Shown: positions 1 to 64,000 of the stretch, in pieces | Position numbering within the stretch: position 1 is the first letter of the stretch | How the letters are laid out: each line of letters starts with the position of its first letter | From: Simiduia agarivorans SA1 = DSM 21679 | Lineage (GTDB): Bacteria; Pseudomonadota; Gammaproteobacteria; Pseudomonadales; Cellvibrionaceae | Length of the DNA stretch: 64,000 nt | Assembly: GCF_000305785.2 (NCBI RefSeq) | Contig: NC_018868.3 | Location: 3,394,270-3,458,269, forward strand | Reading direction: 5' to 3' | Program-made: the position numbers and the translations under genes | The notes under the pieces: generated by a model | Seen by the model: only the letters and a program-made list of their open reading frames with translations | The model's database searches: none | Told to the model about the DNA's origin: nothing

Positions 1-502
1 TGCCATTGCGCGCGTCCACGCTGGGGCCGGTGCGGATTTTCAGGGTAACCGGCACATCCACGGCCCTGACCACCGCGTGCAGTATCTCGGCTACCAGGGC
101 TTCGTCGGCAAGCAATGCAGAACCGGCCGCTTTCTTACATACCTTTTTCGCCGGGCAACCCATGTTGATGTCGATGATTTCGGCACCCTGATCGGCGTTG
201 AATCGCGCCGCCTCGGCCAGCATCAGAGCGTCGCCGCCGGCGATCTGCACCGCGCGCGGGCTGGCTTCAGCATCGTGCACCAGGCGCAAACGGGATTTGC
301 GCGACTGGTACAGGCTCACGTCGCTGGTGACCATCTCGCTGGCGGCGAGCCCTGCACCAAAACGCAGACACAGTCGCCGGAACGGCAAATCGGTCACACC
401 GGCCATGGGTGCAAGCACCGCTTGGCTATCGATGATGTGATGGCCGATTGTAAACAAGTGAACACCCTGGTCTTGCGTGAGTTGGAGCGGCCTCCGGGGC
501 AT
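1..502 (-). CDS. dusB: tRNA-dihydrouridine synthase B, 3' part outside the window
   Basis: Flavin enzyme that reduces uridine to dihydrouridine in tRNA. Only the N-terminal ~167 residues are present; the gene runs off the left edge. Translating the minus strand shows the FMN-barrel start [16 protein letters not shown] and the family signature [19 protein letters not shown], which contains the catalytic Cys region. Two starts are possible: ATG at 502 and TTG at 457, the latter preceded by AGGG and giving MFTIGHHII, which matches the usual DusB N-terminus better. The order prmA, DUF3426, dusB on one strand is common in gammaproteobacteria, where fis usually follows dusB. Identification is firm; the start is not. 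Confidence 0.93.
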
Positions 503-540
503 ATTTACGCCTTGGGGCCTCCCGAAAAAGGGCAGCTATG

Positions 541-560
541 ATACCCGCACGAGGGTGCGG
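541..560. other. small GC-rich hairpin upstream of dusB
   Basis: ACCCGCAC and GGTGCGGGT pair around a short loop just before the dusB start. There is no T run on either side, so it is not a canonical terminator. It could shape the dusB leader. Confidence 0.35.
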
Positions 561-631
561 GTTAAAAGCAGAAAATGCGCAAAATGGCGAAATTTTGATC
601 TGGTTTTTTGCCGGGATTTATGCTTGCCGAC

Positions 632-648
632 CGGCCCTAGGGGCCGGT
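632..648. other. hairpin just downstream of the DUF3426 gene
   Basis: CCGGCCC-TAG-GGGCCGG is a perfect 7-bp stem eight bases past the DUF3426 stop codon. No U tract follows on the minus strand, so if it ends transcripts it would do so weakly. It may instead mark an RNA processing point between DUF3426 and dusB. Confidence 0.4.
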
Positions 649-654
649 GCCGGC

Positions 655-2091
655 TCAGGGCACGATATGGGCGCTGTAATTCACCGCCTCGGGGCCCGGA
701 TCGAGAATTTCCAGCTCGATATGAATGGGCTGATTGCTGGGCATGATGGTCTGGCCGGCCAGTTCGCCACCCAGGTATTCACGCGGTGTGAATCGCCGGC
801 TTGCCACAGGCTTGCCCTGCAGGTCGGAAAACTGGATCTGCAGGCGCGGGAAGGGCTGCTGGAATGCCGCTTTGTTCAGCAGCACCGCATCGATCAGCAG
901 CGCGTCTTTCAGGCGTGGGTGCGAGCGCACCACCAGGTTGGAGGCCAGCACCTTTTCTGGCTGGCTCATGGGGGGCAAATCGCAGCCCAGAAGAGGACAA
1001 AACGCCTGGTAATACGGGCGGGTGGCCTCTGCCCGGCCCCAGGTGTCGATATTGTGTGCGCCCAGCTGCACAATGAAGGCAAGCAGCGCTGCAAACGATA
1101 AACCACCCCAGAGCAGGCGCTGAGGCCAGGGCGAGGACTCCACGTGAAAACCCAGCTCCAGCGGCTCCAGTTCGATGGCGCGCAGGGCTTCACGCTTTTC
1201 CCGCTGGTGCTCGTCTTCACCGCCGATTTCTTCCATGGCGGTAAACAGGGGTTCACGCGTGGGCTCCGGCTCGTCGTCATCTTCCAGACTGAACAGGTTG
1301 CGGCGGGGCGGCTCTGGTTCCTCTTCTTCAACAGCCTTGTGCTGGCCGGTGGTGCGGAAGGTGTCGCCGAGGGCGGCTTCGAGATCTTCATCGGTTAATG
1401 CCGAAAAGGTCCCGGTGGTGGCGCGGGAATACTCCTGCTTTTCTGCTGCAGAGCGGGCCTCCCGGTTATCGTCCTCGGCTTCTTCCAGAATATTCAGCGC
1501 CCAGGATTCGTCCACATTGTCCGGTTCGTCCTCGGGCTCTTCTTTCAGGTTACGTTCAAACAGCGACGTGGTGGCAGGGGTTTTCTTACCCTTGCGTTCG
1601 TAAATGTCGAAAAAGCTTTCCGACAACTCACCGGTACGGTCTTCATCTTTCTCGTCGTACAGGTCGTCGTGAATGAGCTGGTCGTCGTCCCACTCCGCTT
1701 CATCATCAATGGCTTGCTGGTTGAATTGCAGGCTGCCGGCTTTGGCGGACGCCTCGGGGCCTTTGCTCGCCGGTTTCGCCTGTGTTATGGGTTTGGCCGC
1801 TGGCTTCGCCGGTGCTGCTGGCTTGGGCGCCGCTGTGGCGGCGGACTTGGTCTGGGCTCCGGCGGCTTTGGCTTGCGCGGGTTTCGCAGCTGCCGGTGTT
1901 GCGCTGGCTTGCGCTGCAGCGGGTTTGGTCGTGGCTGCGGCTTTTGGGGCAGCTTTTACCAGGTGATCGGTTGCACGGAAAATCTGCAGGCAGGAGCCGC
2001 AGCGCACAGCACCCTTGGCACGATCCAGTTGTGCCTGGGTAATGCGAAATGACGTGCTGCACTGGGGGCAGCGGGTCACGAGATGGGTCAT
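655..2091 (-). CDS. Zinc-ribbon and DUF3426 domain membrane protein
   Basis: Protein of 478 residues when started at the ATG at 2091, which has AAGGA upstream. An ATG-less extension to 2133 is open but does not fit the family. Residues 7-34 form an MJ0042-type zinc ribbon with CPQC and CGSC pairs. A low-complexity Ala/Pro/Lys linker (about 50-120) and a strongly acidic region follow. A single membrane segment lies near residue 350 (LLWGGLSFAALLAFIVQL), then the extracytoplasmic DUF3426 domain with CPLLGCDLPP. The family's function is unknown. It sits between prmA and dusB, its usual place, and is probably co-transcribed with dusB. Confidence 0.88.
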   Translation of the reverse strand: MTHLVTRCPQCSTSFRITQAQLDRAKGAVRCGSCLQIFRATDHLVKAAPKAAATTKPAAAQASATPAAAKPAQAKAAGAQTKSAATAAPKPAAPAKPAAKPITQAKPASKGPEASAKAGSLQFNQQAIDDEAEWDDDQLIHDDLYDEKDEDRTGELSESFFDIYERKGKKTPATTSLFERNLKEEPEDEPDNVDESWALNILEEAEDDNREARSAAEKQEYSRATTGTFSALTDEDLEAALGDTFRTTGQHKAVEEEEPEPPRRNLFSLEDDDEPEPTREPLFTAMEEIGGEDEHQREKREALRAIELEPLELGFHVESSPWPQRLLWGGLSFAALLAFIVQLGAHNIDTWGRAEATRPYYQAFCPLLGCDLPPMSQPEKVLASNLVVRSHPRLKDALLIDAVLLNKAAFQQPFPRLQIQFSDLQGKPVASRRFTPREYLGGELAGQTIMPSNQPIHIELEILDPGPEAVNYSAHIVP

Positions 2092-2228
2092 GAGCTTGAG
2101 CTTCCTTTTAGGCTCCGGGTACAACCTGCGCAAGGCCTTGTTGGCCCTTTATTCTATCGGGCATTGGTGTGAGCAGAGTTTAGTCGTTCGTGGAAATAAG
2201 GTAAATCGTGCCATTAGTTTACGGACGG

Positions 2229-2260
2229 CGCCGCCTGCAGGGCAGCCCCTGTCAGGCGGG
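2229..2260. other. Hairpin in the prmA-DUF3426 gap
   Basis: CCGCCTG pairs with CAGGCGG, with an inner CAGGG/CCCTG stem. It lies 35-65 bp past the prmA stop. No T tract follows on the minus strand, so it may be an attenuator or a processing site rather than a strong terminator. Confidence 0.4.
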
Positions 2261-2293
2261 TGGCCGGTTTATCGCCGTAAAATCGGCAATGGC

Positions 2294-3169
2294 TCACATT
2301 TTTAACCCGGTCAGCCGCACCCATTCTTCTTTTTGAGCCACAGGGTCGAAACGGAAATCCGGGTAGGCTGCCATCACCGTTTCGGCCTGGCTGGCGAGAA
2401 TCCCCGACAAACACAATTGACCGCCGGTGCGCACCTGGCGGCTCAGCAGTGGTGCAAGCTCCACCAAAGGGCCAGCCAGAATGTTGGCCAGCATGATGTC
2501 GACCTCGGTTTCCGGTGCATCGGCCGGCAAATAGACAGGCATGGCATTTGCCAGTAACTGGTTTCGGGCGGCGTTGTCGCGGGTTGCCAGCAGTGCTTGT
2601 GGATCGATATCAACGCCCACCACTTGGTCGGCGCCCAGCAGCAGCGCGGCAATTCCCAGGATGCCGGAGCCACAACCGAAATCCACCAGGGTCTTACCCG
2701 CTAATGGCTGCCCGTCCAGCCACTGCAGGCACAGAAAGGTCGTGGGGTGTGTGCCGGTGCCAAAGGCCAGGCCGGGATCCAGCATCAGGTTTACGGCCGC
2801 GGCCTCGGGCGGTTGCTTCCAACTCGGGCAGATCCAAAGGCGCCCGCCACATTGGATGGGGTGGAAGTTATCCATCCATTCGCGCTCCCAGTCCTTGTCT
2901 TCCAGTTGTTCCCACTTGACCTGCAAAGGCGCGGCAGGCAGCTGACTGAGCAGCATCAGGCTGATGGCATCGGTATTCACGTCGGCATCGTATAAACCGG
3001 TAATGCGCGTGGCATCCCACAAGGGGGTCTCGCCCAATGCGGGTTCCAGGATGGGTTGATCGGCATCGTCCTGCAGGGTGACAGAAACCGCCCCGGTATC
3101 CATCAGCGCGTCTTCGATAGCGGGGGCCTGATCCCGGTTACTGTGGATGATAAGCTGCAGCCAGGGCAT
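2294..3169 (-). CDS. prmA: Ribosomal protein L11 methyltransferase
   Basis: SAM-dependent enzyme that trimethylates ribosomal protein L11. The 291-residue length is typical. The start is the ATG at 3169 ([10 protein letters not shown]), preceded by GAGGT; the longer open frame to 3259 has no family support. The N-terminal substrate-recognition domain is followed by a Rossmann methyltransferase domain with [15 protein letters not shown] (SAM motif I, about residue 160), the acidic [11 protein letters not shown] motif, and the [10 protein letters not shown] motif IV. The gene is divergent from the LacI-type regulator and heads the strip leading to DUF3426 and dusB. Confidence 0.96.
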
Positions 3170-3346
3170 GGAGACCTCATGGGTAAAAACCGCGAGTATA
3201 ACCCAGGCAGTGAAATAGGTGCGTTGGCAAATGGCTTGCCCTTGGCAGGCAGGAGTCATTTCTATAACCTGCAGTCATGCTGCGAAGACGGCACGCTACC
3301 GCTCCGGCGGGAAGCCAAACGATAAACGGACGAGCGAATTCAAGCG

Positions 3347-4375
3347 ATGAAAGATAGCAGGCCAACCTCTCTGGACATAGCCTACCGGGCGGGCGTATCC
3401 CAATCTACCGTATCCCGCGCCCTGCGAGACAGCCCGCTGGTGAGTCTGGAGACGCGTGAAAAAATCAAAGCCATCGCACGCGAGCTCAACTACAAGGTCG
3501 ACAAGGCCGCCAGTAATCTGCGGGCCAAATCCAGCCGCACGCTGGCGTTGCTGATTCGCGAAGACCCCACCACCGATGAGTCGCATATCAACCCCTTCTT
3601 TCTGTCCATGCTGGGCTCCATCACCCGGGCTACTGCCGCGCGTGGTTACGATCTGCTGGTTACGTTCCAGCAGCAAAGCGACGACTGGCATCGGGATTTT
3701 GAAGACAGTCACCGCGCCGACGGGCTGATTCTCTTGGGTTACGGCGCATACGATTCCTATGTGGAACGCTTGCGACACCTGTTGGAAGAAGGTGCGCATT
3801 TTATTTCCTGGGGCGCCGTGCATTCCAATCAGCCCGGTTGCTCCATTGGTTGCGACAATGAAGCCGGTGGTTACCTCGCAGGTCAGCACCTGCTTGGTTT
3901 GGGGCGTCGCAGGATCGCCTTCGTTGGAGATACCTCTGACAACAGCCCGGAATTCAGCGGGCGTTATCGTGGCTTTTGTCGCGCGCTGCAGGAGCATGGT
4001 TTAAGTCACTCGCCTGAATTGTTGGTGGCGGCTGAAACCATCGAGACGCTCGGCTACGAAGCCGTAGAAAAACTGTTGGAAAAAAACGTCGCGTTTGATG
4101 CAATTTTTGCCGCCAGCGACCTGATTGCCATTGGCGCCATACGGGCGCTGCAAAAGCGGGGAATGGCAGTGGGGGCGTCAGTCAGCGTGGTGGGCTTTGA
4201 CGACATACAGTCTGCCGCCTATATCACTCCCTCGCTCACCACAATTCGACAGGACACCAACCTCGCCGGCGCAATGCTGGTAGAGAATCTGCTCCGGATT
4301 GTGGCCGGCGAAGCGGTGGGATCAACGCTGTTGGAGCCGAAATTGATTGTGCGGGAAAGCTGCGGAGCGGCGTGA
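3347..4375 (+). CDS. LacI-family transcriptional regulator
   Basis: 342-residue repressor. The N-terminal helix-turn-helix is clear (SLDIAYRAGVSQSTVSRALR, residues 8-27), followed by the hinge helix region near residue 50-60 and a periplasmic-binding-protein-like effector domain (DGLILLGYG, GDTSDNSPEFSGRYRGF, VVGFDDIQSAAYITPSLTTI). LacI-family members usually sense sugars or nucleosides, but no sugar gene is next to it, so the ligand and targets cannot be named. It is followed 28 bp later by the 3' end of the integron integrase on the opposite strand, which places the integron between this gene and the LysR region. Confidence 0.93.
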   Translation: MKDSRPTSLDIAYRAGVSQSTVSRALRDSPLVSLETREKIKAIARELNYKVDKAASNLRAKSSRTLALLIREDPTTDESHINPFFLSMLGSITRATAARGYDLLVTFQQQSDDWHRDFEDSHRADGLILLGYGAYDSYVERLRHLLEEGAHFISWGAVHSNQPGCSIGCDNEAGGYLAGQHLLGLGRRRIAFVGDTSDNSPEFSGRYRGFCRALQEHGLSHSPELLVAAETIETLGYEAVEKLLEKNVAFDAIFAASDLIAIGAIRALQKRGMAVGASVSVVGFDDIQSAAYITPSLTTIRQDTNLAGAMLVENLLRIVAGEAVGSTLLEPKLIVRESCGAA

Positions 4376-4403
4376 GCCGTTGGCTTTCTTGTTCGCACCA
4401 GCG

Positions 4404-5369
4404 TTAAAAATTTTCTAAAGGGCTAATGACGCCCTGGCCACCCCGGTTTATTACGTGGGTATAAATTTCAGTTGTCTTTACATCGCTGTGTCCAAGCTGG
4501 CTTTGTACCGTACGGATGTCGGCACCGCGTTCCAACAGATGGGTTGCAAAAGAATGGCGAAGGCTATGGCAGGTTGCGTGTTTGACGATACCGGCGGCTC
4601 TCACCGCCTGCTTCACAGCCCGTTGCGGTACAGATTCCACAATGTGATGGCGCCGTTTTTTGCCTGAGCGTGGGTCCTGGCTCCAGCGTTCTGCCGGGAA
4701 AAGATATTGCCAGCCCAGCTCAAAGGGGGCATTTGGGTACTTGCGCTCAAGAGCATAAGGCAAAAATACACCATCCCATTGCTCATTGGCTTTGTCCTCC
4801 ATAAATAATCCGCGGACTTTTACTATCTGCGCCTTCAATTGTTCAACAAGCGCTGGCGACAGGGTTGTTATGCGTGACTTTCTTCCCTTTCCATCGCGCA
4901 CATAAACGCTCAGCCTGTCTAGGTCGACATCTTGTACCCTCAGGCGTACCACTTCCATAACACGCAATCCGGAGCCGTACATTAACCCTGCGGCCAGCCG
5001 CATGGGCCCGGACAAGGTATCAAACAGCTGCGCAATTTCCATATGGGTTAGTACAACCGGCAGTTTCTTTGGGCCCTTGGCTTTATGGAAGTCAGAAAAA
5101 TCTCCCGGCTCGCGCTTAAGTACTTGCTTGTACATAAATACTAGGGCATTCAATGCGGTTTTCTGTGTGTTCGGACTCACGGTTCTGTTAAGCGCCAAAT
5201 GGTTTAAAAATGCTCGTATATCTTCCGAATCGCCAATGGCCTCTTTATGCTTGTAAGCGTGAAACCGGATAAACGCGTTGGCCCAATAGAGGTAGGTATG
5301 CTCTGTGCGCATACTGTAATGCTTCAATTGAATCGCCCGACGTAATTCTGCGAGGAAGGGAGACTTCAC
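4404..5369 (-). CDS. intI: Integron integrase (tyrosine recombinase)
   Basis: Catalyses attI x attC recombination to capture and shuffle cassettes. With the GTG at 5369 (AAAAGG nine bases upstream) the protein has 321 residues; an in-frame TTG at 5375 would add two. The N-terminal SAM-like domain (MKSPFLAELRRAI, HYSMRTEHTYLYW) is typical. Catalytic residues are R136 (SGLRVMEV), H268 and R271 (CHSLRHSFATH), H294 (QLGHSD) and Y303 (TEIYTHV). Residues about 205-242 form the extra helix insert that distinguishes IntI from XerC/D (FELGWQYLFPAERWSQDPR). All catalytic residues are intact. The gene faces away from the cassette array, as expected, and a LexA box lies in its promoter. Confidence 0.97.
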   Translation of the reverse strand: MKSPFLAELRRAIQLKHYSMRTEHTYLYWANAFIRFHAYKHKEAIGDSEDIRAFLNHLALNRTVSPNTQKTALNALVFMYKQVLKREPGDFSDFHKAKGPKKLPVVLTHMEIAQLFDTLSGPMRLAAGLMYGSGLRVMEVVRLRVQDVDLDRLSVYVRDGKGRKSRITTLSPALVEQLKAQIVKVRGLFMEDKANEQWDGVFLPYALERKYPNAPFELGWQYLFPAERWSQDPRSGKKRRHHIVESVPQRAVKQAVRAAGIVKHATCHSLRHSFATHLLERGADIRTVQSQLGHSDVKTTEIYTHVINRGGQGVISPLENF

Positions 5370-5391
5370 CTTCAAATACCTTTTAGTGGTG

Positions 5392-5407
5392 CTGTTTATT
5401 TGTACAG
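5392..5407 (-). promoter_or_regulatory. LexA (SOS) box in the intI promoter
   Basis: CTGT-TTATTTGT-ACAG matches the CTGT-N8-ACAG LexA consensus exactly in both half-sites. It lies 22 bp upstream of the intI GTG start. SOS control of integron integrases through a LexA box overlapping the intI promoter is established for Vibrio and class 1 integrons, so the same control is inferred here. Confidence 0.85.
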
Positions 5408-5433
5408 TATCGCGGGGCTGGCGGGGATTTCAA

Positions 5434-5698
5434 GGATATGTGGCGTCTAGGCATATATCTTGGCGTTTAAATCTTCGTTAATTAACTAACCTATTGTTTT
5501 TAATGCTATTTTTGGTGTGTACTTCAGTGTCAGTTGGAAGATATGTGCCTTGGGGGCGCGATTAATCACGCTCAATATTGACCAAGGTCTGTAACTTGTT
5601 GATTATTGGAAAGTTTTAAAACTTCCGGAATGACTGCAAGGTGGATATGTGCCTCTGGGGCGCATTTAATCGCGCCTCTCAGTCACTGATTAAGACTG
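5434..5698 (+). other. Probable attI region with three spaced direct repeats
   Basis: This stretch lies between intI and the first cassette. The first cassette junction is GTTAAGT at 5698-5704, a perfect GTTRRRY core, with crossover between G5698 and T5699. Three related 19-mers beginning G/A-GATATGTG occur at 5434, 5539 and 5643, spaced 105 and 104 bp; the last two remain similar for about 32 bp. A perfect 14-bp palindrome (AAGTTTTAAAACTT) occupies 5611-5624. The repeats could be accessory integrase sites like the DR1/DR2 sites of class 1 attI; that is inference. No gene is apparent. Confidence 0.7.
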
Positions 5699-6033
5699 TT
5701 AAGTGTGCTCGGCTTTTTTAAATTGTCTGCCAGCATCAAGTAAGGCAGTAAAATCGAAGTATCCGGTATCAGGGAATGTGCCGCGTCAATATCGCAGTTT
5801 CTCCCGGTGCCAAAAAGCAGCCTCCAGGTGCAGCTAGTTCGTAGCATCTTTCGGCGCAATATTTAGGTTCCGCAGGCTCAGCCAATTGTGGCATTCTTGC
5901 GGTCAACATAACCAAGTTGTGGCTCCGCTTGCGCTTCGCAACGCGTTTCAAAGCAGCAAAGCGTGTCGCAACTTAACAAGCCAAGGCACCCGACCCAAAA
6001 CGCTATGCGCGTTTTGGCCGGGTGCTTGGGGCG
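5699..6033 (+). mobile_element. Gene cassette 1, no convincing gene
   Basis: 335-bp cassette from TTAAGT (right of the attI crossover) to the G of the attC1 R' box. Its limits are proven by the R'' box ACTTAAC (5971-5977), the exact complement of the GTTAAGT junction at its own left end. Only short frames are present. The longest, antisense at 5769-5951 (60 codons), has no recognisable family. In the sense direction an unstarted frame reads IRECAASISQFLPVP, which resembles IKECAVISIAVSFLVPV in cassette 3, so the two cassettes share an ancestral segment. It may be a non-coding or promoter-carrying cassette. Confidence 0.8.
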
Positions 6034-6039
6034 TTATGC
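5971..6039 (+). repeat. attC recombination site of cassette 1
   Basis: R'' ACTTAAC (5971-5977) and R' GTTATGC (6033-6039) bracket an imperfect inverted repeat in which CCAAGGCACCCG pairs with CGGGTGCTTGG and CCAAAACGC pairs with GCGTTTTGG. The single-stranded hairpin is the substrate of IntI. Cut lies between G6033 and T6034. Confidence 0.88.
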
Positions 6040-6565
6040 AATTTGAATGAATAAACTAAGAAGCTATGGTTTAGTTAGTATCGCTGCATCGCTAGCATTC
6101 TTCGCTCTCGGGTTGCTTACCCATACTTTTGAAGCCGTCCCTGGCAAGATTGTTGTTTCGAAGGAAGTGTTCGGGTCTGCTGGTGGTGGCTCTTCTACCT
6201 ATAAGAGTCCGATTTTATCTGGCAATGAATCTCCTACCGCATCATGGGTTTCAGTAGAGTACAGATACATATTAAATGGCAATGAGCATAACTCACGTAT
6301 GATAGGGTTTTACTTGCCAGTAAACCTAAATATGCAATCACTTGAAAACGGACAAGCCGTTACTGTTTACTTGGCACCATTCAATTTGGTCTCAGTATTG
6401 AAGCGTGGCGCAGATTGGAGAATTGTTTTAGCACTATTTGGTCTTGGTATATGCCTGCTAATATTTTATGAATGGGCAATAAAAGCGAGAAGAGAAAATG
6501 CATAACAATCGCAACCAAACCGGCCTATCGGCCTCGACTCGCTACGCTCGCGTTTGTTGCGGGCG
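6034..6565 (+). mobile_element. Gene cassette 2 (DUF3592-like membrane protein)
   Basis: 532-bp cassette. Its left edge TTATGC matches its own R'' box GCATAAC at 6500-6506, confirming the unit. It carries one ORF on the sense strand that nearly fills it, with the stop codon inside the R'' box, as is usual for cassette genes. Base composition is richer in A+T than the chromosomal flanks. Confidence 0.88.
6047..6505 (+). CDS. DUF3592-like two-TM membrane protein in a cassette
   Basis: 152-residue protein. A membrane segment near residues 9-26 (LVSIAASLAFFALGLLTHTF) and another near 124-145 (IVLALFGLGICLLIFYEWAI) flank an extracytoplasmic domain. The pattern VSVEYRYILNGNEH, then FYLPVNLN, GQAVTVYLAPFNLVSVLKRG, is typical of DUF3592, whose function is unknown. 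The ATG at 6047 lies 13 bp inside the cassette, and the TAA (6503-6505) lies in the attC2 R'' box. With no promoter of its own it probably depends on an upstream cassette promoter. Codon use is AT-rich, consistent with transfer. Family call is by eye. Confidence 0.78.
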   Translation: MNKLRSYGLVSIAASLAFFALGLLTHTFEAVPGKIVVSKEVFGSAGGGSSTYKSPILSGNESPTASWVSVEYRYILNGNEHNSRMIGFYLPVNLNMQSLENGQAVTVYLAPFNLVSVLKRGADWRIVLALFGLGICLLIFYEWAIKARRENA

Positions 6566-6571
6566 TTATTG
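6500..6571 (+). repeat. attC recombination site of cassette 2
   Basis: R'' GCATAAC (6500-6506) and R' GTTATTG (6565-6571) flank an inverted repeat; CGCAACCAAACC faces GGTTTGTTGCG-like arms with extrahelical bases. The arms are nearly identical to those of attC4 (one mismatch over about 58 bp). Confidence 0.88.
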
Positions 6572-6895
6572 AGCCTTTATTAATTTAGGGGTTGGCAAGA
6601 AAGGATTGGATTCAGATGCGTGCCACATTTCGGCGCGCCAGCATCAAGGAGTGTGCTGTCATCAGCATTGCAGTTTCGTTCCTGGTGCCAGTAGTTAGGC
6701 CCAATAGCCGGGTCGTACGGCACGCAGTAGTGTGGTGTGCCACTAAGCAAGTACAAAGCTGGGTCAAGTGCGGTATTCTTGTCCCATTGGTGGCCATAAG
6801 CTGTTAAACCTACGCTGTAGGATATTCAGTGCAAAAGGCCAATAACAAGCAAAAGCAAACCGACGCGCAAACAGCGCGCGCGGTTGTTTCGGGCG
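6566..6895 (+). mobile_element. Gene cassette 3, at most one weak small ORF
   Basis: 330-bp cassette from TTATTG to the attC3 crossover, confirmed by R'' CAATAAC at 6840-6846, the complement of its left core GTTATTG. A frame from TTG at 6592 to 6807 would give 71 residues with a hydrophobic stretch (AVISIAVSFLVPVV), and an antisense frame covers 6612-6797. Neither belongs to a family I know. The sense frame resembles an unstarted frame in cassette 1 (ECAxxS...FLVPV-like), so a shared element is conserved between the two. Whether it is a peptide or a functional DNA/RNA element cannot be told. Confidence 0.78.
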
Positions 6896-6901
6896 TTACA
6901 T
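6840..6901 (+). repeat. attC recombination site of cassette 3
   Basis: R'' CAATAAC (6840-6846) and R' GTTACAT (6895-6901) enclose a short inverted repeat (GCAAACCG...CGGTTGT; inner GCGCG arms around AAACA). It is shorter and different in sequence from attC2 and attC4. Confidence 0.85.
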
Positions 6902-7408
6902 TGAAGACGTGAAATGACTATCTACTTCTATACCAAGAATGATGACTATGGAGATTTTTCTAATTTTTCCAGCCATGGAATAGAAATGGATGGTGTTTGG
7001 TGGAAAACAGTAGAGCACTATTTCCAGGCCCAGAAGTTTGAGATATCTACCTATAGGGACCAAATTCGGGAGAGCCATACTGCAAAGCAAGCTGCAGAGC
7101 TAGGTCGTAGCCGAAAAGTTCCAATCAGGTCAGATTGGGAAGAGATCAAAGACAGCATTATGGAAGAAGCAATATTAAGGAAGTTCCAAACACACGAAAG
7201 GTTAAGAGACTTACTTCTTTCCACCGGTAGCAGTGATATCGTTGAAAATGCTCCAGGTGACTATTATTGGGGCGCAGGAAAAGATGGTACCGGCTTAAAT
7301 AAGCTAGGAAAAATATTGGTAAAAGTTCGTGCCAAATTGTCAATGTAACAAACGCAACCAAACCGGCCTATCGGCCTCGACTCGCTACGCTCGCGTTTGT
7401 TGCGGGCG
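6896..7408 (+). mobile_element. Gene cassette 4 (NADAR protein)
   Basis: 513-bp cassette whose left core GTTACAT is mirrored by R'' ATGTAAC at 7343-7349. It carries one sense ORF ending in the R'' box. It is the last cassette I can close: the next core, GTTAGAA at 7408, has no matching TTCTAAC downstream before the transposase debris. Confidence 0.87.
6914..7348 (+). CDS. NADAR (YbiA-like) N-glycosidase domain protein, cassette-borne
   Basis: 144-residue protein similar throughout to E. coli YbiA. Matching blocks are DDYGDFSNF (residues 10-18), the core WKTVEHYFQAQKF (30-42), AAELGRSRKVPIRSDWE, IMEEAILRKFQTHERLRDLLL and the C-terminal YYWGAGKDGTGLNKLGKIL. YbiA-type enzymes hydrolyse N-glycosidic bonds of early riboflavin intermediates; other NADAR proteins act on ADP-ribose linkages in conflict systems. 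The conserved acidic and aromatic residues are present, so it is probably active. As a mobile cassette gene it may serve stress or phage defence rather than riboflavin hygiene; that is inference. The stop codon lies in the attC4 R'' box. Confidence 0.9.
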   Translation: MTIYFYTKNDDYGDFSNFSSHGIEMDGVWWKTVEHYFQAQKFEISTYRDQIRESHTAKQAAELGRSRKVPIRSDWEEIKDSIMEEAILRKFQTHERLRDLLLSTGSSDIVENAPGDYYWGAGKDGTGLNKLGKILVKVRAKLSM

Positions 7409-7414
7409 TTAGAA
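7343..7414 (+). repeat. attC recombination site of cassette 4
   Basis: R'' ATGTAAC (7343-7349) and R' GTTAGAA (7408-7414). The intervening arms match attC2 with one difference, showing recent common origin of these two cassettes' recombination sites. Confidence 0.88.
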
Positions 7415-7479
7415 GGCCAAGTTACCCACGATTAGTAGACACCCTGTATAGTTATATTAAGCTATATGGACGTGTCCTT

Positions 7480-7545
7480 ATGGCACGCAAAAAACATCAG
7501 CATTACACCGAATAATTCTGCAAAGAAGCGATTTCTCGCTACTTA
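7480..7545 (+). pseudogene. Remnant of a transposase OrfA N-terminus
   Basis: From ATG 7480 the frame reads MARKKHQHYTE, then a stop, then FCKEAISRY. Apart from the stop this resembles the N-terminus of IS3-type OrfA proteins (MxRKKRxxYTxEFxxEA). It is cut off where the next transposase fragment begins. A GACAC/GTGTC inverted pair (about 7439-7475) may be the remains of its end. Confidence 0.55.
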
Positions 7546-7802
7546 TTTGGCTTTCCACCTTTTACCAGACTGTAGAGCATGGATTTCAATTTCTGCTGGT
7601 TTTGATCCGGAGGCATCATTGAAATGAAGTGCTCTGTGCGAATCCTGTACCGTTTTCTGTGAATATTACGTTTGGCCTGAAAGCTTCTGCTGTCGCGGTT
7701 CATGCGGGCTAATCCTACCAGCGAGGCTATTTCCTTTCTTTTTAGTTGGCCAAGCTCGGGTAGCTCGGTCATCAACGTGTAGGACAATACATTTCCCCCC
7801 TC
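7539..7802 (-). pseudogene. Remnant of an IS110-family transposase C-terminus
   Basis: The frame reads ...VLSYTLMTELPELGQL, KRKEIASLVGLARMNRDS, then FQAKRNIHRKRYRIRTEHFISMM, following the C-terminal transposase_20 domain of IS110/IS116/IS902 elements. The N-terminal DEDD domain is missing, and the conserved NRDSG and GGR residues are altered (NRDSR, HRKR). It is therefore a decayed fragment with no likely activity. With the OrfA remnant it marks the end of the recognisable cassette array. Confidence 0.75.
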
Positions 7803-7889
7803 CCTTTATGCTTAACATAAAACCTCGTTCCGCCGCCACTGAGCTATGCCTTCGATCGATTTGTGGAGAGCCTTATCAATTTTTTCAAA

Positions 7890-8762
7890 TTACTTATTGT
7901 TGCCCACAACAATCTCCCTTTTTTTCTTCAGTGCAGAAATCAGCGCTTGCATCAGCCGCTTGATGCGAGGGAGGCCAATGAAGTCCGGGTGGGTCAGTAC
8001 CCAGATATCCTGAAAAGGCATGTCGGGTGAGTTGTCTATCGGCGCCAGATTGGGAAAGTGGCTTGCAATGTAGTTTGCACCCCGGATCATGCCGTGGCCG
8101 TTAGCGGCAGCCTGGTGTCGGGCGGTCAGATCATCGATGCTCAAATGACAGGGTGCATCGGGATAGGGCGAGTCTGCAATCCAGGCATTGTGTTCAACCC
8201 CGGCCTGAGCGGTTATCCACTGCAGGTCCCGATGGTTCGTGTCATCAAGGTAGTCTTTACTCGCATAGTAATTTACGCCTATGGGAAACAGCCGGTGCCC
8301 AATCAGGTGGTCATCGGGTTGATTCGATACCCTGATGACCACCTGGGCCTCCGACAGGTCAAGATCCGCAAGCATGAACGACGATTCGATGGTCAGTTTA
8401 ATGCCGGGATGTGCACGGCGAAATGCATTGATGTCATCGAGCAGTAGAAATTGAAGGATGGGTGGCGGCAGAGACAGCTTTATTTCGCCTGCCAGCGCAA
8501 TGCGGTTCACCGCATACATGCGTTCATCTTCTGCAATCAGCTGCTCAATTTTTTCCGCTGTTTTTGCCAGCGCCACGCCCAACTCGGACAGCCGGTAATT
8601 GTTGCCTGCTTGCTCTACAATGGTGCTGGCGGACTTTTGATTGATCGAAGCGCACCTGCGTTGAACAGTGGAGTGGTTGACGCCCAGGGCTTTGGCTGCA
8701 GTACGTAAAGAGTTGCTGCGCTGTATTGCCAATAGAACCCGATAGTCATCCCAGTTGATCAT
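7890..8762 (-). CDS. LysR-family transcriptional regulator
   Basis: 290-residue regulator starting at ATG 8762. Residues 1-60 hold the winged helix-turn-helix (INWDDYRVLLAIQRSNSLRTAAKALGVNHSTVQRR, shown here only as the start of the domain is needed: positions 2-36). The recognition helix is slightly unusual, with HSTVQRRCASI in place of SxVSRxIxxLE. The C-terminal part is the periplasmic-binding-like effector domain (IKLSLPPPI, VVIRVSNQPDDHLIGHRLFPIGVNYYAS). This subgroup resembles LysR proteins that follow WDDLR...LAIxRxGS starts. The target is unknown; the next gene upstream on the same strand is the NTF2-like protein, with which it could be co-transcribed (24 bp gap). Confidence 0.88.
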   Translation of the reverse strand: MINWDDYRVLLAIQRSNSLRTAAKALGVNHSTVQRRCASINQKSASTIVEQAGNNYRLSELGVALAKTAEKIEQLIAEDERMYAVNRIALAGEIKLSLPPPILQFLLLDDINAFRRAHPGIKLTIESSFMLADLDLSEAQVVIRVSNQPDDHLIGHRLFPIGVNYYASKDYLDDTNHRDLQWITAQAGVEHNAWIADSPYPDAPCHLSIDDLTARHQAAANGHGMIRGANYIASHFPNLAPIDNSPDMPFQDIWVLTHPDFIGLPRIKRLMQALISALKKKREIVVGNNK

Positions 8763-8786
8763 TGAGCGTCCGTGTTATGAAATAAA

Positions 8787-9278
8787 TCAGCGATAGTCGG
8801 GGTTGTGAACGGCAAAAGCGGTAATGCGCCATTCATTTTTTATTTTGTTCAGGAAATAAGTCGCGCCTACCCGGCTGAGGGTTTCGCCTTTCTCGTCGAA
8901 ACGAACCGCGACGTTACTTGCCAGCGCCAGATTGCTGTCTAATAACGTAATGTCGACACTTTCCCAAGTGACCGATTTTACTCCTTTAGACTTGAGTGAG
9001 TCCAAGAAAACGGTGACTTGTCGATACATTTCATCTGACGTAACGCTCGTTGCGTCCCTTGCGGACGACATCACAACAAGATTGTCCGCATAGAGGTCAG
9101 GATTTTCGGGCAGCACACCTTGTGCAATGTAATGGTTGTATTTTCCCATGTAGCCGCTGAACAGTTTTTTTATCTCGGCTTCCGCTATGGCGGTTTGGCC
9201 ATTGGTGCTGCTGTTAGCAGACAGGGGAAGCAGCATGGCCGTTAAAATTATCCCGCGCAGCAGTTGTGTGATTTTCAT
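8787..9278 (-). CDS. Secreted NTF2-like (SnoaL/DUF4440-type) protein
   Basis: 163 residues with a signal peptide (positive MKITQLLRG, hydrophobic IILTAMLLPLSANS, cleavage near residue 23). The rest fits the NTF2-like fold: an N-terminal helix (AIAEAEIKKLFSGYMGKYN), then YADNLVVMSS, and alternating strands TWESVDITLLDSNLALASNVAVRFDEKG followed by WRITAFAVHNPDYR. Such proteins are binding or enzymatic domains of varied function; no ligand can be assigned. It precedes the LysR gene on the same strand, and an 18-bp perfect palindrome lies about 95 bp upstream of its start. Confidence 0.75.
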   Translation of the reverse strand: MKITQLLRGIILTAMLLPLSANSSTNGQTAIAEAEIKKLFSGYMGKYNHYIAQGVLPENPDLYADNLVVMSSARDATSVTSDEMYRQVTVFLDSLKSKGVKSVTWESVDITLLDSNLALASNVAVRFDEKGETLSRVGATYFLNKIKNEWRITAFAVHNPDYR

Positions 9279-9372
9279 CTTTGATCCTTTATTTGTCGTG
9301 TTTTATGGGTGATCCTCAGGTCGAGTCTAACAATATAACCTTATGATTGGGTGGAGAGTTTTTTATCCTGCA

Positions 9373-9390
9373 TGGTGCATATATGCACCA
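9373..9390. promoter_or_regulatory. 18-bp perfect palindrome, possible operator
   Basis: TGGTGCATATATGCACCA is fully self-complementary. It lies upstream of the NTF2-like/LysR pair and is followed by a GGGGCTCAC/GTGAGCCCC stem at 9399-9435. The 337-bp gap 9279-9615 holds no other gene that I can see. The palindrome could bind a dimeric regulator. Confidence 0.45.
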
Positions 9391-9398
9391 CCTGCATT

Positions 9399-9435
9399 GG
9401 GGCTCACTCTGCTATTTCTGCCGGGGGTGAGCCCC
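9399..9435. terminator. Stem-loop, possible terminator
   Basis: GGGGCTCAC (9399-9407) pairs with GTGAGCCCC (9427-9435) around a 19-base loop. No T run follows on either strand, so terminator function is uncertain. It lies downstream of the J-domain gene on the minus strand. Confidence 0.35.
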
Positions 9436-9615
9436 GGGGGAAAGTTGGGCCACTGTGCTCAGTGAACCGCGTCTAAAGCACTTATTCGTTGCAGTGGTTT
9501 TTGTGGATCTTTGTCAGTCTGAACTGCGTCCATAAGCGCTTTTTGATCAGTCAATCGATGTGCGACTTTAATGATTCAATGACATGGACAACTGATGACG
9601 AGGCCAGCCAGCCTG

Positions 9616-9933
9616 CTAGGCAAAGTCATCCAGCCGGGTGCCCAGAAAGTCGGTTTCCAGGATGATGCTGAAGCGCCGTTGCGAGGGCGATCCGCGCCGC
9701 CCGCGGCGGCGCTCAGGGGCGGGGCTGCGAATGGTCAGCGCAGTCTCCGGCGCCGGTTTTAAATGCGGTTTCAGTTGTTCGTAAGCTTCGCACAGGCGCA
9801 GGTATTCATCGCTCGGGCGGCCGCCGGTGCGATCGGGGTGGTGCTGCATGGCCAACCGGCGGAACTGATGTTTTACCGTATTGGCACAGGCAGCGTCTGT
9901 TAACCCTAAAACCGAATAGTATTTTTTATGCAT
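9616..9933 (-). CDS. Small J-domain (DnaJ-like) protein
   Basis: About 105 residues from ATG 9933; a GTG at 9951 would add six. A complete J domain covers the first 60 residues: YYSVLGLTDAACANTVKHQFRRLAM, the invariant HPD in MQHHPDRTGG, and the helix IV region YLRLCEAYEQLK. The tail is basic (ERRRGRRGSPSQRR) with no Gly/Phe or zinc domain. It would stimulate the ATPase of a DnaK-type Hsp70 for an unknown client. It is transcribed alone; the RND pair lies downstream on the chromosome but is read separately. Confidence 0.85.
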   Translation of the reverse strand: MHKKYYSVLGLTDAACANTVKHQFRRLAMQHHPDRTGGRPSDEYLRLCEAYEQLKPHLKPAPETALTIRSPAPERRRGRRGSPSQRRFSIILETDFLGTRLDDFA

Positions 9934-10044
9934 GCGCCTGTAGGCGCCCACCGGAGCGGCTTTGGTTTTATGACCGGTGAGCGGGGCGCAGTCTAAAAAT
10001 GGCTGGCGTCTAAATCAACGTAGACTTACCAAAATGTGACGGTG

Positions 10045-11130
10045 TTAATGCTCGTTGTGTGGTGGCGGCATCAGCTGGTCACCGGCGGCGAGGCCTGCCA
10101 GCACTTCAATCTGTTCACCGTCGATCCGGCCGGGCTTCACAAAGCGCCGGTAAGCCTGCCCATCGGTCCACACCCACACCAGGTCGAGCTGACCGAACTG
10201 CACCAGGTAGGTGCGCGGAATCATCAGTGTCTCGGCGCTGCCGGCGGGCACTTGTAAGCGCGCGTACATGCCCGGCTGCAACTGGCTCGCATCGGTCAGG
10301 CGGGCTTTGATCAGGAAGCTGCGCGAGCCCGGATCGGCTGCCGGCACCCGCTCTTCCAGTCGGGCTTCGAGGGTTTTGTTCAGCGATGGCAACTCAACCG
10401 TGAGCGGCTGGTCCGGCGTCAAGGCCAGGGCCAGTTGTTCGCGCACCTGCGCTTCTACCCGCAGGGAATTGGGGTTGTACACGCTTAACAGGCGGGTGCC
10501 AGGGGTGGCGGTGTCGCCGGGTTCGGCAAACCGGTCTACCACTAAGCCATCGATGGGCGCGCGGATCTGGGCATAGGTAAGCGCGGTTTGCGCTTCGTTA
10601 AGCCCTTGTTCTGCGCCCGAAAGCTCCGCGCTGAGTGCATCGGCATTGGCGCGCGCGCGATCCAGATCGGCGGCCGCGAGCAGCCCTTGCGATTGCAGCT
10701 GTTCAGCGCGGGCGAGATTTTGGCGCGCTTCGGTGAGGCGCGCAGTCACTGCTTTGATTTGTTCTTGTGCCTGCCGGACTTTGGATTGCAAATCGGATTG
10801 CTCCAGCACAATCAGTAAATCGCCTTGCTTCACCCGGTCGCCAGCGCGCACTTTGATCGCATCTATGCGCGCCATGATGCGCGATGAAATTAAGGTGGCC
10901 TGCTTGGCTTCCACCGAGGCGGGCACGGCTTCATAGACCGGCTGCGGCTGGTGAGCGACCGTGTACAAATCTGCTGGCGCCGGTACCGAGGCGTCGTTCA
11001 GGCCGGGCGCGATTTTACTGTCGAAGGCGCCCGCCAACCAGGCCACGGCTAGCAACAGAAACACAATGGCGGCTGCGGGCAGGGCCAGTGCGTGCAGCAG
11101 GCTGCGTTGGGGTGTCTGTGTATCAGTCAT
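10045..11130 (-). CDS. RND efflux periplasmic adaptor (membrane fusion) subunit
   Basis: 361 residues from the ATG at 11130, which overlaps the end of the permease gene by 8 bp. One N-terminal membrane segment (ALPAAAIVFLLLAVAWLAGAF) anchors it; there is no lipobox. Next come the lipoyl half-motif ARIDAIKVRAGDRVKQGDLLIVLEQ, a coiled coil (about residues 95-190, QAQEQIKAVTARLTEARQN), the second lipoyl half APIDGLVVDRFAEPGDT, and beta-barrel and membrane-proximal domains. It links the inner-membrane RND pump to an outer-membrane channel. No TolC-like gene is adjacent, so the pair probably uses a channel encoded elsewhere. Confidence 0.9.
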   Translation of the reverse strand: MTDTQTPQRSLLHALALPAAAIVFLLLAVAWLAGAFDSKIAPGLNDASVPAPADLYTVAHQPQPVYEAVPASVEAKQATLISSRIMARIDAIKVRAGDRVKQGDLLIVLEQSDLQSKVRQAQEQIKAVTARLTEARQNLARAEQLQSQGLLAAADLDRARANADALSAELSGAEQGLNEAQTALTYAQIRAPIDGLVVDRFAEPGDTATPGTRLLSVYNPNSLRVEAQVREQLALALTPDQPLTVELPSLNKTLEARLEERVPAADPGSRSFLIKARLTDASQLQPGMYARLQVPAGSAETLMIPRTYLVQFGQLDLVWVWTDGQAYRRFVKPGRIDGEQIEVLAGLAAGDQLMPPPHNEH

Positions 11131-14100
11131 GGGCGTGCTCCGAATTGCCAAAGACCAGCAGGTAAACCACCGGTACCACAATCAAGGTGAATAAGGTTGA
11201 GGCGATAATGCCGAAAATAATGGCGAGCGCGAGGCCGGAAAAAACCGGGTCGAGAGTAATCACTAAATTGCCCAGCAACGTGGTGCCTGCGGTGAGCAAT
11301 ACCGGCCGCATGCGCACGCTGCCGGCGGCAATCAGTGCATCGCGAATACTGTTGCCGGCGGCGCGTGCCTGTGTAATGAATTCCACCAGTATCAGGGAGT
11401 TGCGCACCACAATGCCGGCCAGAGCAATCATGCCGATCATGGCGGTGGCGGTGAACAACACTGGCTCTGGGCTACCTGCGATTACCCGTTCACCCCATTG
11501 GTTCAGGAACCAGAAGCCCGGCATGATGCCGATAATGGTGAGCGGAATGGCCGACATGATGATGAGCGACAGGGCGGTTGAGGCTGTTTGCATGCGCAGC
11601 ACCACAAAGATGGCCGCCAGAGCGAATGCAAACGCCAGGCCCATATCGCGGAACACATCTTTGGTGATGCGCCATTCGCCTTCCCCGGTCCATTTGAGTG
11701 TAGTGCCCGCAGGTAATTGCCAGCCGTCGCCGGGCCCCGCAAAAAAGCTGGTGATGAAATTGCGTGATTGCCATTCGGTTTGCGCCGCACCCGGCTCAGC
11801 GCCCTGATCGGCGTTCACGTCGGCAATGATTTCGGCAGGTGTGCGGCCATTCAGTTCGGCCATCACATACACCACAGGTTGCAGGTCTTTATGGTGGATC
11901 GCGCGGTCGGCATCGAGTGCCACAAACCCGCCCAGTTCGCCGAGCGACACCAGTGGTTGAGGCGCGGTTTCTAACCCTTGCGGGTTGCTTTGTTGGGCGA
12001 TGCCCGGCCGGCCTTTCACTTGCAGGCTCAGGAAGTCATTCAGGCTGGCCCGTTCGTCTACAGGTAAGCGCAACTGCACCGGCAGCGGTGCGCTCTCGCG
12101 CTCGGCATGTAAGTAACCCTGCAGGAAGCCCGCGTTGTAGCCGCCGTTGGCCATGGCCAGCGTGGCGTTGACATCTTCCGTGGCCACACCCGAGAGCGCG
12201 GCTTTTTGTTTGTCGAGCACAAAGCGCTGGCGGCTCTGGTGCGCTTCCACGGTGGAGTCGATTTCGGTTACGTGCGCTTCGCGCGCGAGCCGATCCATCA
12301 GGACCCTGGCCGCGTCCCTTTGGGTTGCGTAGTCGGTCAGCCCTTCTCCATAAATTTCTGCCACCAGCGTGCTCAGCACCGGTGGGCCGGGCGGCACTTC
12401 CACCACTTTGATGTTGATGTCGCCAGTATTAAAGGGAGCCAGTAATGCGCGCAGGCGCAGGACCACGCCGTGGGACTGATGTTCGCGTTCGGTCTTGTCG
12501 ACCAGCGTTAAGCGAAGGTCGGCCATGTGGTTGCCGGTACGCTGATAATAGCGGCGTACCATGCCGTTGAAATCCATGGGCGAGGGCGTGCCCACAAAGG
12601 CGGCCACGGCGCGCACTTCCGGCACCTGGCTCACTTGCGCGGAAATGCGCCGGGCCATGGCGGCGGTCTGTTCCAGTGAGGCCGATTCGGGCATGTCCAC
12701 CACTATCTGCACTTCGTTTTTGTTGTCGAATGGCAGCAGCTTCAATGGCACTGTGCGGAACATGGGCAGCAGGGCCGCGCCAATAAACAAGGCCAGCATG
12801 ATCCAGAGTACGCCCTTGGCCCGGCGGGGGTTGTCCAGTAACGGGGTGATCATGCGCGCATAGGCGCTCTCGTTATTCGCGCTGGGTTCGGCCACATAGT
12901 CGTCGGCTTTGAGGAATTTGCTTGCGAGCCAGGGCGTGACCAGAAACGCCACCAGCGTGGAGGCAATCACCGATACCGGCACATTAAAGGCCATGGGTGC
13001 CATGTAAGGTCCCATCATGCCGGTAATGAACGCCAGTGGCACAAACGCCAGTACGATGGTGAGCGTGGACATGACCAGCGGGACTTTGAGTTCACTGATG
13101 GCGCCCACAATGCGCTCGGCTTTGCTGCCGCTGCCTTCTTTCAGAAAGCGCGAAATGTTGTCCACGCCGGTGATGGGGTCGTCCACCAACAGGCCGAGTG
13201 AGAGGATCAGCGCAAACAGGGTGACGCGATTTATGGTGTAGCCAAAGGCCATGTCCAGACCGAGTGTGGCGCCGTAACAGATTGGCACCGCCAGGCCCAC
13301 AACCAAGGCCTGGCGCCAGCCCAGAAACACGCCGATAAAAATCACCACCGTAATAATCGCAAAGCCGAGACTGCTGGTGAGATTGTTCACTTTTTCGTTG
13401 GCGGTCTGGCCGTAATCGCGGATCACTTCCACCTGAATTTCCGGCGGCAGCAGTTCCTGCTCAAGCGTTGCAATCAATTGATGCACCGCGTCGGCCACGG
13501 TTACCGCATTGGAACCGCGTTGCTTGGCGACAGAAATAGCCACCATCGGGTAGCCGTCATTGGCGCTGCGGAATTCTGGGTGACCGGGGGCAAAATCAAT
13601 CCAGGTGTAGTGACGGGCTTCTTCCGGGCCGTCGTTGATGGTGACCAGATCTTGTAAATACACTGGCACGCCATCAATGACACTCACCACCAACTGCTCC
13701 AGCTCGGCGCGGGTGCGGATAAAGTCGCCGGATTCCAGCTGAATGGCTTCATTGTTAAAGGTCCAGAGGCCGGCGGATTGCAATTGGTTGGACAGCCCCA
13801 GCGCACTGACGATTTCGGCCGGGGTGATTTTGCGCGCACTCAGGGCTTCGGGTTTAACCTTCAGCGTGATGGTGCGCGGCCGGCCGCCCACCACTTTCAC
13901 TTCGCTGGTTTGCGGAATGGCCTGCAAGCCGGTGGAGATATCCTCGGCGAAACGGCGCAGCTCAAAATCGGTATAGCGGCCGGGGTCGCTGGACCAGAGG
14001 GAGAGCACCATGATAGGCACATCATCCACCTCCACCGGGCGCACTAACCAATCGGACACCACGCCCGGGATGCGGTCCTGATTGGAGTAGAGTTTGTTGT

Positions 14101-14437
14101 AGGTGTTGAGAATGGCCTCTTCCCGGTCCTGACCCACGTAGAAGCGCAGGGTGACGGCAGCCTGGCCGGTCTGGGACACCGAATAAACGTGCTCCACGCC
14201 CGGGATCTGCGCCAGCAGCTTTTCCAGCGGCGTGGTGACCTGGCGCTCGGTCTGGCGCGCGCTGAGGCCGGGGGCCTGTACCAGCACGTCAACCATAGGC
14301 ACAACAATCTGGGGTTCTTCCTCGCGCGCGGTGAACTGCAGGGCCAGTACGCCGGTTAACAGGGAGGCGATAAAGATAAACAGTGGCAAACCACCTTTGA
14401 GGGTGCTGCCCACTGTTCTGTCCAGCCAATGGCTCAT
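11123..14437 (-). CDS. RND efflux permease (AcrB/MexF superfamily)
   Basis: 1104-residue proton-driven inner-membrane exporter. N-terminal TM1 (LPLFIFIASLLTGVLALQF) is followed by porter domains and a TM2-6 block starting near residue 335 (FAIITVVIFIGVFLGW). The proton-relay aspartates sit in TM4 as LGLLVDDPITGVDN. The second half repeats the layout, with the last TMs near residues 935-1095. Drug versus metal specificity cannot be read with certainty, but the lack of CusA-type Met clusters suggests the hydrophobe-exporting branch. The gene comes first in the operon with its adaptor; its promoter lies in the AT-rich gap shared with the divergent DUF2892 gene. Confidence 0.92.
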   Translation of the reverse strand: MSHWLDRTVGSTLKGGLPLFIFIASLLTGVLALQFTAREEEPQIVVPMVDVLVQAPGLSARQTERQVTTPLEKLLAQIPGVEHVYSVSQTGQAAVTLRFYVGQDREEAILNTYNKLYSNQDRIPGVVSDWLVRPVEVDDVPIMVLSLWSSDPGRYTDFELRRFAEDISTGLQAIPQTSEVKVVGGRPRTITLKVKPEALSARKITPAEIVSALGLSNQLQSAGLWTFNNEAIQLESGDFIRTRAELEQLVVSVIDGVPVYLQDLVTINDGPEEARHYTWIDFAPGHPEFRSANDGYPMVAISVAKQRGSNAVTVADAVHQLIATLEQELLPPEIQVEVIRDYGQTANEKVNNLTSSLGFAIITVVIFIGVFLGWRQALVVGLAVPICYGATLGLDMAFGYTINRVTLFALILSLGLLVDDPITGVDNISRFLKEGSGSKAERIVGAISELKVPLVMSTLTIVLAFVPLAFITGMMGPYMAPMAFNVPVSVIASTLVAFLVTPWLASKFLKADDYVAEPSANNESAYARMITPLLDNPRRAKGVLWIMLALFIGAALLPMFRTVPLKLLPFDNKNEVQIVVDMPESASLEQTAAMARRISAQVSQVPEVRAVAAFVGTPSPMDFNGMVRRYYQRTGNHMADLRLTLVDKTEREHQSHGVVLRLRALLAPFNTGDINIKVVEVPPGPPVLSTLVAEIYGEGLTDYATQRDAARVLMDRLAREAHVTEIDSTVEAHQSRQRFVLDKQKAALSGVATEDVNATLAMANGGYNAGFLQGYLHAERESAPLPVQLRLPVDERASLNDFLSLQVKGRPGIAQQSNPQGLETAPQPLVSLGELGGFVALDADRAIHHKDLQPVVYVMAELNGRTPAEIIADVNADQGAEPGAAQTEWQSRNFITSFFAGPGDGWQLPAGTTLKWTGEGEWRITKDVFRDMGLAFAFALAAIFVVLRMQTASTALSLIIMSAIPLTIIGIMPGFWFLNQWGERVIAGSPEPVLFTATAMIGMIALAGIVVRNSLILVEFITQARAAGNSIRDALIAAGSVRMRPVLLTAGTTLLGNLVITLDPVFSGLALAIIFGIIASTLFTLIVVPVVYLLVFGNSEHAHD

Positions 14438-14474
14438 TGTGTGGCTTCCGGTGGGTGGGTGAATGTGTGCATAT

Positions 14475-14571
14475 TAAATTAAATATTGCTAATTAAGCAA
14501 TAGCTAATATAATAGAGCTGTTCAATCCTCATCCATTGAGGATAGGTGATGAATACTGAACCATTGAGGAT
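14475..14571. promoter_or_regulatory. AT-rich divergent promoter with inverted and direct repeats
   Basis: Between the RND pump and the DUF2892 gene. TTGCT-AATTA-AGCAA forms an inverted repeat near 14489-14503. ATCCTCA/TGAGGAT (14525-14543) forms a second. CCATTGAGGAT occurs twice, at 14533 and 14561. DUF2892-rhodanese pairs are often under ArsR-type (BigR/YgaV) repressors that bind AT-rich inverted repeats; that such a protein acts here is inference. Confidence 0.45.
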
Positions 14572-14577
14572 CTGAAA

Positions 14578-14766
14578 ATGACAGTAGATGAAGCGTTGCG
14601 TTTAATGGCCGGTGTGGCCGTGCTGGCCTCTGTGGCACTGGCGGTATGGGTTAACCCCTGGTTTCTGGCATTCACCGCCTTTGTAGGTGCTAACCTGCTT
14701 CAGTCGGCATTCACCCGATGGTGCCCGGCCATGTGGATGTTCCGGAAGCTGGGCTTGAAAGGTTAA
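14578..14766 (+). CDS. DUF2892 (YgaP-type transmembrane) protein
   Basis: 62 residues with two membrane segments (LMAGVAVLASVALAVWV and FLAFTAFVGANLLQSAF) and the family's terminal CPAMWMFRKLGLK block. This corresponds to the membrane domain of YgaP, which in other bacteria is fused to or encoded next to a rhodanese. The TAA stop at 14764-14766 is partly made by a MITE: TA belongs to the target duplication and the last A is the first base of the element. Removing the element and one TTA would let the frame read 12 more codons into the rhodanese start. Confidence 0.85.
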   Translation: MTVDEALRLMAGVAVLASVALAVWVNPWFLAFTAFVGANLLQSAFTRWCPAMWMFRKLGLKG

Positions 14767-15030
14767 GGAACCTCTGAATAACTCTGGTACCGCTCTGCGT
14801 GACCTGTAGCGGTCAGCCGCAAGGCGAGTTTCGTAGCTAATGGCCGTAGCCCTTAGCAAGAAGCTCAACGCAGCGGATGGCCGCTACAGGACACGCCCTC
14901 CGGGGCTTCCAGCAAATTCCATGCGCGGTGTTGCGACTTCTCGACAGACCCCGGTATGCCTTCGAAGCCGCGCCTAGTGCACGAAATTTGCTGGTAGCCA
15001 GAGCGGCACCAGAGTTATTCAGAGGTTCCT
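14766..15030. mobile_element. 265-bp MITE with about 30-bp inverted ends and TTA duplication
   Basis: The ends AGGAACCTCTGAATAACTCT (14766 on) and its mirror (up to 15030) are complementary over about 30 bp with one difference (GGTACCGCTCT versus GGTGCCGCTCT). TTA flanks both ends (14763-14765, 15031-15033), the TNA duplication typical of several IS5-family groups. Inside are two further hairpins: CCTGTAGCGG/CCGCTACAGG and CCAGCAAATT/AATTTGCTGG. There is no transposase ORF, so it is non-autonomous. It separates the DUF2892 gene from its rhodanese partner. Confidence 0.88.
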
Positions 15031-15057
15031 TTACAGCCTGTTCATAGGAGAAAAACC

Positions 15058-15405
15058 ATGGCATTGAAAACCGTTCCCGAGTTAGTGGCCGAGGCACGCG
15101 CCAACGTGCGTTGTGTGGATGCGCCCACCGCCAAGGCGGAAATGGCGAATAACCAGGGCATTCTGGTGGATGTGCGAGAGCCGGGCGAAGCGGCGGCGAA
15201 GGCCGCCAAGGGTGCCATCAACATTCCCCGTGGCGTGTTGGAGATGAAAATTGGCGAGCTGTGCGCGAGCGCCGATCAGCCCATCTATATTCACTGCGCC
15301 ACCGGTGGCCGTGCTGCGCTGGCGGCCGAACAGTTGTTGCGTATGGGCTATACGCAGGTGACCGCCTTGGCATGCGGTGTCGATCAGGTGTGCGGCACTT
15401 TCTGA
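15058..15405 (+). CDS. Rhodanese-domain protein
   Basis: 115-residue single rhodanese domain: ILVDVREPGEAAAKAAKGAINIPRG is the CH2A-type region, and the active-site loop reads HCATGGRAALAA with the catalytic Cys near residue 80. GGAG lies eight bases before the ATG. These small proteins move sulfane sulfur, and beside a DUF2892 membrane protein they usually belong to sulfide or persulfide handling. The MITE between the two genes may have uncoupled their expression. A second cysteine pair region near the C-terminus (ALACGVDQVCGTF) is notable. Confidence 0.92.
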   Translation: MALKTVPELVAEARANVRCVDAPTAKAEMANNQGILVDVREPGEAAAKAAKGAINIPRGVLEMKIGELCASADQPIYIHCATGGRAALAAEQLLRMGYTQVTALACGVDQVCGTF

Positions 15406-15413
15406 TGGCCGTC

Positions 15414-15444
15414 AGCCGGCCGCAAAAGGTTTTTGCGGCCGGCT
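15414..15444. terminator. Bidirectional terminator between rhodanese and GGDEF-EAL genes
   Basis: AGCCGGCCGCAAAA (15414-15427) pairs with TTTTTGCGGCCGGCT (15430-15444), giving a long perfect stem with A/T tracts usable from both strands. It serves the convergent rhodanese (+) and response-regulator (-) genes and overlaps the stop codon of the latter. Confidence 0.8.
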
Positions 15445-17101
15445 AATGGTGTGCGAAGGGCGCAGGTTTGCCGTATAAATAGCCCTGTCCGTTGCTGATA
15501 TTGAGGCTTCGGCACAATTGATGCTGTGCTTCGGTTTCAACGCCTTCAATCACTATGTCCAGCTCCAAAGCCTGAATCATTTGTACCAGGCCTTTCAGCA
15601 GTTTCTCCTGGCGAGGGTTTTTCTTCTCGGGCAGCATGGATCTGTCAATTTTTACCGTGCTGATAGGCAGATCCCGCAAATGAGACAAGGAAGAAAACCC
15701 GGTGCCGAAATCGTCCAGCGCGACGTTGAAACCGGCCTTTCGTAAATCACTCACCGCTTGGTAAACATCTGCACGTTGATCGGTAAACGCTGTCTCAGTC
15801 AGCTCCAGTACCAATCGCTCCGGTGACAGGTTGTAACTGGCAGCCTGCGCAATAATAAAGCTGGGCAGCTCCGGATCGCGCAGTTGCAGCGGCGACAGGT
15901 TGACCGTGACGTAATGATCGGCATCTAACACTGAAAGTTGACGGATGGCTTCACGGATGACCCAGTGACCGATATCCATAATCAGATTGGATTCCTGGGC
16001 AATGGGGATAAAGTCGTTGGGCGGGGTCAGTACACCCTCTCTTTGCCAGCGCACCAAAGCCTCGTAACCGCGAATCTGGCGATTGCTGATGGCGACGATG
16101 GGTTGAAAATGCAGGACAAATTCTTCGTGAGTCAGCGCTTTTCTCAGGCCATTTTCGATCATGACGCGGCGGGAAAATTCCGCTTGCATGTCAGCTTCAA
16201 AAAAACACACTTGGTTTTTGCCGTCCTGCTTGGCGCGATGCATGGCAATGTCGGCCTGCGTGATCAGTGTGTCGGCGTCTATGTTTTCGCTCGCCTGCGT
16301 ACTGATGCCAATACTTGCGGAGGTGTAAAAAGTAAAACCATCAAACTCAAAGGGGGCAGGCAATACCTGCAGTATGCGGTTGGCGATTCGGGTGATTTCG
16401 TTAGCGGAGTGGACTTCCTGCAGGAAGATAACGAATTCATCACCGCCAAAGCGGGCAAATAATTCACTGCCGCGCAGGCAGCTGGAAATGCGACGCGCCA
16501 CGCGGGTTAATAGTGCGTCGCCGTGTTTGTGCCCCCAGGTATCGTTGATTTTCTTGAAATTGTCGAGGTCGATAAACATCAGGGAGACCAGTTTTTTCTG
16601 GCGCCGTGACGCCAGTGCATTGGTTACGGTTTGCTCAAAAAAGAACCGGTTGCAAAGGCCCGTCAGGGTGTCGCGCTCCGCCAGAATTCGGGTGCGTTCG
16701 TGACTGGCAAGAAGTTTGGCTTCCAGTTCCTTGCGGGTTTTTGCATTGGCGATGACGGTTTTTAGCATGGTGGGATTGATGGATGACTTCAGTACGAAAT
16801 CCTGCGCTCCAGCCTTCAGGCATTCAAGCGCCAGATTTTCATCGGTGCTGTTGCTCACCATGACCACCGTGCATTTGTTGGCTGATTGGTTGAGCTTCAG
16901 CTCGTTGAGAAAGCTGATACCGTCGACGTCCGGAAGGTGTTGGTCCAGTAGTATGACGTCGAAATTCATGGTGTTGATCATGTTGCGTGCCTCGCCAACA
17001 CTTGCCGCAAAACACACCTTGATTGCATCCAGGCTTTTCTTCAGTGCGCGCTGAAACAGCTGTTGATCAAGATCGTCATCGTCTACAACCAATATGTCCA
17101 T
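15443..17101 (-). CDS. Response regulator with GGDEF and EAL domains
   Basis: 552 residues. The receiver domain (1-120) has the acidic DDDD cluster, the phospho-acceptor Asp in VILLDQHLPDVDG and the Lys in VLKSS. The GGDEF domain (about 150-305) has an intact FARFGGDEF; the upstream RxxD inhibitory site is degenerate (RGSE). The EAL domain (about 320-545) has YEALVRW, the DDFGTG loop (ALDDFGTGFSSLSHL) and KIDRS. Both c-di-GMP synthesis and breakdown are therefore possible on sequence. It is the third gene of an operon with a histidine kinase and a stand-alone receiver (4-bp gap), which probably form its phosphorelay. Confidence 0.93.
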   Translation of the reverse strand: MDILVVDDDDLDQQLFQRALKKSLDAIKVCFAASVGEARNMINTMNFDVILLDQHLPDVDGISFLNELKLNQSANKCTVVMVSNSTDENLALECLKAGAQDFVLKSSINPTMLKTVIANAKTRKELEAKLLASHERTRILAERDTLTGLCNRFFFEQTVTNALASRRQKKLVSLMFIDLDNFKKINDTWGHKHGDALLTRVARRISSCLRGSELFARFGGDEFVIFLQEVHSANEITRIANRILQVLPAPFEFDGFTFYTSASIGISTQASENIDADTLITQADIAMHRAKQDGKNQVCFFEADMQAEFSRRVMIENGLRKALTHEEFVLHFQPIVAISNRQIRGYEALVRWQREGVLTPPNDFIPIAQESNLIMDIGHWVIREAIRQLSVLDADHYVTVNLSPLQLRDPELPSFIIAQAASYNLSPERLVLELTETAFTDQRADVYQAVSDLRKAGFNVALDDFGTGFSSLSHLRDLPISTVKIDRSMLPEKKNPRQEKLLKGLVQMIQALELDIVIEGVETEAQHQLCRSLNISNGQGYLYGKPAPFAHH

Positions 17102-17105
17102 GTGC

Positions 17106-17531
17106 TTACTTCCTAATCGCCGGTATCTTGACTATTTTCCAATAGCCATCAAGAAGATGTACCACGTCAAGAAACTGGGTGCCACAATCGCTTTTCAGAA
17201 AATAGCCAGCTGAATTAAGCTCGTATGCTTTAATCTGATCCTGCTCGTCTTTTGATGTGGTGAGGACAAATACCACCGCGTCTTTGTGATCAGGCTCTGC
17301 GCGTAATTTTTCCAGAAACTCCAGGCCACCCATGCGTGGCAAGTTGAGGTCGAGTAATATCACGAAAGGCCTTTTGACCTCGCCGGTTGCCAGTGCTTCC
17401 AAGGCGCTCAATCCATCGTGGGCACGGTAAATGGGGTTGGCGATGCGGTTTTTTCTGAAGCTGCGCTCAATTGACATGGCATCAATATCGTCATCTTCCA
17501 CCAGCAATAAGGTGATGTCTTCATTGCTCAT
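17106..17531 (-). CDS. Stand-alone receiver (Rcp1-like response regulator)
   Basis: 141-residue single-domain receiver: EDDDIDAMSIERSFRKN acidic pocket, phospho-acceptor Asp in VILLDLNLPRMGG (about residue 60), Thr in VFVLTTSKDE, and the conserved Lys in YFLKSD. The IERSFRKNRI and GLSALE features are those of Rcp1-type regulators that work with phytochrome- or PAS-linked kinases. It overlaps the 3' end of the kinase gene by 11 bp and lies 4 bp from the GGDEF-EAL gene. It probably relays phosphate between kinase and downstream regulator. Confidence 0.93.
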   Translation of the reverse strand: MSNEDITLLLVEDDDIDAMSIERSFRKNRIANPIYRAHDGLSALEALATGEVKRPFVILLDLNLPRMGGLEFLEKLRAEPDHKDAVVFVLTTSKDEQDQIKAYELNSAGYFLKSDCGTQFLDVVHLLDGYWKIVKIPAIRK

Positions 17532-20034
17532 GTTGCTGCTCCGTCATGGGGGGGACATCCAATGTGATCTTGAGTCCGCCCAGATCCGATTTGTTTACGC
17601 TGACCCGGCCGTGCAAACGTTTGATAGCCTTGGCGGTAATGGCCAGACCCATGCCGCTGCCTTCTACCTGGTCCCGTGGCTTCAGGGTTTTGAACGGTTG
17701 GAAAATGGTATCGTAGTAAGCTGGTTCAACGCCCGGGCCATTGTCTTCCACCTCTATGGTGCAGAAATCGCCGGTCTGGATGTGAATCCGGATCTGTTTA
17801 TCGGTGCGCGGATTGTGTTTGATTGCATTGGAAATGACATTGCGCAAAACAATATCCAGTGCGCGACGGTCTGAATAAAGCGTAACGTCGTCGCCCGTGA
17901 TATGAGTGAACTCGGCACAATCATGTAGCTGACACAAATCGCGGGCTAATTCATTGACGCTGAATGAAGTCGGCTCCAATGGCCGGGTACCGGCGCGCGA
18001 ATAGAGCAGCAGATCATCCAGCAGTAAGGTCATGCGATCGCAGCGTTTGCGAATCAGGTTGAGGTTGTTCTGACCGTCTTCATCGAGTTTGTCATGATAG
18101 TCTTCTATGAGCCATTCGCTCAGGTTTTTTATGCCGACCAGTGGTGACTTGAGGTCGTGGGAAGCAATGTAGGCAAACTGTTCCACATCGGCATTGGCTT
18201 TGCTTAGCTGCTCAATGGTGGATTCCAGCTGATCGATCAGCGCGCGTTTTTCTTCAATCGACTGGAAGTTAACGGTGACAAGTTTTTGTTGGCTGTTATT
18301 GGTGGCATTGCCGGTAATGCGGCAGCTACACCAGATCCAGCGTCCATCTATCCGCAATTGACAGTCCAATGATAGCGGCTCGCCGGTGATATCCAGCGCC
18401 TGCCTGAATTGTGTATTAAAAGATGCCCTGTGCTCCGGCTGGATATAATCCACGATGCGTATGCCCGCGTCGGCCACATCGGTACCCACAGCCCGGTCAA
18501 ACGGTTTGTTGCTGATAAAAATTTCACCCGCTTCATCGCACAAACACAGGTAGCTACCGGTGGCGTTCAGCGTCTGCTCAATAAGGCTGTCTTTTTCGCT
18601 GGCTTTCTCGGCTTGCTCTCGCATGCTCAGGTCTTTGCAGGTGAGCAGGCGTTCACCACCCAACCCCAATTGACTGACCGTGATTTCCACGCTGGTGCCG
18701 GCCAAGCGCGTTGCCAGCGTAAACTGGGGCTCCTGCAGCAAAGTGTCGAGCTGCAAGGAATCCAGCGCAGGGTGAATCAGATCGTGGAGGTTTGTTGCTG
18801 CAGGGGCCTGGCTTATGGCGTCGAGTGCCGGATTTTTCTTTTGGATATTGAGTGCCGGATCCAACAGCGCGAGTCCGTGCTGGCTGGTCTCGAACATTAC
18901 GTTCAGGCGATTGTGGCTGGCTTCAAGCATGGCTTGCGCCTGCATGCGGGTGTGATTGAGCCTCAGCAACCACACGCACAGAGCCGCAATAAAGCCCGAA
19001 ACAACCAGGGAAAAGTAAAAGTTACCGATAAACAGGTTGTTGTGTTCTTCGGTGTTAAACAGCTGAACGGTCAGCTGATGCGTATCCTGGTATACAGGGT
19101 GTTCGGCCAGCGCGGTCCAGTGGCCTGTGTAATTTCCTGCTAACGGTACACCGTCCTGCAGCAGATTGAAGTGGTAGTTTTTTTTGTCGGTGAAAAAGCG
19201 GATTTCATCTGCCAATAGCCGGCTGCCATCCGGGTCCAACGGCAACCTGAGGCCATAGAGCTTCATGCGGGTTTCCAGCCGGTTGGTCAGCAGTTCTGCA
19301 TCCGCCTGCGCGGCGTCCAGTTGGAGTAGCTCCTGGCCGCGGATGTGCGGTAACTGCAGAGCCAGCAGGACAAACACGACGGCGGGTATGATCGTTGCGG
19401 TCTGCCATTGAATCAGTGTTTCCGGTCGTTTTTTACTGTGCCGGTACTGTGTGGTGAGCAAGGCCGTCGACGTCAGTAAAAACAGGGCTGCCGTATGAAC
19501 CGCCATGGAGGTCATGGCCCGCCAGCCATAGGCAAAGGTCATGTTGGTGGCGTAGCCTGCCAGTGCCAATGCCGCTAAGCCAAGTGTCAGGCTGGCGGCG
19601 GGCGCGGCCAGTAGCCGTTGCCAGCGGCTCAATGCACCCGGCAAGAATGCAATACCCATCAACACAAACCCGGCCGCGGTATTGGGCGCCATGCGCCCGG
19701 GGTGCGACGTGCGGGTTTGCAAATAGTGCTGCATAAACAGCTCGTCAATGCCGAGGTCGGTGGCGAAGGCGTACTGCCAGAGAGTGGCGCTGCCCATCAG
19801 GATCAGGAGCGCGCCAGCAGCGCGACGAAGCAGTGGCCTGGATTCCAATAGCATGCCCACGGCGATGAGCAGGAAGCCAAGGGCGGTATTGAATTGCATG
19901 GGGGCCCACGCCGGGTTGACCTGAAGTACCCGGGGCCAATGAAAATACCAACCAAGCATGACCAGGCATGCGGCGGCCAGCACGAGTTGTGCGGCCACCC
20001 CTTGGCCTGCAATGTACCTGCGTCTCACTTCCAT
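17521..20034 (-). CDS. Membrane sensor histidine kinase with PAS domains
   Basis: 837 residues. The N-terminal ~230 residues contain about six to seven membrane segments (LVLAAACLVMLGWYF, FVLMGIAFLPGAL, SLTLGLAALALAGY, AALFLLTSTALL and others), then an extracytoplasmic stretch and another TM near 355-375. Two PAS-like regions follow (GLALLDPALNIQKKNPAL; YLCLCDEAGEIFISN). The HisKA motif is FAYIASHDLKSPLVG with the phospho-His; HATPase motifs are NVISNAIKHNP and VEDNGPGVEPAYYD, ending with GSGMGLAI. The signal is unknown. It heads a three-gene phosphorelay. The ATG at 20034 has a poor ribosome site; a GTG two codons in is an alternative. Confidence 0.92.
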   Translation of the reverse strand: MEVRRRYIAGQGVAAQLVLAAACLVMLGWYFHWPRVLQVNPAWAPMQFNTALGFLLIAVGMLLESRPLLRRAAGALLILMGSATLWQYAFATDLGIDELFMQHYLQTRTSHPGRMAPNTAAGFVLMGIAFLPGALSRWQRLLAAPAASLTLGLAALALAGYATNMTFAYGWRAMTSMAVHTAALFLLTSTALLTTQYRHSKKRPETLIQWQTATIIPAVVFVLLALQLPHIRGQELLQLDAAQADAELLTNRLETRMKLYGLRLPLDPDGSRLLADEIRFFTDKKNYHFNLLQDGVPLAGNYTGHWTALAEHPVYQDTHQLTVQLFNTEEHNNLFIGNFYFSLVVSGFIAALCVWLLRLNHTRMQAQAMLEASHNRLNVMFETSQHGLALLDPALNIQKKNPALDAISQAPAATNLHDLIHPALDSLQLDTLLQEPQFTLATRLAGTSVEITVSQLGLGGERLLTCKDLSMREQAEKASEKDSLIEQTLNATGSYLCLCDEAGEIFISNKPFDRAVGTDVADAGIRIVDYIQPEHRASFNTQFRQALDITGEPLSLDCQLRIDGRWIWCSCRITGNATNNSQQKLVTVNFQSIEEKRALIDQLESTIEQLSKANADVEQFAYIASHDLKSPLVGIKNLSEWLIEDYHDKLDEDGQNNLNLIRKRCDRMTLLLDDLLLYSRAGTRPLEPTSFSVNELARDLCQLHDCAEFTHITGDDVTLYSDRRALDIVLRNVISNAIKHNPRTDKQIRIHIQTGDFCTIEVEDNGPGVEPAYYDTIFQPFKTLKPRDQVEGSGMGLAITAKAIKRLHGRVSVNKSDLGGLKITLDVPPMTEQQHEQ

Positions 20035-20119
20035 AGAGATGTCTACACGAACGGCGACGCCTTAAATATAGATGGTTGGCATCGGTTGGCAAGTAGGGGA
20101 TGAAGCTAGCGGGGATTGT

Positions 20120-20149
20120 AAAAAAGGCTGCCCCAATGGTGAGGCAGCC
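20120..20149 (-). terminator. Rho-independent terminator after the small secreted protein gene
   Basis: On the minus strand GGCTGCC (from 20149) pairs with GGCAGCC (to 20126), followed by six T residues. It lies seven bases past the stop of the 20156-20572 gene and should end the transcript coming from the feo side. Confidence 0.8.
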
Positions 20150-20155
20150 GCAGTG

Positions 20156-20572
20156 TTATTCCGTTTTGGCCTGTTTTCTGGCATCGACAAGTGCGAGGTG
20201 AGTCAGCGCAAAAGCGATACCACGACGCAGGCCAACCCGCCAGTTTGTCAGATGGCGATCTTTGACCTCGCAATTGGTGCAGCCTAGATTGCGGGCGGAC
20301 ACCTGCTCAAACCAGATTTTTTCCTGGTTGTAATAAATATTGAGTTTGATTTCGTGGTTTTTATGAGCATACACCGCCAGAATTCTGCCTGGCTCCTCTT
20401 CTGCAACTACCCAGTGGTAGCGCTTCATGCCCTCTTTGATGGGGGCGGCCGGCTCGGTTACGTAGCTGGAAATCTGGAACGGGTCGTCGTATTTGGTAAA
20501 GGCGTTGACCTCGTGTGCCGAGACCAAGCAGAGGCCGAGCAGACTGGTAGCCAGTACTTTTGTCAGGTTCAT
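20156..20572 (-). CDS. Small secreted protein of unknown function (paralogue A)
   Basis: 138 residues from ATG 20572. A signal peptide (MNLTKVLATSLLGLCLVSAHEVNA) precedes a mature domain with YHWVVAEEEPGRILAVYAHKNHEIKLNIYYNQEKIWF and a CTNC pair. The pattern of an aromatic strand, a charged turn and two cysteines recurs in the next gene upstream, so the two look like diverged paralogues of a periplasmic domain. I recognise no named family. It sits 11 bp after its neighbour and is closed by a terminator, so the two form an operon. Confidence 0.72.
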   Translation of the reverse strand: MNLTKVLATSLLGLCLVSAHEVNAFTKYDDPFQISSYVTEPAAPIKEGMKRYHWVVAEEEPGRILAVYAHKNHEIKLNIYYNQEKIWFEQVSARNLGCTNCEVKDRHLTNWRVGLRRGIAFALTHLALVDARKQAKTE

Positions 20573-20583
20573 GGCGTGTCTCC

Positions 20584-21042
20584 TTACAGGCGGCCCAAAG
20601 CACGGGTGATTTGTTTTACCAGTGACTGATTGTATTTGTAGTAATTGCTGTGAGTCTTGTAGCAATAATCTCCCACAAGCATTTCGCACTCGTAGGCATC
20701 CAATCCGCCAGCATATTTGATTTGAACGGCGTCTGCAGTGTATTCGATGCGGTGGAAAATCGAGTGGCCCTTGTAATCCCAGCGAGCCAGTACGTAGCCG
20801 TCGCCTTCCTGTTCTAACACCCAGGCAGCACCCTTGGTTTCCAGCATGCCAGTGAGGATCGCAAGTCGCGCCTTGGCTGCACTGCCAGTGGGGTTCTCAA
20901 TTAAATCGTAGACGCCGCGCATTTTTGATTCAGAGGCGGCACCACGGGCAGGTTTTTTGTAGACGAATTCTTCTGGTGCGGCATGGCTGACGGCAGAGGT
21001 CAGCGCGGCGCCAAGCACCAGCGGAAGCAGTAGTTTATTCAT
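20584..21042 (-). CDS. Small secreted protein of unknown function (paralogue B)
   Basis: 152 residues from ATG 21042. A signal peptide (MNKLLLPLVLGAALTSAVSHA) is followed by AAWVLEQEGDGYVLARWDYKGHSIFHRIEYTADAVQIKYAGG and two cysteines in CEMLVGDYC. The strand-turn-strand pattern WV(L/V)xxxExGxxLAxxxxKxHxI is shared with the following gene. Function is unknown. The gene lies 42 bp downstream of feoB on the same strand and could be read through from the feo promoter, which would put it under iron control; that is inference. Confidence 0.72.
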   Translation of the reverse strand: MNKLLLPLVLGAALTSAVSHAAPEEFVYKKPARGAASESKMRGVYDLIENPTGSAAKARLAILTGMLETKGAAWVLEQEGDGYVLARWDYKGHSIFHRIEYTADAVQIKYAGGLDAYECEMLVGDYCYKTHSNYYKYNQSLVKQITRALGRL

Positions 21043-21084
21043 GGCAAGATCCGTTGCTATTAATTGCCGGCACATTGTACCGGA

Positions 21085-23169
21085 CTAGCTCAGGTTCACC
21101 ACCTGGATTTCGCCCAGGTGCTTGTCGCGCACGCGCCGGACAATGAGTGCATAAACCCCCGCAAGAATGGCGGTGGATATGACCAGCCAGCTGATGCTGT
21201 AGACGGGTTGGCTCATCACCTGACTCATTTGCCAGAGGTTCGAGGCAATCCAGTAGGACAGCATCAGGCTCCAGATCAGGCTGAAGCGTAGCCAGCCGGA
21301 ACCGGCTTCCCGCTGCATGGCGCCCAAGGTGGCGACGCAGGGGGCGTAAAGCAACACAAACGCCAGGAAACAGAACGCCGCCCAGGCGGAAGGGAACAGG
21401 CTGGCAATGGGGCTGTCTTTAATGAGGCTCAGACTGGAGTCGTCTTCTTCCTCGGCCTCAATGCCCACCAGCGCTTTGCCATTGTCGGCAATGCTGCCAA
21501 AGGCGCCGGCCAGGTCACCCATGAAGTCGGGCATCTCCACCGGGCCTTCGTTGGTATCCGCCTCTTCGTTGGTGTAGAGCGTCTGGATGGTGCCCACCAT
21601 CACTTCCTTGGCAAACAGGCCTGAAAACAAACCGAGTGTGGCTTGCCAGTTATCTTCGCCAATACCGATGGGTGTGAGAGCGGGCGTGAGTTGTTTGCCA
21701 ATCCAGGCGAGTGCGGAATCGGAGCTGCCCGGTGCGCCCCAGCTGCCGTCGGTTTTCACCGCGCCCAGACAGGACAATACGATCACCACGGCCATGATGC
21801 GCTTGCCGGCGCGCATCATGAAACTGTACAGACGATGGCCGGCCTGGGTGAATACATTGCGCCAGACCGGGCGGCGGTAGGACGGCATCTCCAGAATGGA
21901 GGGCTCGTGGTAGCGACCAAACAGGGTTTTGCGCAACAGCCAGGCGGAGCCCACTGCCACCAGAATGCCGAGCAGGTAAAGCGCAAAAATCGCCAGACCC
22001 GAGTGCTCGGGGAAAAATGCACTGCCCACAAACACGTATACCGACAGGCGGGCGCTGCAGGACATAAATGGCGCGATAAAAATAGTGGTCAGGCGCGCGG
22101 AGGTGGAATTGAGCGAACGTGCGGCCATCACGGAGGGCACGTTGCAGCCAAAGCCCACGATCAACGGAATGAACGCCTGGCCGGGCAAACCGATGCGGCT
22201 CATGACGCCATCGATGACGAACGCCGCCCGGGCCAGATAACCGGAGTCTTCCAACCAGCTCATGCACAGGTAGAGCGCGCCAATGACCGGGATAAAGGTG
22301 GCAATCAGCTGGATACCCGCGCCCACCCCATCGGCCAGGAAGGCAATCAGCCACGCCGGTGCGCCGGCGCTGGCCAGGGCCCAACGGGCACCTTCCACAA
22401 TCCAGCTGCCGAGCCAGATATCGAAGAAATCGATAAAAATGGAGCCCACTTCCACCGAAATCATGAACAGTAAATACATCACGAACAGGAAGCTGGGAAT
22501 CGCCAGTGCAGGGTGCAGTAACCAGCGGTCGATTTTCTCCGTCAGAGTGGCCTCGCCGGTAAAGCGGGTGGCGCGGTCGATCACGGCGATCAGTCCTTCC
22601 TGACTGAGGGGCTGTGTCACCGGGCCGCAGCCGCAGTCGGTATCGCAGTTGCCGTCGGTGGCCGGTGCCAGCGAGGCCGTCAGGGCCTGTTCGAGGGCGT
22701 GGTTCAGGTCGTTGATGCCAGTGTGTTTGGCGGCGGAAATCTGTACCAGCCGGCTGCCGAGCAGGGCCTTGAGTTCGGTCAGATCCAGCTGGATGCCGTG
22801 GTCTGCGAGGGCATCCATCATGTTCAGCGCAATGACCAGCGGGCGGCCGGTGGCGGCCAGCTGGGGGATCAGTTCCGCTTGCCGGCGCAATTGGGTGGCG
22901 TCCAGCACCAGGATAATGGCGTCCGGGCTCGCCGTGCGCAGATAGTCGTTGGTGACCTTGGCATCGATCGACAGCGGGCAGTCAGTGAGCATGTGCACAC
23001 CGGGCAGGTCAATCAGCTCGACCTTTTCGTTGCCAACTTTGAATTCACCGATTTTCTGCTCAACCGTGACGCCGGCCCAGTTGCCGGTGCGTTGGTTGGA
23101 TTTGGTGAGGACGTTGAAGAGGGTGGTTTTGCCGCAGTTAGGGCTGCCCACCAGAGCAATCTGTTTCAA
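21085..23169 (-). CDS. feoB: Ferrous iron transporter B
   Basis: 694-residue inner-membrane Fe(II) transporter. The N-terminal G domain has G1 GSPNCGKT, G3 DLPGVH and G4 NMMD, with the switch I loop TGNWAGVTVEQ. The membrane part carries the two Gate motifs (CNVPSVMAARSL and SCSARLSVYVF). Between the G domain and the first gate, residues about 173-181 form a small cysteine cluster (CDTDCGCG) not typical of all FeoBs. The start is TTG at 23169, chosen because MKQIALVGSPN aligns with the family start. It follows feoA by 45 bp in the Fur-type operon. No feoC is visible. Confidence 0.95.
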   Translation of the reverse strand: MKQIALVGSPNCGKTTLFNVLTKSNQRTGNWAGVTVEQKIGEFKVGNEKVELIDLPGVHMLTDCPLSIDAKVTNDYLRTASPDAIILVLDATQLRRQAELIPQLAATGRPLVIALNMMDALADHGIQLDLTELKALLGSRLVQISAAKHTGINDLNHALEQALTASLAPATDGNCDTDCGCGPVTQPLSQEGLIAVIDRATRFTGEATLTEKIDRWLLHPALAIPSFLFVMYLLFMISVEVGSIFIDFFDIWLGSWIVEGARWALASAGAPAWLIAFLADGVGAGIQLIATFIPVIGALYLCMSWLEDSGYLARAAFVIDGVMSRIGLPGQAFIPLIVGFGCNVPSVMAARSLNSTSARLTTIFIAPFMSCSARLSVYVFVGSAFFPEHSGLAIFALYLLGILVAVGSAWLLRKTLFGRYHEPSILEMPSYRRPVWRNVFTQAGHRLYSFMMRAGKRIMAVVIVLSCLGAVKTDGSWGAPGSSDSALAWIGKQLTPALTPIGIGEDNWQATLGLFSGLFAKEVMVGTIQTLYTNEEADTNEGPVEMPDFMGDLAGAFGSIADNGKALVGIEAEEEDDSSLSLIKDSPIASLFPSAWAAFCFLAFVLLYAPCVATLGAMQREAGSGWLRFSLIWSLMLSYWIASNLWQMSQVMSQPVYSISWLVISTAILAGVYALIVRRVRDKHLGEIQVVNLS

Positions 23170-23214
23170 GCTGTTTCCCGGAATTCAGCGCGGGCGTCAG
23201 AGCCCGCGGGGTGT

Positions 23215-23442
23215 TCAGGCCAGAGCGACCTCTATGTTGGCGGCATCTTCAGGGCGGATGGCGTAGAGCGCCCCCTGCACCTTGGCCTGCATGGGGCCGC
23301 GGCCCAGCGCCTTGTGCATCACTTCGATAGGCGCGCCCGGGGCAATACCCAGCTGCGCGCACTGGCTTTGTAAAACCTGGCTGTTGCTGTTGATGGCCAC
23401 TACGCGGGCGGTCTGGCGGATTTTCAGCTGGTCCAGTGTCAC
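23215..23442 (-). CDS. feoA: Ferrous iron transport protein A
   Basis: 75-residue SH3-like protein that supports FeoB. Typical elements are the LGIAPGAPIEVMHKALGRGPMQAKVQG core and AIRPEDAANIEV end. The start is GTG at 23442 with GAGGG upstream. It leads the feoAB operon, and a Fur-like box lies 40-50 bp upstream. Confidence 0.94.
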   Translation of the reverse strand: MTLDQLKIRQTARVVAINSNSQVLQSQCAQLGIAPGAPIEVMHKALGRGPMQAKVQGALYAIRPEDAANIEVALA

Positions 23443-23478
23443 GGGGTTGCCCTCAATACGAATAGACGATGCGTCAGA

Positions 23479-23497
23479 AGATGATAACCATTATCTT
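23479..23497 (-). promoter_or_regulatory. Fur-like box upstream of feoA
   Basis: On the minus strand the sequence reads AAGATAATGGTTATCATCT, an inverted GATAATGG/TTATCATC arrangement close to the 19-bp Fur consensus (GATAATGATAATCATTATC). Its position before feoA fits iron repression. Confidence 0.75.
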
Positions 23498-23623
23498 TTG
23501 TCATTATGTTCTTATCCTTGCGTTACATCAATAGCCGGTAAAATGTGAGTAACCTTTGGCGGATTTGGGGTATTGGACTGGTACTCGTCCGATCTGGGTT
23601 TACACTTCAGGTGGAGGTGTGAC

Positions 23624-24085
23624 ATGCAGCGAACCCGAGACATTACCGCGTTTTTCGTCAGCGATCAGGATCGCCTGAACGTATTACTGGAGGCCGCCAG
23701 CCAGGCGCAGAGTGCGGAGCAATGCCAGCAGCTCTTCATGGCGTTCCGGACGGGCTTGCGCCGGCATATCCAATGGGAAGAAAGCCTGTTGTACCCGGTG
23801 TATGAAAAAACCAAGGGTTCCTTGCAGCTGAGCCCCACCGGGCCCTTATCGGCAGATCACCGGCGCCTGGAAACACTGATGGACGCGGCGCTGGCCTATG
23901 AGTACCCGGCCGCTGCACCGGAAATCACGGCGCTCAAGGCGCTGCTTGAGCCGCACAACCAGCGCGAAGCCAGAATGATTTATCCCACCGTCGACAGCCA
24001 TTGCCCGGGGCCGGAGCGCGATGCGTTGCTGGCCGAAGTGCAGGATGCACTGGCCAAGGCCGACGATCTTTACTGCCTCGGTTAA
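23624..24085 (+). CDS. Hemerythrin-like domain protein
   Basis: 153 residues from the ATG at 23624, with GGAGGT upstream; a longer frame from 23573 lacks support. The four-helix HHE pattern is present: SDQDRLNVLLEAA, RRHIQWEESLLYPVYE (HxxxEE), SADHRRLETLMDAAL and EPHNQREARMIYPTVD. Histidines and glutamates at these places bind a di-iron centre in family members that sense or bind O2/NO or help repair Fe-S clusters. It is divergent from feoA and near nitrate-respiration genes, so an NO- or iron-related role is plausible but not shown. Confidence 0.83.
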   Translation: MQRTRDITAFFVSDQDRLNVLLEAASQAQSAEQCQQLFMAFRTGLRRHIQWEESLLYPVYEKTKGSLQLSPTGPLSADHRRLETLMDAALAYEYPAAAPEITALKALLEPHNQREARMIYPTVDSHCPGPERDALLAEVQDALAKADDLYCLG

Positions 24086-24089
24086 CCTG

Positions 24090-24118
24090 GCCCCACGCTT
24101 GACCCACTGGTGGGGCCG
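24090..24118. terminator. Stem-loop between convergent hemerythrin-like and moeA genes
   Basis: GGCCCCAC (24090-24097) pairs with GTGGGGCC (24111-24118). It lies between the ends of two convergent genes. There is no strong T run, so it is at best a weak bidirectional terminator. Confidence 0.45.
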
Positions 24119-24120
24119 GT

Positions 24121-25356
24121 TTACAGAATCCAACGGTCAAAGGGCAGTACTTCCACCGTTTCCCCTTCGGCCTGGTTACCGGCAAACTGACCGAGTTTGA
24201 TGTAACAGTCGGCGCGGGTCATGGAGCTGAGTACCCCGGAGCTTTGTTCATCCTGCGGCGTAGCCACCAATTTGCCTTCCCGCGTCGTTAGTGAGCCGCG
24301 CTGAAAATCGGTGCGCCCGGGGCGTTTACGGGTGGTGGCGCCGAGTTCGGCTGGTAGGCAGAGGGGCGTTGCCGGCAATTCGCCGGCCAGCCGTTGCAGG
24401 GCCGGCAGGGCAATCTGGTGAAAGGTGAGCGCGGCCGACACCGGGTTGCCGGGCAAGCCGAAGAACCAGGCGCTGCCCAGCCGGCCAAAGGCCAGCGGTT
24501 TGCCGGGCTTCATGGCAATTTTCCAGAAGGTGATATCGCCCAGCTCGCCCAGTATGTCGCGGGTGTAGTCGGCCTCGCCCACCGAGACGCCGCCCGAACT
24601 CAGGATCAGGTCACACTCTGATTGGGCGCGCTCAAATGCCGCGCGGATGGCGGCCGGGTCATCGGCAATCAACCCGTAATCCAGGATCTCCACGTTCAGC
24701 CGGGTGAGGATGGCACTCAGCAGGTAGCGATTGCTGTCGTAGATCTGGCCCGAGGCCAGGGGCGTGCCGGGCGGGCAGAGTTCGTCTCCGGTGGATAACA
24801 GGCCCACCCGCAGGCGCCGGAATACCGGTACCTCGGCCAGGCCCAGCGAGGCCAAGAGGCCAATATGGGCCGGGCCCAGGCGAACACCAGCGCGCAGTAT
24901 CTGGCTGCCTTTGTCGATGTCGCCGCCGCGGCGGCGCACGTTGGTACCGACTTTGAGTTTCTGGGGGTGGGTCAGGCGGATCTGTTCGCCTTCTACATTC
25001 ACGTCTTCCTGCATCACCACCAGGTCGGTGCCTTTGGGCATGGGGGCACCGGTCATGATGCGCACGCACTGGCCACGGCCCACGTCACCGTCAAAGGCGT
25101 GGCCGGCAAAGGACTTGCCGACCTGCTTGAAGGTGGGGAACTGGTTCAGGTCGGCCGAACGCAGGGCGTAGCCGTCCATGGCGGAGTTGTCGTAGCCGGG
25201 CACGTCGATGGGCGCGTGAATGTCCTCGGCCAGAATGCGGTCGAGGGCGGTGGGCAGGGCCTGAGTTTCCGTTTCGCGAATGGCGTGGAGTTGGCGATAA
25301 ATCATCGCCTCGGCTTCGTCCAGGGGCATCAGCCCGGGGGCGTCACAGCAGCCCAT
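24121..25356 (-). CDS. moeA: Molybdopterin molybdenumtransferase
   Basis: 411 residues, normal for MoeA, which inserts molybdate into adenylated molybdopterin to finish the cofactor. Visible signatures are DVPGYDNSAMDGYALR (residues 55-70), RIMTGAPMPKGTDLVVMQED, VGLLSTGDEL, the MoCF motif SSGGVSVGEADYT, and KPGKPLAFG with FGLPGNPVSAALTF. The gene lies 48 bp downstream of narL on the same strand. This makes sense functionally, since the nitrate reductase encoded at 35-42 kb needs the bis-MGD cofactor. Confidence 0.96.
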   Translation of the reverse strand: MGCCDAPGLMPLDEAEAMIYRQLHAIRETETQALPTALDRILAEDIHAPIDVPGYDNSAMDGYALRSADLNQFPTFKQVGKSFAGHAFDGDVGRGQCVRIMTGAPMPKGTDLVVMQEDVNVEGEQIRLTHPQKLKVGTNVRRRGGDIDKGSQILRAGVRLGPAHIGLLASLGLAEVPVFRRLRVGLLSTGDELCPPGTPLASGQIYDSNRYLLSAILTRLNVEILDYGLIADDPAAIRAAFERAQSECDLILSSGGVSVGEADYTRDILGELGDITFWKIAMKPGKPLAFGRLGSAWFFGLPGNPVSAALTFHQIALPALQRLAGELPATPLCLPAELGATTRKRPGRTDFQRGSLTTREGKLVATPQDEQSSGVLSSMTRADCYIKLGQFAGNQAEGETVEVLPFDRWIL

Positions 25357-25404
25357 GGTGACCTCGGTTCAGTTAACTCATAAAGGGTAAAGGATACCGC
25401 AAAC

Positions 25405-26058
25405 TCAGTGCTGTTGGTTGACCATCCATACGGCCGCTTCCACGCGCGAGCGCAGGCCCAGTTTTTTCAGTACATGTTTGACGTGGACTTTGACGGTGCC
25501 GTCGGAAATGTCCAGGTCGCGGGCGATGAGCTTGTTGGAAAGCCCTTTGGCGATGAGTTTGAGAATTTCATGTTCGCGGCTGGTGAGTTTGGCCAGCAGG
25601 CTGGTTTTGCTGGTTTCACCTTTGCGGATGGCTTTGGCCAGTACGTGGGTGAGTTTGTCGGAAATCACCATCTTGCCGCTGGCGGCCTGCTTGATCTGCT
25701 CCAGAATATCTTCCGGCTCCATGTCTTTTAACAGGTAACCATCGGCGCCGTAAGTGATGGCGCACACCACGTCCTCGTCGCTGTCGGATACCGTGAGCAT
25801 CACGATGCGCGAGGTGACGCCGGCTTCGCGCATGGCACGCAAGGTTTCCAGCCCGTCCATGCCTTGCATGTTCAGATCCAGCACGATCAGATCTGGGTCG
25901 GTCTCTTCCGCCAGACGCAGGGCATCTTTGCCATTGCTGGCTTCGCCCACCAATGCCAGTTCGTCTTCCAATTCAATCAGCTGCACCAGGCCTTTGCGCA
26001 ACAGGGGGTGGTCGTCTACTAACAGGATGCTGGTCAGGTCTGCGTTCATAGTCGTCAT
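25405..26058 (-). CDS. narL: Nitrate/nitrite response regulator NarL
   Basis: 217 residues. The receiver has VDDHPLLRKGL, the phospho-acceptor Asp in IVLDLNMQGMDG and YLLKD. The C-terminal LuxR-type helix-turn-helix reads LTSREHEILKLIAKGLSNKLIARDL then GTVKVHVKHVLKKLGLRSRVEAAVW, the close pattern of NarL. Its sensor NarX is encoded 7 kb away (33211-35040). It is divergent from narK, placing it beside one of its likely targets. Confidence 0.94.
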   Translation of the reverse strand: MTTMNADLTSILLVDDHPLLRKGLVQLIELEDELALVGEASNGKDALRLAEETDPDLIVLDLNMQGMDGLETLRAMREAGVTSRIVMLTVSDSDEDVVCAITYGADGYLLKDMEPEDILEQIKQAASGKMVISDKLTHVLAKAIRKGETSKTSLLAKLTSREHEILKLIAKGLSNKLIARDLDISDGTVKVHVKHVLKKLGLRSRVEAAVWMVNQQH

Positions 26059-26128
26059 GCGGGTAAGTTTTTTCAGGCATTAACATGGCGAATTCGTGTG
26101 CCGGTCGCAACTGCAAACTGAATTTGGC

Positions 26129-26299
26129 TTGATGTAGGTCATGCTTTTGTTGCTCTTTATCGACCTAGCTGGTCGCCGGCCTACCTATTTGGTGTCTGGC
26201 GGCCTCCCGGGCCGGGGCTTATTCCGCGTGGGATGCCCGTTTGCCGATACCCCGCTGTAGGTAAACCGCCGCAGGGTTTTCTACCCCGGAGCTACTCCC
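26129..26299 (+). promoter_or_regulatory. Putative narK control region: FNR-like box and NarL-like heptamers
   Basis: TTGAT-GTAG-GTCAT at 26129-26142 fits TTGAT-N4-RTCAA at nine of ten positions. TACCTAT at 26182 fits the NarL heptamer TACYYMT; TACCCCG (about 26249 and 26283) and TACTCCC (26293) each miss by one. The 311-bp gap between narL and narK holds no gene. Control by FNR/Anr and NarL is expected for narK, but these sites are by eye. Confidence 0.5.
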
Positions 26300-26369
26300 C
26301 CTAGCGCATTGAGCCGTCTGAAGCCCCTCTTCATAGTGAAGCGGTAATGCCATCAATGTGGAGAGAGCA

Positions 26370-28040
26370 ATGACTACAACCAGTGCCACCCAATCCGGTG
26401 CGCCCGCCAAAAGCGGCTACGGCCCCGGCGACAATATCAAACAATGGAATCCGGAAGACGATGCCTTCTGGGAAGCCACCGGCAAGAAAGTGGCCAACCG
26501 CAACCTGTGGATTTCCATTCCCAGTTTGCTGTGTGGTTTTGCCGTCTGGCTGTACTGGGGCATCATCACGGTACAGATGTTGAACCTGGGCTTTCCCATC
26601 GCCAAGGCGGATTTGTTTACCCTCACGGCCATTGCCGGTTTAACAGGCGCAACGCTGCGGATTCCGAGCAGTTTTTTCATCCGCTTATGCGGCGGCCGCT
26701 ACACAATTTTCTTTACTACTGCGTTGCTGATGATTCCGGCACTGGGTACCGGTCTGGCGCTGCAGGACATGAACACGCCGTTGTGGGTGTTCCAGGCGCT
26801 GGCGTTTTTATCTGGCCTGGGTGGCGGTAACTTCGCCTCCTCCATGTCCAACATCAATTTTTTCTTCCCGAAAAAGAGTCAGGGCCTGGCGCTGGGCATG
26901 AATGCCGGTCTGGGCAATTTTGGTGTGACCACCATGCAAATCGTGGTACCCCTTGTGATGACCTTTGGTTTGTTCGGCGCCATGGGCGGCGACGCCATGG
27001 TGTTGAAAGAAACTTCCGGTACGCTGATTGGTAAAATCGCCGCAGGCAGCGACACCTACATCCAGAATGCCGGTTTTGTCTGGTTGCTGGTGCTGATTCC
27101 TTTGGCCTTCGCCGGTTGGTTCGGCATGAACAACCTGAACACCGAAGAGGCCACGCCTTCGCTGCCGAATCCGATCGTCGCCTTCTCGATCATCCTCGGC
27201 ATGTTGGGTATTGGTTTGCTGACCGCGTTGGTGGGCCTGTGGTTGTTGTTGCCCGAAGCGGCCAATGGTTCCGGCTTTGGCGTGCCCAAAGAAATTGTGC
27301 TGGTGCTTGTGTTGGCGTCCACCCTGTTTTTGCTCAAGCTGATTCCCGGTCAGGTGAAAACCAACCTCAACCGCCAGTTTAAAATTTTCAGCAACAAACA
27401 CACCTGGGTGATGAGTGTGATCTACACCATGACCTTCGGTTCCTTCATTGGGTTTGCGGCGGCCTTCCCGCTCTCGATCAAAGTGATCTTTGGTTACCAA
27501 CACCTGTTGGTGGACGGCGTGATGACCCACAATACCGTCAACCCCAACGGTCCCAGCGCCCTGATGTTTGCCTGGATGGGTCCGTTCATTGGTGCGCTTA
27601 TCCGTCCTTTCGGTGGCTGGATTTCCGACAAGTGGGGTGGTGCCCTGGTAACCCAGATCTGCTCTATCGGCATGGTATTGGGCGCACTGTCTGCGGCTTA
27701 CTACATGCAAGCGGCCTACAGCTCGGCCACGCCCGAGCAGTACTTCGTGCCTTTCTTTGTCAGCTTCATGGTGTTGTTTGCCTCCTCCGGTATCGGTAAC
27801 GGCTCCACTTTCCGCACCATCGCCATGGTGTTCCCGAAAGAGCAGGCAGGCCCCGTACTGGGTTGGACTTCCGCTGTGGCCGCTTACGGCGCCTTCTACA
27901 TCCCGCAGGTCATCGGTGAACAGATCAAAGCCGCCACCCCGGAAGTGGCACTGGTGGGTTTCGCCATCTTCTACGCGGTATGTGTGGTGATCAACTGGGC
28001 CTTCTACCTGCGCAAGAGCGGTGAGTTCTACAACCCGTAA
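26370..28040 (+). CDS. narK: Nitrate/nitrite transporter (NarK family MFS)
   Basis: 556 residues from the ATG at 26370, preceded by GGAGAGAG; a GTG at 26358 would add four. Twelve or more membrane segments of the nitrate-nitrite porter family are visible. Family signatures are LSGLGGGNFASSMSNINFFFPKKSQGLALGMNAGLGN in the first half (positions about 146-182) and ASSGIGNGSTFRTIAMVFP in the second. The sequence moves nitrate in and/or nitrite out to support NarGHI. It is followed by a strong terminator and is divergent from narL. Confidence 0.94.
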   Translation: MTTTSATQSGAPAKSGYGPGDNIKQWNPEDDAFWEATGKKVANRNLWISIPSLLCGFAVWLYWGIITVQMLNLGFPIAKADLFTLTAIAGLTGATLRIPSSFFIRLCGGRYTIFFTTALLMIPALGTGLALQDMNTPLWVFQALAFLSGLGGGNFASSMSNINFFFPKKSQGLALGMNAGLGNFGVTTMQIVVPLVMTFGLFGAMGGDAMVLKETSGTLIGKIAAGSDTYIQNAGFVWLLVLIPLAFAGWFGMNNLNTEEATPSLPNPIVAFSIILGMLGIGLLTALVGLWLLLPEAANGSGFGVPKEIVLVLVLASTLFLLKLIPGQVKTNLNRQFKIFSNKHTWVMSVIYTMTFGSFIGFAAAFPLSIKVIFGYQHLLVDGVMTHNTVNPNGPSALMFAWMGPFIGALIRPFGGWISDKWGGALVTQICSIGMVLGALSAAYYMQAAYSSATPEQYFVPFFVSFMVLFASSGIGNGSTFRTIAMVFPKEQAGPVLGWTSAVAAYGAFYIPQVIGEQIKAATPEVALVGFAIFYAVCVVINWAFYLRKSGEFYNP

Positions 28041-28078
28041 CAGACCTTAAGTGTGCTCTGTACTGAGCCCATAGTCTT

Positions 28079-28100
28079 GGCCCGTTCGCGGGCCTTTTTT
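28079..28100 (+). terminator. Rho-independent terminator of narK
   Basis: GGCCCG-TTCG-CGGGCC followed by six T residues, 39 bp past the narK stop. The UUCG tetraloop adds stability. Confidence 0.9.
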
Positions 28101-28165
28101 ATGTCCAGGGATGGACTGTATGCCGACAGGAGCCATGGATGGCGAGTCGGCGACGACCGCCAATA

Positions 28166-28194
28166 AGTACCAAGGGGTCTGGCCCCTTGGTACT
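28166..28194. repeat. Perfect 12-bp hairpin, REP-like
   Basis: AGTACCAAGGGG (28166-28177) pairs with CCCCTTGGTACT (28183-28194) around TCTGG. There is no T tract. The GGGGTCTGGCCCC core resembles REP-type elements with GGGGTCxGACCCC, which in some genomes are mobilised by REP-associated transposases. Copy number cannot be judged from one window. Confidence 0.55.
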
Positions 28195-28212
28195 TTCGTG
28201 AAGGACGTTCAA

Positions 28213-28226
28213 TTGACCTAGGTCAG
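28213..28226 (+). promoter_or_regulatory. FNR-like palindrome upstream of the GCS2-like gene
   Basis: TTGAC-CTAG-GTCAG contains the perfect 12-bp palindrome TGACCTAGGTCA. It resembles the FNR/Dnr layout TTGAY-N4-RTCAA with one mismatch and lies 57 bp before the ATG at 28283. Confidence 0.4.
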
Positions 28227-28282
28227 CTTCGGCTTAGTGCAATCGCTTCTATTATGAAACTTTCACCAGTTCGGAGTTGGGC

Positions 28283-29770
28283 ATGGGGCTTGCTGTTGAC
28301 CGGGTTGAGTACACGCCTGAAGAATTTCCACCTTACTCGGATCGTTTGTACGAGTGTCTGGATGCACTGGCCACGGCGATCCGAGATCCGGCCTTTGGTC
28401 GCGGTGCGCGCAAGATCGGCGCCGAGCTGGAGCTGTGCATTGTGGATGCTGCCGGGCAGCCGTTGCCGGAGAACCGCGCTATTCTGGATCAGGCCGCACG
28501 CCTGTATCCGACCGACAATCCCTATACCGTTGAGCTCAACCGGCACAACCTTGAAATCAATGCCGAGCCACAGTTGGCCGCAGACATGGGGTTTTGGCAG
28601 CTGGAACAACAGCTGAGCCAGCACTGGCAGCGGCTGGAGGCAATCGCTGAAAGCCAGGGGGGCGGTCTGGTGGCGATCGGTATTTTGCCCACGCTCACGG
28701 AAGCGAATTTGCTGGAATCGGGCATGACCGCGATGGCCCGTTATCAGGCCTTATCGCATGCGCTTCGGGCCTGGCGGGGCGAGGATTTCCGGTTGTGCAT
28801 AGAAGGCAGTGAACGTCTCGACACCCAATGCTCGCATGTGGCCCCGGAAGGCGCCAATACGTCGTTCCAGTTTCACCTGATGGTGGCGCCCGAGGCCTTT
28901 GCCGATACCTTTAATGCCGTCCAGCTCACCACGCCGTTGGTGCTGGCGGTAGCCGCCAATTCGCCGTGTTTTCTGGAGCGCCTGTTGTGGGATGAAACCC
29001 GTATTGCCCTGTTCAAACAGTCCATTGATTGCCGCAATCCGGCCCGCCGGGCCTGGCACGAGCCGGCGCGGGTGGCCTTTGGCCATGGCTGGGTGCGGAC
29101 GGATGCGTGGGAGCTTTTTGCCGAAGCAGTGGCCTTGTATCCGCCGCTGTTTCCGGTGTTGTCGCCACGCTCCCCCTTAGATCCCGTGGCCGGCCAGCAA
29201 TGGCCGGCATTACCCGAATTGGCGTTGCACATGGGCACCACCTGGCATTGGAACCGGCCGGTGTACGAGGCCGGCGATGGTGGCAGTGTGCGCATTGAAA
29301 TGCGGGCACTGCCGGCGGGGCCGTCGGTGCTGGATATGATGGCCAATGCCGCACTCGCGACGGGTCTGGCCGAAGGGCTGAAAACCCGGGTGGCGCCTTT
29401 GTTGGCGAGTCTGCCGTTCCGGTTTGCCGAACAGAATCTGTACCGCGCCGCGCGGCAAGGGTTGGATGCGGAACTGATCTGGCCTGATCCGGCCAGCCAC
29501 CGGCTTGGGTGTCGGCGCGCGGGCGACATTCTGACGTCATTGCTGCCGCTGGCCGAGCAGGGGTTATTGAACCTGGGCATGGAGGCGTCATTGGTGCAGC
29601 GCTATCTGAGCGTGATCAGCGAGCGGCTTGAGCGCAATATCACCGGCGCCCGCTGGCAGCGACAACAGCTCACCGATTGCGGGGGGCAATCCCGCCGGCA
29701 AGCGCTGGCCGCCATGCTCAGTCGCTATCGTCAGCATCAGGCCACCGGCGCGCCGGTGCACGCATGGTAA
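28283..29770 (+). CDS. Glutamate-cysteine ligase family 2 (GCS2)-like protein
   Basis: 495 residues from the ATG at 28283; two earlier in-frame codons exist. It belongs to the carboxylate-amine/thiol ligase fold: KIGAELELCIVDAAGQPLPEN (positions 46-66), NRHNLEINAEPQ, TSFQFHLMVAPEAF and the late RIEMRALPAGPSVLDMMAN. These hold the acidic residues that bind Mg-ATP. Members ligate glutamate to amines or thiols, but the true substrate cannot be read. It is followed 10 bp later by an AstE/AspA-type hydrolase, and the two may act together on an acylated or glutamylated amino compound. Confidence 0.8.
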   Translation: MGLAVDRVEYTPEEFPPYSDRLYECLDALATAIRDPAFGRGARKIGAELELCIVDAAGQPLPENRAILDQAARLYPTDNPYTVELNRHNLEINAEPQLAADMGFWQLEQQLSQHWQRLEAIAESQGGGLVAIGILPTLTEANLLESGMTAMARYQALSHALRAWRGEDFRLCIEGSERLDTQCSHVAPEGANTSFQFHLMVAPEAFADTFNAVQLTTPLVLAVAANSPCFLERLLWDETRIALFKQSIDCRNPARRAWHEPARVAFGHGWVRTDAWELFAEAVALYPPLFPVLSPRSPLDPVAGQQWPALPELALHMGTTWHWNRPVYEAGDGGSVRIEMRALPAGPSVLDMMANAALATGLAEGLKTRVAPLLASLPFRFAEQNLYRAARQGLDAELIWPDPASHRLGCRRAGDILTSLLPLAEQGLLNLGMEASLVQRYLSVISERLERNITGARWQRQQLTDCGGQSRRQALAAMLSRYRQHQATGAPVHAW

Positions 29771-29780
29771 GAGCGTTCGC

Positions 29781-30770
29781 ATGTTGCCGGTGATCGATGC
29801 CTCGACCTTGCAGGTGCCTGCCGATGCCGGGCAATTTCTGCACTCGCTCGGGGGCGCTGTTGCGATCGAGCATCGGGTGGATGATACCTTGCCCTGGTGT
29901 GTGGTGTCGGTACTGGTGCATGGCAACGAACCGTCTGGTTTTTTTGCCTGCCATCAATTATTGAAAGCGGGTTTTAAGCCAGCATGGAATACCGCCTGGG
30001 TGATTTCCTCGGTGCGCGCGGCCCGGACTGCGCCAGAATTTACCCACCGGCATTTGCCCGGCGAGTACGATCTGAACCGACGCTTTGGCGTGCATCCCAT
30101 AGACGATCCGGTCACGGCACTGGCCTTTGATATGACGGACTACATTCGCGAACGCCAACCGCGCTGGGTGCTGGATATTCACAATACATCGGGTCGCGGG
30201 CCGGCCTTTGGTGTGGCCGTGGCCAACAGCCAGGCCATAGCCAGTTTGTTGGCACCCTTCACCGACCGGTTGATCGTCACCCATCTGGTCGTGGGTTCGC
30301 TGATGGAACAGAATTTCAATTGCCCGGTGGTCACGCTTGAGTGCGGCGGCTCGGCGGACCCGGCCGCGCATAGTTGCGCAGTGTTGGGGCTGCGCCAATT
30401 GCTGGCTTCGCCGGCTCTGTCTGCGTCGCCGTCGCAACTTACCTTGTATCAACACCCTGTGCGCGTACAATTGCGCGCGGGACTGTCGCTCGCGTATGGT
30501 GACAGCGCCTGCCCCGGTGCCGTACTTACTCTGCGTTCCGACCTTGAGCAGCTCAACTGTGTTACCGCCCATCCCGGTACTTGCTTTGGTTGGTTACAGT
30601 CACCGCTGGCCGATGCTTTGTCCGCGGTGAATGACCAGCGTCAGGATGTCATTGAGCAGTTGTTTGAAGTGGACAAGGGCGTGCTGCAGAACCGGGTACC
30701 CATGCAGGTTTTCATGGCGACGCCACGCGCGGATATCGCCCTGTCTGATTGTTTATTTTACGCCGCCTGA
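29781..30770 (+). CDS. AstE/AspA-family zinc carboxypeptidase-like hydrolase
   Basis: 329 residues from the ATG at 29781. Zinc-peptidase M14 motifs are present: VHGNEPSGFFACHQ (HxxE zinc pair), EYDLNRRFG, and VLDIHNTSGRGPAFG with the third ligand His. TLECGGSADPAAHS holds the catalytic Glu position. This is the pattern of succinylglutamate desuccinylase and aspartoacylase. It is longer at the C-terminus than AstE. Being paired with a GCS2-like ligase suggests linked making and breaking of an amide; the compound is unknown. Confidence 0.82.
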   Translation: MLPVIDASTLQVPADAGQFLHSLGGAVAIEHRVDDTLPWCVVSVLVHGNEPSGFFACHQLLKAGFKPAWNTAWVISSVRAARTAPEFTHRHLPGEYDLNRRFGVHPIDDPVTALAFDMTDYIRERQPRWVLDIHNTSGRGPAFGVAVANSQAIASLLAPFTDRLIVTHLVVGSLMEQNFNCPVVTLECGGSADPAAHSCAVLGLRQLLASPALSASPSQLTLYQHPVRVQLRAGLSLAYGDSACPGAVLTLRSDLEQLNCVTAHPGTCFGWLQSPLADALSAVNDQRQDVIEQLFEVDKGVLQNRVPMQVFMATPRADIALSDCLFYAA

Positions 30771-30794
30771 GACCGGGCGGCGCCGAGGTTTTTT

Positions 30795-31994
30795 ATGTCC
30801 CCCCGTTATCTAACGCCGTTTATTGCGGCGCTGGTGGCCTTGTCGCCGTTGGCCATGGACAGTTATTTGCCCGCCATGCCGCTGCTGGCGGCACACTTTG
30901 GCGTATCGGATGCGGCACTCAGCTGGACCATCAGCAATTTCCTGTTGGGGCTGGCAGCCGGTCAATTGCTGGGCGGGGCGGCGTCTGATCAGAAAGGGCG
31001 GCGGCTGGTATTGCTTACCGGCCTGTGTCTGTTTGTGTTGAGTTCACTGGCGTTGTCGCTGGCCGACAGTTTACTCGCGGCCAATAGTTGGCGGCTGCTG
31101 CAGGGCTTTGCCGGTGGCGTGGTGATGGTGGCATCAACCGCCATGGTCAAGGATGTGACGCCGCCCGACCAGCTGGCGGCACAAATCACCCAGATTGTTT
31201 TTGTGGTGATGCTCACACCGATTGTGGCGCCGATCGTGGGTTCGCTCATGTTGCCGCTGGGCTGGCGCAGTATTTTTCTGCTGAGTTTTGGCGCCGCTTT
31301 GATCATGTTGGTGCTGGCCTGGTGGAAAGTGGCGGAAACCGCTGCCCAGTACACCAATCGCCTGTCGTTGCGCGATGGCATGGCGCAGTATGTCTACATC
31401 TGGCGGTTTGAGTTGGACGGCGTGCGCATGGTGCGCTGGCAAGCGCTCAGTCTGTCGTGCAGTGCGTTGTTGAGCCTGGTGTTTGTGACCCTGTCCAGTC
31501 CGTTGCTGATGGGCTATTACCAATTAAGTGCCGATATGTTTCCCTACGCGTTCGGCTGTTTTGCGGTGTCTATCCTGATCGGTAACCGGATTGGCAAATG
31601 GATGGTGGGGCGCTACACCCCGCTGGTTATTTTCCGCGCCGGGTTGCTGGTGCAAAGTGTTGCGGTGGCGAGCTTGTTGCTGGCGGCAACCCTGATATCG
31701 GTGCCGCTCTGGTTGTGTCTGGTTTTGTTTATGACCGCGATCGGTACCGGATCAGCCATCGGTCCTTCCGGCACGTCATTATTCCTTAATCTGCTCGATA
31801 AGTACTACGGCAGCGCCACCGCCTATGAAACCACGCAGCGCTTTACCCTTGGAGCCTTACTGGGCAGCGCCGCCGTAGCCCTGCCGTTTGATCTGGTGTT
31901 AAGCGGTGCATTGGTGATGAGCCTCAGCCTGCTGGTGAGTATTCTCGCTTACTGGCGGGTAAGTGCGCACTGGCCGGCCGAATACCGCCAGTAG
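30795..31994 (+). CDS. MFS transporter, Bcr/CflA type
   Basis: 399 residues with 12 predicted membrane segments. The N-terminal LSPLAMDSYLPAMPLLAAHF and the motif A region GGAASDQKGRRLVLL, followed by AMVKDVTPPDQLAAQI, mark the DHA1 Bcr/CflA drug-efflux group. The second half contains the GTGSAIGPSG turn. It starts 24 bp after the hydrolase gene on the same strand, so it may export the product handled by the two preceding enzymes or be a general drug pump. Confidence 0.88.
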   Translation: MSPRYLTPFIAALVALSPLAMDSYLPAMPLLAAHFGVSDAALSWTISNFLLGLAAGQLLGGAASDQKGRRLVLLTGLCLFVLSSLALSLADSLLAANSWRLLQGFAGGVVMVASTAMVKDVTPPDQLAAQITQIVFVVMLTPIVAPIVGSLMLPLGWRSIFLLSFGAALIMLVLAWWKVAETAAQYTNRLSLRDGMAQYVYIWRFELDGVRMVRWQALSLSCSALLSLVFVTLSSPLLMGYYQLSADMFPYAFGCFAVSILIGNRIGKWMVGRYTPLVIFRAGLLVQSVAVASLLLAATLISVPLWLCLVLFMTAIGTGSAIGPSGTSLFLNLLDKYYGSATAYETTQRFTLGALLGSAAVALPFDLVLSGALVMSLSLLVSILAYWRVSAHWPAEYRQ

Positions 31995-32039
31995 CCTGCT
32001 ATACTGCCGGTAATGCACTGCTGACAACAGGACGTGTTC

Positions 32040-33233
32040 ATGCAATCTGCACCCGAACATCCCAGAGAGTCGGAGCGGCTATCGGCCCTGCTCAGGCTGG
32101 ATATTCTCGATACCGAAGCAGAGAAGACCTTTGATGAGCTGACCGAGATCGCCAGCGCAATCTGCGATACGCCGATTTCGCTCATCAGTCTGGTGGACTC
32201 CGAACGCCAGTGGTTTAAATCCCGCGTGGGGCTGGACGCCGATCAAACGCCCCGTTCATTGGCGTTTTGCGCTCATGCGATTCTGGAAGACGGCGTGTTC
32301 GAGGTGCCCAATGCGCTCGAAGACCAACGCTTTGCCGATAATCCCCTGGTGACGGGTGCGCCCGATATTCGTTTCTATGCCGGTGCGCCACTGGTCACAG
32401 AAGACGGCATGCCCATCGGCACGTTATGTGTGATCGATCGCGAGCCGAAAAAACTGACGCCCACTCAGCAGCGAGCATTGAAAGTGTTGGCCAATCAGGT
32501 GGTGGGTCAGCTCGAGTTGCGTTTGCGCAACCGACGTCTGAAAGCGATTGTGGAAAACCGCGAGAAACTGTTTTCTGTGATTGCCCACGACCTGCGCGGG
32601 CCCTTCAATGGCATTCTGGGCTTTTCCCGCTCGCTCACCGAAAAAGCGGAAAAGCTGACGCCCGCTCGCATAGCCGATATTGCGGAATCCATTCTCAGCA
32701 GTGCGCTCAAGGTCTACGCCCGCCTGGATGAACTACTGCAGTGGTCCAAAAGTCATCTTGGGGCTTTTCGCGCGCATCTGCGTCCGTGCGATCTGGATTC
32801 ATTGTTGAATGCCGATCTGGAATTAATTCAGGACGCGCTCAATCTGAAAAAGATTCAGTTGGTATTTGATCTGGAAGACGACTTGCGGGTGATGGCCGAC
32901 CCCACCCTGACCAAGACCGTGGTGCGTAATCTGTTGACCAATGCGGCCAAGTACGCGCCCAGGGGCAGTGCGATTCAGGTACGCGCCCGACAGGAAGGCA
33001 ACCGTGTCCGGGTCAGTGTCGAAAATGGCGGCGAGCCTATCCCGGAGACAATCCGGGATCATTTGTTCAAGGGCCCGGTGGACAGCCAGATAGGCAGTGG
33101 CGCTGAGTCGGGGCAGGGCATTGGGTTGTCTATTTGCTATGACCTTATGGCATTGCAAAGCGGCATCATTATGCTCGACCGCCAATTCCAGCAGGGTACG
33201 CGGATTATATTCAGCTTGCCCGCCGCAGACTGA
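32040..33233 (+). CDS. GAF-domain sensor histidine kinase
   Basis: 397 residues from ATG 32040 (AGGAC upstream; GTG at 32034 also possible). The GAF domain (about 25-165) has the LAFCAHAILEDGVFEVPNAL and RFYAGAPLVTEDGMPIGTLCVID blocks typical of kinases linked to light- or redox-sensing GAF regulators. HisKA: FSVIAHDLRGPFNGILGFSRSL. HATPase: NLLTNAAKYAPRG and GQGIGLSICYD. There are no membrane segments, so it is cytoplasmic. Its 3' end overlaps that of narX by 23 bp on the other strand. No receiver gene is adjacent. Confidence 0.9.
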   Translation: MQSAPEHPRESERLSALLRLDILDTEAEKTFDELTEIASAICDTPISLISLVDSERQWFKSRVGLDADQTPRSLAFCAHAILEDGVFEVPNALEDQRFADNPLVTGAPDIRFYAGAPLVTEDGMPIGTLCVIDREPKKLTPTQQRALKVLANQVVGQLELRLRNRRLKAIVENREKLFSVIAHDLRGPFNGILGFSRSLTEKAEKLTPARIADIAESILSSALKVYARLDELLQWSKSHLGAFRAHLRPCDLDSLLNADLELIQDALNLKKIQLVFDLEDDLRVMADPTLTKTVVRNLLTNAAKYAPRGSAIQVRARQEGNRVRVSVENGGEPIPETIRDHLFKGPVDSQIGSGAESGQGIGLSICYDLMALQSGIIMLDRQFQQGTRIIFSLPAAD

Positions 33234-35040
33234 TCACGTCCGGCGTAAATTTCAATCGGATGGTGGTGCCGGCACCCGGTTTGCTGGTGATGTCCAGGCG
33301 GCCATTAAGGTTGCGTGCCCGCTCTTGCATGATGGCCAGGCCGTAGTGATTAAGTTTGGTGGGGTCATCCGGCATGCCCACGCCATCGTCACTGATCACC
33401 ATCAGGATCTGGTCATCCAACAAGCGGCAGAATTCGATGTGTAAATGCGAACCGTCTGAATGGTTGATGGCGTTCTGCCCCGCTTCGCGCACAATTTGCA
33501 GCAAATGGATTTCTTCGCTGGGGGATAGCGGAATATCCTGTAGCTGGTAATCCAGCGTCACCTTCATCGCCGAACGCTCACTCAGGCTGTCGGTGGTCTG
33601 TACCAAGGCGCCTTCCAGCCCGGTCTCGTCCAGTTTAAGGCGGAAAGTGGTGAGCAGTTCGCGCAATTGTTTGTAGGCGCTGGCAAGACCTTCCTTCAGT
33701 TCAGTGATGATCGGTTCCTGTAAATCGTAGCGGCCTTTTTCAGTGGTTTTCTGCAGGCGTGTGACCTGAATTTTCAGATAAGAAAGTGCCTGTGCCAATG
33801 AATCGTGCAATTCGCGCGCAATCACATTGCGTTCGTCCAGGGTGGCGACTTTACGATCCAGCTGCTTTTGTTCTGTGAGCGTCAGCGCCAGCGCAATCTG
33901 ATCGGCAGTCGATTGAATCAGTTGCTGTTCCCATTCGGACGCGGTGTTCTTGGTGTGCAGTGTCAGCAGCCCGAACTGTTTGCTGTCGCGGGTAATCGGA
34001 AAGGTCATCTCGGTCTGTGTGGTATTGCAGCTGGTGCTGCGGCAATCGTTGCAATCGCGCTGGCTGCAATCTTTGGCGGTGCCAAACGCATTCTGGTGGT
34101 AGTAAGGCTGGTTGCCTTCTTCGGTAAACAAGCACACTTCAATGTCCTGGTGCTCAATCAACTGGCCCAGGTTGCGCACAATCTGCCGGTAGTTCACCGG
34201 TGTATGGTAAGCGCTCATGATGGTGCCGGACGTATCCAGCAGAAACTGTAATGCCTTGGTTTGCTGTTGCAGATCGCGCGTGCGGCTGGCCACCCGCTGC
34301 TCGAGTTCTTCGTAGGTTTTGCCGATGGCATCGCCCATGCGGTTAAAGATGTCGGCCAGCAATCCCAGCTCGTCGTTGACCGAAAGATTGACCCGCTGGT
34401 TCAGATCCCCGCGACGGAAACGGTCGGCGGCGTGGGTCAGTTCTTTCAGTGGCCGGTCCAGGCGTTCGCGCAACACATAGAACACCAGGCTGCCCACGCA
34501 CACGATCGTGAACAGGCCCAGTACCTGAATCAGGCGCAGCCGTTGGTTGCGACTTTCGGCGCGCAGCTGGAATTGGTATACCAGCTTGTCGGTGAGCACC
34601 ACCTGGCGATCCAGCAGTGGCAGTAAGGTGGTGGTGGCTTGTTGTTTTTCATCGCCGGACAGCGACAGTATCCGTTCGAATAATGGCTTTACCTGTTCCT
34701 GCCAGTGGTTGTTCGCGAGTGTGAAGGCGCGGCTTAGTTCAGTGTCGTCACCTCGTTGGGCGAGCGGCGCAAACAGCGATGAATTCCAGGTGACGGCAAG
34801 GTTTTCCAGGTGGGTGCGCAGGGCCTGGTTATCTTGCTGATGGCTGGCCAGGCCAATGCGGTAGGTTTGCATGCGCAAGCTGCCGGAGAGGTTAATGGCC
34901 TGCCCGTCCAGCTCACCCTGTTCGGTGATCCAGTAGGACACAAAGATCGATAACAGGGCCACTACCATGATGGCCATGATGGACCAGGTGATGGTGCTGG
35001 TGACCGACCGGGTGAACTGCCTGCGGATGGATTCGACCAC
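33211..35040 (-). CDS. narX: Nitrate/nitrite sensor histidine kinase NarX
   Basis: 609 residues from a GTG at 35040. Two membrane segments (ITWSIMAIMVVALLSIFVSYW near 18-38 and IQVLGLFTIVCVGSLVFYVL near 167-190) bracket the nitrate-binding sensor, whose P-box reads INLSGSLRMQTYRIGL. A HAMP linker and a central cysteine cluster (CSQRDCNDCRSTSC) follow. The HisKA_3 phospho-His is in ARELHDSLAQALSYLK; the HATPase has VREAGQNAINHSDGS and DDGVGMPDD. It phosphorylates NarL. It is divergent from narG, sharing a 243-bp control region. Confidence 0.94.
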   Translation of the reverse strand: MVESIRRQFTRSVTSTITWSIMAIMVVALLSIFVSYWITEQGELDGQAINLSGSLRMQTYRIGLASHQQDNQALRTHLENLAVTWNSSLFAPLAQRGDDTELSRAFTLANNHWQEQVKPLFERILSLSGDEKQQATTTLLPLLDRQVVLTDKLVYQFQLRAESRNQRLRLIQVLGLFTIVCVGSLVFYVLRERLDRPLKELTHAADRFRRGDLNQRVNLSVNDELGLLADIFNRMGDAIGKTYEELEQRVASRTRDLQQQTKALQFLLDTSGTIMSAYHTPVNYRQIVRNLGQLIEHQDIEVCLFTEEGNQPYYHQNAFGTAKDCSQRDCNDCRSTSCNTTQTEMTFPITRDSKQFGLLTLHTKNTASEWEQQLIQSTADQIALALTLTEQKQLDRKVATLDERNVIARELHDSLAQALSYLKIQVTRLQKTTEKGRYDLQEPIITELKEGLASAYKQLRELLTTFRLKLDETGLEGALVQTTDSLSERSAMKVTLDYQLQDIPLSPSEEIHLLQIVREAGQNAINHSDGSHLHIEFCRLLDDQILMVISDDGVGMPDDPTKLNHYGLAIMQERARNLNGRLDITSKPGAGTTIRLKFTPDVISLRRAS

Positions 35041-35044
35041 GCGA

Positions 35045-35196
35045 TACCCCTAAATATCCTGCCCTTGCCTTTTTCGCACCCGCGAGAACAGAAAACCTTG
35101 ATTTATCTGGGGTGGAACGCGACGCCATCTACCCACAAGGGGATAGAGCGGCTATTACACGCCGAAAACCGCCTCGCGCGTGTTGATCCATGTCAA
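35045..35196 (+). promoter_or_regulatory. narG promoter region: FNR/Anr box and NarL-type heptamer
   Basis: TTGAT-CCAT-GTCAA at 35183-35196 is a full FNR/Anr match (TTGAT-N4-RTCAA), centred 94 bp upstream of the narG ATG. TACCCCT at 35045-35051 matches the NarL heptamer, 138 bp upstream of the box; TACCCAC lies between. The layout of distal NarL sites and a proximal FNR site is that of narG promoters in other bacteria. Confidence 0.75.
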
Positions 35197-35283
35197 CTGA
35201 GCGCCAGCCTCCGGCCACTAAAGTGCGTTTACAGCTGGTCCGCCAGTAGCCAACGACCTCGTAGCAAGGGTGAGGAACAATCA

Positions 35284-38200
35284 ATGAGTCAATTTCTGGA
35301 TAAACTGCGCTTCTTCGATAAAAAGCAGCAGTCTTTCAGCGGTGAGCACGGCGTCACCACCAATGAAAACCGGGACTGGGAGCAGGGTTACCGCCGCCGG
35401 TGGCAACACGATAAGATCGTGCGCTCTACCCACGGGGTGAACTGCACCGGCTCCTGTAGCTGGAAAATCTATGTGAAGGACGGTCTGGTGACCTGGGAAA
35501 CCCAGCAAACCGACTACCCGCGCACCCGGCCGGATCTGCCCAACCACGAGCCCCGTGGCTGCCCGCGCGGTGCCAGCTACTCCTGGTACATCTACTCGGC
35601 CAACCGGCTCAAGTACCCGAAAGTGCGCAAGGCGTTGCTGAAGCTGTGGCGCGATGCCCGCGCGACCCAGAAAGACCCGGTGAAAGCCTGGGCCTCCATT
35701 GTGGAAGACAGTGCTAAAGCGAAAAGCTACAAAACCCAGCGCGGCATGGGTGGCCTGGTGCGGTCTTCCTGGGCGGAAGTGAATGAAATCATTGCGGCGG
35801 CGAATATCTACACCGCGAAAAAATACGGCCCCGACCGCGTCACCGGTTTCTCGCCGATTCCGGCCATGTCAATGGTGTCTTACGCCGCGGGTGCCCGCTA
35901 CCTGAGCCTGATCGGTGGTAATTGTCTGTCGTTCTACGACTGGTACTGTGACCTGCCGCCGGCGTCGCCACAAATCTGGGGCGAGCAGACCGATGTGCCG
36001 GAATCGGCAGACTGGTACAACTCGGGCTACATCATTGCCTGGGGCTCCAACGTACCGCAGACCCGTACCCCCGACGCCCACTTCTTTACCGAAGTGCGCT
36101 ACAAGGGCACCAAGACCGTTTCGGTGACCCCCGACTATTCCGAAGTGGCCAAGCTCACCGACGAATGGGTGCACGCCAAGCAAGGCACCGATGCGGCCGT
36201 GGCCATGTCCATGGGCCATGTGATTCTGCGTGAATTCCACGTGGACAAACCGTCGGATTACTTCAAGCAGTATGTGCGTTCCACCACTGACTTCCCGTAT
36301 CTGGTGAAGTTGGAGCAGGGCGAACATGGCCTGTCACAGGGTGCCTTCCTGCGTGCGTCGGATCTCGCCGGCAACCATGGCCAGGACAATAACCCCGAGT
36401 GGAAAACCATTGCCATCAATGAAGCCAATGGCGAGTTGGTATCGCCCAACGGTTCCATTGGCTACCGCTGGGGAGAGCCCTCAGCCAAAGAAGGGCGCGG
36501 CAAGTGGAACATCGAGCAGAAAGACGGTAAGTCCGGTGCTGAAATCACACTGGCGTTGTCGCTGAAAGACAACGCCGACCAGATTGCCGAGGTGGCCTTC
36601 CCTTACTTCGGAGGTCAGGAACACGAATACAACTACTTTGATCACACCGATCACGCGCCTATTCAGCAGCGCAAAGTGCCGGTGAAGAAAGTACAGCTGG
36701 CCGACGGTTCGGAAGCGCTGGTGGCCACCGTTTACGACCTGACGCTCGCCAATTACGGCGTAGATAACGGTTACGATTGCCCCAATTCCGCCAAAAACTT
36801 TGACGAAGATATTCCCTACACCCCCGCGTGGCAGGAAAAAATCACCGGTGTGCCGCGCGCACAGATCATCAAGATTGCCCGTGAGTTTGCGGATAACGCG
36901 CACAAAACCCACGGCCGCTCAATGATCATTATCGGCGCTGCCATGAACCACTGGTACAACATGGACATGAACTACCGGGGCGTGATCAACCTGCTGATGA
37001 TGTGCGGTTGTATCGGCCAGTCCGGTGGTGGTTGGGCACACTATGTGGGCCAGGAAAAACTGCGCCCGCAGTGCGGTTGGTTGCCGCTGGCCTTTGGTCT
37101 CGACTGGCAGCGCCCGCCACGCCAGATGAACGGCACCAGCTTCTTCTACAACCACGCCGATCAATGGCGTTACGAAAAGCTGGACATGGCGGAAGTGGTG
37201 AGCCCGCTTGCGAACAAAGAGAAGTGGACCGGTTCCATTATCGATTACAACACCCGCGCCGAGCGCATGGGTTGGCTGCCGTCGGCACCCCAGCTGGGTA
37301 TGAACCCACTGGAGTTGTGCAAGCGCGCCGAAGCCATGGGCATGGAGCCGAAGGACTACGCGGTCAAATTGCTGAAAGAAGGCGAGCTGAAATTTGCCTG
37401 TGAAGATCCGGATAACCCGCAGAACTTCCCGCGTAATATGTTCATCTGGCGTTCGAACTTGTTGGGTTCTTCCGGCAAAGGCCATGAGTACATGCTGCGC
37501 CATTTGTTGGGCACTAAGCATGGCCTGATGGGTAAAGACCTGGGCGAATCCGGCGAGAAGAAACCGGAAGACGTGGTGTGGCACGACGAGGCTCCGGAAG
37601 GCAAATTGGATCTGCTGGTGACACTGGACTTCCGCATGTCCACCACCTGTCTCTATTCAGACATCGTATTACCCACCGCCACCTGGTACGAAAAAGACGA
37701 TATGAATACCTCGGACATGCATCCGTTTATTCATCCTCTGTCGAAAGCCGTTGACCCAGTGTGGGAATCGAAGTCCGACTGGGATATTTTCAAAGGTATT
37801 GCCAAGCGCTTCAGCGATCTGGCGCCCGGCCATCTGGGCGTGGAAAAAGATCTGGTGACCCTGCCCATGCAGCACGACACCCCCGGTGAACTGGCACAGC
37901 CCAATGGCGTGAAAGCCTGGTGGAAAGGCGAGTGCGATCTGATTCCGGGCAAAACCGCACCGGCCATGATTGTGGTGGAGCGGGATTACCCCAACACTTA
38001 CAAGCGCTTCACTTCGCTCGGCCCACTGCTGGAAAAACTCGGCAACGGCGGCAAGGGTATTACCTGGAATACCGATAAGGAAGTGGAGTTCCTGGGCGAG
38101 CTCAACTATGTGCACACCGAAGAGGGCGCGCACAAAGGCCGGCCGAAAATTGAATCGGCCATTGATGCGGCCGAAGTGATCCTGTCACTGGCGCCGGAAA

Positions 38201-39072
38201 CCAATGGTCAGGTGGCGGTAAAGGCCTGGGACGCGCTGGGTAAAATTACCGGTCGTGATCACACGCACTTGGCGAAACCAAAAGAAGAGGAAAAAATCCG
38301 CTTCCGCGACATTCAGGCGCAACCGCGCAAGATCATTTCGTCGCCCACCTGGTCGGGTCTGGAAGACGAGCATGTGTCTTACAACGCGGGCTATACCAAC
38401 GTGCACGAGCTGATTCCATGGCGCACCGTCACCGGCCGCCAGCAGTTCTATCAGGATCACGAGTGGATGCGTGACTTCGGCGAGCAGCACTGCTCCTACA
38501 AGCCGCCCATCAACCTGAAAACTGTTGAGCCACTGTTGGGCAAAAAGCCCAACGGCAATCACGAGCTGGTGTTGAACTGGATTACCCCGCACCAGAAGTG
38601 GGGCATTCACTCCACCTACTCAGATAACCTGTTGATGCTGACCTTGTCGCGCGGCGGCCCCATCGTGTGGCTGAGCGAGCCGGATGCTAAACAGGCGGGC
38701 ATTGAAGACAACGACTGGATCGAAGTGTTCAACGTCAACGGTGCTATCAGTGCGCGTGCCGTGGTATCCCAGCGGGTGCCGGTGGGCATGAGCATGATGT
38801 ACCACGCGCAGGAGCGCATCGTGAACGTGCCGGGTGCGGAAACCACCAAAACCCGTGGCGGTATTCACAACTCGGTGACCCGGGCGGTGATGAAACCCAC
38901 CCACATGATCGGTGGCTACGCGCAACAGGCTTACGGCTTTAACTACTACGGCACCGTCGGCTGTAACCGCGACGAGTTCGTGATTGTGCGCAAGATGGAC
39001 AAAGTGGATTGGCTGGACGACGAAGGCGACGTCCAATACCAGGGCCGTGCAAACGGCGCGGAGGTGAAATAA
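35284..39072 (+). CDS. narG: Respiratory nitrate reductase alpha subunit
   Basis: 1262 residues from the ATG at 35284 (MSQFLDKLRFFDKKQQSF). Catalytic bis-MGD subunit reducing nitrate to nitrite on the cytoplasmic side. The FS0 [4Fe-4S] ligands are seen as H-x3-C-x3-C (HGVNCTGSC, residues 49-57) with the fourth Cys in RGCPRGASYSW. The molybdenum-ligand Asp region reads GGNCLSFYDWYCDLPP. Further signatures include GSNVPQTRTPDAHF and PTHMIGGYAQQAYGFNYYG at the end. It is the first gene of narGHJI and overlaps narH by one base (TAATG). Confidence 0.97.
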   Translation: MSQFLDKLRFFDKKQQSFSGEHGVTTNENRDWEQGYRRRWQHDKIVRSTHGVNCTGSCSWKIYVKDGLVTWETQQTDYPRTRPDLPNHEPRGCPRGASYSWYIYSANRLKYPKVRKALLKLWRDARATQKDPVKAWASIVEDSAKAKSYKTQRGMGGLVRSSWAEVNEIIAAANIYTAKKYGPDRVTGFSPIPAMSMVSYAAGARYLSLIGGNCLSFYDWYCDLPPASPQIWGEQTDVPESADWYNSGYIIAWGSNVPQTRTPDAHFFTEVRYKGTKTVSVTPDYSEVAKLTDEWVHAKQGTDAAVAMSMGHVILREFHVDKPSDYFKQYVRSTTDFPYLVKLEQGEHGLSQGAFLRASDLAGNHGQDNNPEWKTIAINEANGELVSPNGSIGYRWGEPSAKEGRGKWNIEQKDGKSGAEITLALSLKDNADQIAEVAFPYFGGQEHEYNYFDHTDHAPIQQRKVPVKKVQLADGSEALVATVYDLTLANYGVDNGYDCPNSAKNFDEDIPYTPAWQEKITGVPRAQIIKIAREFADNAHKTHGRSMIIIGAAMNHWYNMDMNYRGVINLLMMCGCIGQSGGGWAHYVGQEKLRPQCGWLPLAFGLDWQRPPRQMNGTSFFYNHADQWRYEKLDMAEVVSPLANKEKWTGSIIDYNTRAERMGWLPSAPQLGMNPLELCKRAEAMGMEPKDYAVKLLKEGELKFACEDPDNPQNFPRNMFIWRSNLLGSSGKGHEYMLRHLLGTKHGLMGKDLGESGEKKPEDVVWHDEAPEGKLDLLVTLDFRMSTTCLYSDIVLPTATWYEKDDMNTSDMHPFIHPLSKAVDPVWESKSDWDIFKGIAKRFSDLAPGHLGVEKDLVTLPMQHDTPGELAQPNGVKAWWKGECDLIPGKTAPAMIVVERDYPNTYKRFTSLGPLLEKLGNGGKGITWNTDKEVEFLGELNYVHTEEGAHKGRPKIESAIDAAEVILSLAPETNGQVAVKAWDALGKITGRDHTHLAKPKEEEKIRFRDIQAQPRKIISSPTWSGLEDEHVSYNAGYTNVHELIPWRTVTGRQQFYQDHEWMRDFGEQHCSYKPPINLKTVEPLLGKKPNGNHELVLNWITPHQKWGIHSTYSDNLLMLTLSRGGPIVWLSEPDAKQAGIEDNDWIEVFNVNGAISARAVVSQRVPVGMSMMYHAQERIVNVPGAETTKTRGGIHNSVTRAVMKPTHMIGGYAQQAYGFNYYGTVGCNRDEFVIVRKMDKVDWLDDEGDVQYQGRANGAEVK

Positions 39073-40613
39073 TGAAAGTACGTGCTCAGATAGGCATGGT
39101 GTTGAACCTCGACAAGTGCATTGGTTGCCACACCTGCTCCATTACCTGTAAAAACGTGTGGACCAGCCGCGACGGTATGGAATACGCATGGTTCAACAAT
39201 GTGGAAACCAAACCCGGTATCGGCTTCCCGAAAGAATGGGAAAACCAGGACAAGTGGAACGGCGGTTGGGTGCGCGAGAAAAACGGCAAACTGCGCCCGC
39301 GTCAGGGTGGCAAGTTGCGGTTGTTGGCGAATATTTTTGCCAACCCGGATCTGCCGGAAATTGACGACTACTACGAGCCCTTCGACTTCGACTACGAGCA
39401 CCTGCACAAGGCGCCCGAGTCCAAGCATCAGCCGGTGGCGCGTCCGCGCTCACTGGTGACCGGCCAGCGCATGGAAAAAATCAACTGGGGTCCGAACTGG
39501 GAAGAAATCCTCGGTACCGAATTTGACAAGCGCAAGAAGGACGTGAACTTCAATGAGGTAGTGCAGAAAGACATTTACGGTCAGTTTGAAAAGACCTTCA
39601 TGATGTACCTGCCCCGTTTGTGTGAGCACTGCCTGAACCCCGCGTGTGTGGCCAGCTGCCCCAGTGGTGCCATCTATAAGCGCGAAGAAGACGGTATTGT
39701 GCTGATCGATCAGGACAAGTGCCGCGGCTGGCGCATGTGTGTGTCGGGTTGCCCCTACAAGAAAATTTACTACAACTGGAAAACCGGAAAATCCGAAAAA
39801 TGTATTTTCTGCTATCCGCGCATTGAAGCCGGTCAGCCGACTGTTTGCTCTGAAACCTGTGTGGGCCGCATCCGCTACTTAGGCGTGCTGCTGTACGACG
39901 CAGACCGTATCGAGCAAGCGGCCAGTGTGGAACTGGAAAAGGATTTGTATCAGGCGCAGCTGGATATTTTCCTCGATCCCAACGATCCACAGGTACAAGC
40001 CGCCGCCCGCGCCGAAGGTATTCCGGAAGCGTGGCTGGAAGCCGCCCAACAATCGCCCGTATACAAAATGGCGATGGACTGGAAAGTGGCGCTGCCGCTG
40101 CACCCGGAATACCGCACTTTGCCTATGGTGTGGTACATACCGCCACTGTCGCCCATTACCAACGCGGCCGAAGCCGGTCACATTGGCATGGATGGAGTGA
40201 TTCCGGATCTGAAATCCCTGCGCATTCCCGTGCGTTACCTGGCCAACCTGCTCACCGCCGGTGATGAGGCTCCGGTACTGTCGGCGCTGGAACGCATGCT
40301 CGCCATGCGCGCTTACAAGCGCTCGCAGCTGGTGGAAGGTCAGGAAGATCTGGCGGTGCTGCAAAAAGCCGGCGTGACTGCGGCGCAGGTGGAAGAAATG
40401 TACCGCTACATGGCCATTGCCAACTACGAAGATCGTTTCGTGATTCCCACCAGCCACAAGGCCTATGCAGAAGAAGCCTACAGCATGAAATCCGCCTGCG
40501 GCTTCAGCTTCGGTAACGGCTGCTCCGATGGCAACAGCGAGCTGAATATTTTCGGTGGCAAAAAGCAAACCAACCGCGACGTGATTGCGGTGTCCACCTG
40601 GGAGGGCGAATGA
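39072..40613 (+). CDS. narH: Respiratory nitrate reductase beta subunit
   Basis: 513 residues; the ATG at 39072 shares its A with the narG stop. Electron-transfer subunit with four Fe-S centres. The ligand sets are CIGCHTCSITCKN (residues 16-28), CEHCLNPACVASCPSG, CRGWRMCVSGCPY and CIFCYPRIEAGQPTVCSETC. Trp in CRGW replaces one Cys, as expected for the [3Fe-4S] centre. It passes electrons from NarI haem to NarG. It overlaps narJ by 1-4 bases. Confidence 0.97.
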   Translation: MKVRAQIGMVLNLDKCIGCHTCSITCKNVWTSRDGMEYAWFNNVETKPGIGFPKEWENQDKWNGGWVREKNGKLRPRQGGKLRLLANIFANPDLPEIDDYYEPFDFDYEHLHKAPESKHQPVARPRSLVTGQRMEKINWGPNWEEILGTEFDKRKKDVNFNEVVQKDIYGQFEKTFMMYLPRLCEHCLNPACVASCPSGAIYKREEDGIVLIDQDKCRGWRMCVSGCPYKKIYYNWKTGKSEKCIFCYPRIEAGQPTVCSETCVGRIRYLGVLLYDADRIEQAASVELEKDLYQAQLDIFLDPNDPQVQAAARAEGIPEAWLEAAQQSPVYKMAMDWKVALPLHPEYRTLPMVWYIPPLSPITNAAEAGHIGMDGVIPDLKSLRIPVRYLANLLTAGDEAPVLSALERMLAMRAYKRSQLVEGQEDLAVLQKAGVTAAQVEEMYRYMAIANYEDRFVIPTSHKAYAEEAYSMKSACGFSFGNGCSDGNSELNIFGGKKQTNRDVIAVSTWEGE

Positions 40614-41344
40614 TGCAGATATTACGAGTCATTTCCCGCCTGCTGGATTACCCCACCGCCGACGTGGCGGCGCATCAGGCAGAGATTCAACAGATGATCG
40701 CTGAATCGCCGTTGAAACCCGCACTGCGCGAAACGCTTGCGCAGTTTGTGACCAGACGGGCGGCACTTCCGCTGCTCGACTGGCAGGCGGAATACGACGG
40801 CATGTTTGAACGCGGACGCTCACTTGGGCTCTGGTTGTTTGAGCATGTGCACGGCGAGTCGCGCGATCGTGGCCAGGCCATGGTGGATCTGGTGGCCCTG
40901 TACCGCAAAGCCGGGCTGGAACTGAGCCAGCACGAGTTGCCGGATTATATTCCGCTGTTCCTGGAATTTCTTGCCACCCAGGGCGATGACAATGCCCGCG
41001 GCTGGCTGGACGATATGTCCCACATTCTGGCGTTGTTACAGGTGCGATTGGAAAAGCGCGAAAGCGACTACGCGGTGTTGTTCAGTGCACTCTTATCACT
41101 TGCCAATGCAGATCTCGATATGCGCGATCTTCGCGAGCAGGTGGCGGGCGAAAAGCGCGATGACACACGCGAAGCGCTCGACAAGGCCTGGGAAGAGGAA
41201 GAAGTGAAATTTGGTGCTGAAACGGAATCGTCCTGCGAATCCGGCGTGCGCCGCCCGTCTGAATCGCAACGCCGCGATCTGGATGTGCCACTGAATTGGG
41301 TTGGTTTTGATGCGGTGCCTGCTGATCAGGCCGTGAGGAGTTGA
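40610..41344 (+). CDS. narJ: Nitrate reductase assembly chaperone NarJ
   Basis: 244 residues (ATG at 40610 or 40613; the second sits better behind GGGAGGG). The redox-enzyme maturation fold is shown by RLLDYPTADVAAHQAEI, the conserved LFEHVHGESRDRGQAMVDLVALY and ELPDYIPLFLEFLA. NarJ binds apo-NarG and is required for cofactor and Fe-S loading, and is not part of the final enzyme. The C-terminal tail after residue 190 is acidic and variable. Confidence 0.95.
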   Translation: MMQILRVISRLLDYPTADVAAHQAEIQQMIAESPLKPALRETLAQFVTRRAALPLLDWQAEYDGMFERGRSLGLWLFEHVHGESRDRGQAMVDLVALYRKAGLELSQHELPDYIPLFLEFLATQGDDNARGWLDDMSHILALLQVRLEKRESDYAVLFSALLSLANADLDMRDLREQVAGEKRDDTREALDKAWEEEEVKFGAETESSCESGVRRPSESQRRDLDVPLNWVGFDAVPADQAVRS

Positions 41345-41346
41345 AT

Positions 41347-42021
41347 ATGAATCATTTTCTGTTCGGGATTTATCCTTATATTGCGTTAGTGGTATTTGTA
41401 CTGGGTAGCTTGGTGCGCTACGACCGCGATCAGTACACCTGGAAAACCGGCTCCAGCCAGTTGCTCGAATCCAAGCAGCTGCGCAAGGGCTCGGCCGCGT
41501 TTCATGTGGGTATCATCGCGGTTCTCGCTGGCCACTTTGTGGGCCTGCTGACGCCGCATCAGGTGTGGGATTTTCTGGGGGTGACCGCCAGTTTCAAGCA
41601 GGCCTTTGCCATGGGCATGGGTGGCTTGTTCGGCCTGATCTGCCTGTACGGCATTGTGATTCTGTTGCATCGACGAATCACCAATCCGCGCGTGCGTGCC
41701 ACCACATCCGATATGGACTTGCTGATTCTGTTGCTCATTTTTGCGCAGCTGCTACTCGGTCTGTTCTCTATCTTTGTCTCCGCCGGCCATATGGACGGTC
41801 AGGAGATGCTGAAGCTGATGGCCTGGGCGCAGCACATTGTGATTCTGGATGGGGCCTATGCGGCTGAGCAGGTGGTGGATGTGCACTGGATTTTCAAAGC
41901 GCACATTACATTGGGTATGACACTGTTTGTGCTTTTCCCCTTCTCGCGGCTGGTGCATATCTGGTCGGTGCCGGTGAAGTATTTCTCCCGGAATTACCAA
42001 GTGGTGCGTTCCAAAGGTTAA
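41347..42021 (+). CDS. narI: Respiratory nitrate reductase gamma subunit (cytochrome b)
   Basis: 224 residues from the ATG at 41347 with GAGGAG upstream. Five membrane segments (FGIYPYIALVVFVLGSLVRY, FHVGIIAVLAGHFVGLL, MGGLFGLICLYGIVILLHRR, LLILLLIFAQLLLGLFSIF, IFKAHITLGMTLFVLFPFSRLVHIW). Histidines in segments 2 and 5 (FHVG, GHFVG, AHITLG, VHIW) fit the two b-haem ligand pairs. It oxidises quinol at the outer face and anchors NarGH. Confidence 0.96.
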   Translation: MNHFLFGIYPYIALVVFVLGSLVRYDRDQYTWKTGSSQLLESKQLRKGSAAFHVGIIAVLAGHFVGLLTPHQVWDFLGVTASFKQAFAMGMGGLFGLICLYGIVILLHRRITNPRVRATTSDMDLLILLLIFAQLLLGLFSIFVSAGHMDGQEMLKLMAWAQHIVILDGAYAAEQVVDVHWIFKAHITLGMTLFVLFPFSRLVHIWSVPVKYFSRNYQVVRSKG

Positions 42022-42029
42022 GGCGGGGT

Positions 42030-42100
42030 GGTGGAATGCTCTGGCGCTTATTCCACCCTACAAGGTCCCGTAGGGTGGAATAAGCGAAGCGCATTCCACC
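42030..42100. repeat. 71-bp REP-like inverted repeat after narI
   Basis: GGTGGAATGC...GCGCTTATTCCACCCTAC (42030-42061) mirrors GTAGGGTGGAATAAGCG...CGCATTCCACC (42070-42100) with small bulges. This GGTGGAATGCGCTTCGCTTATTCCACC motif is a familiar intergenic repeat in proteobacterial genomes. It lies between narI and the isomerase gene and could stabilise the upstream mRNA. Confidence 0.75.
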
Positions 42101-42148
42101 TTCAAGACCCACCTTCACACTGCAACAAATTCAAACAAGGATTCCATC

Positions 42149-42910
42149 ATGATCCGCGTAAACCAAACCGAAATATCTGAAAACGCGATTCTGGCGGAGA
42201 TGCAATATCATCCGGCGGAAAATCAGCGCGATGCGATGATCAGGGCGAGCGAAGCATTGATCATTGGTGAGCTGGTCAAGGCGCGTGCGCAAGCTTTGGG
42301 TATCACGCTGGAGGCGGACGCCGACAATGAGGAGGCGCTGGAGGCGCTGTTGGCAAAAGAGGCTATAACCCCCAGTGCCACAGCGGAAGACTGCGAGCGT
42401 TATTATCAGGCCAATCTGGATAAATTCCAGACCACGCCGCTCTTGGCTGTGCGCCATATTCTGCTGGCGGCGGCGCCCGATGATGACGATGCCCGCATTG
42501 CTGCAGCGGATAAAGCCATTGCGATTATTGACCAACTCAGCCAAGCACCGGCTTCGTTCGCGGCGTTGGCCGAGGCCCATTCGGCCTGCCCATCGGCCAA
42601 ACTCGGCGGCAACCTGGGACAGATTACCCGCGGTCAGACGGTGCCGGAATTCGAGCGTCAGTTACTGAAGCTGCAACCCGGCCTGGCCCGTCGCCCGCTG
42701 GAGTCCCGCTATGGCCTGCACGTGGTGAGTGTGGATCAACGGGCCGAAGGCCGGCAACTGACCTATGAGCAAGTGGAGGATCGGATCCGGGAATACCTCA
42801 ATGAAAAAGTCCGGCGCAAGGCCATTGCACAATATATCCAGACCCTGATTGCCGACGCCAGCATCGAAGGTTTTGATTTTTCCGTCAGTGAATCACCGTT
42901 ATTGCAATAG
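42149..42910 (+). CDS. Parvulin-type peptidyl-prolyl isomerase (NifM-like), nar-linked
   Basis: 253 residues without a signal peptide, hence cytoplasmic. A helical N-terminal chaperone region (1-105) is followed by a rotamase domain: VRHILLAAAPDDDD, FAALAEAHSACPSAKLGGNLGQITRGQTVPEFE and SRYGLHVVSVDQRAEGR. Such genes often follow narGHJI in pseudomonads and relatives and are thought to help fold the reductase. It overlaps no neighbour; the carbonic anhydrase begins 26 bp downstream. Confidence 0.9.
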   Translation: MIRVNQTEISENAILAEMQYHPAENQRDAMIRASEALIIGELVKARAQALGITLEADADNEEALEALLAKEAITPSATAEDCERYYQANLDKFQTTPLLAVRHILLAAAPDDDDARIAAADKAIAIIDQLSQAPASFAALAEAHSACPSAKLGGNLGQITRGQTVPEFERQLLKLQPGLARRPLESRYGLHVVSVDQRAEGRQLTYEQVEDRIREYLNEKVRRKAIAQYIQTLIADASIEGFDFSVSESPLLQ

Positions 42911-42935
42911 CGACGAAGGTTGGGGAGTAGCCACA

Positions 42936-43580
42936 GTGTGTGAAAAATGCAGCCTGAAACACTTGCTTGATAATAATGATCGGTGGGCACGCGATTACGA
43001 ACAGCGCGACCCCTCGTTTTTTCCGCGCCTGGCGGCGCAACAAAAGCCCGACTACCTCTGGATTGGTTGTTCTGACGCCCGGGTGCCCGCCAATGACATT
43101 GTCGGGCTGGAGCCGGGCGAGCTGTTTGTGCACCGCAACATTGCCAATCAATTGATCCATACGGATTTCAACGGCCTGTCGGTCGTGCAGTTCGCGTTAG
43201 ACCATCTGAAAGTAAAACACATTATTGTGTGCGGCCACTACGGTTGCGGGGGTGTGCGTGCAGCGCTGGATCACACGGAAATGGGGCTGGTGGATAACTG
43301 GCTGCGTCACATCAAGGATATTTTCGTCCGGCATAAAGCCGAGCTGGTAGCGATTGCCGATGACGAGGCACGCGTTAACCGTCTGTGCGAGCTCAACGTC
43401 ATGGCTCAGGTGGAAAACCTGAGTAAAACCAAAGTCGTACAGCGAGCCTGGCGGCAGGGACGGTCCTTGTCCATCCATGGTTGGATATACGGTTTGCAGG
43501 ATGGGCGGATTGTGGATCTTGACGTTACCGTTAACCGGCCCGATGGTGTGGATGATATATACCGGATGAGCCCTGGTTGA
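42936..43580 (+). CDS. can: Beta-class carbonic anhydrase
   Basis: 214 residues from a GTG at 42936 (GGGAG eight bases upstream). It hydrates CO2 to bicarbonate. Zinc ligands and the Asp-Arg dyad are in IGCSDARVPANDI (Cys, Asp, Arg) and in ICGHYGCGGVRAAL (His, Cys). LEPGELFVHRNIANQ is the other family block. Length and motifs match E. coli Can. It lies 26 bp after the isomerase gene, so it may be expressed with the nar operon, but its role is likely general. Confidence 0.94.
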   Translation: MCEKCSLKHLLDNNDRWARDYEQRDPSFFPRLAAQQKPDYLWIGCSDARVPANDIVGLEPGELFVHRNIANQLIHTDFNGLSVVQFALDHLKVKHIIVCGHYGCGGVRAALDHTEMGLVDNWLRHIKDIFVRHKAELVAIADDEARVNRLCELNVMAQVENLSKTKVVQRAWRQGRSLSIHGWIYGLQDGRIVDLDVTVNRPDGVDDIYRMSPG

Positions 43581-43754
43581 GCGGACCACCCCGCACCTGT
43601 AGCCGGCGAAATCATACTTTTGGCTGCTGTTTCACCTGTCGGATGCTGATTGAGCCTGCGTGCCAGAATGAGTAAGATGCACGCCTGAGGTGCCAGATCG
43701 GGTGCCGTTGGTGTGAGGATCGCATGGAACGCAGTGTACAACGAGGGCCCGGCT

Positions 43755-44399
43755 GTGGCGCTTGCTGATTTTTCTAAAAGCGTGCGGGCGCTGTTTTCCC
43801 GTGCCCGAAAACCCTCGCACTTGTCTCAGAAAACCCTGGACGAGCACTTTGAGCTCTTTTGCTCGGTCATGGAACGCGGCTTTGCGATTCATACCGGTGC
43901 TACCGGCCGGCTGGTTGTGGAATACAAGTTGTCCGATACCAGCAGTGCACGACGGTTGCCGAGGATTCATCCCGACGGCAATATGAGTTTCAAATTACCG
44001 GAGTCCTGGTTGATCCCGTCGGATCACTTCCTGTTTTATGACCCATCCGATGAAACCGATTTTCCTCAGCTGGCGGTGTACGACGAAAACGAAAGTCGCT
44101 TTATTCAGGCCGAGTGGGAAGATCTGGTGGACCTCAACCGGTTGCACGGACAGCAGGTGTTGCCGATTGCCAAATTGAGTTGTCTGTTGGGCCTGCACTA
44201 CATCAAAGACATCGCCTGTCTGCAATTGTTTGAATTGGATTTCGACCGGCTGTTCGAAGCCGATGCCATTCTGGCCGATCACCTGCGTGGCGTATTGGCC
44301 GAAAAAATGGATCGCCATGTGGAAGGTTCCCGGCAATGGTTGCGCGCGTCCAAGGCCGAGCAGATTGCGCTGAAATACCTGTCGAAAACAAAAAAATAA
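43755..44399 (+). CDS. Protein of unknown function
   Basis: 214 residues from the GTG at 43755, which has GAGGG seven bases upstream; the frame is open to a GTG at 43713. The sequence is soluble and rich in charged residues. Recognisable features are a short helical start (FSKSVRALFSRARKPSHLSQKTLDEHFELF), an acidic centre (FYDPSDETDFPQLAVYDENESRF) and a helical end with a Lys-rich tail (KAEQIALKYLSKTKK). I recognise no family. It stands alone between the carbonic anhydrase and the large EAL protein, which is convergent with it. Confidence 0.65.
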   Translation: MALADFSKSVRALFSRARKPSHLSQKTLDEHFELFCSVMERGFAIHTGATGRLVVEYKLSDTSSARRLPRIHPDGNMSFKLPESWLIPSDHFLFYDPSDETDFPQLAVYDENESRFIQAEWEDLVDLNRLHGQQVLPIAKLSCLLGLHYIKDIACLQLFELDFDRLFEADAILADHLRGVLAEKMDRHVEGSRQWLRASKAEQIALKYLSKTKK

Positions 44400-44420
44400 A
44401 GGCCTGGCGTCAACACTGTT

Positions 44421-47400
44421 TCACTGCTGCCGGGTTTGACGGGGTGCCAGCCCCAATATGTGCTCGATGTCCTTGGTGCTGACCGGCTTACCAAACAGGT
44501 AACCCTGCATCTCATCACATTGGTTTTCACTGAGGAACTTCTGTTGCTGGAATGTTTCCACACCTTCCGCCACGATTTTCAGGTTCAGGTGATGACCCAT
44601 GGCGATGATGGTGGTGGCAATGGCGGTATCGTCCGTGTCGTCGGGGATGCCATCCACAAAGCTCTTGTCGATCTTGAGTACGTCGACCGGTAAATGCTTC
44701 AAACGCGAGAGGTTGGAGTAGCCGGTGCCAAAGTCATCAATGGCCAGGGTGATACCGAGACTTTTCAGTTGGTGCAGTTGAACGGTGGTGTCGTGGGCGT
44801 CATCCATGACCATCGATTCGGTGATTTCCAATTCAAGCAGCTCGGGTGGCAGTGCCGACTGGGCCAGAATGTGGGCGACTTTTTCGGTCAATGCTGGATC
44901 GCGGAACTGCCGGGGAGACAGATTCACCGAAATAGACAAGGGCGTGCTGAGCTGATTCAGCCACAAATTGACTTGGGTGCAAGCGTGATTGAGTACCCAT
45001 TCACCCAATGCGGTGATCAGCCCGGATTGTTCTGCCACCGGGATAAACACATTGGGTCCCAACGTGCCACGCGACGGATGCTGCCAGCGTACCAGGGCTT
45101 CCAGACCGATAATTTTTCCGGTGCGGTTATTGACCCGCGGTTGGTAGTGCAGATAAAACTCCTGCCGTTCCAGCGCCGCACGGATTTCGCTTTCCAGGGT
45201 AATCCGTTCCATGGCTGCCCGGTTCAGCTCTTCGGTATAGTATTGCGCATTGTTGCGGCCCAGCTCTTTGGCCCGGTACATAGCGGCGTCGGCGTTGCGC
45301 AACAGGCTTTGCGCATCGGCGCCGTCGCGCGGATAGAGCGCAACGCCAATGGAGCAGCTCACGTGCAATGCGTGTTCATCGATCTGAAATTTTCGGGTCA
45401 TGGCTTCCAGGACTTTTTGTGCCACCACATCCGCCAGGCTGTCTTTCGGACCGTGCAAAATCACGATGAATTCATCGCCACCGAGGCGGGCCACGGTGTC
45501 GTTTTCGCGCACGCATTTATCCAATCTGGCAGCCGCTAGTTTCAACAACCGGTCGCCCACGTGATGACCCAGGCTGTCATTAATGGTTTTGAAGCCGTCC
45601 AGATCAATGAACATTACCGCCAGGGATTCGCTGCGTCGCTGGGCGTCACTGATGGCGCGGCTTAGTCGGTCCATGCCCAGTGCGCGATTGGGCAGACGGG
45701 TGAGAGAGTCATAAAACGCCAGTTGTTTGATACGGGTCTCGCGCCGGTCGTGGGTGATGGCCAGTGTTGCAACGTGTTGCGCCATGTTAATGATGCGTTG
45801 ATGAGTCTCCGTTGGTGTCCTTGGTGTCCGGAAGTAGAGTGCAAAACTGCCAAGTACTTCGTTCATGGAAATAATGGGGGTCGACCAACAGGCGAGCAGA
45901 TTATGCTTAAGCGCCAGTTCGCGGAAATCCTCCCAGTGGGGATCGGTGCGGATATCCGAGCAAATAATCTGTTTCTGATAATACACGGCGGTACCGCAGG
46001 CGCCGACCTTCGGACCAATCGCCAGCCCGTTAATGGCGGCATTGATTTCGCTCGGGAGTGAGGGGGCGGCGCCATGCAGTAAACGCCTGCCGCTACTGTC
46101 GAGCAGCAGAACCGACGCAATCAGATCCGGCGCTAACTCTTCTATGTCCCGGACCAGGGCGTCGAGCGTGATGGGCAGTTCCGTGTTTGTGGCAATCATG
46201 CCCAGAATGTGGTCCTGAGCCTTGAGTAATTTGTCGTTATTGTGGCGCTCGGTGATATCGCGCACCATGCCGATGAACTGGCGTTGGTTCTGATGCCAGA
46301 TTTCGGCAATACGCAGTTCCATTTTAAACAGGCTTTCGTCCCTCTTTTTGCCGTCGACGACGCCGCCTTTGCCGATGATTTTTGCTTCGCCGCCATTCAG
46401 GTAATTCTGAATGTATTGGTCGTGCTGATGATGGTGTGGATCCGGTACCAGCAGGTTAACATTTTTACCAAGAACTTCTTTTTCGCTATAGCCAAACAGC
46501 GCCTCAGCGGCGGTGTTAAACTGGCTGATTAAGCCTTGTTCATTGATGGTAATGATGGCGTCCATTACGCCATCGATAATCGCTTGGGTATTTTTGGCCT
46601 GCTGCTCAACGGCTTGCTGGGCCGCCATGGATTCTGACACGTCGGTATTGGTGCCATACCAGGCAACGACATTACCAAGCTCATCCTCAACCGGAATCGC
46701 GCGGGAAATAAACCAGATGTAGTCGCCGTTGGCCGGTTTTAGCCGGAACTGGCAGCTGTAATCCTCGCCGCTGTTGGTGGCGTGCAGCCATTGTTCAATG
46801 GCATGGTTCTGGTCGTCCGGATGAATTTGATCAAACCATTGTTCGCGCAGCTGATCGAAACTGAGCTTAAAAAAATCGAGGCAGCGTTCATTGGCATAGC
46901 CCAATTCGCCATCCGGTTGGGTGATCCACACATGTTGCGGCATGGCGTTGGCGAGCTTTCTGAAGGTCGCTTCGCTGTCGGCAATTTGCCGTTCGATTTT
47001 GCGTCGTTCAGTGACATCATCAAGGGTAGCAATGATGTGGTTTTGATCGTTAATCCGGATAGTGGAAAGGCCCAGCGCGGCGGGAAATATGTGGCCGTCT
47101 TTTCTGCGCACCATCATGTCTATACCGGGGTTGTCGCGCATGTCCGCATTGCTGAATTGCAGGTTCTGGCCATCCGGTGATTCGCCCATGATCAGGGCAA
47201 AACTGGCGTCGACTAATTCATTGCGCTGATATCCCGTTTGTTCACACAGCTTTTTATTGACCGCAATGAACTGGTAGCTGGCATTCAGCAGCATCATGCC
47301 GCAGGGTGCTGCATCAATGAGCAGGCCCAATTGCTCCTGTTGGTTTTGTTCCAGCAACACACGCTGTTGCCTTTGAGTTTCGAGCAGTGCCTTCACGGCG

Positions 47401-48314
47401 GTGATCAACAGGCCGGTGGCCAGCACGGCCAGAAAGATCAGGCGCGGATCGTGGATTGCCAGCGTAGACAAAAATTTCGGCCCGGGGCTCACGCTCAGCT
47501 GCCATTGCCGGCCATACAAATTCAGGTCTTTTTGCGAACCTAAGGGTGAGGCGTTGAGATAAAGCCAGGCCCGTGTTGGGGCAGCCTGTCCCAGGCTGAA
47601 TCTGGCGTCGGCGTCAGTCAGAACTAGATGGATGGAGGCGTCGTCGCCCATCACCTGGTGCAGGAAGGGCGTCATATAAATGGGTGCCAACACCCAGCCC
47701 CGATGGCCGGCATCAGCCTCCACCGACAGAATGGCCAGATAATCCGGTGTGCTTTGCAGCCGGTGTTGGGATTGTTGCAGTGGCGCCGACAGCACCAGTT
47801 TATTGGTTGTCTGTGCATGAACAAGCGCCTGACGACGACCCGGCTCGGACGCCAGATCCAGGCCAAGGCCGGACTGGACGAACAGGGTCGGTTCTACGTA
47901 GCGCAGCAGAAACAGGTCCTGCTCGTTGGGCATGTATTGGCGCAGGGTAAAACCCGGTTGTTCTTCGGCTGCGCGCCGGAGCACGTCCTCGCGTTGCGCC
48001 GGTGGCACCCGCTCAATCCAGGCGAAACCCGGGATGCCCGGAAATTCCCGGGCAATGTCGCGGGATTCGATGTAGCGCTTGAATACTGTGTGGTCGAAGC
48101 GCTCGCCGGCAGCGATGATAGCACCTCTGGTGCCTCTGACGCCGTGTTCTACCGCCAGCACCAGCTGCGATAACTCGCGCGCGAGCGCTGCAGCGTCGCG
48201 CTGCAGTTTGGCTTCGGCCAACTGCCGGTTTTCTGCCGCGGTAAAGTAGGCCGCTGCTGCGGCCAGCAGCAGACTGGCAATCACGCCCAGAGAGAGGGTG
48301 AGGGTTCGGGTCAT
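44421..48314 (-). CDS. Membrane CHASE-PAS-GAF-GGDEF-EAL c-di-GMP protein
   Basis: 1297 residues. TM1 (LSLGVIASLLLAAAAAYFTA) and TM2 near residue 295 (LIFLAVLATGLLITAVKALL) bracket a CHASE-type sensor (GFAWIERVPPAQREDVL). Then come three PAS units (near 330, 460 and 580), a GAF domain (about 720-870), GGDEF (ARLGGDEFIVILHG, with an RxxD inhibitory site REND five residues before) and EAL (GLEALVRWQHPS, ELEITESMV, AIDDFGTGYSNLSRL, KIDKSFV). Catalytic motifs of both domains are intact. It stands alone, convergent with the unknown protein before it. A redox or ligand signal is likely but unknown. Confidence 0.93.
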   Translation of the reverse strand: MTRTLTLSLGVIASLLLAAAAAYFTAAENRQLAEAKLQRDAAALARELSQLVLAVEHGVRGTRGAIIAAGERFDHTVFKRYIESRDIAREFPGIPGFAWIERVPPAQREDVLRRAAEEQPGFTLRQYMPNEQDLFLLRYVEPTLFVQSGLGLDLASEPGRRQALVHAQTTNKLVLSAPLQQSQHRLQSTPDYLAILSVEADAGHRGWVLAPIYMTPFLHQVMGDDASIHLVLTDADARFSLGQAAPTRAWLYLNASPLGSQKDLNLYGRQWQLSVSPGPKFLSTLAIHDPRLIFLAVLATGLLITAVKALLETQRQQRVLLEQNQQEQLGLLIDAAPCGMMLLNASYQFIAVNKKLCEQTGYQRNELVDASFALIMGESPDGQNLQFSNADMRDNPGIDMMVRRKDGHIFPAALGLSTIRINDQNHIIATLDDVTERRKIERQIADSEATFRKLANAMPQHVWITQPDGELGYANERCLDFFKLSFDQLREQWFDQIHPDDQNHAIEQWLHATNSGEDYSCQFRLKPANGDYIWFISRAIPVEDELGNVVAWYGTNTDVSESMAAQQAVEQQAKNTQAIIDGVMDAIITINEQGLISQFNTAAEALFGYSEKEVLGKNVNLLVPDPHHHQHDQYIQNYLNGGEAKIIGKGGVVDGKKRDESLFKMELRIAEIWHQNQRQFIGMVRDITERHNNDKLLKAQDHILGMIATNTELPITLDALVRDIEELAPDLIASVLLLDSSGRRLLHGAAPSLPSEINAAINGLAIGPKVGACGTAVYYQKQIICSDIRTDPHWEDFRELALKHNLLACWSTPIISMNEVLGSFALYFRTPRTPTETHQRIINMAQHVATLAITHDRRETRIKQLAFYDSLTRLPNRALGMDRLSRAISDAQRRSESLAVMFIDLDGFKTINDSLGHHVGDRLLKLAAARLDKCVRENDTVARLGGDEFIVILHGPKDSLADVVAQKVLEAMTRKFQIDEHALHVSCSIGVALYPRDGADAQSLLRNADAAMYRAKELGRNNAQYYTEELNRAAMERITLESEIRAALERQEFYLHYQPRVNNRTGKIIGLEALVRWQHPSRGTLGPNVFIPVAEQSGLITALGEWVLNHACTQVNLWLNQLSTPLSISVNLSPRQFRDPALTEKVAHILAQSALPPELLELEITESMVMDDAHDTTVQLHQLKSLGITLAIDDFGTGYSNLSRLKHLPVDVLKIDKSFVDGIPDDTDDTAIATTIIAMGHHLNLKIVAEGVETFQQQKFLSENQCDEMQGYLFGKPVSTKDIEHILGLAPRQTRQQ

Positions 48315-48451
48315 CCGGCTAACTGATTGGATCCTTTATTTGAGCTTAGACCCAAATTCATGCGTTTGATGGAATTATGGCGGCAGCGAGTAGGTATAAG
48401 TGGCACGGATGGGATAGTCTTGGTGTGCAATTATCACCTCAGGAGCGAGTT

Positions 48452-49012
48452 ATGAGATTTTCATTGATATTGGGATTTGTCGTCGGCGTATTGGCATTCA
48501 CAGCGCAGGCCGATGATTATCAGGAAACCATCAAAACATTCAGAAGCTCGGATGTGGGTAAGTCTTTTTTCAGTTCCGCCTATGGCTACGCGGTATTTCC
48601 CACCATTGGCAAAGGGGGGATTGGCGTCGGTGCGGCACATGGTCGTGGCCAGGTTTACCGGGGTGGAGTGGTGACGGGAACCACCACCATGACGCAGTTA
48701 TCCGTGGGTTTTCAATTGGGTGGCCAGGCTTACAGCCAAATCGTATTTTTTGAAGACAAGCGCGCCTACGAGGACTTTACCTCCGGCAATTTTGAGTTTG
48801 CCGCAGGTGCCAGTGCAATCGCCATTACTGCCAGCGCACAGGCTTCTACCAGTACCACCGGTACCAATGCCAGTACCGGCACTCACAGTACGACCACCAA
48901 GCAATTAGGTGCCAGCTACACCAAGGGCCTGGCGGTGTTGACTGTGGCCAAAGGCGGGCTGATGTACGAGGCATCGCTGGCCGGGCAAAAATATACCTTT
49001 ACGCCGAAGTAA
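48452..49012 (+). CDS. Secreted SYLF (Ysc84-type) lipid-binding domain protein
   Basis: 186 residues from the ATG at 48452 (AGGAGCGA upstream). A signal peptide (MRFSLILGFVVGVLAFTAQA) precedes a SYLF domain: SSAYGYAVFPTIGKGGIGVGAAHGRGQVYRGG and GGQAYSQIVFFEDKRAYEDF, then the terminal VLTVAKGGLMYEASLAGQKYTF. A Ser/Thr/Ala-rich insertion (ASAQASTSTTGTNASTGT) sits in the C-terminal half. Family members bind phosphoinositides or other lipids in eukaryotes; the bacterial role is unclear. It is transcribed alone. Confidence 0.88.
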   Translation: MRFSLILGFVVGVLAFTAQADDYQETIKTFRSSDVGKSFFSSAYGYAVFPTIGKGGIGVGAAHGRGQVYRGGVVTGTTTMTQLSVGFQLGGQAYSQIVFFEDKRAYEDFTSGNFEFAAGASAIAITASAQASTSTTGTNASTGTHSTTTKQLGASYTKGLAVLTVAKGGLMYEASLAGQKYTFTPK

Positions 49013-49019
49013 TCGCGGC

Positions 49020-50768
49020 TTATTCCGCGGGGATCAACTGCTTTTGGAGATTGCAGGCCGCTGCCACCGCCTCTTCCAGTTGATTTGCCGCCACCGGCTT
49101 GTGCAACAAGGTAATGCCGGCGGCATTGGCCTCGCGCAGCCGGTCCGGTGCGGTATCGCCGCTGATCAGCAGGGCCGGTAGCGTGGGGTAGATGCCGCGC
49201 AGGGTGCGGATGGTATCGATGCCGTTATCGTCGCTACGCAGGCGCCAATCGGCCAGTAGCACCGACGGTTTATTGGCCAACGCCAGCGTCAGGGCCTCCT
49301 GGGTGCTGTCGGCCAGATCCACGGTGGCGCCCAGTGTCTGCAGCAGCGCCTGCATACCTAACCGGACCTCCATTTCATCATCCACCACCAGAATCCGCAT
49401 GTCGCTCCAGTCAGTAATGGGGCGCGCACGGGAAACATGCTGGCTGGGTGCGTTCTGGGAGATGGGCAGGCACAGGCTGATACGCGTGCCGTCATCGGGC
49501 ACGGAATAGAGCGAGAAGCGCAAGTCCAACAATTTGACCAGCCGTTTGACAATAGCCAGCCCCAAGCCAAGGCCTTTGCGTCGATCGCGCTCGGGATTTT
49601 CCAGTTGATAAAATTCTTCAAATACCCGGCGCTGTTCATTGCGGGGAATGCCTCGGCCGGTATCCACGATGGACACTGTGGCCTGATCGTCTTCGGCATT
49701 GATGGATATGAGAATGCGGCCCTGTTCGGTGTACTTGATGGCGTTGGATAGCAGGTTGCGTAGAATGCGTTCGAACAGGCCCGGGTCCGTGTCCACGTAC
49801 ACATCGAGATAGCAGTCGAGCCAGATTGACAAACCTTTCTGCTCGGCCGCCGGGCTGAATTCCACCTGCAGCCGCTCGGCCATGTCGAGCAGATTAAAGG
49901 TCTGGCGATTGATGTCCACCACGCCGGCATCGAGCTTGGAAATATCGAGCAGCGAGTCCAGCTGGGAGGCCAGTCCCGATAAGGCCGCATCCATGTGTTG
50001 CACTATCTCGGCGGCATCGCTATCCAGTTTTTTGCGCGCCAGTGCGGCACAAAATAACGTCAGAGCATGAATCGGTTGGCGCAGGTCGTGGGAGGCCGAA
50101 GCCAGAAAGCGGGTTTTGGCGCTGGAGGCGGTTTCTGCCTGTTCCAGAATCAGTTGCAGTTGGGTGTTAACCGCGGTCTGCGCCACCCGCTCGCGAAAGG
50201 AACGGGCAAACACCCTGAAGCTGTTGCCGGATACATACAGCAGCATGGGAAAATACAACATCAGCATGCCGGCAATGGTGATCGCCGGTGCGCGGCTGTC
50301 GGGGTGAATCCAGGCGCACACCAGCCAGGTCATGGCGGCCGTTCCCAGAGCGGGCACGCTGTAGCTGAGCGCGATGGGTCGGTAGCCGGCAGTGGTGGTC
50401 ACTGAAATTGCACTGGCACCGATCAGCAGCATGGTGACAATGGCGCGCTCCAGACTTGAAAAGGTGTCAATCAGGACCAGCGGCAGGGCATGCACAATAC
50501 CGTTAATGCAGGTGCAGGCCATCACCCATTGCAGTCGCCTGCGCTCGGAGTAGCGCACGAGATCGGGCAGAATGCGCACCAGATAGGAACGGAATTGCAA
50601 CGCACCCAGCGACACCAGCAGCCAGCTGATCCATACCCAGGTGGGCAGGTTATCGCTGGCGAAGTAGGCCACGGCGCCCAGCGCCAGTGACATGGGATAA
50701 ATGGAGATGCCACTCTGGTTGGCAAGCAGTTGCAGCAGTTCGCCGTCCAGCGTGTTGCGGGTGGCCAT
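49020..50768 (-). CDS. Membrane hybrid histidine kinase with C-terminal receiver
   Basis: 582 residues. Six to seven membrane segments fill the first ~190 residues. A short coiled linker leads to HisKA (RFLASASHDLRQPIHALTLF) and HATPase (NLLSNAIKYTEQG, VDTGRGIPRNE, KGLGLGLAIVKRLV). The C-terminal receiver has VVDDEMEVRLGM, phospho-acceptor Asp in VLLADWRLRSDDNG and LLHKPV. No DNA-binding domain is present, so output is by protein contact or phosphotransfer. It is 52 bp after the solute-binding protein gene, on the same strand, and likely the third gene of the kinase operon. Confidence 0.92.
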   Translation of the reverse strand: MATRNTLDGELLQLLANQSGISIYPMSLALGAVAYFASDNLPTWVWISWLLVSLGALQFRSYLVRILPDLVRYSERRRLQWVMACTCINGIVHALPLVLIDTFSSLERAIVTMLLIGASAISVTTTAGYRPIALSYSVPALGTAAMTWLVCAWIHPDSRAPAITIAGMLMLYFPMLLYVSGNSFRVFARSFRERVAQTAVNTQLQLILEQAETASSAKTRFLASASHDLRQPIHALTLFCAALARKKLDSDAAEIVQHMDAALSGLASQLDSLLDISKLDAGVVDINRQTFNLLDMAERLQVEFSPAAEQKGLSIWLDCYLDVYVDTDPGLFERILRNLLSNAIKYTEQGRILISINAEDDQATVSIVDTGRGIPRNEQRRVFEEFYQLENPERDRRKGLGLGLAIVKRLVKLLDLRFSLYSVPDDGTRISLCLPISQNAPSQHVSRARPITDWSDMRILVVDDEMEVRLGMQALLQTLGATVDLADSTQEALTLALANKPSVLLADWRLRSDDNGIDTIRTLRGIYPTLPALLISGDTAPDRLREANAAGITLLHKPVAANQLEEAVAAACNLQKQLIPAE

Positions 50769-50820
50769 GGCTTGATTCCGTGTTCCGGGCTCAGGAGGAT
50801 TGTGGCGCCAAAAGGCCAGC

Positions 50821-51594
50821 TTACCTGATCTCGGTGGATTGTAAACGTTCCACCCAATAGGCTTCCAATCGGGCTAAGGTACCGTCCACTGCCATCTGGT
50901 CGAACGCATCCATCCAGCGTTGTTGTGCCTCCTCCGGATAATCACTCTGTTTGCTGAACGCCACGTACACCGGATGCTCATCCACCGCCGGTGCCAATAA
51001 GGCCAGGCTGAGCCCCAGCTTACGTTGGTAATACAGCGCCGACAGGGCAGGCATCACACTGTAGTCGGCGCGGTTGGCTGCGATCATCCGGCCGATGGAC
51101 AGAAAATTATTGGTCAGTTGTGGCGTGATACGGCCGGAGGCCACCAGACTGTCGAACACCGGGCCGATGCTGGCGCCGCGCACCTGCACAAACCGGCCGG
51201 TAAACAAGCTGGCGGTTTTGCCCTTATAGTCGCTCGCCAGCTCAGGACGGGTCAGCACCACAAATTTAAATGTGTGCGCGGGTGTGTTCGGGTACAACAG
51301 TAAGGCGCCGCGCTCGGGTTTGAATTGCGTGGGGATTATCGCATCGCCATCGCCCGTGACCATCTGGCTCATCGCGCGGGTCCAGGGCATGAATTCGATA
51401 TGGAAAGTTAATTGCGTGCGCAGGCTGGCCTCGGCCATGGCATCCACGATCAGTCCCGTGGGCCCATAATCCGATTGGTAGATAAACGGCGGTAATTCCA
51501 CCGCACTCACACGCAGAACAGGCGCCGCGGCATTGCCGGCCATTGCCAGCAGCATCAACAACATAAGTGTGCAGCCCAGGCCTGTGTACTTCAT
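50821..51594 (-). CDS. Periplasmic solute-binding (SBP_bac_3-like) protein
   Basis: 257 residues with a signal peptide (GCTLMLLMLLAMAGNAAA). The type II binding-protein fold is shown by LRVSAVELPPFIYQSDYGPTGLIVDAMAEA, EFMPWTRAMSQMVTGDGDAIIPTQFKPER and the closing helices. No transporter permease or ATPase is nearby. It overlaps the Ser/Thr kinase gene by four bases (ATGA) and precedes a hybrid histidine kinase, so it may act as a signal receptor for that kinase rather than as a transport subunit. Ligand unknown; amino-acid-like is the family default. Confidence 0.85.
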   Translation of the reverse strand: MKYTGLGCTLMLLMLLAMAGNAAAPVLRVSAVELPPFIYQSDYGPTGLIVDAMAEASLRTQLTFHIEFMPWTRAMSQMVTGDGDAIIPTQFKPERGALLLYPNTPAHTFKFVVLTRPELASDYKGKTASLFTGRFVQVRGASIGPVFDSLVASGRITPQLTNNFLSIGRMIAANRADYSVMPALSALYYQRKLGLSLALLAPAVDEHPVYVAFSKQSDYPEEAQQRWMDAFDQMAVDGTLARLEAYWVERLQSTEIR

Positions 51595-53420
51595 GGCTTC
51601 TGGCTCAGGCTTGGGGGTGTCAGGAAGCGCTCGGGCAATCGCTCCTGACGGGGGAAATATTTAGTGTCGCGGTAGGGCAACTTCATAAAGCCCGAAACCC
51701 CAAGCCCTTCTATGCGATGCAAATTGCTGAGGATTTTGTCAAGACAGGCCTGAAATTGATCGGCTTTGCCTGGGTCGCGCAGGCGCAGGTAATTGTGGAT
51801 TTTCAGGTCTTTTTCCAGGCTTTCAAAAATAATACAGCCGGAATGGTGAATCTGGTTCATCTCGGTGATGGGCGCCATGATTTCCGGTGGCAGCGTGAGC
51901 ATTTCATCCGGGTCGTCACCGTCTTCAAAGTAGGAGTGGGAGCGCGAGCTTTGGTCTTCGCTCGCAATAATGTCAAAGGTAATTCTGGCACCGGGTTTGA
52001 CCCGGAAGGGTTCGGCGCTGTGCTTGCGTTCCACGTGCAGGGTTTTGCGCGCATCGAAAATACAGCTTTTGAATACCCCCTGTTTGTTAATGGCCCGACC
52101 CAGGTGCACCATGTTGTTCACTGCACTGTTGAACGCCAGGCGCAGAGACTCGTCATACAGATTGAGACTGCAATCCACGTGCATACCACCAGCGTCCCAG
52201 TGAATGGCGAGGCCGCCCACCAACGGGTAACGGCCCAGATGACTGACGGACAGCACAAAGGCTTTTTCGGTATCGCCCATGCCGCCGAGGAAATTTTTGT
52301 AGTACTTGTCCAGCTCAGTGGGATCAATGGCGCGGAAGGTTTCCTCGTCCATTTCCCGGCGCAAAAAGGATTTGCGTGAGCTGTATACCACGGTATCGAC
52401 TTCGTGGGTTTTGGGATAACGGGTGATGGGCAGCAGGGCCTGCGCGTCATTGTTTGACAGGTCCTTTTCCGTGCCGGTAACAATACGCTTCATATGACGC
52501 ATGTTGCGCAAAAAATAATTGCCTGCGGTATCGCGCAACGTTTTATCGGGGCTCAGCATGTTGGACAAGGTATGGGCAAATTCTTTGGGCAGACCGAGGG
52601 ACTCGGGCGGAATCGCCTCGGTACCAAAACGGCTGGATTGCCCCGACGCGAGCGCATACAAGGTGCCCGCCGCGCCCTGTTCATCAAATCGCGGCGAAGA
52701 CAAGCCGCCATTGAGTTGGTCGTCGCCAATAAAATAGATATCACCGAGTTTGGCGTTGGTTTGTTGCAGGTCGGCGGACAGGGCATTGAGGCCGGCTTGC
52801 ATGGCAAAGTTACCATCGGCGTCGAGTTGCGCATACACGGCCGCGCCCCAGTCAATCAGGCGCAGGGTTTCGGTGCTTTCATCCCACATCAGGTTGGAGG
52901 GTTTGATATCGCCATGGACAATCGGTGCCTGGTCCCGTTCGGCCGCCTGTTGGCGGATCCCGAGCAGGATGTCTGCCAGCTGGCTGGCGATTTTCAGCAG
53001 CAGGCGCGGCGATAAACGGCCCACGCGCCGGGCGTAATCGTCGAGGTTGACGCCCGGCGCGCGCTCCATCATCAGAATCGATTGACCGTGCACCCGCTGG
53101 AATTCAATAAACCGCGGTACGCCTGGCAGGTCCACTTGCGACAACATATAGCCTTCGTCCTCCAGGCGGTCCTGAACTTGTTGCGGCAAGGTAATGCGGG
53201 AAAATTTGAATACATAGTCGCGGTTGTCGGAGTCGCGCGCTGAAAAGACAAAACCGTAGGCGCCTTTGCCGATCATGCTGACGCCCGTATAGCCCAGCCG
53301 GCGCAATTGCGCCTCGCACAGGCCCAGCCAGGATTTCAGTTTTTTGGCATCGCGATGACTGAGCAGGTAAATTGACTGCTCTTCATTGATGTAAAAATGC
53401 TGTAAGTTACGGTGCTCCAT
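51591..53420 (-). CDS. Ser/Thr protein kinase with a novel C-terminal extension
   Basis: 609 residues from the ATG at 53420 (GTG at 53429 adds three). Hanks-type kinase domain: Gly loop GKGAYGFVFSA (51-61), Lys72 in YVFKFSR, catalytic loop VHGDIKPSNLMWD with D171 (HGD in place of HRD), and D190 in LIDWGAAVY (DWG in place of DFG). A long insert follows, then residues about 350-609, which match no domain known to me (RYPKTHEVDTVVYSSRKSF; a PilZ-like RVKPGARITFDI patch is only suggestive). There are no TM segments. It overlaps the solute-binding protein gene by four bases and leads a three-gene signalling operon. Confidence 0.85.
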   Translation of the reverse strand: MEHRNLQHFYINEEQSIYLLSHRDAKKLKSWLGLCEAQLRRLGYTGVSMIGKGAYGFVFSARDSDNRDYVFKFSRITLPQQVQDRLEDEGYMLSQVDLPGVPRFIEFQRVHGQSILMMERAPGVNLDDYARRVGRLSPRLLLKIASQLADILLGIRQQAAERDQAPIVHGDIKPSNLMWDESTETLRLIDWGAAVYAQLDADGNFAMQAGLNALSADLQQTNAKLGDIYFIGDDQLNGGLSSPRFDEQGAAGTLYALASGQSSRFGTEAIPPESLGLPKEFAHTLSNMLSPDKTLRDTAGNYFLRNMRHMKRIVTGTEKDLSNNDAQALLPITRYPKTHEVDTVVYSSRKSFLRREMDEETFRAIDPTELDKYYKNFLGGMGDTEKAFVLSVSHLGRYPLVGGLAIHWDAGGMHVDCSLNLYDESLRLAFNSAVNNMVHLGRAINKQGVFKSCIFDARKTLHVERKHSAEPFRVKPGARITFDIIASEDQSSRSHSYFEDGDDPDEMLTLPPEIMAPITEMNQIHHSGCIIFESLEKDLKIHNYLRLRDPGKADQFQACLDKILSNLHRIEGLGVSGFMKLPYRDTKYFPRQERLPERFLTPPSLSQKP

Positions 53421-53543
53421 GAACGCCACTATAAATTGAAGGCCCGATTCTGCCTATGGGCTGCCGGTTTTTCTGCCTGTTTTAATGGTGGCAAAGCCCC
53501 TGGCGGACGGCAGGCACAATTGACTTAGCAGGAAACCAATAGC

Positions 53544-54164
53544 ATGTGGGTAGACTCCCTAACTGAACTGACGACCGCGGCCACCGATCTGCTGCTGGCG
53601 TTAATGGCGCTGGCCCTGGCGGTGTTTTACCGGCATCACGGCAACTGGAGCCGGGTATTTGGTTTGCTCGCGCTGGGCGCTGGTCTTGGGGCGGTTGCCC
53701 ATGGCCTGGCGCTGCCGGTGGGAGCCATTACAGCCTGTTGGCTGGTGATTTATGCGGCGTTGGCGTTGCTGGTGGCGCAATTCGCCTTGATCGTGATCCA
53801 AGACCTGTGGGGGCCAGCTGCAGTCCGGCGTGCCACCCTGCCTTTGTTGGCGCTGGCCGCAGGTTTCTGGTTGTACACATCATTTGTGGGCGACAGTTTC
53901 CTGCCGTTTATTGTCTATGAGGTGTTGGCCATGGGGTTTGCGCTGGCAGGTTTCAGCTGGCAGGCGTGGCAGAGGCGCGCCGGCGCCGGCTGGCTGGTGT
54001 TGGGCGTACTGCTTACGCTTGTGGCCGCTGCCGTGCAAGCGTTAAAACTATTCACCTTCACGTTGATCTGGCCGTTCGACCACAACGGCGTCTACCACCT
54101 GATTCAGATGGTAGCGCTGGTGCCTTTCTGGTTGGGGGTGCGGCGCTTACCAGTGCAGAGGTAA
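53544..54164 (+). CDS. Multi-pass membrane protein of unknown function
   Basis: 206 residues, almost wholly hydrophobic with about seven membrane segments (ATDLLLALMALALAVFY, VFGLLALGAGLGAVAHGLAL, LVIYAALALLVAQFALIVI, ATLPLLALAAGFWLYTSFV and others). The layout resembles DUF6962-type proteins, but the family call is uncertain. The 3' end overlaps the DUF6482 gene on the other strand by 18 bp. There is no clear partner. Confidence 0.7.
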   Translation: MWVDSLTELTTAATDLLLALMALALAVFYRHHGNWSRVFGLLALGAGLGAVAHGLALPVGAITACWLVIYAALALLVAQFALIVIQDLWGPAAVRRATLPLLALAAGFWLYTSFVGDSFLPFIVYEVLAMGFALAGFSWQAWQRRAGAGWLVLGVLLTLVAAAVQALKLFTFTLIWPFDHNGVYHLIQMVALVPFWLGVRRLPVQR

Positions 54165-54437
54165 GGCCGACGCCTGACTTTCGCCCATGCCAATCATCTC
54201 GTCATAGGCCATGTGATGCACCAGTTTGGCCTCGGTGACAGTGACGTCGGCCAGGCTCGTGCGCATGGCTTCTAAGCTGCGGGTCATCAGGTTTTCCCCC
54301 TGGCCATTGCAGATGATGCCTTCGGCACCGTCGGGCAGGGTGACGCGGGCAGTGTAAATATCGCCCTCGGATGAAAATACCTGTACGGCCACAGGCAGAT
54401 TTTGCTGGGAAAGGTGGTCTACGGAAAAGCGGTTCAT
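54147..54437 (-). CDS. DUF6482-like small protein
   Basis: 96 residues. The pattern LPVAVQVFSSEGDIYTARVTLPDG, GIICNGQGENLMTRSLEAMRTSL and AKLVHHMAYDEMIG matches DUF6482, found in marine gammaproteobacteria and of unknown function. It has no signal or TM. The stop codon overlaps the end of the convergent membrane-protein gene. Confidence 0.75.
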   Translation of the reverse strand: MNRFSVDHLSQQNLPVAVQVFSSEGDIYTARVTLPDGAEGIICNGQGENLMTRSLEAMRTSLADVTVTEAKLVHHMAYDEMIGMGESQASALPLHW

Positions 54438-54492
54438 ACTGCATGCTCCTCAGGTTATCGTTATTGAGATACGGAGGGGTACTGCAGGGGGA

Positions 54493-55728
54493 TCAGTAGT
54501 TGGTCCGTCGCCCCAGCCACCAGAGTACCGCAGCTGCGCACACAAACAAACCACTTAACGGCGCCACGCTGCCCATCTGGTTGGCGTCGGCCATGAACTG
54601 GCCCACAAACCAGGTGCCAAGCCCGCCGCCAATCATCACCGACAGGCCATTGTAGAGGCCGCTTCCCTGGGCGATGTTTCGTTCAGGTAACAGATACTGA
54701 ACCATGGCAAATTCGCAGGCGTTGAAGGTGGTGATGAAAAACACTCCGGCGCAGAAGAGCGCCAGTGAAAGCCATAAATCATCGGCACTGAAGGCGCCCG
54801 TTACGCACAGGCCGGCGGCGACAAAGCCAAACGCCGCATTGCGGCCGCGCTTGCCGGTGCGATCGCCCAGCCAGCTGAACAGGGCCAGACCTAACAGTGA
54901 GAACACGTAGGGCAGGGCGGCAATCCAGGTCAGCTGGGCGTAGTCCACGTCGGCCCGGCTGGCGAAGTAGGTGGGCAGCCAGTTGGAAATGCCCAGCGAC
55001 AGCATGTTGTTGAGTATGCCGGCCAGCAACATCAGCGCCACTGAGGGGTGTGCCAGCAGGCGCCAGGGCGCCGGGTCCAGCAGTTTGGGTGGGGTATGAT
55101 CGGATGTCTGGCCGGGGGGCGCGTCCTGTACGTACAGGCTGATCAGCGGCAGGGTAATCAATAAGCCGGCCACCGCCAGGCCGTGAAAGCCGGCGCGCCA
55201 GCCCCAGGCGTCCATGATGGGCACCAGCAGCAGAGGCGCGGTGAGAATGGCGAGGAAAATGCCGGAGATCCAGATGCCATTGGCGCGCGAGCGTTCCTCT
55301 GGTGCAAACCAGCGCTGGGTGAGGGTGTTCATCATTGGGAAATGAATACCCTCTGCTAGCCCCAACAACACCCGGGAGGCCAGAAACAGCACCAGTATCT
55401 GGCTGAACCAGGCGCCCATGGCGGTAAATACCGACCAGAGCACCACAATCAATTGCAGGCTGCGCTTGGCACCAAAGCGCGCGCCCAACGGAGTGAGCAG
55501 GATGTTGGCCGCGCCATAGGCCAGGTAGAACAGGCTCATGAGCAGGCTGCCGTAGTGCTGTTTATCGGCCGTGCTCCAGGCGAATTCTTCGGCAATCAGG
55601 GGCAGGGCCAGACTGATATTGAGCCGGTCCAGATAGCCGATAAACAGGCTCACCATCAATACCCAGGCCAGCCGCCAGCGCCCGGTGGCCGGGGCGTTGG
55701 TGGTGGATGCGCGAGCAGTGTGAGTCAT
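54493..55728 (-). CDS. MFS transporter, anion:cation symporter type
   Basis: 411 residues, 12 membrane segments. MVSLFIGYLDRLNISLALPLIAEEF is the D-R-x-N start of the ACS family, followed by GARFGAKRSLQ (motif A) and GLAEGIHFPMMNTLTQRWFAPEERSRANG. ACS members import organic acids and hydroxy- or amino-acid derivatives. It lies 8 bp after the PLP decarboxylase gene and is probably co-transcribed, so it may import the substrate of the metabolic island at 55-63 kb. Confidence 0.88.
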   Translation of the reverse strand: MTHTARASTTNAPATGRWRLAWVLMVSLFIGYLDRLNISLALPLIAEEFAWSTADKQHYGSLLMSLFYLAYGAANILLTPLGARFGAKRSLQLIVVLWSVFTAMGAWFSQILVLFLASRVLLGLAEGIHFPMMNTLTQRWFAPEERSRANGIWISGIFLAILTAPLLLVPIMDAWGWRAGFHGLAVAGLLITLPLISLYVQDAPPGQTSDHTPPKLLDPAPWRLLAHPSVALMLLAGILNNMLSLGISNWLPTYFASRADVDYAQLTWIAALPYVFSLLGLALFSWLGDRTGKRGRNAAFGFVAAGLCVTGAFSADDLWLSLALFCAGVFFITTFNACEFAMVQYLLPERNIAQGSGLYNGLSVMIGGGLGTWFVGQFMADANQMGSVAPLSGLFVCAAAVLWWLGRRTNY

Positions 55729-55736
55729 ACGCGCGA

Positions 55737-57185
55737 TTATTGCGCGCGGTAGAGGCGATTGACAAATTCTGACAGCAATTTGTCGCGAATCTCATGTGGC
55801 ATCACATTGAGCAGGTTGTTGATTTCGTCCATCCGGCCGGGCAGGGCGCTGCCGTCGGAGCCCAGAAGCCCGGTAAGCTGATCGAACAGGGCGTGGCCGG
55901 CATCGCCCTGGCTTTGCAGCAGGGCGCCGATCTCTTCCGGCATTTCGGTTAGTGAAGGGCCTTGGGCGGCGTCGCGCAGTTGCGCGACCGCGTCCTGCAG
56001 GTCGCGCAGGAAGGCGTCGATGCGCGGCACATTGCCGTTGCCCACGCTCAGGTGGATATTCGCAGGGGAGGGGCCAAAGCCGAACTGGGGTTGAATGTAC
56101 CAGCCCTTGGCTTTCATCACCTCAGACAGGGCAAACACGTCCAGTGTTTTACTGGCAAAGGAAAACAGGTTGGCTTTGGGGTCGCCCAACACGTACAGCT
56201 CAGGGATAGCGGCAATGGCCTCGCGGATCTTCACTGAGGCAGCCTGGGTGCCTTCAACCAGCTTCAGATACCCTTCCTCACCCAGGTGATTCATGATCGC
56301 CCAACAAGCCGCCACGGGGCCGGCACTTTTGGTGGACATGATGGTGGGGTTCACCACCGAGTAGCCGGTCCAGCCGGACCAGGCAAAAATCTGGTGCCGG
56401 CGCATTTTAGCGCCCTGCTTGTAAATGATGGCCGAGGCGCCCTTGGCGGCGTAGCCCCATTTGTGAAAGTCCATGCTGAGCTGGGTAACGCCGGGCACGC
56501 CCAGGTCAAAGTCGGGAATGTCGTAGCCGAGCTTTTTCGCAAACGGCAGGTACATGCCGCCCACGCAGCAATCCACATGGAACAGAATGTCGTGCTTCAG
56601 CGCCAGTTGGCCCAGTTCGGCAATGGGGTCCACCACGCCGTGGGCGTAACCCGGCGCCGAGCCCACCATCATGATGGTATTGGGGGTGATGGCCGCGGCC
56701 ATGGCGGCGGGATCGGCCTTGAAGGTGACCGGGTCCACCGGCACCCGCACCGGTTTGATATCGAAATAATGACAGCCCTTGAAGAAAGACGCGTGCGCGG
56801 TTTCCGGCAACAGCAGCTCTGGTTCGGTGATTTCCGGCTTGTGTTCGCGCATATAGTCGCGCGCGGTTTTGATAGACAGCAGCAGGCTTTCGGTACCACC
56901 GGAGGTGAAGCTGCCCTGGGCCTCCGGGCCACCGTTGACCAGGTCGATGGCCATGGCCAGCACTTCTTTTTCCAATTCCATGGCAGACGGGAAGGTGGTG
57001 GGGTCCAGGCCGTTTTCGGTGATGAAGGCGGTAAAACTGTCTTTCAGCAGTTTCATGGCGGTGTCGCCGGCATCGTACACATAGGCGAATACCCGGCCGT
57101 CGGCCCAGTCCAGATCGTGCTGCTTGCGGCGCTCCAGCTCGTTCAACAGTTCCTGTGGGTTGCGGCCGGTTTTCGGCAATGCCAT
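55737..57185 (-). CDS. PLP-dependent group II decarboxylase / aspartate aminotransferase-fold enzyme
   Basis: 482 residues. The fold-type I PLP site is clear: FTSGGTESLLLSIKTARDY (phosphate loop), HASFFKGCHYF, FHVDCCVGGMYLP with the ring-binding Asp, and SMDFHKWGYAAKGAS with the Schiff-base Lys. This resembles tyrosine/glutamate decarboxylases and sphingosine-1-phosphate lyases. The C-terminal ~80 residues (after SVGNGNVPRIDAF) are an extra helical region. Substrate unknown. It shares an operon with the MFS transporter and is divergent from the aldolase-like gene. Confidence 0.87.
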   Translation of the reverse strand: MALPKTGRNPQELLNELERRKQHDLDWADGRVFAYVYDAGDTAMKLLKDSFTAFITENGLDPTTFPSAMELEKEVLAMAIDLVNGGPEAQGSFTSGGTESLLLSIKTARDYMREHKPEITEPELLLPETAHASFFKGCHYFDIKPVRVPVDPVTFKADPAAMAAAITPNTIMMVGSAPGYAHGVVDPIAELGQLALKHDILFHVDCCVGGMYLPFAKKLGYDIPDFDLGVPGVTQLSMDFHKWGYAAKGASAIIYKQGAKMRRHQIFAWSGWTGYSVVNPTIMSTKSAGPVAACWAIMNHLGEEGYLKLVEGTQAASVKIREAIAAIPELYVLGDPKANLFSFASKTLDVFALSEVMKAKGWYIQPQFGFGPSPANIHLSVGNGNVPRIDAFLRDLQDAVAQLRDAAQGPSLTEMPEEIGALLQSQGDAGHALFDQLTGLLGSDGSALPGRMDEINNLLNVMPHEIRDKLLSEFVNRLYRAQ

Positions 57186-57237
57186 GGGGTGCTCCAGGTT
57201 TTTATATCGGGTGAAAAATGTTCAGCTTTCACTCTAC

Positions 57238-57263
57238 TTTAAATAGTACGAATGTGCAATAAT
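57238..57263. promoter_or_regulatory. Putative operator, copy 1
   Basis: TTTAAATAGTACGAATGTGC followed by AATAAT lies in the divergent promoter between the PLP decarboxylase and the aldolase-like gene. About 19 of 25 positions match the sequence upstream of the aconitase X operon; the shared frame is TTAAAT-N-GTAC-N4-GTGCAA. Confidence 0.5.
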
Positions 57264-57297
57264 TCGTTTGTGACGTTCTGATACAGTGTACGCACCT

Positions 57298-58467
57298 ATG
57301 AGTCCAAACGATGATTTCACCCTTTATCGGCAAGTGTTGCAGCAGCACGGCGATGGCCGGCCAAGATTGCTGCTGGACCTGCAGCGCCTGGGTGCCAATG
57401 CCGATCGGGCCTGCGGCTTGTTTCCCGGGCAGCCCCTGCGCCTGGTGGTGAAGTCGTTGCCGTGCCTGCCGCTGCTGCGTTGGTTGAGTCAGCGCATGGG
57501 CACCCGTCGTTTCATGGTATTTCATTGGCCCTTTCTGCAACAGTTACTGTCGGCTATGCCGGATGCCGATGTGCTACTGGGCAAACCCATGCCGGTGCTG
57601 GTGCTCACGCGTCTGTTGGCGGCCGGCGTCGGTGCCGAGCGGTTGGCGTCGGCGTGTTGGTTGGTAGACTCTGCTGAGCGGATAGACGCCTATGCCGGAT
57701 TTGCCCGGGCGCATGGCCTGCGGCTCAGGGTTGCAGTGGAAGTGGATGTTGGCATGGCCCGGGGCGGTGTCCGGTCACCTTATGAGCTGCAACAGCTGCT
57801 GGCCCGTTGGCCCGAAGCACTCGAGCTTGAGGGCCTGATGGGTTATGACGCCCAGGTTGCAAAAGCGCCTTGGTGGTGGGGCGGCAGTCGGCGCGCCTAC
57901 CGCCAGAGTCAGGACCGCTACAGGGAATTTATCGGGCTGCTGGCGCCGCATCAGCGTCGTTTGCTCAACGGTGCCGGCAGCCCGACGTTGCCGCTGCATG
58001 GAGCAGGCAGTGTGGCAAACGATTTCAGTCTGGGATCCTGTTTGCTTAAACCCACCGATTTTGACCTGCCGCAATTGGCCGTGTTTACGCCGGCGTTGTT
58101 GATTGCCGCACCGGTATTAAAACGCTTGCGGGGTGTGACCTTGCCGTTTGTGGGTCGGTTGGCGTCGCCGTTGGGCGGTCGCGACAGCCTGTTTTTGTAC
58201 GGTGGGCGCTGGATGGCGAAACCTTGTTGGCCGGAGGCGATGGCGACCCAACCCTGGTACGGTCTGAGCTCGAATCAACAGTTAATGACCTTACCCGCAC
58301 AAACGCCTTGCGGCCCCGATGACTATGTCTTTTTCCGGCCCACGCAAAGCGAGGCCGTGATGCTGCAATTTGGCGACCTGTGGGTTTTGAATGAGGACCG
58401 TTCAATGCAAGCCTGGCCGGTGATGAGTAATGAAGTGTCCGAACACCCAGACGTGACGGGAGTCTGA
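57298..58467 (+). CDS. D-threonine-aldolase-like / alanine-racemase-N fold protein
   Basis: 389 residues from the ATG at 57298 (GTG at 57286 adds four). The PLP-barrel start LRLVVKSLPCLPLLRWL contains the expected lysine (VVKS), and VAVEVDVGMARGGVRSPYEL and LEGLMGYDAQVA follow the family order of D-threonine/D-serine aldolases and dehydratases. The C-terminal metal site of that family (HxC/HxD after VGD) is replaced here by FGDLWVLNEDRSMQAWPVM, so a metal-dependent reaction is doubtful. Its stop and the next gene's ATG are directly adjacent. Confidence 0.75.
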   Translation: MSPNDDFTLYRQVLQQHGDGRPRLLLDLQRLGANADRACGLFPGQPLRLVVKSLPCLPLLRWLSQRMGTRRFMVFHWPFLQQLLSAMPDADVLLGKPMPVLVLTRLLAAGVGAERLASACWLVDSAERIDAYAGFARAHGLRLRVAVEVDVGMARGGVRSPYELQQLLARWPEALELEGLMGYDAQVAKAPWWWGGSRRAYRQSQDRYREFIGLLAPHQRRLLNGAGSPTLPLHGAGSVANDFSLGSCLLKPTDFDLPQLAVFTPALLIAAPVLKRLRGVTLPFVGRLASPLGGRDSLFLYGGRWMAKPCWPEAMATQPWYGLSSNQQLMTLPAQTPCGPDDYVFFRPTQSEAVMLQFGDLWVLNEDRSMQAWPVMSNEVSEHPDVTGV

Positions 58468-60879
58468 ATGCGATTTTTATGCCGGCGGTTAGTCCCGTTT
58501 TCCCTGGTGCTTTTGCTGATCCTGATCGGTTGTGTTTACTGGCTGCTGCAGGCGTCACTGTTGCCGCGTCAGTCGACCTTACAGGTCCGGGGAATTTCCA
58601 GCCCCATTGCAATTCGCTTTGATGACTACGCCCGACCCTTTGTGCACGCCGCCAACCTGAAGGATGCTCTGTATGCCCAAGGTGTGTTGCACGCCAGTGA
58701 ACGTTTGTGGCAAATGGAGTTATTGCGTCTGGCCGGCCGTGCAGACTTGCATAGGTTGTTTGATCGCGATGGCTTGGCAACCGATGCCGAGCTCTGGCGC
58801 ATGGGGGTGCCGCAATTAGCTGAGGCATTATCAGTCAACGTGGAGCCCGAGGTGCTCGAGTGGGTGCGGGCCTACGTGCAGGGCATTAACGCCGGACTCG
58901 CCCGTTATGCCGTGCTGCCGCCCGAATTACTGCTGTTAGGTTACCAGCCGGAAGACTGGACTGTTGAGGATGTGTTTGCCGTGGGCGCGATCATTGCGTT
59001 TCAGAGTGGCAATAATTACACCAAAGAATTATTGCGTCTGGCGCTCAGGCACAAGCTAAGCGACGATGACTTTGCGTTATTTTTGGACGACTTTTCCGAT
59101 CGCGCGGATTATCCGTTTGTCATTGCGACTGCCGGCCGGGCGGCAGAGCAGAACGGGGAGGTAATCCCCGGTGAGGTGCCCGCGCACCTGTTCGCGCAGA
59201 CCGCCTTGCTCGATCCCGCCCGCAATCCGCGCTTGCCCCGGGGTGCTTTTGGCAGCAACGGCTGGGTGGTGGCGCCGGCAAAAAGTGCGACGGGCAAACC
59301 GCTGTTTGCGTTTGATTCGCACGACGCGCTGGGACTGCCGAATTTGTTTTACGAGCTGCATTTATTTTTCGGACGGGGCGAACAGATCCGCGGCTGGTCG
59401 GTACCGGGGTTGCCCGGTGTCATCAATGGCTACAACGAAGCCATTGCCTGGGGCTTTACCAATATTGGCGATACTCAGGATCTGTTTATTGAAACCCGGC
59501 ACCCCGAGCAACAGGACACATTTTTATACGACGGCGAGTGGGTTGCCGCGGAGGTGCAGACGCGCACACTCACCTTGGCGGATGGCTCCAGGGTAGCGCA
59601 CACGCGCAAGCTGTCGCGCCACGGACCCCTGATCAGCGAAGATCCGCCTATCAGTTTTGCCTGGACCGGTCATCATCCAGGCGAAAAAGGTTTAGGGGCA
59701 CTATTGGCGATCAATCGCGCCACCGATTGGCAGGGATTCAATCGCGCGGCCGACACCTTGTTGGCGCCCACCCTGAACGCCACTTATGCCGACGTGCACG
59801 GCACCATCGGTTTTCGCACGGCTGGTGTACTGCCCCTGCGCGGCAGGGGGCAGGGTCTATATCCGCAGGATGGCAGCAACGGATCGAACGCCTGGCGTGG
59901 CTGGGTGCCGGTGTCGGCCACGCCCCGATTGGAAAATCCCGCCGAGGGTTTTGTGGCGGCGGCCAATGCTCGGGTTCACGCCGCGGGTGAAATGCCCTTG
60001 GTGTCGGCGGATAACGCCGCGCCCTATCGCATCGCCCGCATTCAGTCGCAGCTGGCGGCAGCGGAGGCCATGACGCCTGCGCGCATGGCCGCGCTGCAAA
60101 TGGATTGGTACGACGGCCAGGCGGCGTGGTTGTTGCCACACCTGTTGCCGTCCTTGTCACCGGAGCACGCGGCCTGGCGTACACGGTTCGCGCAGTGGCT
60201 GAAAAATCCGGTGGCGGCCGCAGACTCGGTGGAAGCTCTGGTGTTCCAGCAGTGGTATCTGTGCCTGGCCGAAACGGTTTTCAAATCGCGACTGGGCGAA
60301 GACTACGATGCCCTGATCAAGCAAAATTATGTGCTCAACCAGGCCCTGGATGTGCTGATTGCCAGCGACCGGCACGCCCAGTGGTGGCAGGGTCAGCGCG
60401 CGCAAACCATTGATCGGGCGTTGGCGCAAGCCCTTGCAATGCTCGAAAAGCAATTGGGCAATAACGTGGCGCAGTGGCGACTGGATCGATTGCAGCGGGC
60501 GCAGGCGCCGCACGAGTTGGCGCAAGCGCTACCGGTGCTGGCCGGCGTGTTGAACGCGCAACCTGCCCCTTGGGGCGGCACGCCGGCAGCGGTGGGCCGG
60601 GCGAATTACCGCTACGACCGACCGTTTCAGGTCCGCAATGGCGCCACTGTGCGGGTAGTGGCAGAATTGGACGCAACCATCCATGCTGCCTCGGTGATGC
60701 CCGGCGGACAATCCGGGCATCCGTTGAGCGATCACTACGCCGATCAATGGCCGCATTGGTTGGCGGGTGATTTGTTACCGATCGTTCGCCCTGCCGATCC
60801 GATTCAGCAGCGCGGCGAAGCCGAGGCCAACGTCGACGGGACAGTTTTTCGCCAACTCATTCTGGAACCTGCGCAATGA
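58468..60879 (+). CDS. Penicillin-acylase-family amide hydrolase
   Basis: 803 residues with an N-terminal membrane anchor or signal (FSLVLLLILIGCVYWLLQA). It is an Ntn-hydrolase precursor: the alpha part (AQGVLHASERLWQMELLR), a linker ending at RGAF-G, and the beta chain with the predicted nucleophile Ser263 in GSNGWVVAP. Later blocks DSHDALGLPN, GVINGYNEAIAWGFTN, and PGGQSGHPLSDHY agree. Strictly, the Ser is preceded by Gly as in acylases. It cleaves an N-acyl amide in the periplasm; the substrate may be an acylated amino acid. It overlaps the next gene by four bases. Confidence 0.88.
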   Translation: MRFLCRRLVPFSLVLLLILIGCVYWLLQASLLPRQSTLQVRGISSPIAIRFDDYARPFVHAANLKDALYAQGVLHASERLWQMELLRLAGRADLHRLFDRDGLATDAELWRMGVPQLAEALSVNVEPEVLEWVRAYVQGINAGLARYAVLPPELLLLGYQPEDWTVEDVFAVGAIIAFQSGNNYTKELLRLALRHKLSDDDFALFLDDFSDRADYPFVIATAGRAAEQNGEVIPGEVPAHLFAQTALLDPARNPRLPRGAFGSNGWVVAPAKSATGKPLFAFDSHDALGLPNLFYELHLFFGRGEQIRGWSVPGLPGVINGYNEAIAWGFTNIGDTQDLFIETRHPEQQDTFLYDGEWVAAEVQTRTLTLADGSRVAHTRKLSRHGPLISEDPPISFAWTGHHPGEKGLGALLAINRATDWQGFNRAADTLLAPTLNATYADVHGTIGFRTAGVLPLRGRGQGLYPQDGSNGSNAWRGWVPVSATPRLENPAEGFVAAANARVHAAGEMPLVSADNAAPYRIARIQSQLAAAEAMTPARMAALQMDWYDGQAAWLLPHLLPSLSPEHAAWRTRFAQWLKNPVAAADSVEALVFQQWYLCLAETVFKSRLGEDYDALIKQNYVLNQALDVLIASDRHAQWWQGQRAQTIDRALAQALAMLEKQLGNNVAQWRLDRLQRAQAPHELAQALPVLAGVLNAQPAPWGGTPAAVGRANYRYDRPFQVRNGATVRVVAELDATIHAASVMPGGQSGHPLSDHYADQWPHWLAGDLLPIVRPADPIQQRGEAEANVDGTVFRQLILEPAQ

Positions 60880-61826
60880 ACGGACAACACATTATCGACG
60901 CCTATGCCCGCATCCAGCATCAGATTCACACAACGCCAGTCATGCATAGCCGTCTGCTCAATGAGCGCTTGGGCTGTGAAGTGATTCTGAAATGTGAAAA
61001 CCTGCAAAAAGTGGGCGCGTTCAAAGCGCGCGGTGCAGCGAATGCCGTATTGCAGCTAACGGAGGCCGAGGCGAGCAAGGGTGTGGCGACCCATTCCTCG
61101 GGCAACCACGGTGCAGCACTCGCCTTTGCCGCGCGCGAACGCGGCATCCCCTGTTGGGTGGTGATGCCGGCGAACGCGCCGCAGGTAAAGAAAGATGCAG
61201 TGGCGGCGTACGGCGCTCAGATCATTGAATGTGAACCCACACTCGCCGCGCGCGAATCAACCTTGGAAAAAACCGTGCAGGCGACCGGTGCGCAATTTAT
61301 TCCGCCCTATGATGACGAACGCATCATTGCCGGTCAGGGCACGGCTGCATTGGAGCTTTATCAGCAACTGGCTGAACAGGGGCAGCCGTTACCGGAATTT
61401 ATACTCGCGCCCGTGGGCGGCGGTGGGCTGTTGGCCGGCACCGCCCTGTACAGCAAATCCGTGGCGCCCGGCGTGACAGTGATAGGCACAGAGCCCAAGG
61501 GTGCCGATGATTGTGCGCGTGGGTTTAACAGCAAACAGCGCGTTACCGACGCCAAGCCGAACACGATCGCTGATGGCTTGCGCACTCTGGTGGGGGAAGC
61601 CAACTTTCCGATTATCTGCGACTATGTGGATGAGGTGCTGACCGTGAGTGAAGCCGCCATAGTGGAGGCCATGACCTTGGTGTGGACCCGCACCAAGCTT
61701 ATTATCGAACCCTCGTCGGCAGTGCCCATTGCGGCCATCCTGGAAAACCCCGCGCGCTTTGCCGGGCGCAGGGTGGCGGTCATTCTCAGCGGCGGTAATG
61801 TGGAGTTGGGGCAGCTACCGTTTTGA
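60876..61826 (+). CDS. Serine/threonine dehydratase-like (3-hydroxyaspartate dehydratase type) enzyme
   Basis: 316 residues, fold-type II PLP enzyme. The PLP Lys is in KVGAFKARGAANAV, the phosphate loop is PVGGGGLLAG, and SSGNHGAALAFAARERG and RTKLIIEPSSAVPIAAI complete the family. The same fold covers serine racemase, threonine dehydratase and 3-hydroxyaspartate dehydratase (BhcB). Beside an aldolase-like protein, a hydroxy-amino-acid substrate is likely. It starts inside the acylase gene (ATGA) and ends a three-gene operon. Confidence 0.85.
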   Translation: MNGQHIIDAYARIQHQIHTTPVMHSRLLNERLGCEVILKCENLQKVGAFKARGAANAVLQLTEAEASKGVATHSSGNHGAALAFAARERGIPCWVVMPANAPQVKKDAVAAYGAQIIECEPTLAARESTLEKTVQATGAQFIPPYDDERIIAGQGTAALELYQQLAEQGQPLPEFILAPVGGGGLLAGTALYSKSVAPGVTVIGTEPKGADDCARGFNSKQRVTDAKPNTIADGLRTLVGEANFPIICDYVDEVLTVSEAAIVEAMTLVWTRTKLIIEPSSAVPIAAILENPARFAGRRVAVILSGGNVELGQLPF

Positions 61827-61873
61827 TTGTCGGCCGCGATCTGTCTTTTGCGCGGTTGTACGGCCAGTGTTCG

Positions 61874-62314
61874 TCAGCTCAACGTCAGTAAGCCCTGGGT
61901 ATCGATAGTAATGGTTTGGCCGGTGGTGAAGTTGGCCTGCGACAGCCCCTCGGGCAATGCGATAATCGGAATCGAACGCTCAAACCACACCGCCGACAGG
62001 GTCACGCCGGACACCAGCAGTGAATCTGCCTCCCCCACAATCAGCCCGGCCGGGCCTATGCCCTGGCTCACCAGGTCGAGCAGTACCAGGCCCGTGTGGG
62101 TGCTGCCAATACAGGAAGGAAATACCAGAATTTTGCCACGGCTTTCGGCGCGGTAAAGCGGGTGATGGCGGTCATGCATGCGTGATTTTTTGCCCGGCAA
62201 TAAATTCGCCGGTTTGCAATGGGCGGCGGTGAAGTTGATGGGCTGATCGGTCACCAGTGCCGGGCCTTTTGCGTTGCCCGCGAGAATGACGCGGCCCTGA
62301 ATTAGGTTGTTCAT
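61874..62314 (-). CDS. Aconitase X small subunit (DUF126, swivel domain)
   Basis: 146 residues. The swivel domain is shown by GRVILAGNAKGPALVTDQPINF, GKILVFPSCIGSTHTGLVLLDLV with the conserved Ser/Gly turn, and SGVTLSAVWFERSIPIIALP. With the large subunit directly upstream (stop TAA joined to ATG) it forms a two-chain aconitase X. Known bacterial members dehydrate cis-3-hydroxy-L-proline and archaeal ones phosphomevalonate; which applies here is unclear. Confidence 0.88.
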   Translation of the reverse strand: MNNLIQGRVILAGNAKGPALVTDQPINFTAAHCKPANLLPGKKSRMHDRHHPLYRAESRGKILVFPSCIGSTHTGLVLLDLVSQGIGPAGLIVGEADSLLVSGVTLSAVWFERSIPIIALPEGLSQANFTTGQTITIDTQGLLTLS

Positions 62315-63484
62315 TTACAGGACTCCGCACACGGCCAGCAACTCAGACAGGTCGCCGTACTCGGTGCCGTCGAGATAGTAATAAAGCTTGCCGGAATTGG
62401 TGAGCACCTGTTGCGAGCCGAGCCCGATGCGCACAGACAGGCCGGCCAGCGGGCAATGCGCATACAATTCGACGCCTGCCTCTAATAGCGCCCGGTGCAT
62501 CGGCAATTTTTCCAAGCGCCGCAGGTCGGCTGGCACAAGATGAAACAGCGTGCGCTTTTTGACTTTTTTACCAACAAAATGTTCGCCGGTCGCCAGCGCT
62601 TCTTCCAGCGTCATTTGCGGGCAGCCAAAGGCAACGATTTTGGATGCGTTCTGTATTTCCTGATTGGCGCGCACCGCGGTTAAATCGGCCTGGGTGATGG
62701 TGATGACCTGTTCCGGTTCGCGTCCCCGAAACGCGGTGGCTTCATCGGGTGCTTCCGGGGTCAGACCCAGCACGTGGAATAACGAGACGCTGCCGCTCGC
62801 AGCCATGGCGCCACCCATGTTTTTCAGCTCGGTGGCTGAGAAAGGGTAGTGATCGAGTACCGGGGTTTTGTCCACGCACCGTTTGCCCAGAATAAAACCG
62901 AGCGCGGCGGCGTCCATCACCTGTATGTCGAGCTTGACGCGGATCTGGCCGGCCCGGTTCTGGTCCAGCAGAAAACCGAATTCCGGCGTAAGACCGGTAA
63001 TGGCCTGACAGATATCCACCAGAATGGAGTTGCGGTTGCTGCGCGCACCGATCACTGAATTGGCGTAAATAATCGCGGAGCTTTCGGCCCAGCCGAGAAT
63101 ATCGCCAAAGCGGGGTATATTGGCCTCGTGGTAACACACGCAGGAATAGTTGGGTGTCACACCCAAGGCTTCCAGGTTCTGCTCGTGTTGTTGTTGGCCA
63201 CGCAATACCAACCGGTTCTGCAGACTGAAATCGTAGCCAGGGCGGGGATTGGCGGTGGTCGGTACTTTTACTTTGAGTCCGGCGGCTACCAGCTTTTCCA
63301 CCACGGCGTAATAGCCTTTGAAGGACGCAATTTTAAAACTGCCGGTAAGGTGCGCGCTCACGATGGGCACCAGCCGGGTGGCACCAAAGGCTTCACCGTA
63401 GCGCACCAGCGTCGCCATGCACTGGGCGAATTCCGGGCCCAGGCTGCCGTCCAGCCAGGCCTGTTGTTTATCGGTGAGTTGCAT
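62315..63484 (-). CDS. Aconitase X catalytic (large) subunit, DUF521
   Basis: 389 residues. Signatures are SAHLTGSFKIASFKGYYA, LGVTPNYSCVCYHEANIPRFGD with conserved cysteines, AESSAIIYANSVIGARSNR, FGCPQMTLEEA and a C-terminal YAHCPLAGLS with another Cys. These cysteines bind the Fe-S or mononuclear iron centre in this family. It is read with the small subunit as a two-gene operon, opposite to the acylase operon, and has a similar upstream motif at 63530. Confidence 0.9.
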   Translation of the reverse strand: MQLTDKQQAWLDGSLGPEFAQCMATLVRYGEAFGATRLVPIVSAHLTGSFKIASFKGYYAVVEKLVAAGLKVKVPTTANPRPGYDFSLQNRLVLRGQQQHEQNLEALGVTPNYSCVCYHEANIPRFGDILGWAESSAIIYANSVIGARSNRNSILVDICQAITGLTPEFGFLLDQNRAGQIRVKLDIQVMDAAALGFILGKRCVDKTPVLDHYPFSATELKNMGGAMAASGSVSLFHVLGLTPEAPDEATAFRGREPEQVITITQADLTAVRANQEIQNASKIVAFGCPQMTLEEALATGEHFVGKKVKKRTLFHLVPADLRRLEKLPMHRALLEAGVELYAHCPLAGLSVRIGLGSQQVLTNSGKLYYYLDGTEYGDLSELLAVCGVL

Positions 63485-63529
63485 TTTGGGTGTCTCGCCG
63501 CCATCTTAGCTGCTGAATAAGCACCATAA

Positions 63530-63556
63530 CTTAAATTGTACTTTAGTGCAAAAAAA
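63530..63556. promoter_or_regulatory. Putative operator, copy 2
   Basis: CTTAAATTGTACTTTAGTGC followed by AAAAAAA lies upstream of the aconitase X operon (46 bp before its ATG). It matches copy 1 at 57238 in TTAAAT-N-GTAC-N4-GTGCAA. It also touches the start of the divergent small membrane protein gene. Confidence 0.5.
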
Positions 63557-63572
63557 TAAAAGGACGTGTCAA

Positions 63573-63971
63573 ATGAAATGGATGCAAACGCTTCAGGCCG
63601 GGATCCGGACCCCGGGTTTCTGGCGCCGGGCAGCGCTTTGGGCGCTGTTGTTGTGTCTGGCGCCCTTTGCCATTGAGATCATCATCATGGCGGACCTGAT
63701 AGGCATTGAGCTGGCCATGGCGTTTGTGGCTTATTGGGGCCGGGATCTTTGGGCCCAGTGGCTGACGCGTTGGGACCGGTGGGTGGCATTCTGTCACGAA
63801 TCTTGTCTGATCCTGGCCAGTCACTGCCAGTTTGAGCGGCGCAATTTCCTGGTGTTGTGCGGCTTCAGCGTTGCGTTGGTCGTTCTGGGTTCACCGCTGC
63901 TGGCCTCTGCAGGCTGGTTGCCAATGATGGTGTTGGCGCCTGATTTGTCCCCTTTCACAGGATTCAGTTGA
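63573..63971 (+). CDS. Small membrane protein of unknown function
   Basis: 132 residues from the ATG at 63573 (GTG at 63546 would add nine). Two to three membrane segments: ALWALLLCLAPFAIEIIIMADLIGIEL, and FLVLCGFSVALVVLGSPLLA. A central RDLWAQWLTRWDRW aromatic stretch is cytoplasmic. No family is recognised. Its stop overlaps the ATG of the next gene (TGATG), so the two are co-translated. Confidence 0.68.
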   Translation: MKWMQTLQAGIRTPGFWRRAALWALLLCLAPFAIEIIIMADLIGIELAMAFVAYWGRDLWAQWLTRWDRWVAFCHESCLILASHCQFERRNFLVLCGFSVALVVLGSPLLASAGWLPMMVLAPDLSPFTGFS

Positions 63972-64000
63972 TGACCATATGGGTGGATGCGGACGCCTGT
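63971..64000 (+). CDS. YaiI/YqxD family (UPF0178) protein, first ten codons only
   Basis: MTIWVDADAC is the hallmark start of UPF0178 (DUF188) proteins, which resemble NYN/PIN nucleases. The rest lies beyond the right edge. The ATG overlaps the stop codon of the membrane-protein gene. Confidence 0.8.
   Translation, partial: MTIWVDADAC

Follow-up and report, generated by a model that had tools for sequence, protein, structure and literature searches.

A scattered, operator-linked gene set in Simiduia agarivorans with a sphingosine-1-phosphate-lyase-like enzyme and aconitase X: a candidate route for N-acyl aminolipid breakdown

Organization of the locus

Do the neighboring operons of Simiduia agarivorans SA1 that encode an importer, two PLP proteins, an acylase-type hydrolase, a dehydratase-like enzyme and an aconitase X serve one pathway, and on what compound would it act? 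The window, the 64,000-nucleotide stretch of chromosome analyzed here, is described below for gene set, linkage, operator, protein families and residues as read from the DNA. On the minus strand, a PLP enzyme (55737..57185) resembles sphingosine-1-phosphate lyase but has an altered phosphate pocket. The second gene of its operon encodes an ACS-type (organic anion) MFS importer (54493..55728, minus strand; PF07690, 176 bits), which scores 140 bits against TIGR00893, under the cut-off of 395. The divergent plus-strand operon encodes a PLP protein of the D-threonine-aldolase/alanine-racemase fold (57298..58467; PF01168), a penicillin-acylase-type (Ntn) hydrolase (58468..60879; PF01804, 579 bits) and a serine/threonine-dehydratase-like enzyme (60876..61826; PF00291, 272 bits), whose gene overlaps that of the hydrolase by 4 bases. 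The small (61874..62314; PF01989, 58 bits) and large (62315..63484; PF04412, 327 bits) subunits of aconitase X lie on the minus strand. A first-pass annotation had read a hydroxy-amino-acid route from these genes, each of which was found where it had been placed.

A palindromic operator shared across loci

The same annotation had reported a common motif, TTAAAT-N-GTAC-N4-GTGCAA, in both outer promoters. Two exact copies are present, at 57239-57259 and 63531-63551, each beginning one base later than had been given. The shared operator is real, and its conserved form is the palindrome TTGTAC-N4-GTACAA rather than the longer pattern. Copy 1, TAGTACGAATGTGCAA (57244..57259), lies between the divergent operons with one mismatch to the palindrome, while copy 2, TTGTACTTTAGTGCAA (63536..63551), matches it exactly and lies 51 bp ahead of the large-subunit start codon of aconitase X. 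A scan for sigma-70-type promoters at both operators found none. At up to three mismatches, the longer pattern is expected 0.33 times in shuffled sequence and reaches at least two copies in 5/100 shuffles, a test that is not independent, since the pattern was derived from the two window sites themselves.

Across eight relative loci (147,417 bp), grouped by gene content but after the first operator sites had been seen, TTGYAC-N4-GTRCAA occurs in nine exact copies (shuffle mean 0.02, maximum 1), and the palindrome at up to one mismatch occurs at 16 sites (shuffle mean 0.78, maximum 3), at all of which the left-hand TTAAAT is absent. In contrast, the 16 comparison loci (266,293 bp), among which L049 is counted with its ThDP enzyme and aconitase X and no site, contain no exact copy (shuffle mean 0.035) and four sites at up to one mismatch (shuffle mean 1.3, maximum 5). 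Loci L160-L163 (75 kb), left out of both groups, carry the lyase and carrier genes without other cluster genes and without an operator at up to one mismatch. The operator stands in promoters of the same genes across the eight loci. Within its own genome, the palindrome core alone is non-specific: it occurs in 19 places at up to one mismatch, with a single exact copy among them, where a reversed control gives 10. Conservation of the motif and linkage of the operons in relatives, the two points on which the proposal of jointly controlled operons depended, were both found, and that proposal is supported.

Distribution of the gene set

The gene set with its common control site is spread over several bacterial families. 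Its recurring core comprises a TetR regulator, the ACS-type MFS importer, the PLP lyase and the penicillin-acylase-type hydrolase, often joined by the D-threonine-aldolase-fold protein and the two-subunit aconitase X, and sometimes by a TonB receptor, a ThDP enzyme, an aminotransferase or an aldehyde dehydrogenase. The importer adjoins the lyase gene in L043, L045, L047, L159-L163 and L170. Hydrolase, lyase and carrier occur together in L043, L045, L047, L159 and L170, and their persistence despite changed order and strand argues for a single pathway; the D-threonine-aldolase-like gene accompanies them in the first four of these loci. In L046-L049, aconitase X is immediately preceded by a ThDP enzyme gene, and a TonB-type receptor is present in L048, L159 and L170. 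In the stretches read of L159 and L170 no aconitase X is encoded, and no lyase gene lies within 10 kb in L046. The linked TetR genes, found in six of the eight relative loci, belong to one family.

In close relatives, searches of 145 genomes of the order and 369 of the class do not support the presence of the whole cluster, and its distribution is scattered and accessory. At E 1e-30, the aconitase X large subunit is found in 8/145 order genomes, namely its own and seven at 27-35% identity; at E 1e-90, it is confined to its own genome among the 369 class genomes. Homologs of the D-threonine-aldolase-like protein occur in 28/145 order genomes, its own included, and the other 27 loci show no further cluster gene in flanks of about 1.5 kb. 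As a separate observation, a FAD gene, alditol-oxidase-like by eye, adjoins such a homolog in five of the seven loci with ORFs read. Titles and opening lines of abstracts in the literature yielded no published description of this cluster.

The lyase and aconitase X

The lyase had been called a PLP decarboxylase, a label to which sphingosine-1-phosphate lyase is far superior: it scores 297 bits against StSPL (3mad) over residues 3-405 and 101 bits against MfnA. Identity as an aspartate or tyrosine decarboxylase was rejected in view of the StSPL match. The PLP lysine (StSPL K311) is kept, DFHKWGYAAKG aligning with DTHKYGYGAKG. In StSPL, the substrate-phosphate pocket is formed by Y105, A103, N126, H129 and K317 (PMC6148460, Table 3), at which positions the enzyme has Tyr, Tyr, Asn, Asp and Lys. 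Three of five are therefore kept, and the A103-to-Tyr and H129-to-Asp replacements are identical in all eight aligned members of the pathway clade. Some true lyases carry Thr at A103 and Gln at H129 in the same table, so the phosphate pocket is not rigid. Compared with known sphingosine-1-phosphate lyases (StSPL of Symbiobacterium, SGPL1, Dpl1p), the family, PLP lysine, Tyr105, Asn126 and Lys317 are alike; the Tyr/Asp pair differs, as does the genetic setting, which is linkage to an importer and, in most relatives, also to acylase and TetR genes. The lyase points to 2-amino-3-hydroxy substrates of the sphingoid kind.

Aconitase X resembles characterized members in its two-domain/two-subunit make-up and catalytic residues: C115, C288, E134, S135 and K366 align with the Fe-S cysteines and catalytic Glu/Ser/Lys of the superfamily, while C344, invariant in alignment A1, is placed one column off AtAcnX C508. 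Both known sets of substrate landmarks are missing here. The cis-3-hydroxyproline landmark positions hold Thr, His, Thr and Phe, and the large subunit scores 171 bits against NF051439 (cut-off 700). The landmarks of mevalonate 5-phosphate dehydratase (AcnX type IIb) are likewise replaced: at TkAcnX A47, the V49/S50 loop and N53 of the large subunit and V64 of the small subunit are found Thr, a loop one residue shorter, Ile and His, the V64 position having been located by means of the AtAcnX alignment together with the paper; Asn79 is retained. A GSTHTG loop of the small subunit is common to the aligned cluster relatives. Bacterial types IIc-IIf are left without a function in PMC8184944, and by its residues the protein fits these types as a group.

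The D-threonine-aldolase-like protein, hydrolase and dehydratase

The model of the D-threonine-aldolase-like protein (pLDDT 92) superimposes on D-threonine aldolase 4v15 with a TM score of 0.72 at 18% identity, which places it in the fold of the D-threonine aldolase/D-serine dehydratase group; alanine racemases score nearly as high, and the best structural matches include hydroxyaspartate aldolase and dehydratase. The metal-ligand pair of the D-threonine-aldolase family is absent, its place being taken by Gln350 and Glu352 of an RPTQSE motif, both invariant in 30/30 aligned sequences. We take Q350/E352 to correspond to H351/C353 of D-threo-3-hydroxyaspartate dehydratase, from motif spacing rather than superposition.

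The hydrolase carries a visible N-terminal hydrophobic segment. Beta chains of its solved relatives begin at residue 263, making Ser263 the probable nucleophile; with the Pfam match, this is the arrangement of a penicillin acylase (Ntn) with its nucleophile at the beta-chain N-terminus. FGSNGW is present in 6/7 hydrolases checked, and the nearest solved acylase is D-succinylase.

The dehydratase gene, previously suggested to encode a hydroxyaspartate dehydratase, is present as claimed; the assignment is not supported, with 411 of 550 bits against BhcB and 338 of 452 against threo-3-hydroxyaspartate ammonia-lyase, both below cut-off. In 3/3 congeners, the gene sits between a DUF6962 and a DUF188-like gene, and no lyase was found there. 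Because it occupies the locus without the cluster in all three, the dehydratase is probably a resident bystander, despite its 4-base overlap.

A candidate pathway for an N-acyl aminolipid

We propose, with a probability of roughly 0.4, that the genes form an accessory, probably TetR-repressed regulon that breaks down a 2-amino-3-hydroxy compound bearing an N-acyl group; the likeliest candidate is an aminolipid of the sphingoid type, similar to a ceramide or a sulfonolipid. The reactions, their order, the lipid nature of the substrate, the regulator and repression are what we infer. In some relatives, a TonB outer-membrane receptor would take up the N-acyl compound. The exported Ntn hydrolase would strip the N-acyl group, the MFS carrier would bring the amine into the cell, and the lyase would split the C2-C3 bond by a retro-aldol reaction, giving an aldehyde and a short amine, pieces that an aldehyde dehydrogenase and an omega-aminotransferase could handle in some relatives. 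Aconitase X may dehydrate a free beta-hydroxy acid, such as a 3-hydroxy fatty acid set free by deacylation, to the 2-enoate, and the D-threonine-aldolase-fold protein would probably be a second PLP lyase or racemase acting on an oxidized form. TetR, bound at TTGTAC-N4-GTACAA, would silence the genes while substrate is absent. A more specific version, which we regard as doubtful, is that the retooled lyase acts directly on sphingoid bases that lack a phosphate or carry another substituent, splitting them, and that aconitase X dehydrates free beta-hydroxy fatty acids without CoA; the latter would be the first function for an uncharacterized bacterial aconitase X.

Weak lipid hints come from neighboring genes. 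In L047, an AMP ligase beside the carrier has a fatty acid-CoA ligase as its closest model (342 of 950). The neighbors of aconitase X relatives include genes of KAS III-like (L056), OleD-like (2-alkyl-3-oxoalkanoate reductase; L056 and L061) and BaiCD/OYE type (L056 and L063), none of which reaches its model cut-off (OleD-like 181-230 of 580); the KAS III of L056 is not specifically OleA. An ACS organic-anion carrier would be odd for a lipid amine unless this is sulfonated or carboxylated, and the exchange of His129 for Asp should make anionic head groups less favorable, a point against the sulfonolipid version. Literature searches returned no description of a breakdown route for bacterial sulfonolipids, and the Xsc (sulfoacetaldehyde acetyltransferase) model is not among the best 25 of 49 models for the ThDP enzyme.

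SphR of Pseudomonas aeruginosa is a regulator of the AraC type. The sphingosine response of that species, with SphR and a ceramidase, is a bacterial regulon around sphingolipid deacylation (PMC5150637), as is proposed here; by description, the SphR-controlled ceramidase is set apart from the linked TetR and penicillin-acylase-type hydrolase of the present set. The recurring gene set, with its conserved operator and linked TetR, is found in cultured species with names (Ferrimonas marina, Paraferrimonas sedimenticola and probably Microbulbifer marinus), making its function directly testable.

Alternative substrates and roles

The strongest challenge is that the substrate is instead a small, polar beta-hydroxy amino acid with an N-acyl group, akin to hydroxyaspartate, hydroxyproline or phenylserine. 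After deacylation and import, it would either undergo aldol cleavage or be dehydrated to a 2-oxo acid, with ThDP-dependent decarboxylation to follow. The carrier type, the D-threonine-aldolase fold with its hydroxyaspartate-enzyme matches, the known chemistry of aconitase X on cis-3-hydroxyproline and the ThDP gene upstream of aconitase X all suit such a route. So do the aldehyde dehydrogenases, which by model are not of the fatty-aldehyde type and fit a short semialdehyde or aromatic product equally: succinate-semialdehyde dehydrogenase is the best match for L047 and L170 (489 of 730; TIGR01780 672, above its cut-off of 646), and benzaldehyde dehydrogenase MdlD (397 of 550) for L048. These matches make the lipid reading less likely and the present rival likelier. 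The beta-hydroxyaspartate cycle (BhcABCD) likewise has D-threonine-aldolase-fold and hydroxyaspartate-dehydratase-like proteins in one operon; here, however, the BhcB cut-off is missed, the D-threonine-aldolase-like protein reaches 22 bits of 690 against BhcC, the window's cluster lacks a transaminase or imine reductase, and the dehydratase is resident at the locus in congeners without the cluster. With the hydroxyproline-binding landmarks absent from aconitase X and a lyase of the sphingosine kind, we consider a polar substrate possible yet rather unlikely. The earlier outline, with a beta-hydroxy amine passing through deacylation, uptake and aldol cleavage, is still a good one, shorn of its dehydratase, hydroxyaspartate and hydroxyproline basis.

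That the hydrolase removes the acyl chain of a signal, antibiotic or siderophore, for inactivation or use, while the other enzymes salvage the core, is improbable. AHL and pyoverdine acylases belong to its family (31 of 950 bits against the PvdQ model), and among the three loci with TonB-type receptors, that of L159 has a siderophore-receptor model as its best NCBIfam match (170, cut-off 223.5); against this, lyase and carrier, with aminotransferase and aldehyde dehydrogenase in some relatives, form a route for using carbon, a TetR is the regulator found in linkage, and the nearest solved acylase is a D-succinylase. Synthesis or remodeling of the cell's own aminolipid would accord with the seemingly biosynthetic operons (KAS III-like, OleD-like) around the L056 aconitase X relatives, but a hydrolase with an N-terminal hydrophobic segment, an importer and a TonB receptor share the regulon and its distribution is scattered and accessory, so that this role appears very unlikely. 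Unrelated operons with chance motif copies could be imagined from a core motif at only about twice control in its own genome and a dehydratase present in congeners without the other genes; the operator statistics in relatives and the conserved co-occurrence contradict this, leaving it scarcely credible.

Candidate regulon members elsewhere in the genome

The window contains neither a linked TetR gene nor a linked TonB receptor gene. The best TetR candidate in the genome (84553-85176) has no operator at up to one mismatch in the surrounding 10 kb; a two-mismatch operator alone is found nearby, before the adjoining patatin-like gene. The nearest ThDP enzyme (1551392-1553119, 59% identity) was rejected as a regulon member, there being no operator at up to one mismatch within 14 kb. 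A TonB receptor gene (1675561-1678164) adjoins a one-mismatch operator; its product shares 27-30% identity over parts with the receptors of L048 and L159 and is therefore not their ortholog, while these two cluster receptors are 59% identical to each other.

Organisation of the block and its operator

The 64 kb window lies within a single-contig genome of 4,300,227 bases. As judged from spacing and strand, the region at 54493–63556 contains three operons: a carrier (54493–55728) and a lyase (55737–57185) on the minus strand; a D-threonine-aldolase-like protein (57298–58467), a penicillin-acylase-type hydrolase (58468–60879) and a dehydratase (60876–61826) on the plus strand; and the small (61874–62314) and large (62315–63484) subunits of an aconitase X on the minus strand. 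The G+C content of the block is 59.8%, compared with 56.5% for the first 54 kb of the window.

The first-pass annotation described a shared promoter motif, TTAAAT-N-GTAC-N4-GTGCAA, and both copies are present, one separating the divergent first and second operons (57239–57259) and another upstream of aconitase X (63531–63551). The register as written does not hold, however, the common element being the palindrome TTGYAC-N4-GTRCAA, with an exact copy at 63536 and a one-mismatch copy at 57244. The genome as a whole contains 19 matches with at most one mismatch, against 10 for a reversed control; taken alone, the palindrome in this genome is weak evidence, and relatives decide.

Eight loci carrying cluster genes (L043–L048, L159 and L170; 147,417 bp) contain nine exact copies (shuffle mean 0.02, maximum 1) and 16 comparison loci (266,293 bp) contain none, the groups having been formed after part of the operator sites had already been seen. 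The comparison group comprises other aconitase X loci, among them a Woeseiaceae locus (L049) that encodes a ThDP enzyme and aconitase X without the operator, together with four loci encoding more distant homologues of the lyase. When one mismatch is allowed, the counts are 16 sites in the cluster-gene loci (shuffle mean 0.78) and 4 in the comparison loci (shuffle mean 1.3).

Conservation in relatives, the test set for the motif, is borne out by the palindrome standing upstream of cluster genes in all eight related loci. It lies upstream of aconitase X in L043 and L044, between TetR and lyase genes in L043 and L045, between aminotransferase and ThDP enzyme genes in L046 and L047, and between TetR and TonB receptor genes in L048 and L159. 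Further sites precede the lyase and the D-threonine-aldolase-like gene in L047, the ThDP enzyme in L048, the D-threonine-aldolase-like gene in L159, and both TetR and the TonB receptor in L170. We regard the regulon and its operator as real, with a probability of about 0.95; in the literature searched, no paper appeared to describe the regulon.

Recurring genes and candidate regulators

Relatives of aconitase X were collected from genome contigs, keeping 80 of 448 places, and the 21 best (L043–L063) were analysed for cluster genes; L159 and L170 were added through lyase searches. The hydrolase and D-threonine-aldolase-like genes converge on aconitase X in L043, L045, L047 and L048, and the lyase–carrier pair is linked in L043, L045 and L047, the lyase also in L048, at the end of the fetched locus. 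The fetched L044 stops inside the hydrolase gene. Over 21 kb, the Ferrimonas marina locus (L046) holds the ThDP enzyme, aminotransferase and aconitase X, and a D-threonine-aldolase-like protein is encoded elsewhere on what is probably the same contig. In L159, a TonB receptor–lyase–carrier unit diverges from TetR, past which lie the D-threonine-aldolase-like and hydrolase genes. L170 combines hydrolase–TetR, aldehyde dehydrogenase and aminotransferase genes with TonB receptor–lyase–carrier; the stretches read of L159 and L170 contain no aconitase X.

Six of the eight loci encode a TetR protein of one and the same family, with pairwise identities of 36–90% among the five compared, and the L170 protein is 53% identical to its L045 counterpart. 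TonB receptors are encoded in L048, L159 and L170 (59% identity between L048 and L159); at their far ends, L043 and L044 carry an incomplete receptor gene (39–42% over some 190 residues) that may or may not belong to the cluster. Four genes make up the core, those for TetR, the carrier, the lyase and the hydrolase; a D-threonine-aldolase-like gene is present in five of the eight loci. More variable are the aminotransferase, the aldehyde dehydrogenase, the ThDP enzyme, the TonB receptor and aconitase X, the frequency of the last in L043–L048 being a selection effect, since those loci were found through it. Four loci from one genus of the same family (L160–L163; 75 kb), counted in neither group, carry lyase and carrier genes without TetR, hydrolase, aconitase X or any operator with up to one mismatch; by eye, neighbours in L160 and L163 resemble histidine-utilisation genes.

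The window contains no TetR gene. Elsewhere in the genome, the L045 TetR has its best homologue at 84553–85176 (39% identity; 48% to the TetR of L159), adjoining a patatin-like gene. A second homologue at 1674627–1675268 (29–30% identity) adjoins a TonB receptor gene that has an operator with one mismatch, and both TetR proteins are candidate regulators by homology. That receptor was rejected as the cluster receptor, being no orthologue of the cluster receptors. The nearest ThDP homologue in the genome has, by eye, a class III aminotransferase-like gene some 6 kb away (L145, 1546000–1560000); this stretch contains no operator at up to one mismatch.

Active sites of the encoded enzymes

The lyase, labelled a PLP decarboxylase at first pass, matches the Symbiobacterium sphingosine-1-phosphate lyase (StSPL) far better than MfnA (297 versus 101 bits), and the label is accordingly dropped. 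The substrate-phosphate pocket of StSPL is formed by Y105, A103, N126, H129 and K317 (PMC6148460). The window lyase retains Y105, N126 and K317 but has Tyr for A103 and Asp for H129, and these two changes are constant in all eight pathway-clade sequences; the substrate's head group is probably something other than phosphate. At these two positions a second clade has Leu and Asn (three sequences); its genes (L164, L165 and L166) adjoin one for a DUF819-like membrane protein, named by eye.

The fold of the D-threonine-aldolase-like protein is confirmed by a predicted model (mean pLDDT 92). In the alignment its PLP lysine, K52, is invariant and the metal pair is replaced by Gln and Glu. Outside the cluster, five of seven loci read by eye (L016, L018, L021, L022 and L024) pair such a gene with an alditol-oxidase-like FAD gene, and in L018 it also adjoins a DUF819-like gene. 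The hydrolase belongs to the penicillin amidase family, with Ser263 as its probable nucleophile.

The closest solved relatives of aconitase X are 7cnr (153.5 bits), the mevalonate-5-phosphate dehydratase of Thermococcus (PMC8184944), and cis-3-hydroxyproline dehydratase (113 bits). The catalytic residues are retained, whereas residue comparison finds the landmark residues of neither activity. Bacterial types IIc–IIf are described in the same source as uncharacterised and without a landmark residue. Relatives stand in what look like operons: with genes for a KAS III-like protein, an OleD-like reductase and a BaiCD/OYE-type flavoenzyme in a Spirochaetes MAG (L056:1593–8506), with an OleD-like gene in a Dadabacteria MAG (L061:1–2275) and with a BaiCD/OYE-type gene in a Bacillota MAG (L063:10001–13609). 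These neighbour matches, all under model cut-offs, suggest a CoA-free route from β-hydroxy acid through 2-enoate to saturated acid.

Proposed substrate

Known relatives of the lyase, the D-threonine-aldolase fold and aconitase X all act on a carbon chain in which an amino or carboxyl group is adjacent to a carbon bearing a hydroxyl, and members of the hydrolase family split amides. A substrate R-CH(OH)-CH(NH-acyl)-R' would account for hydrolase, carrier and lyase, and an N-acyl 2-amino-3-hydroxy compound is the likely class. Its narrower reading as a sphingoid-type lipid is the less probable of the two and is put forward tentatively, at somewhat under even odds. It is favoured by the lyase, by a ligase encoded nearby in L047 that is closest to fatty acid-CoA ligases, and by the aconitase X neighbours in the three MAGs, which would fit conversion of a free β-hydroxy acid to the 2-enoate and beyond. 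Amide-linked 3-hydroxy fatty acids occur in some Bacteroidota sphingo- and sulfonolipids, such as sulfobacin A, and would provide aconitase X with a substrate. In stereochemical terms, C1 oxidation of a natural sphingoid base would give a D-amino acid, the configuration used by D-threonine aldolases.

The anion-type carrier, the Asp in the lyase head-group pocket and the neighbouring aldehyde dehydrogenases count against such a lipid. The dehydrogenases match models for succinate-semialdehyde in L047 and L170 and for benzaldehyde in L048, and the class III aminotransferases match the ω-aminotransferase AptA in L047 (650, cut-off 500) and a general model in L170 (582, cut-off 517); a short ω-amino product or an aromatic substrate would suit these enzymes as well.

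A resident dehydratase

The dehydratase had been proposed as a pathway enzyme, a role that its neighbourhood in three congeners does not favour. There DUF6962 adjoins a dehydratase gene 64–66% identical to that of the window (separated from it by a 118-residue ORF in one congener), and no further cluster gene was found in the 4–4.5 kb stretches around it; these congeners also have no lyase at E 1e-40. A homologue of 63573–63971 follows the dehydratase in two of the three, directly or past one SDR-like gene, and a gene taken as YaiI/DUF188 follows in all three, its start being present also at the end of the window. In the window, then, the catabolic genes flank a resident dehydratase, which by descent is probably outside the pathway; the cluster genes may also have been lost in the congeners. 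The dehydratase and hydrolase genes share a four-base overlap and might be transcribed together. A DUF6482 gene lies at 54147–54437 of the window, between DUF6962 and the carrier gene; in the three congeners, the ORFs listed from DUF6962 to the dehydratase gene include no such gene.
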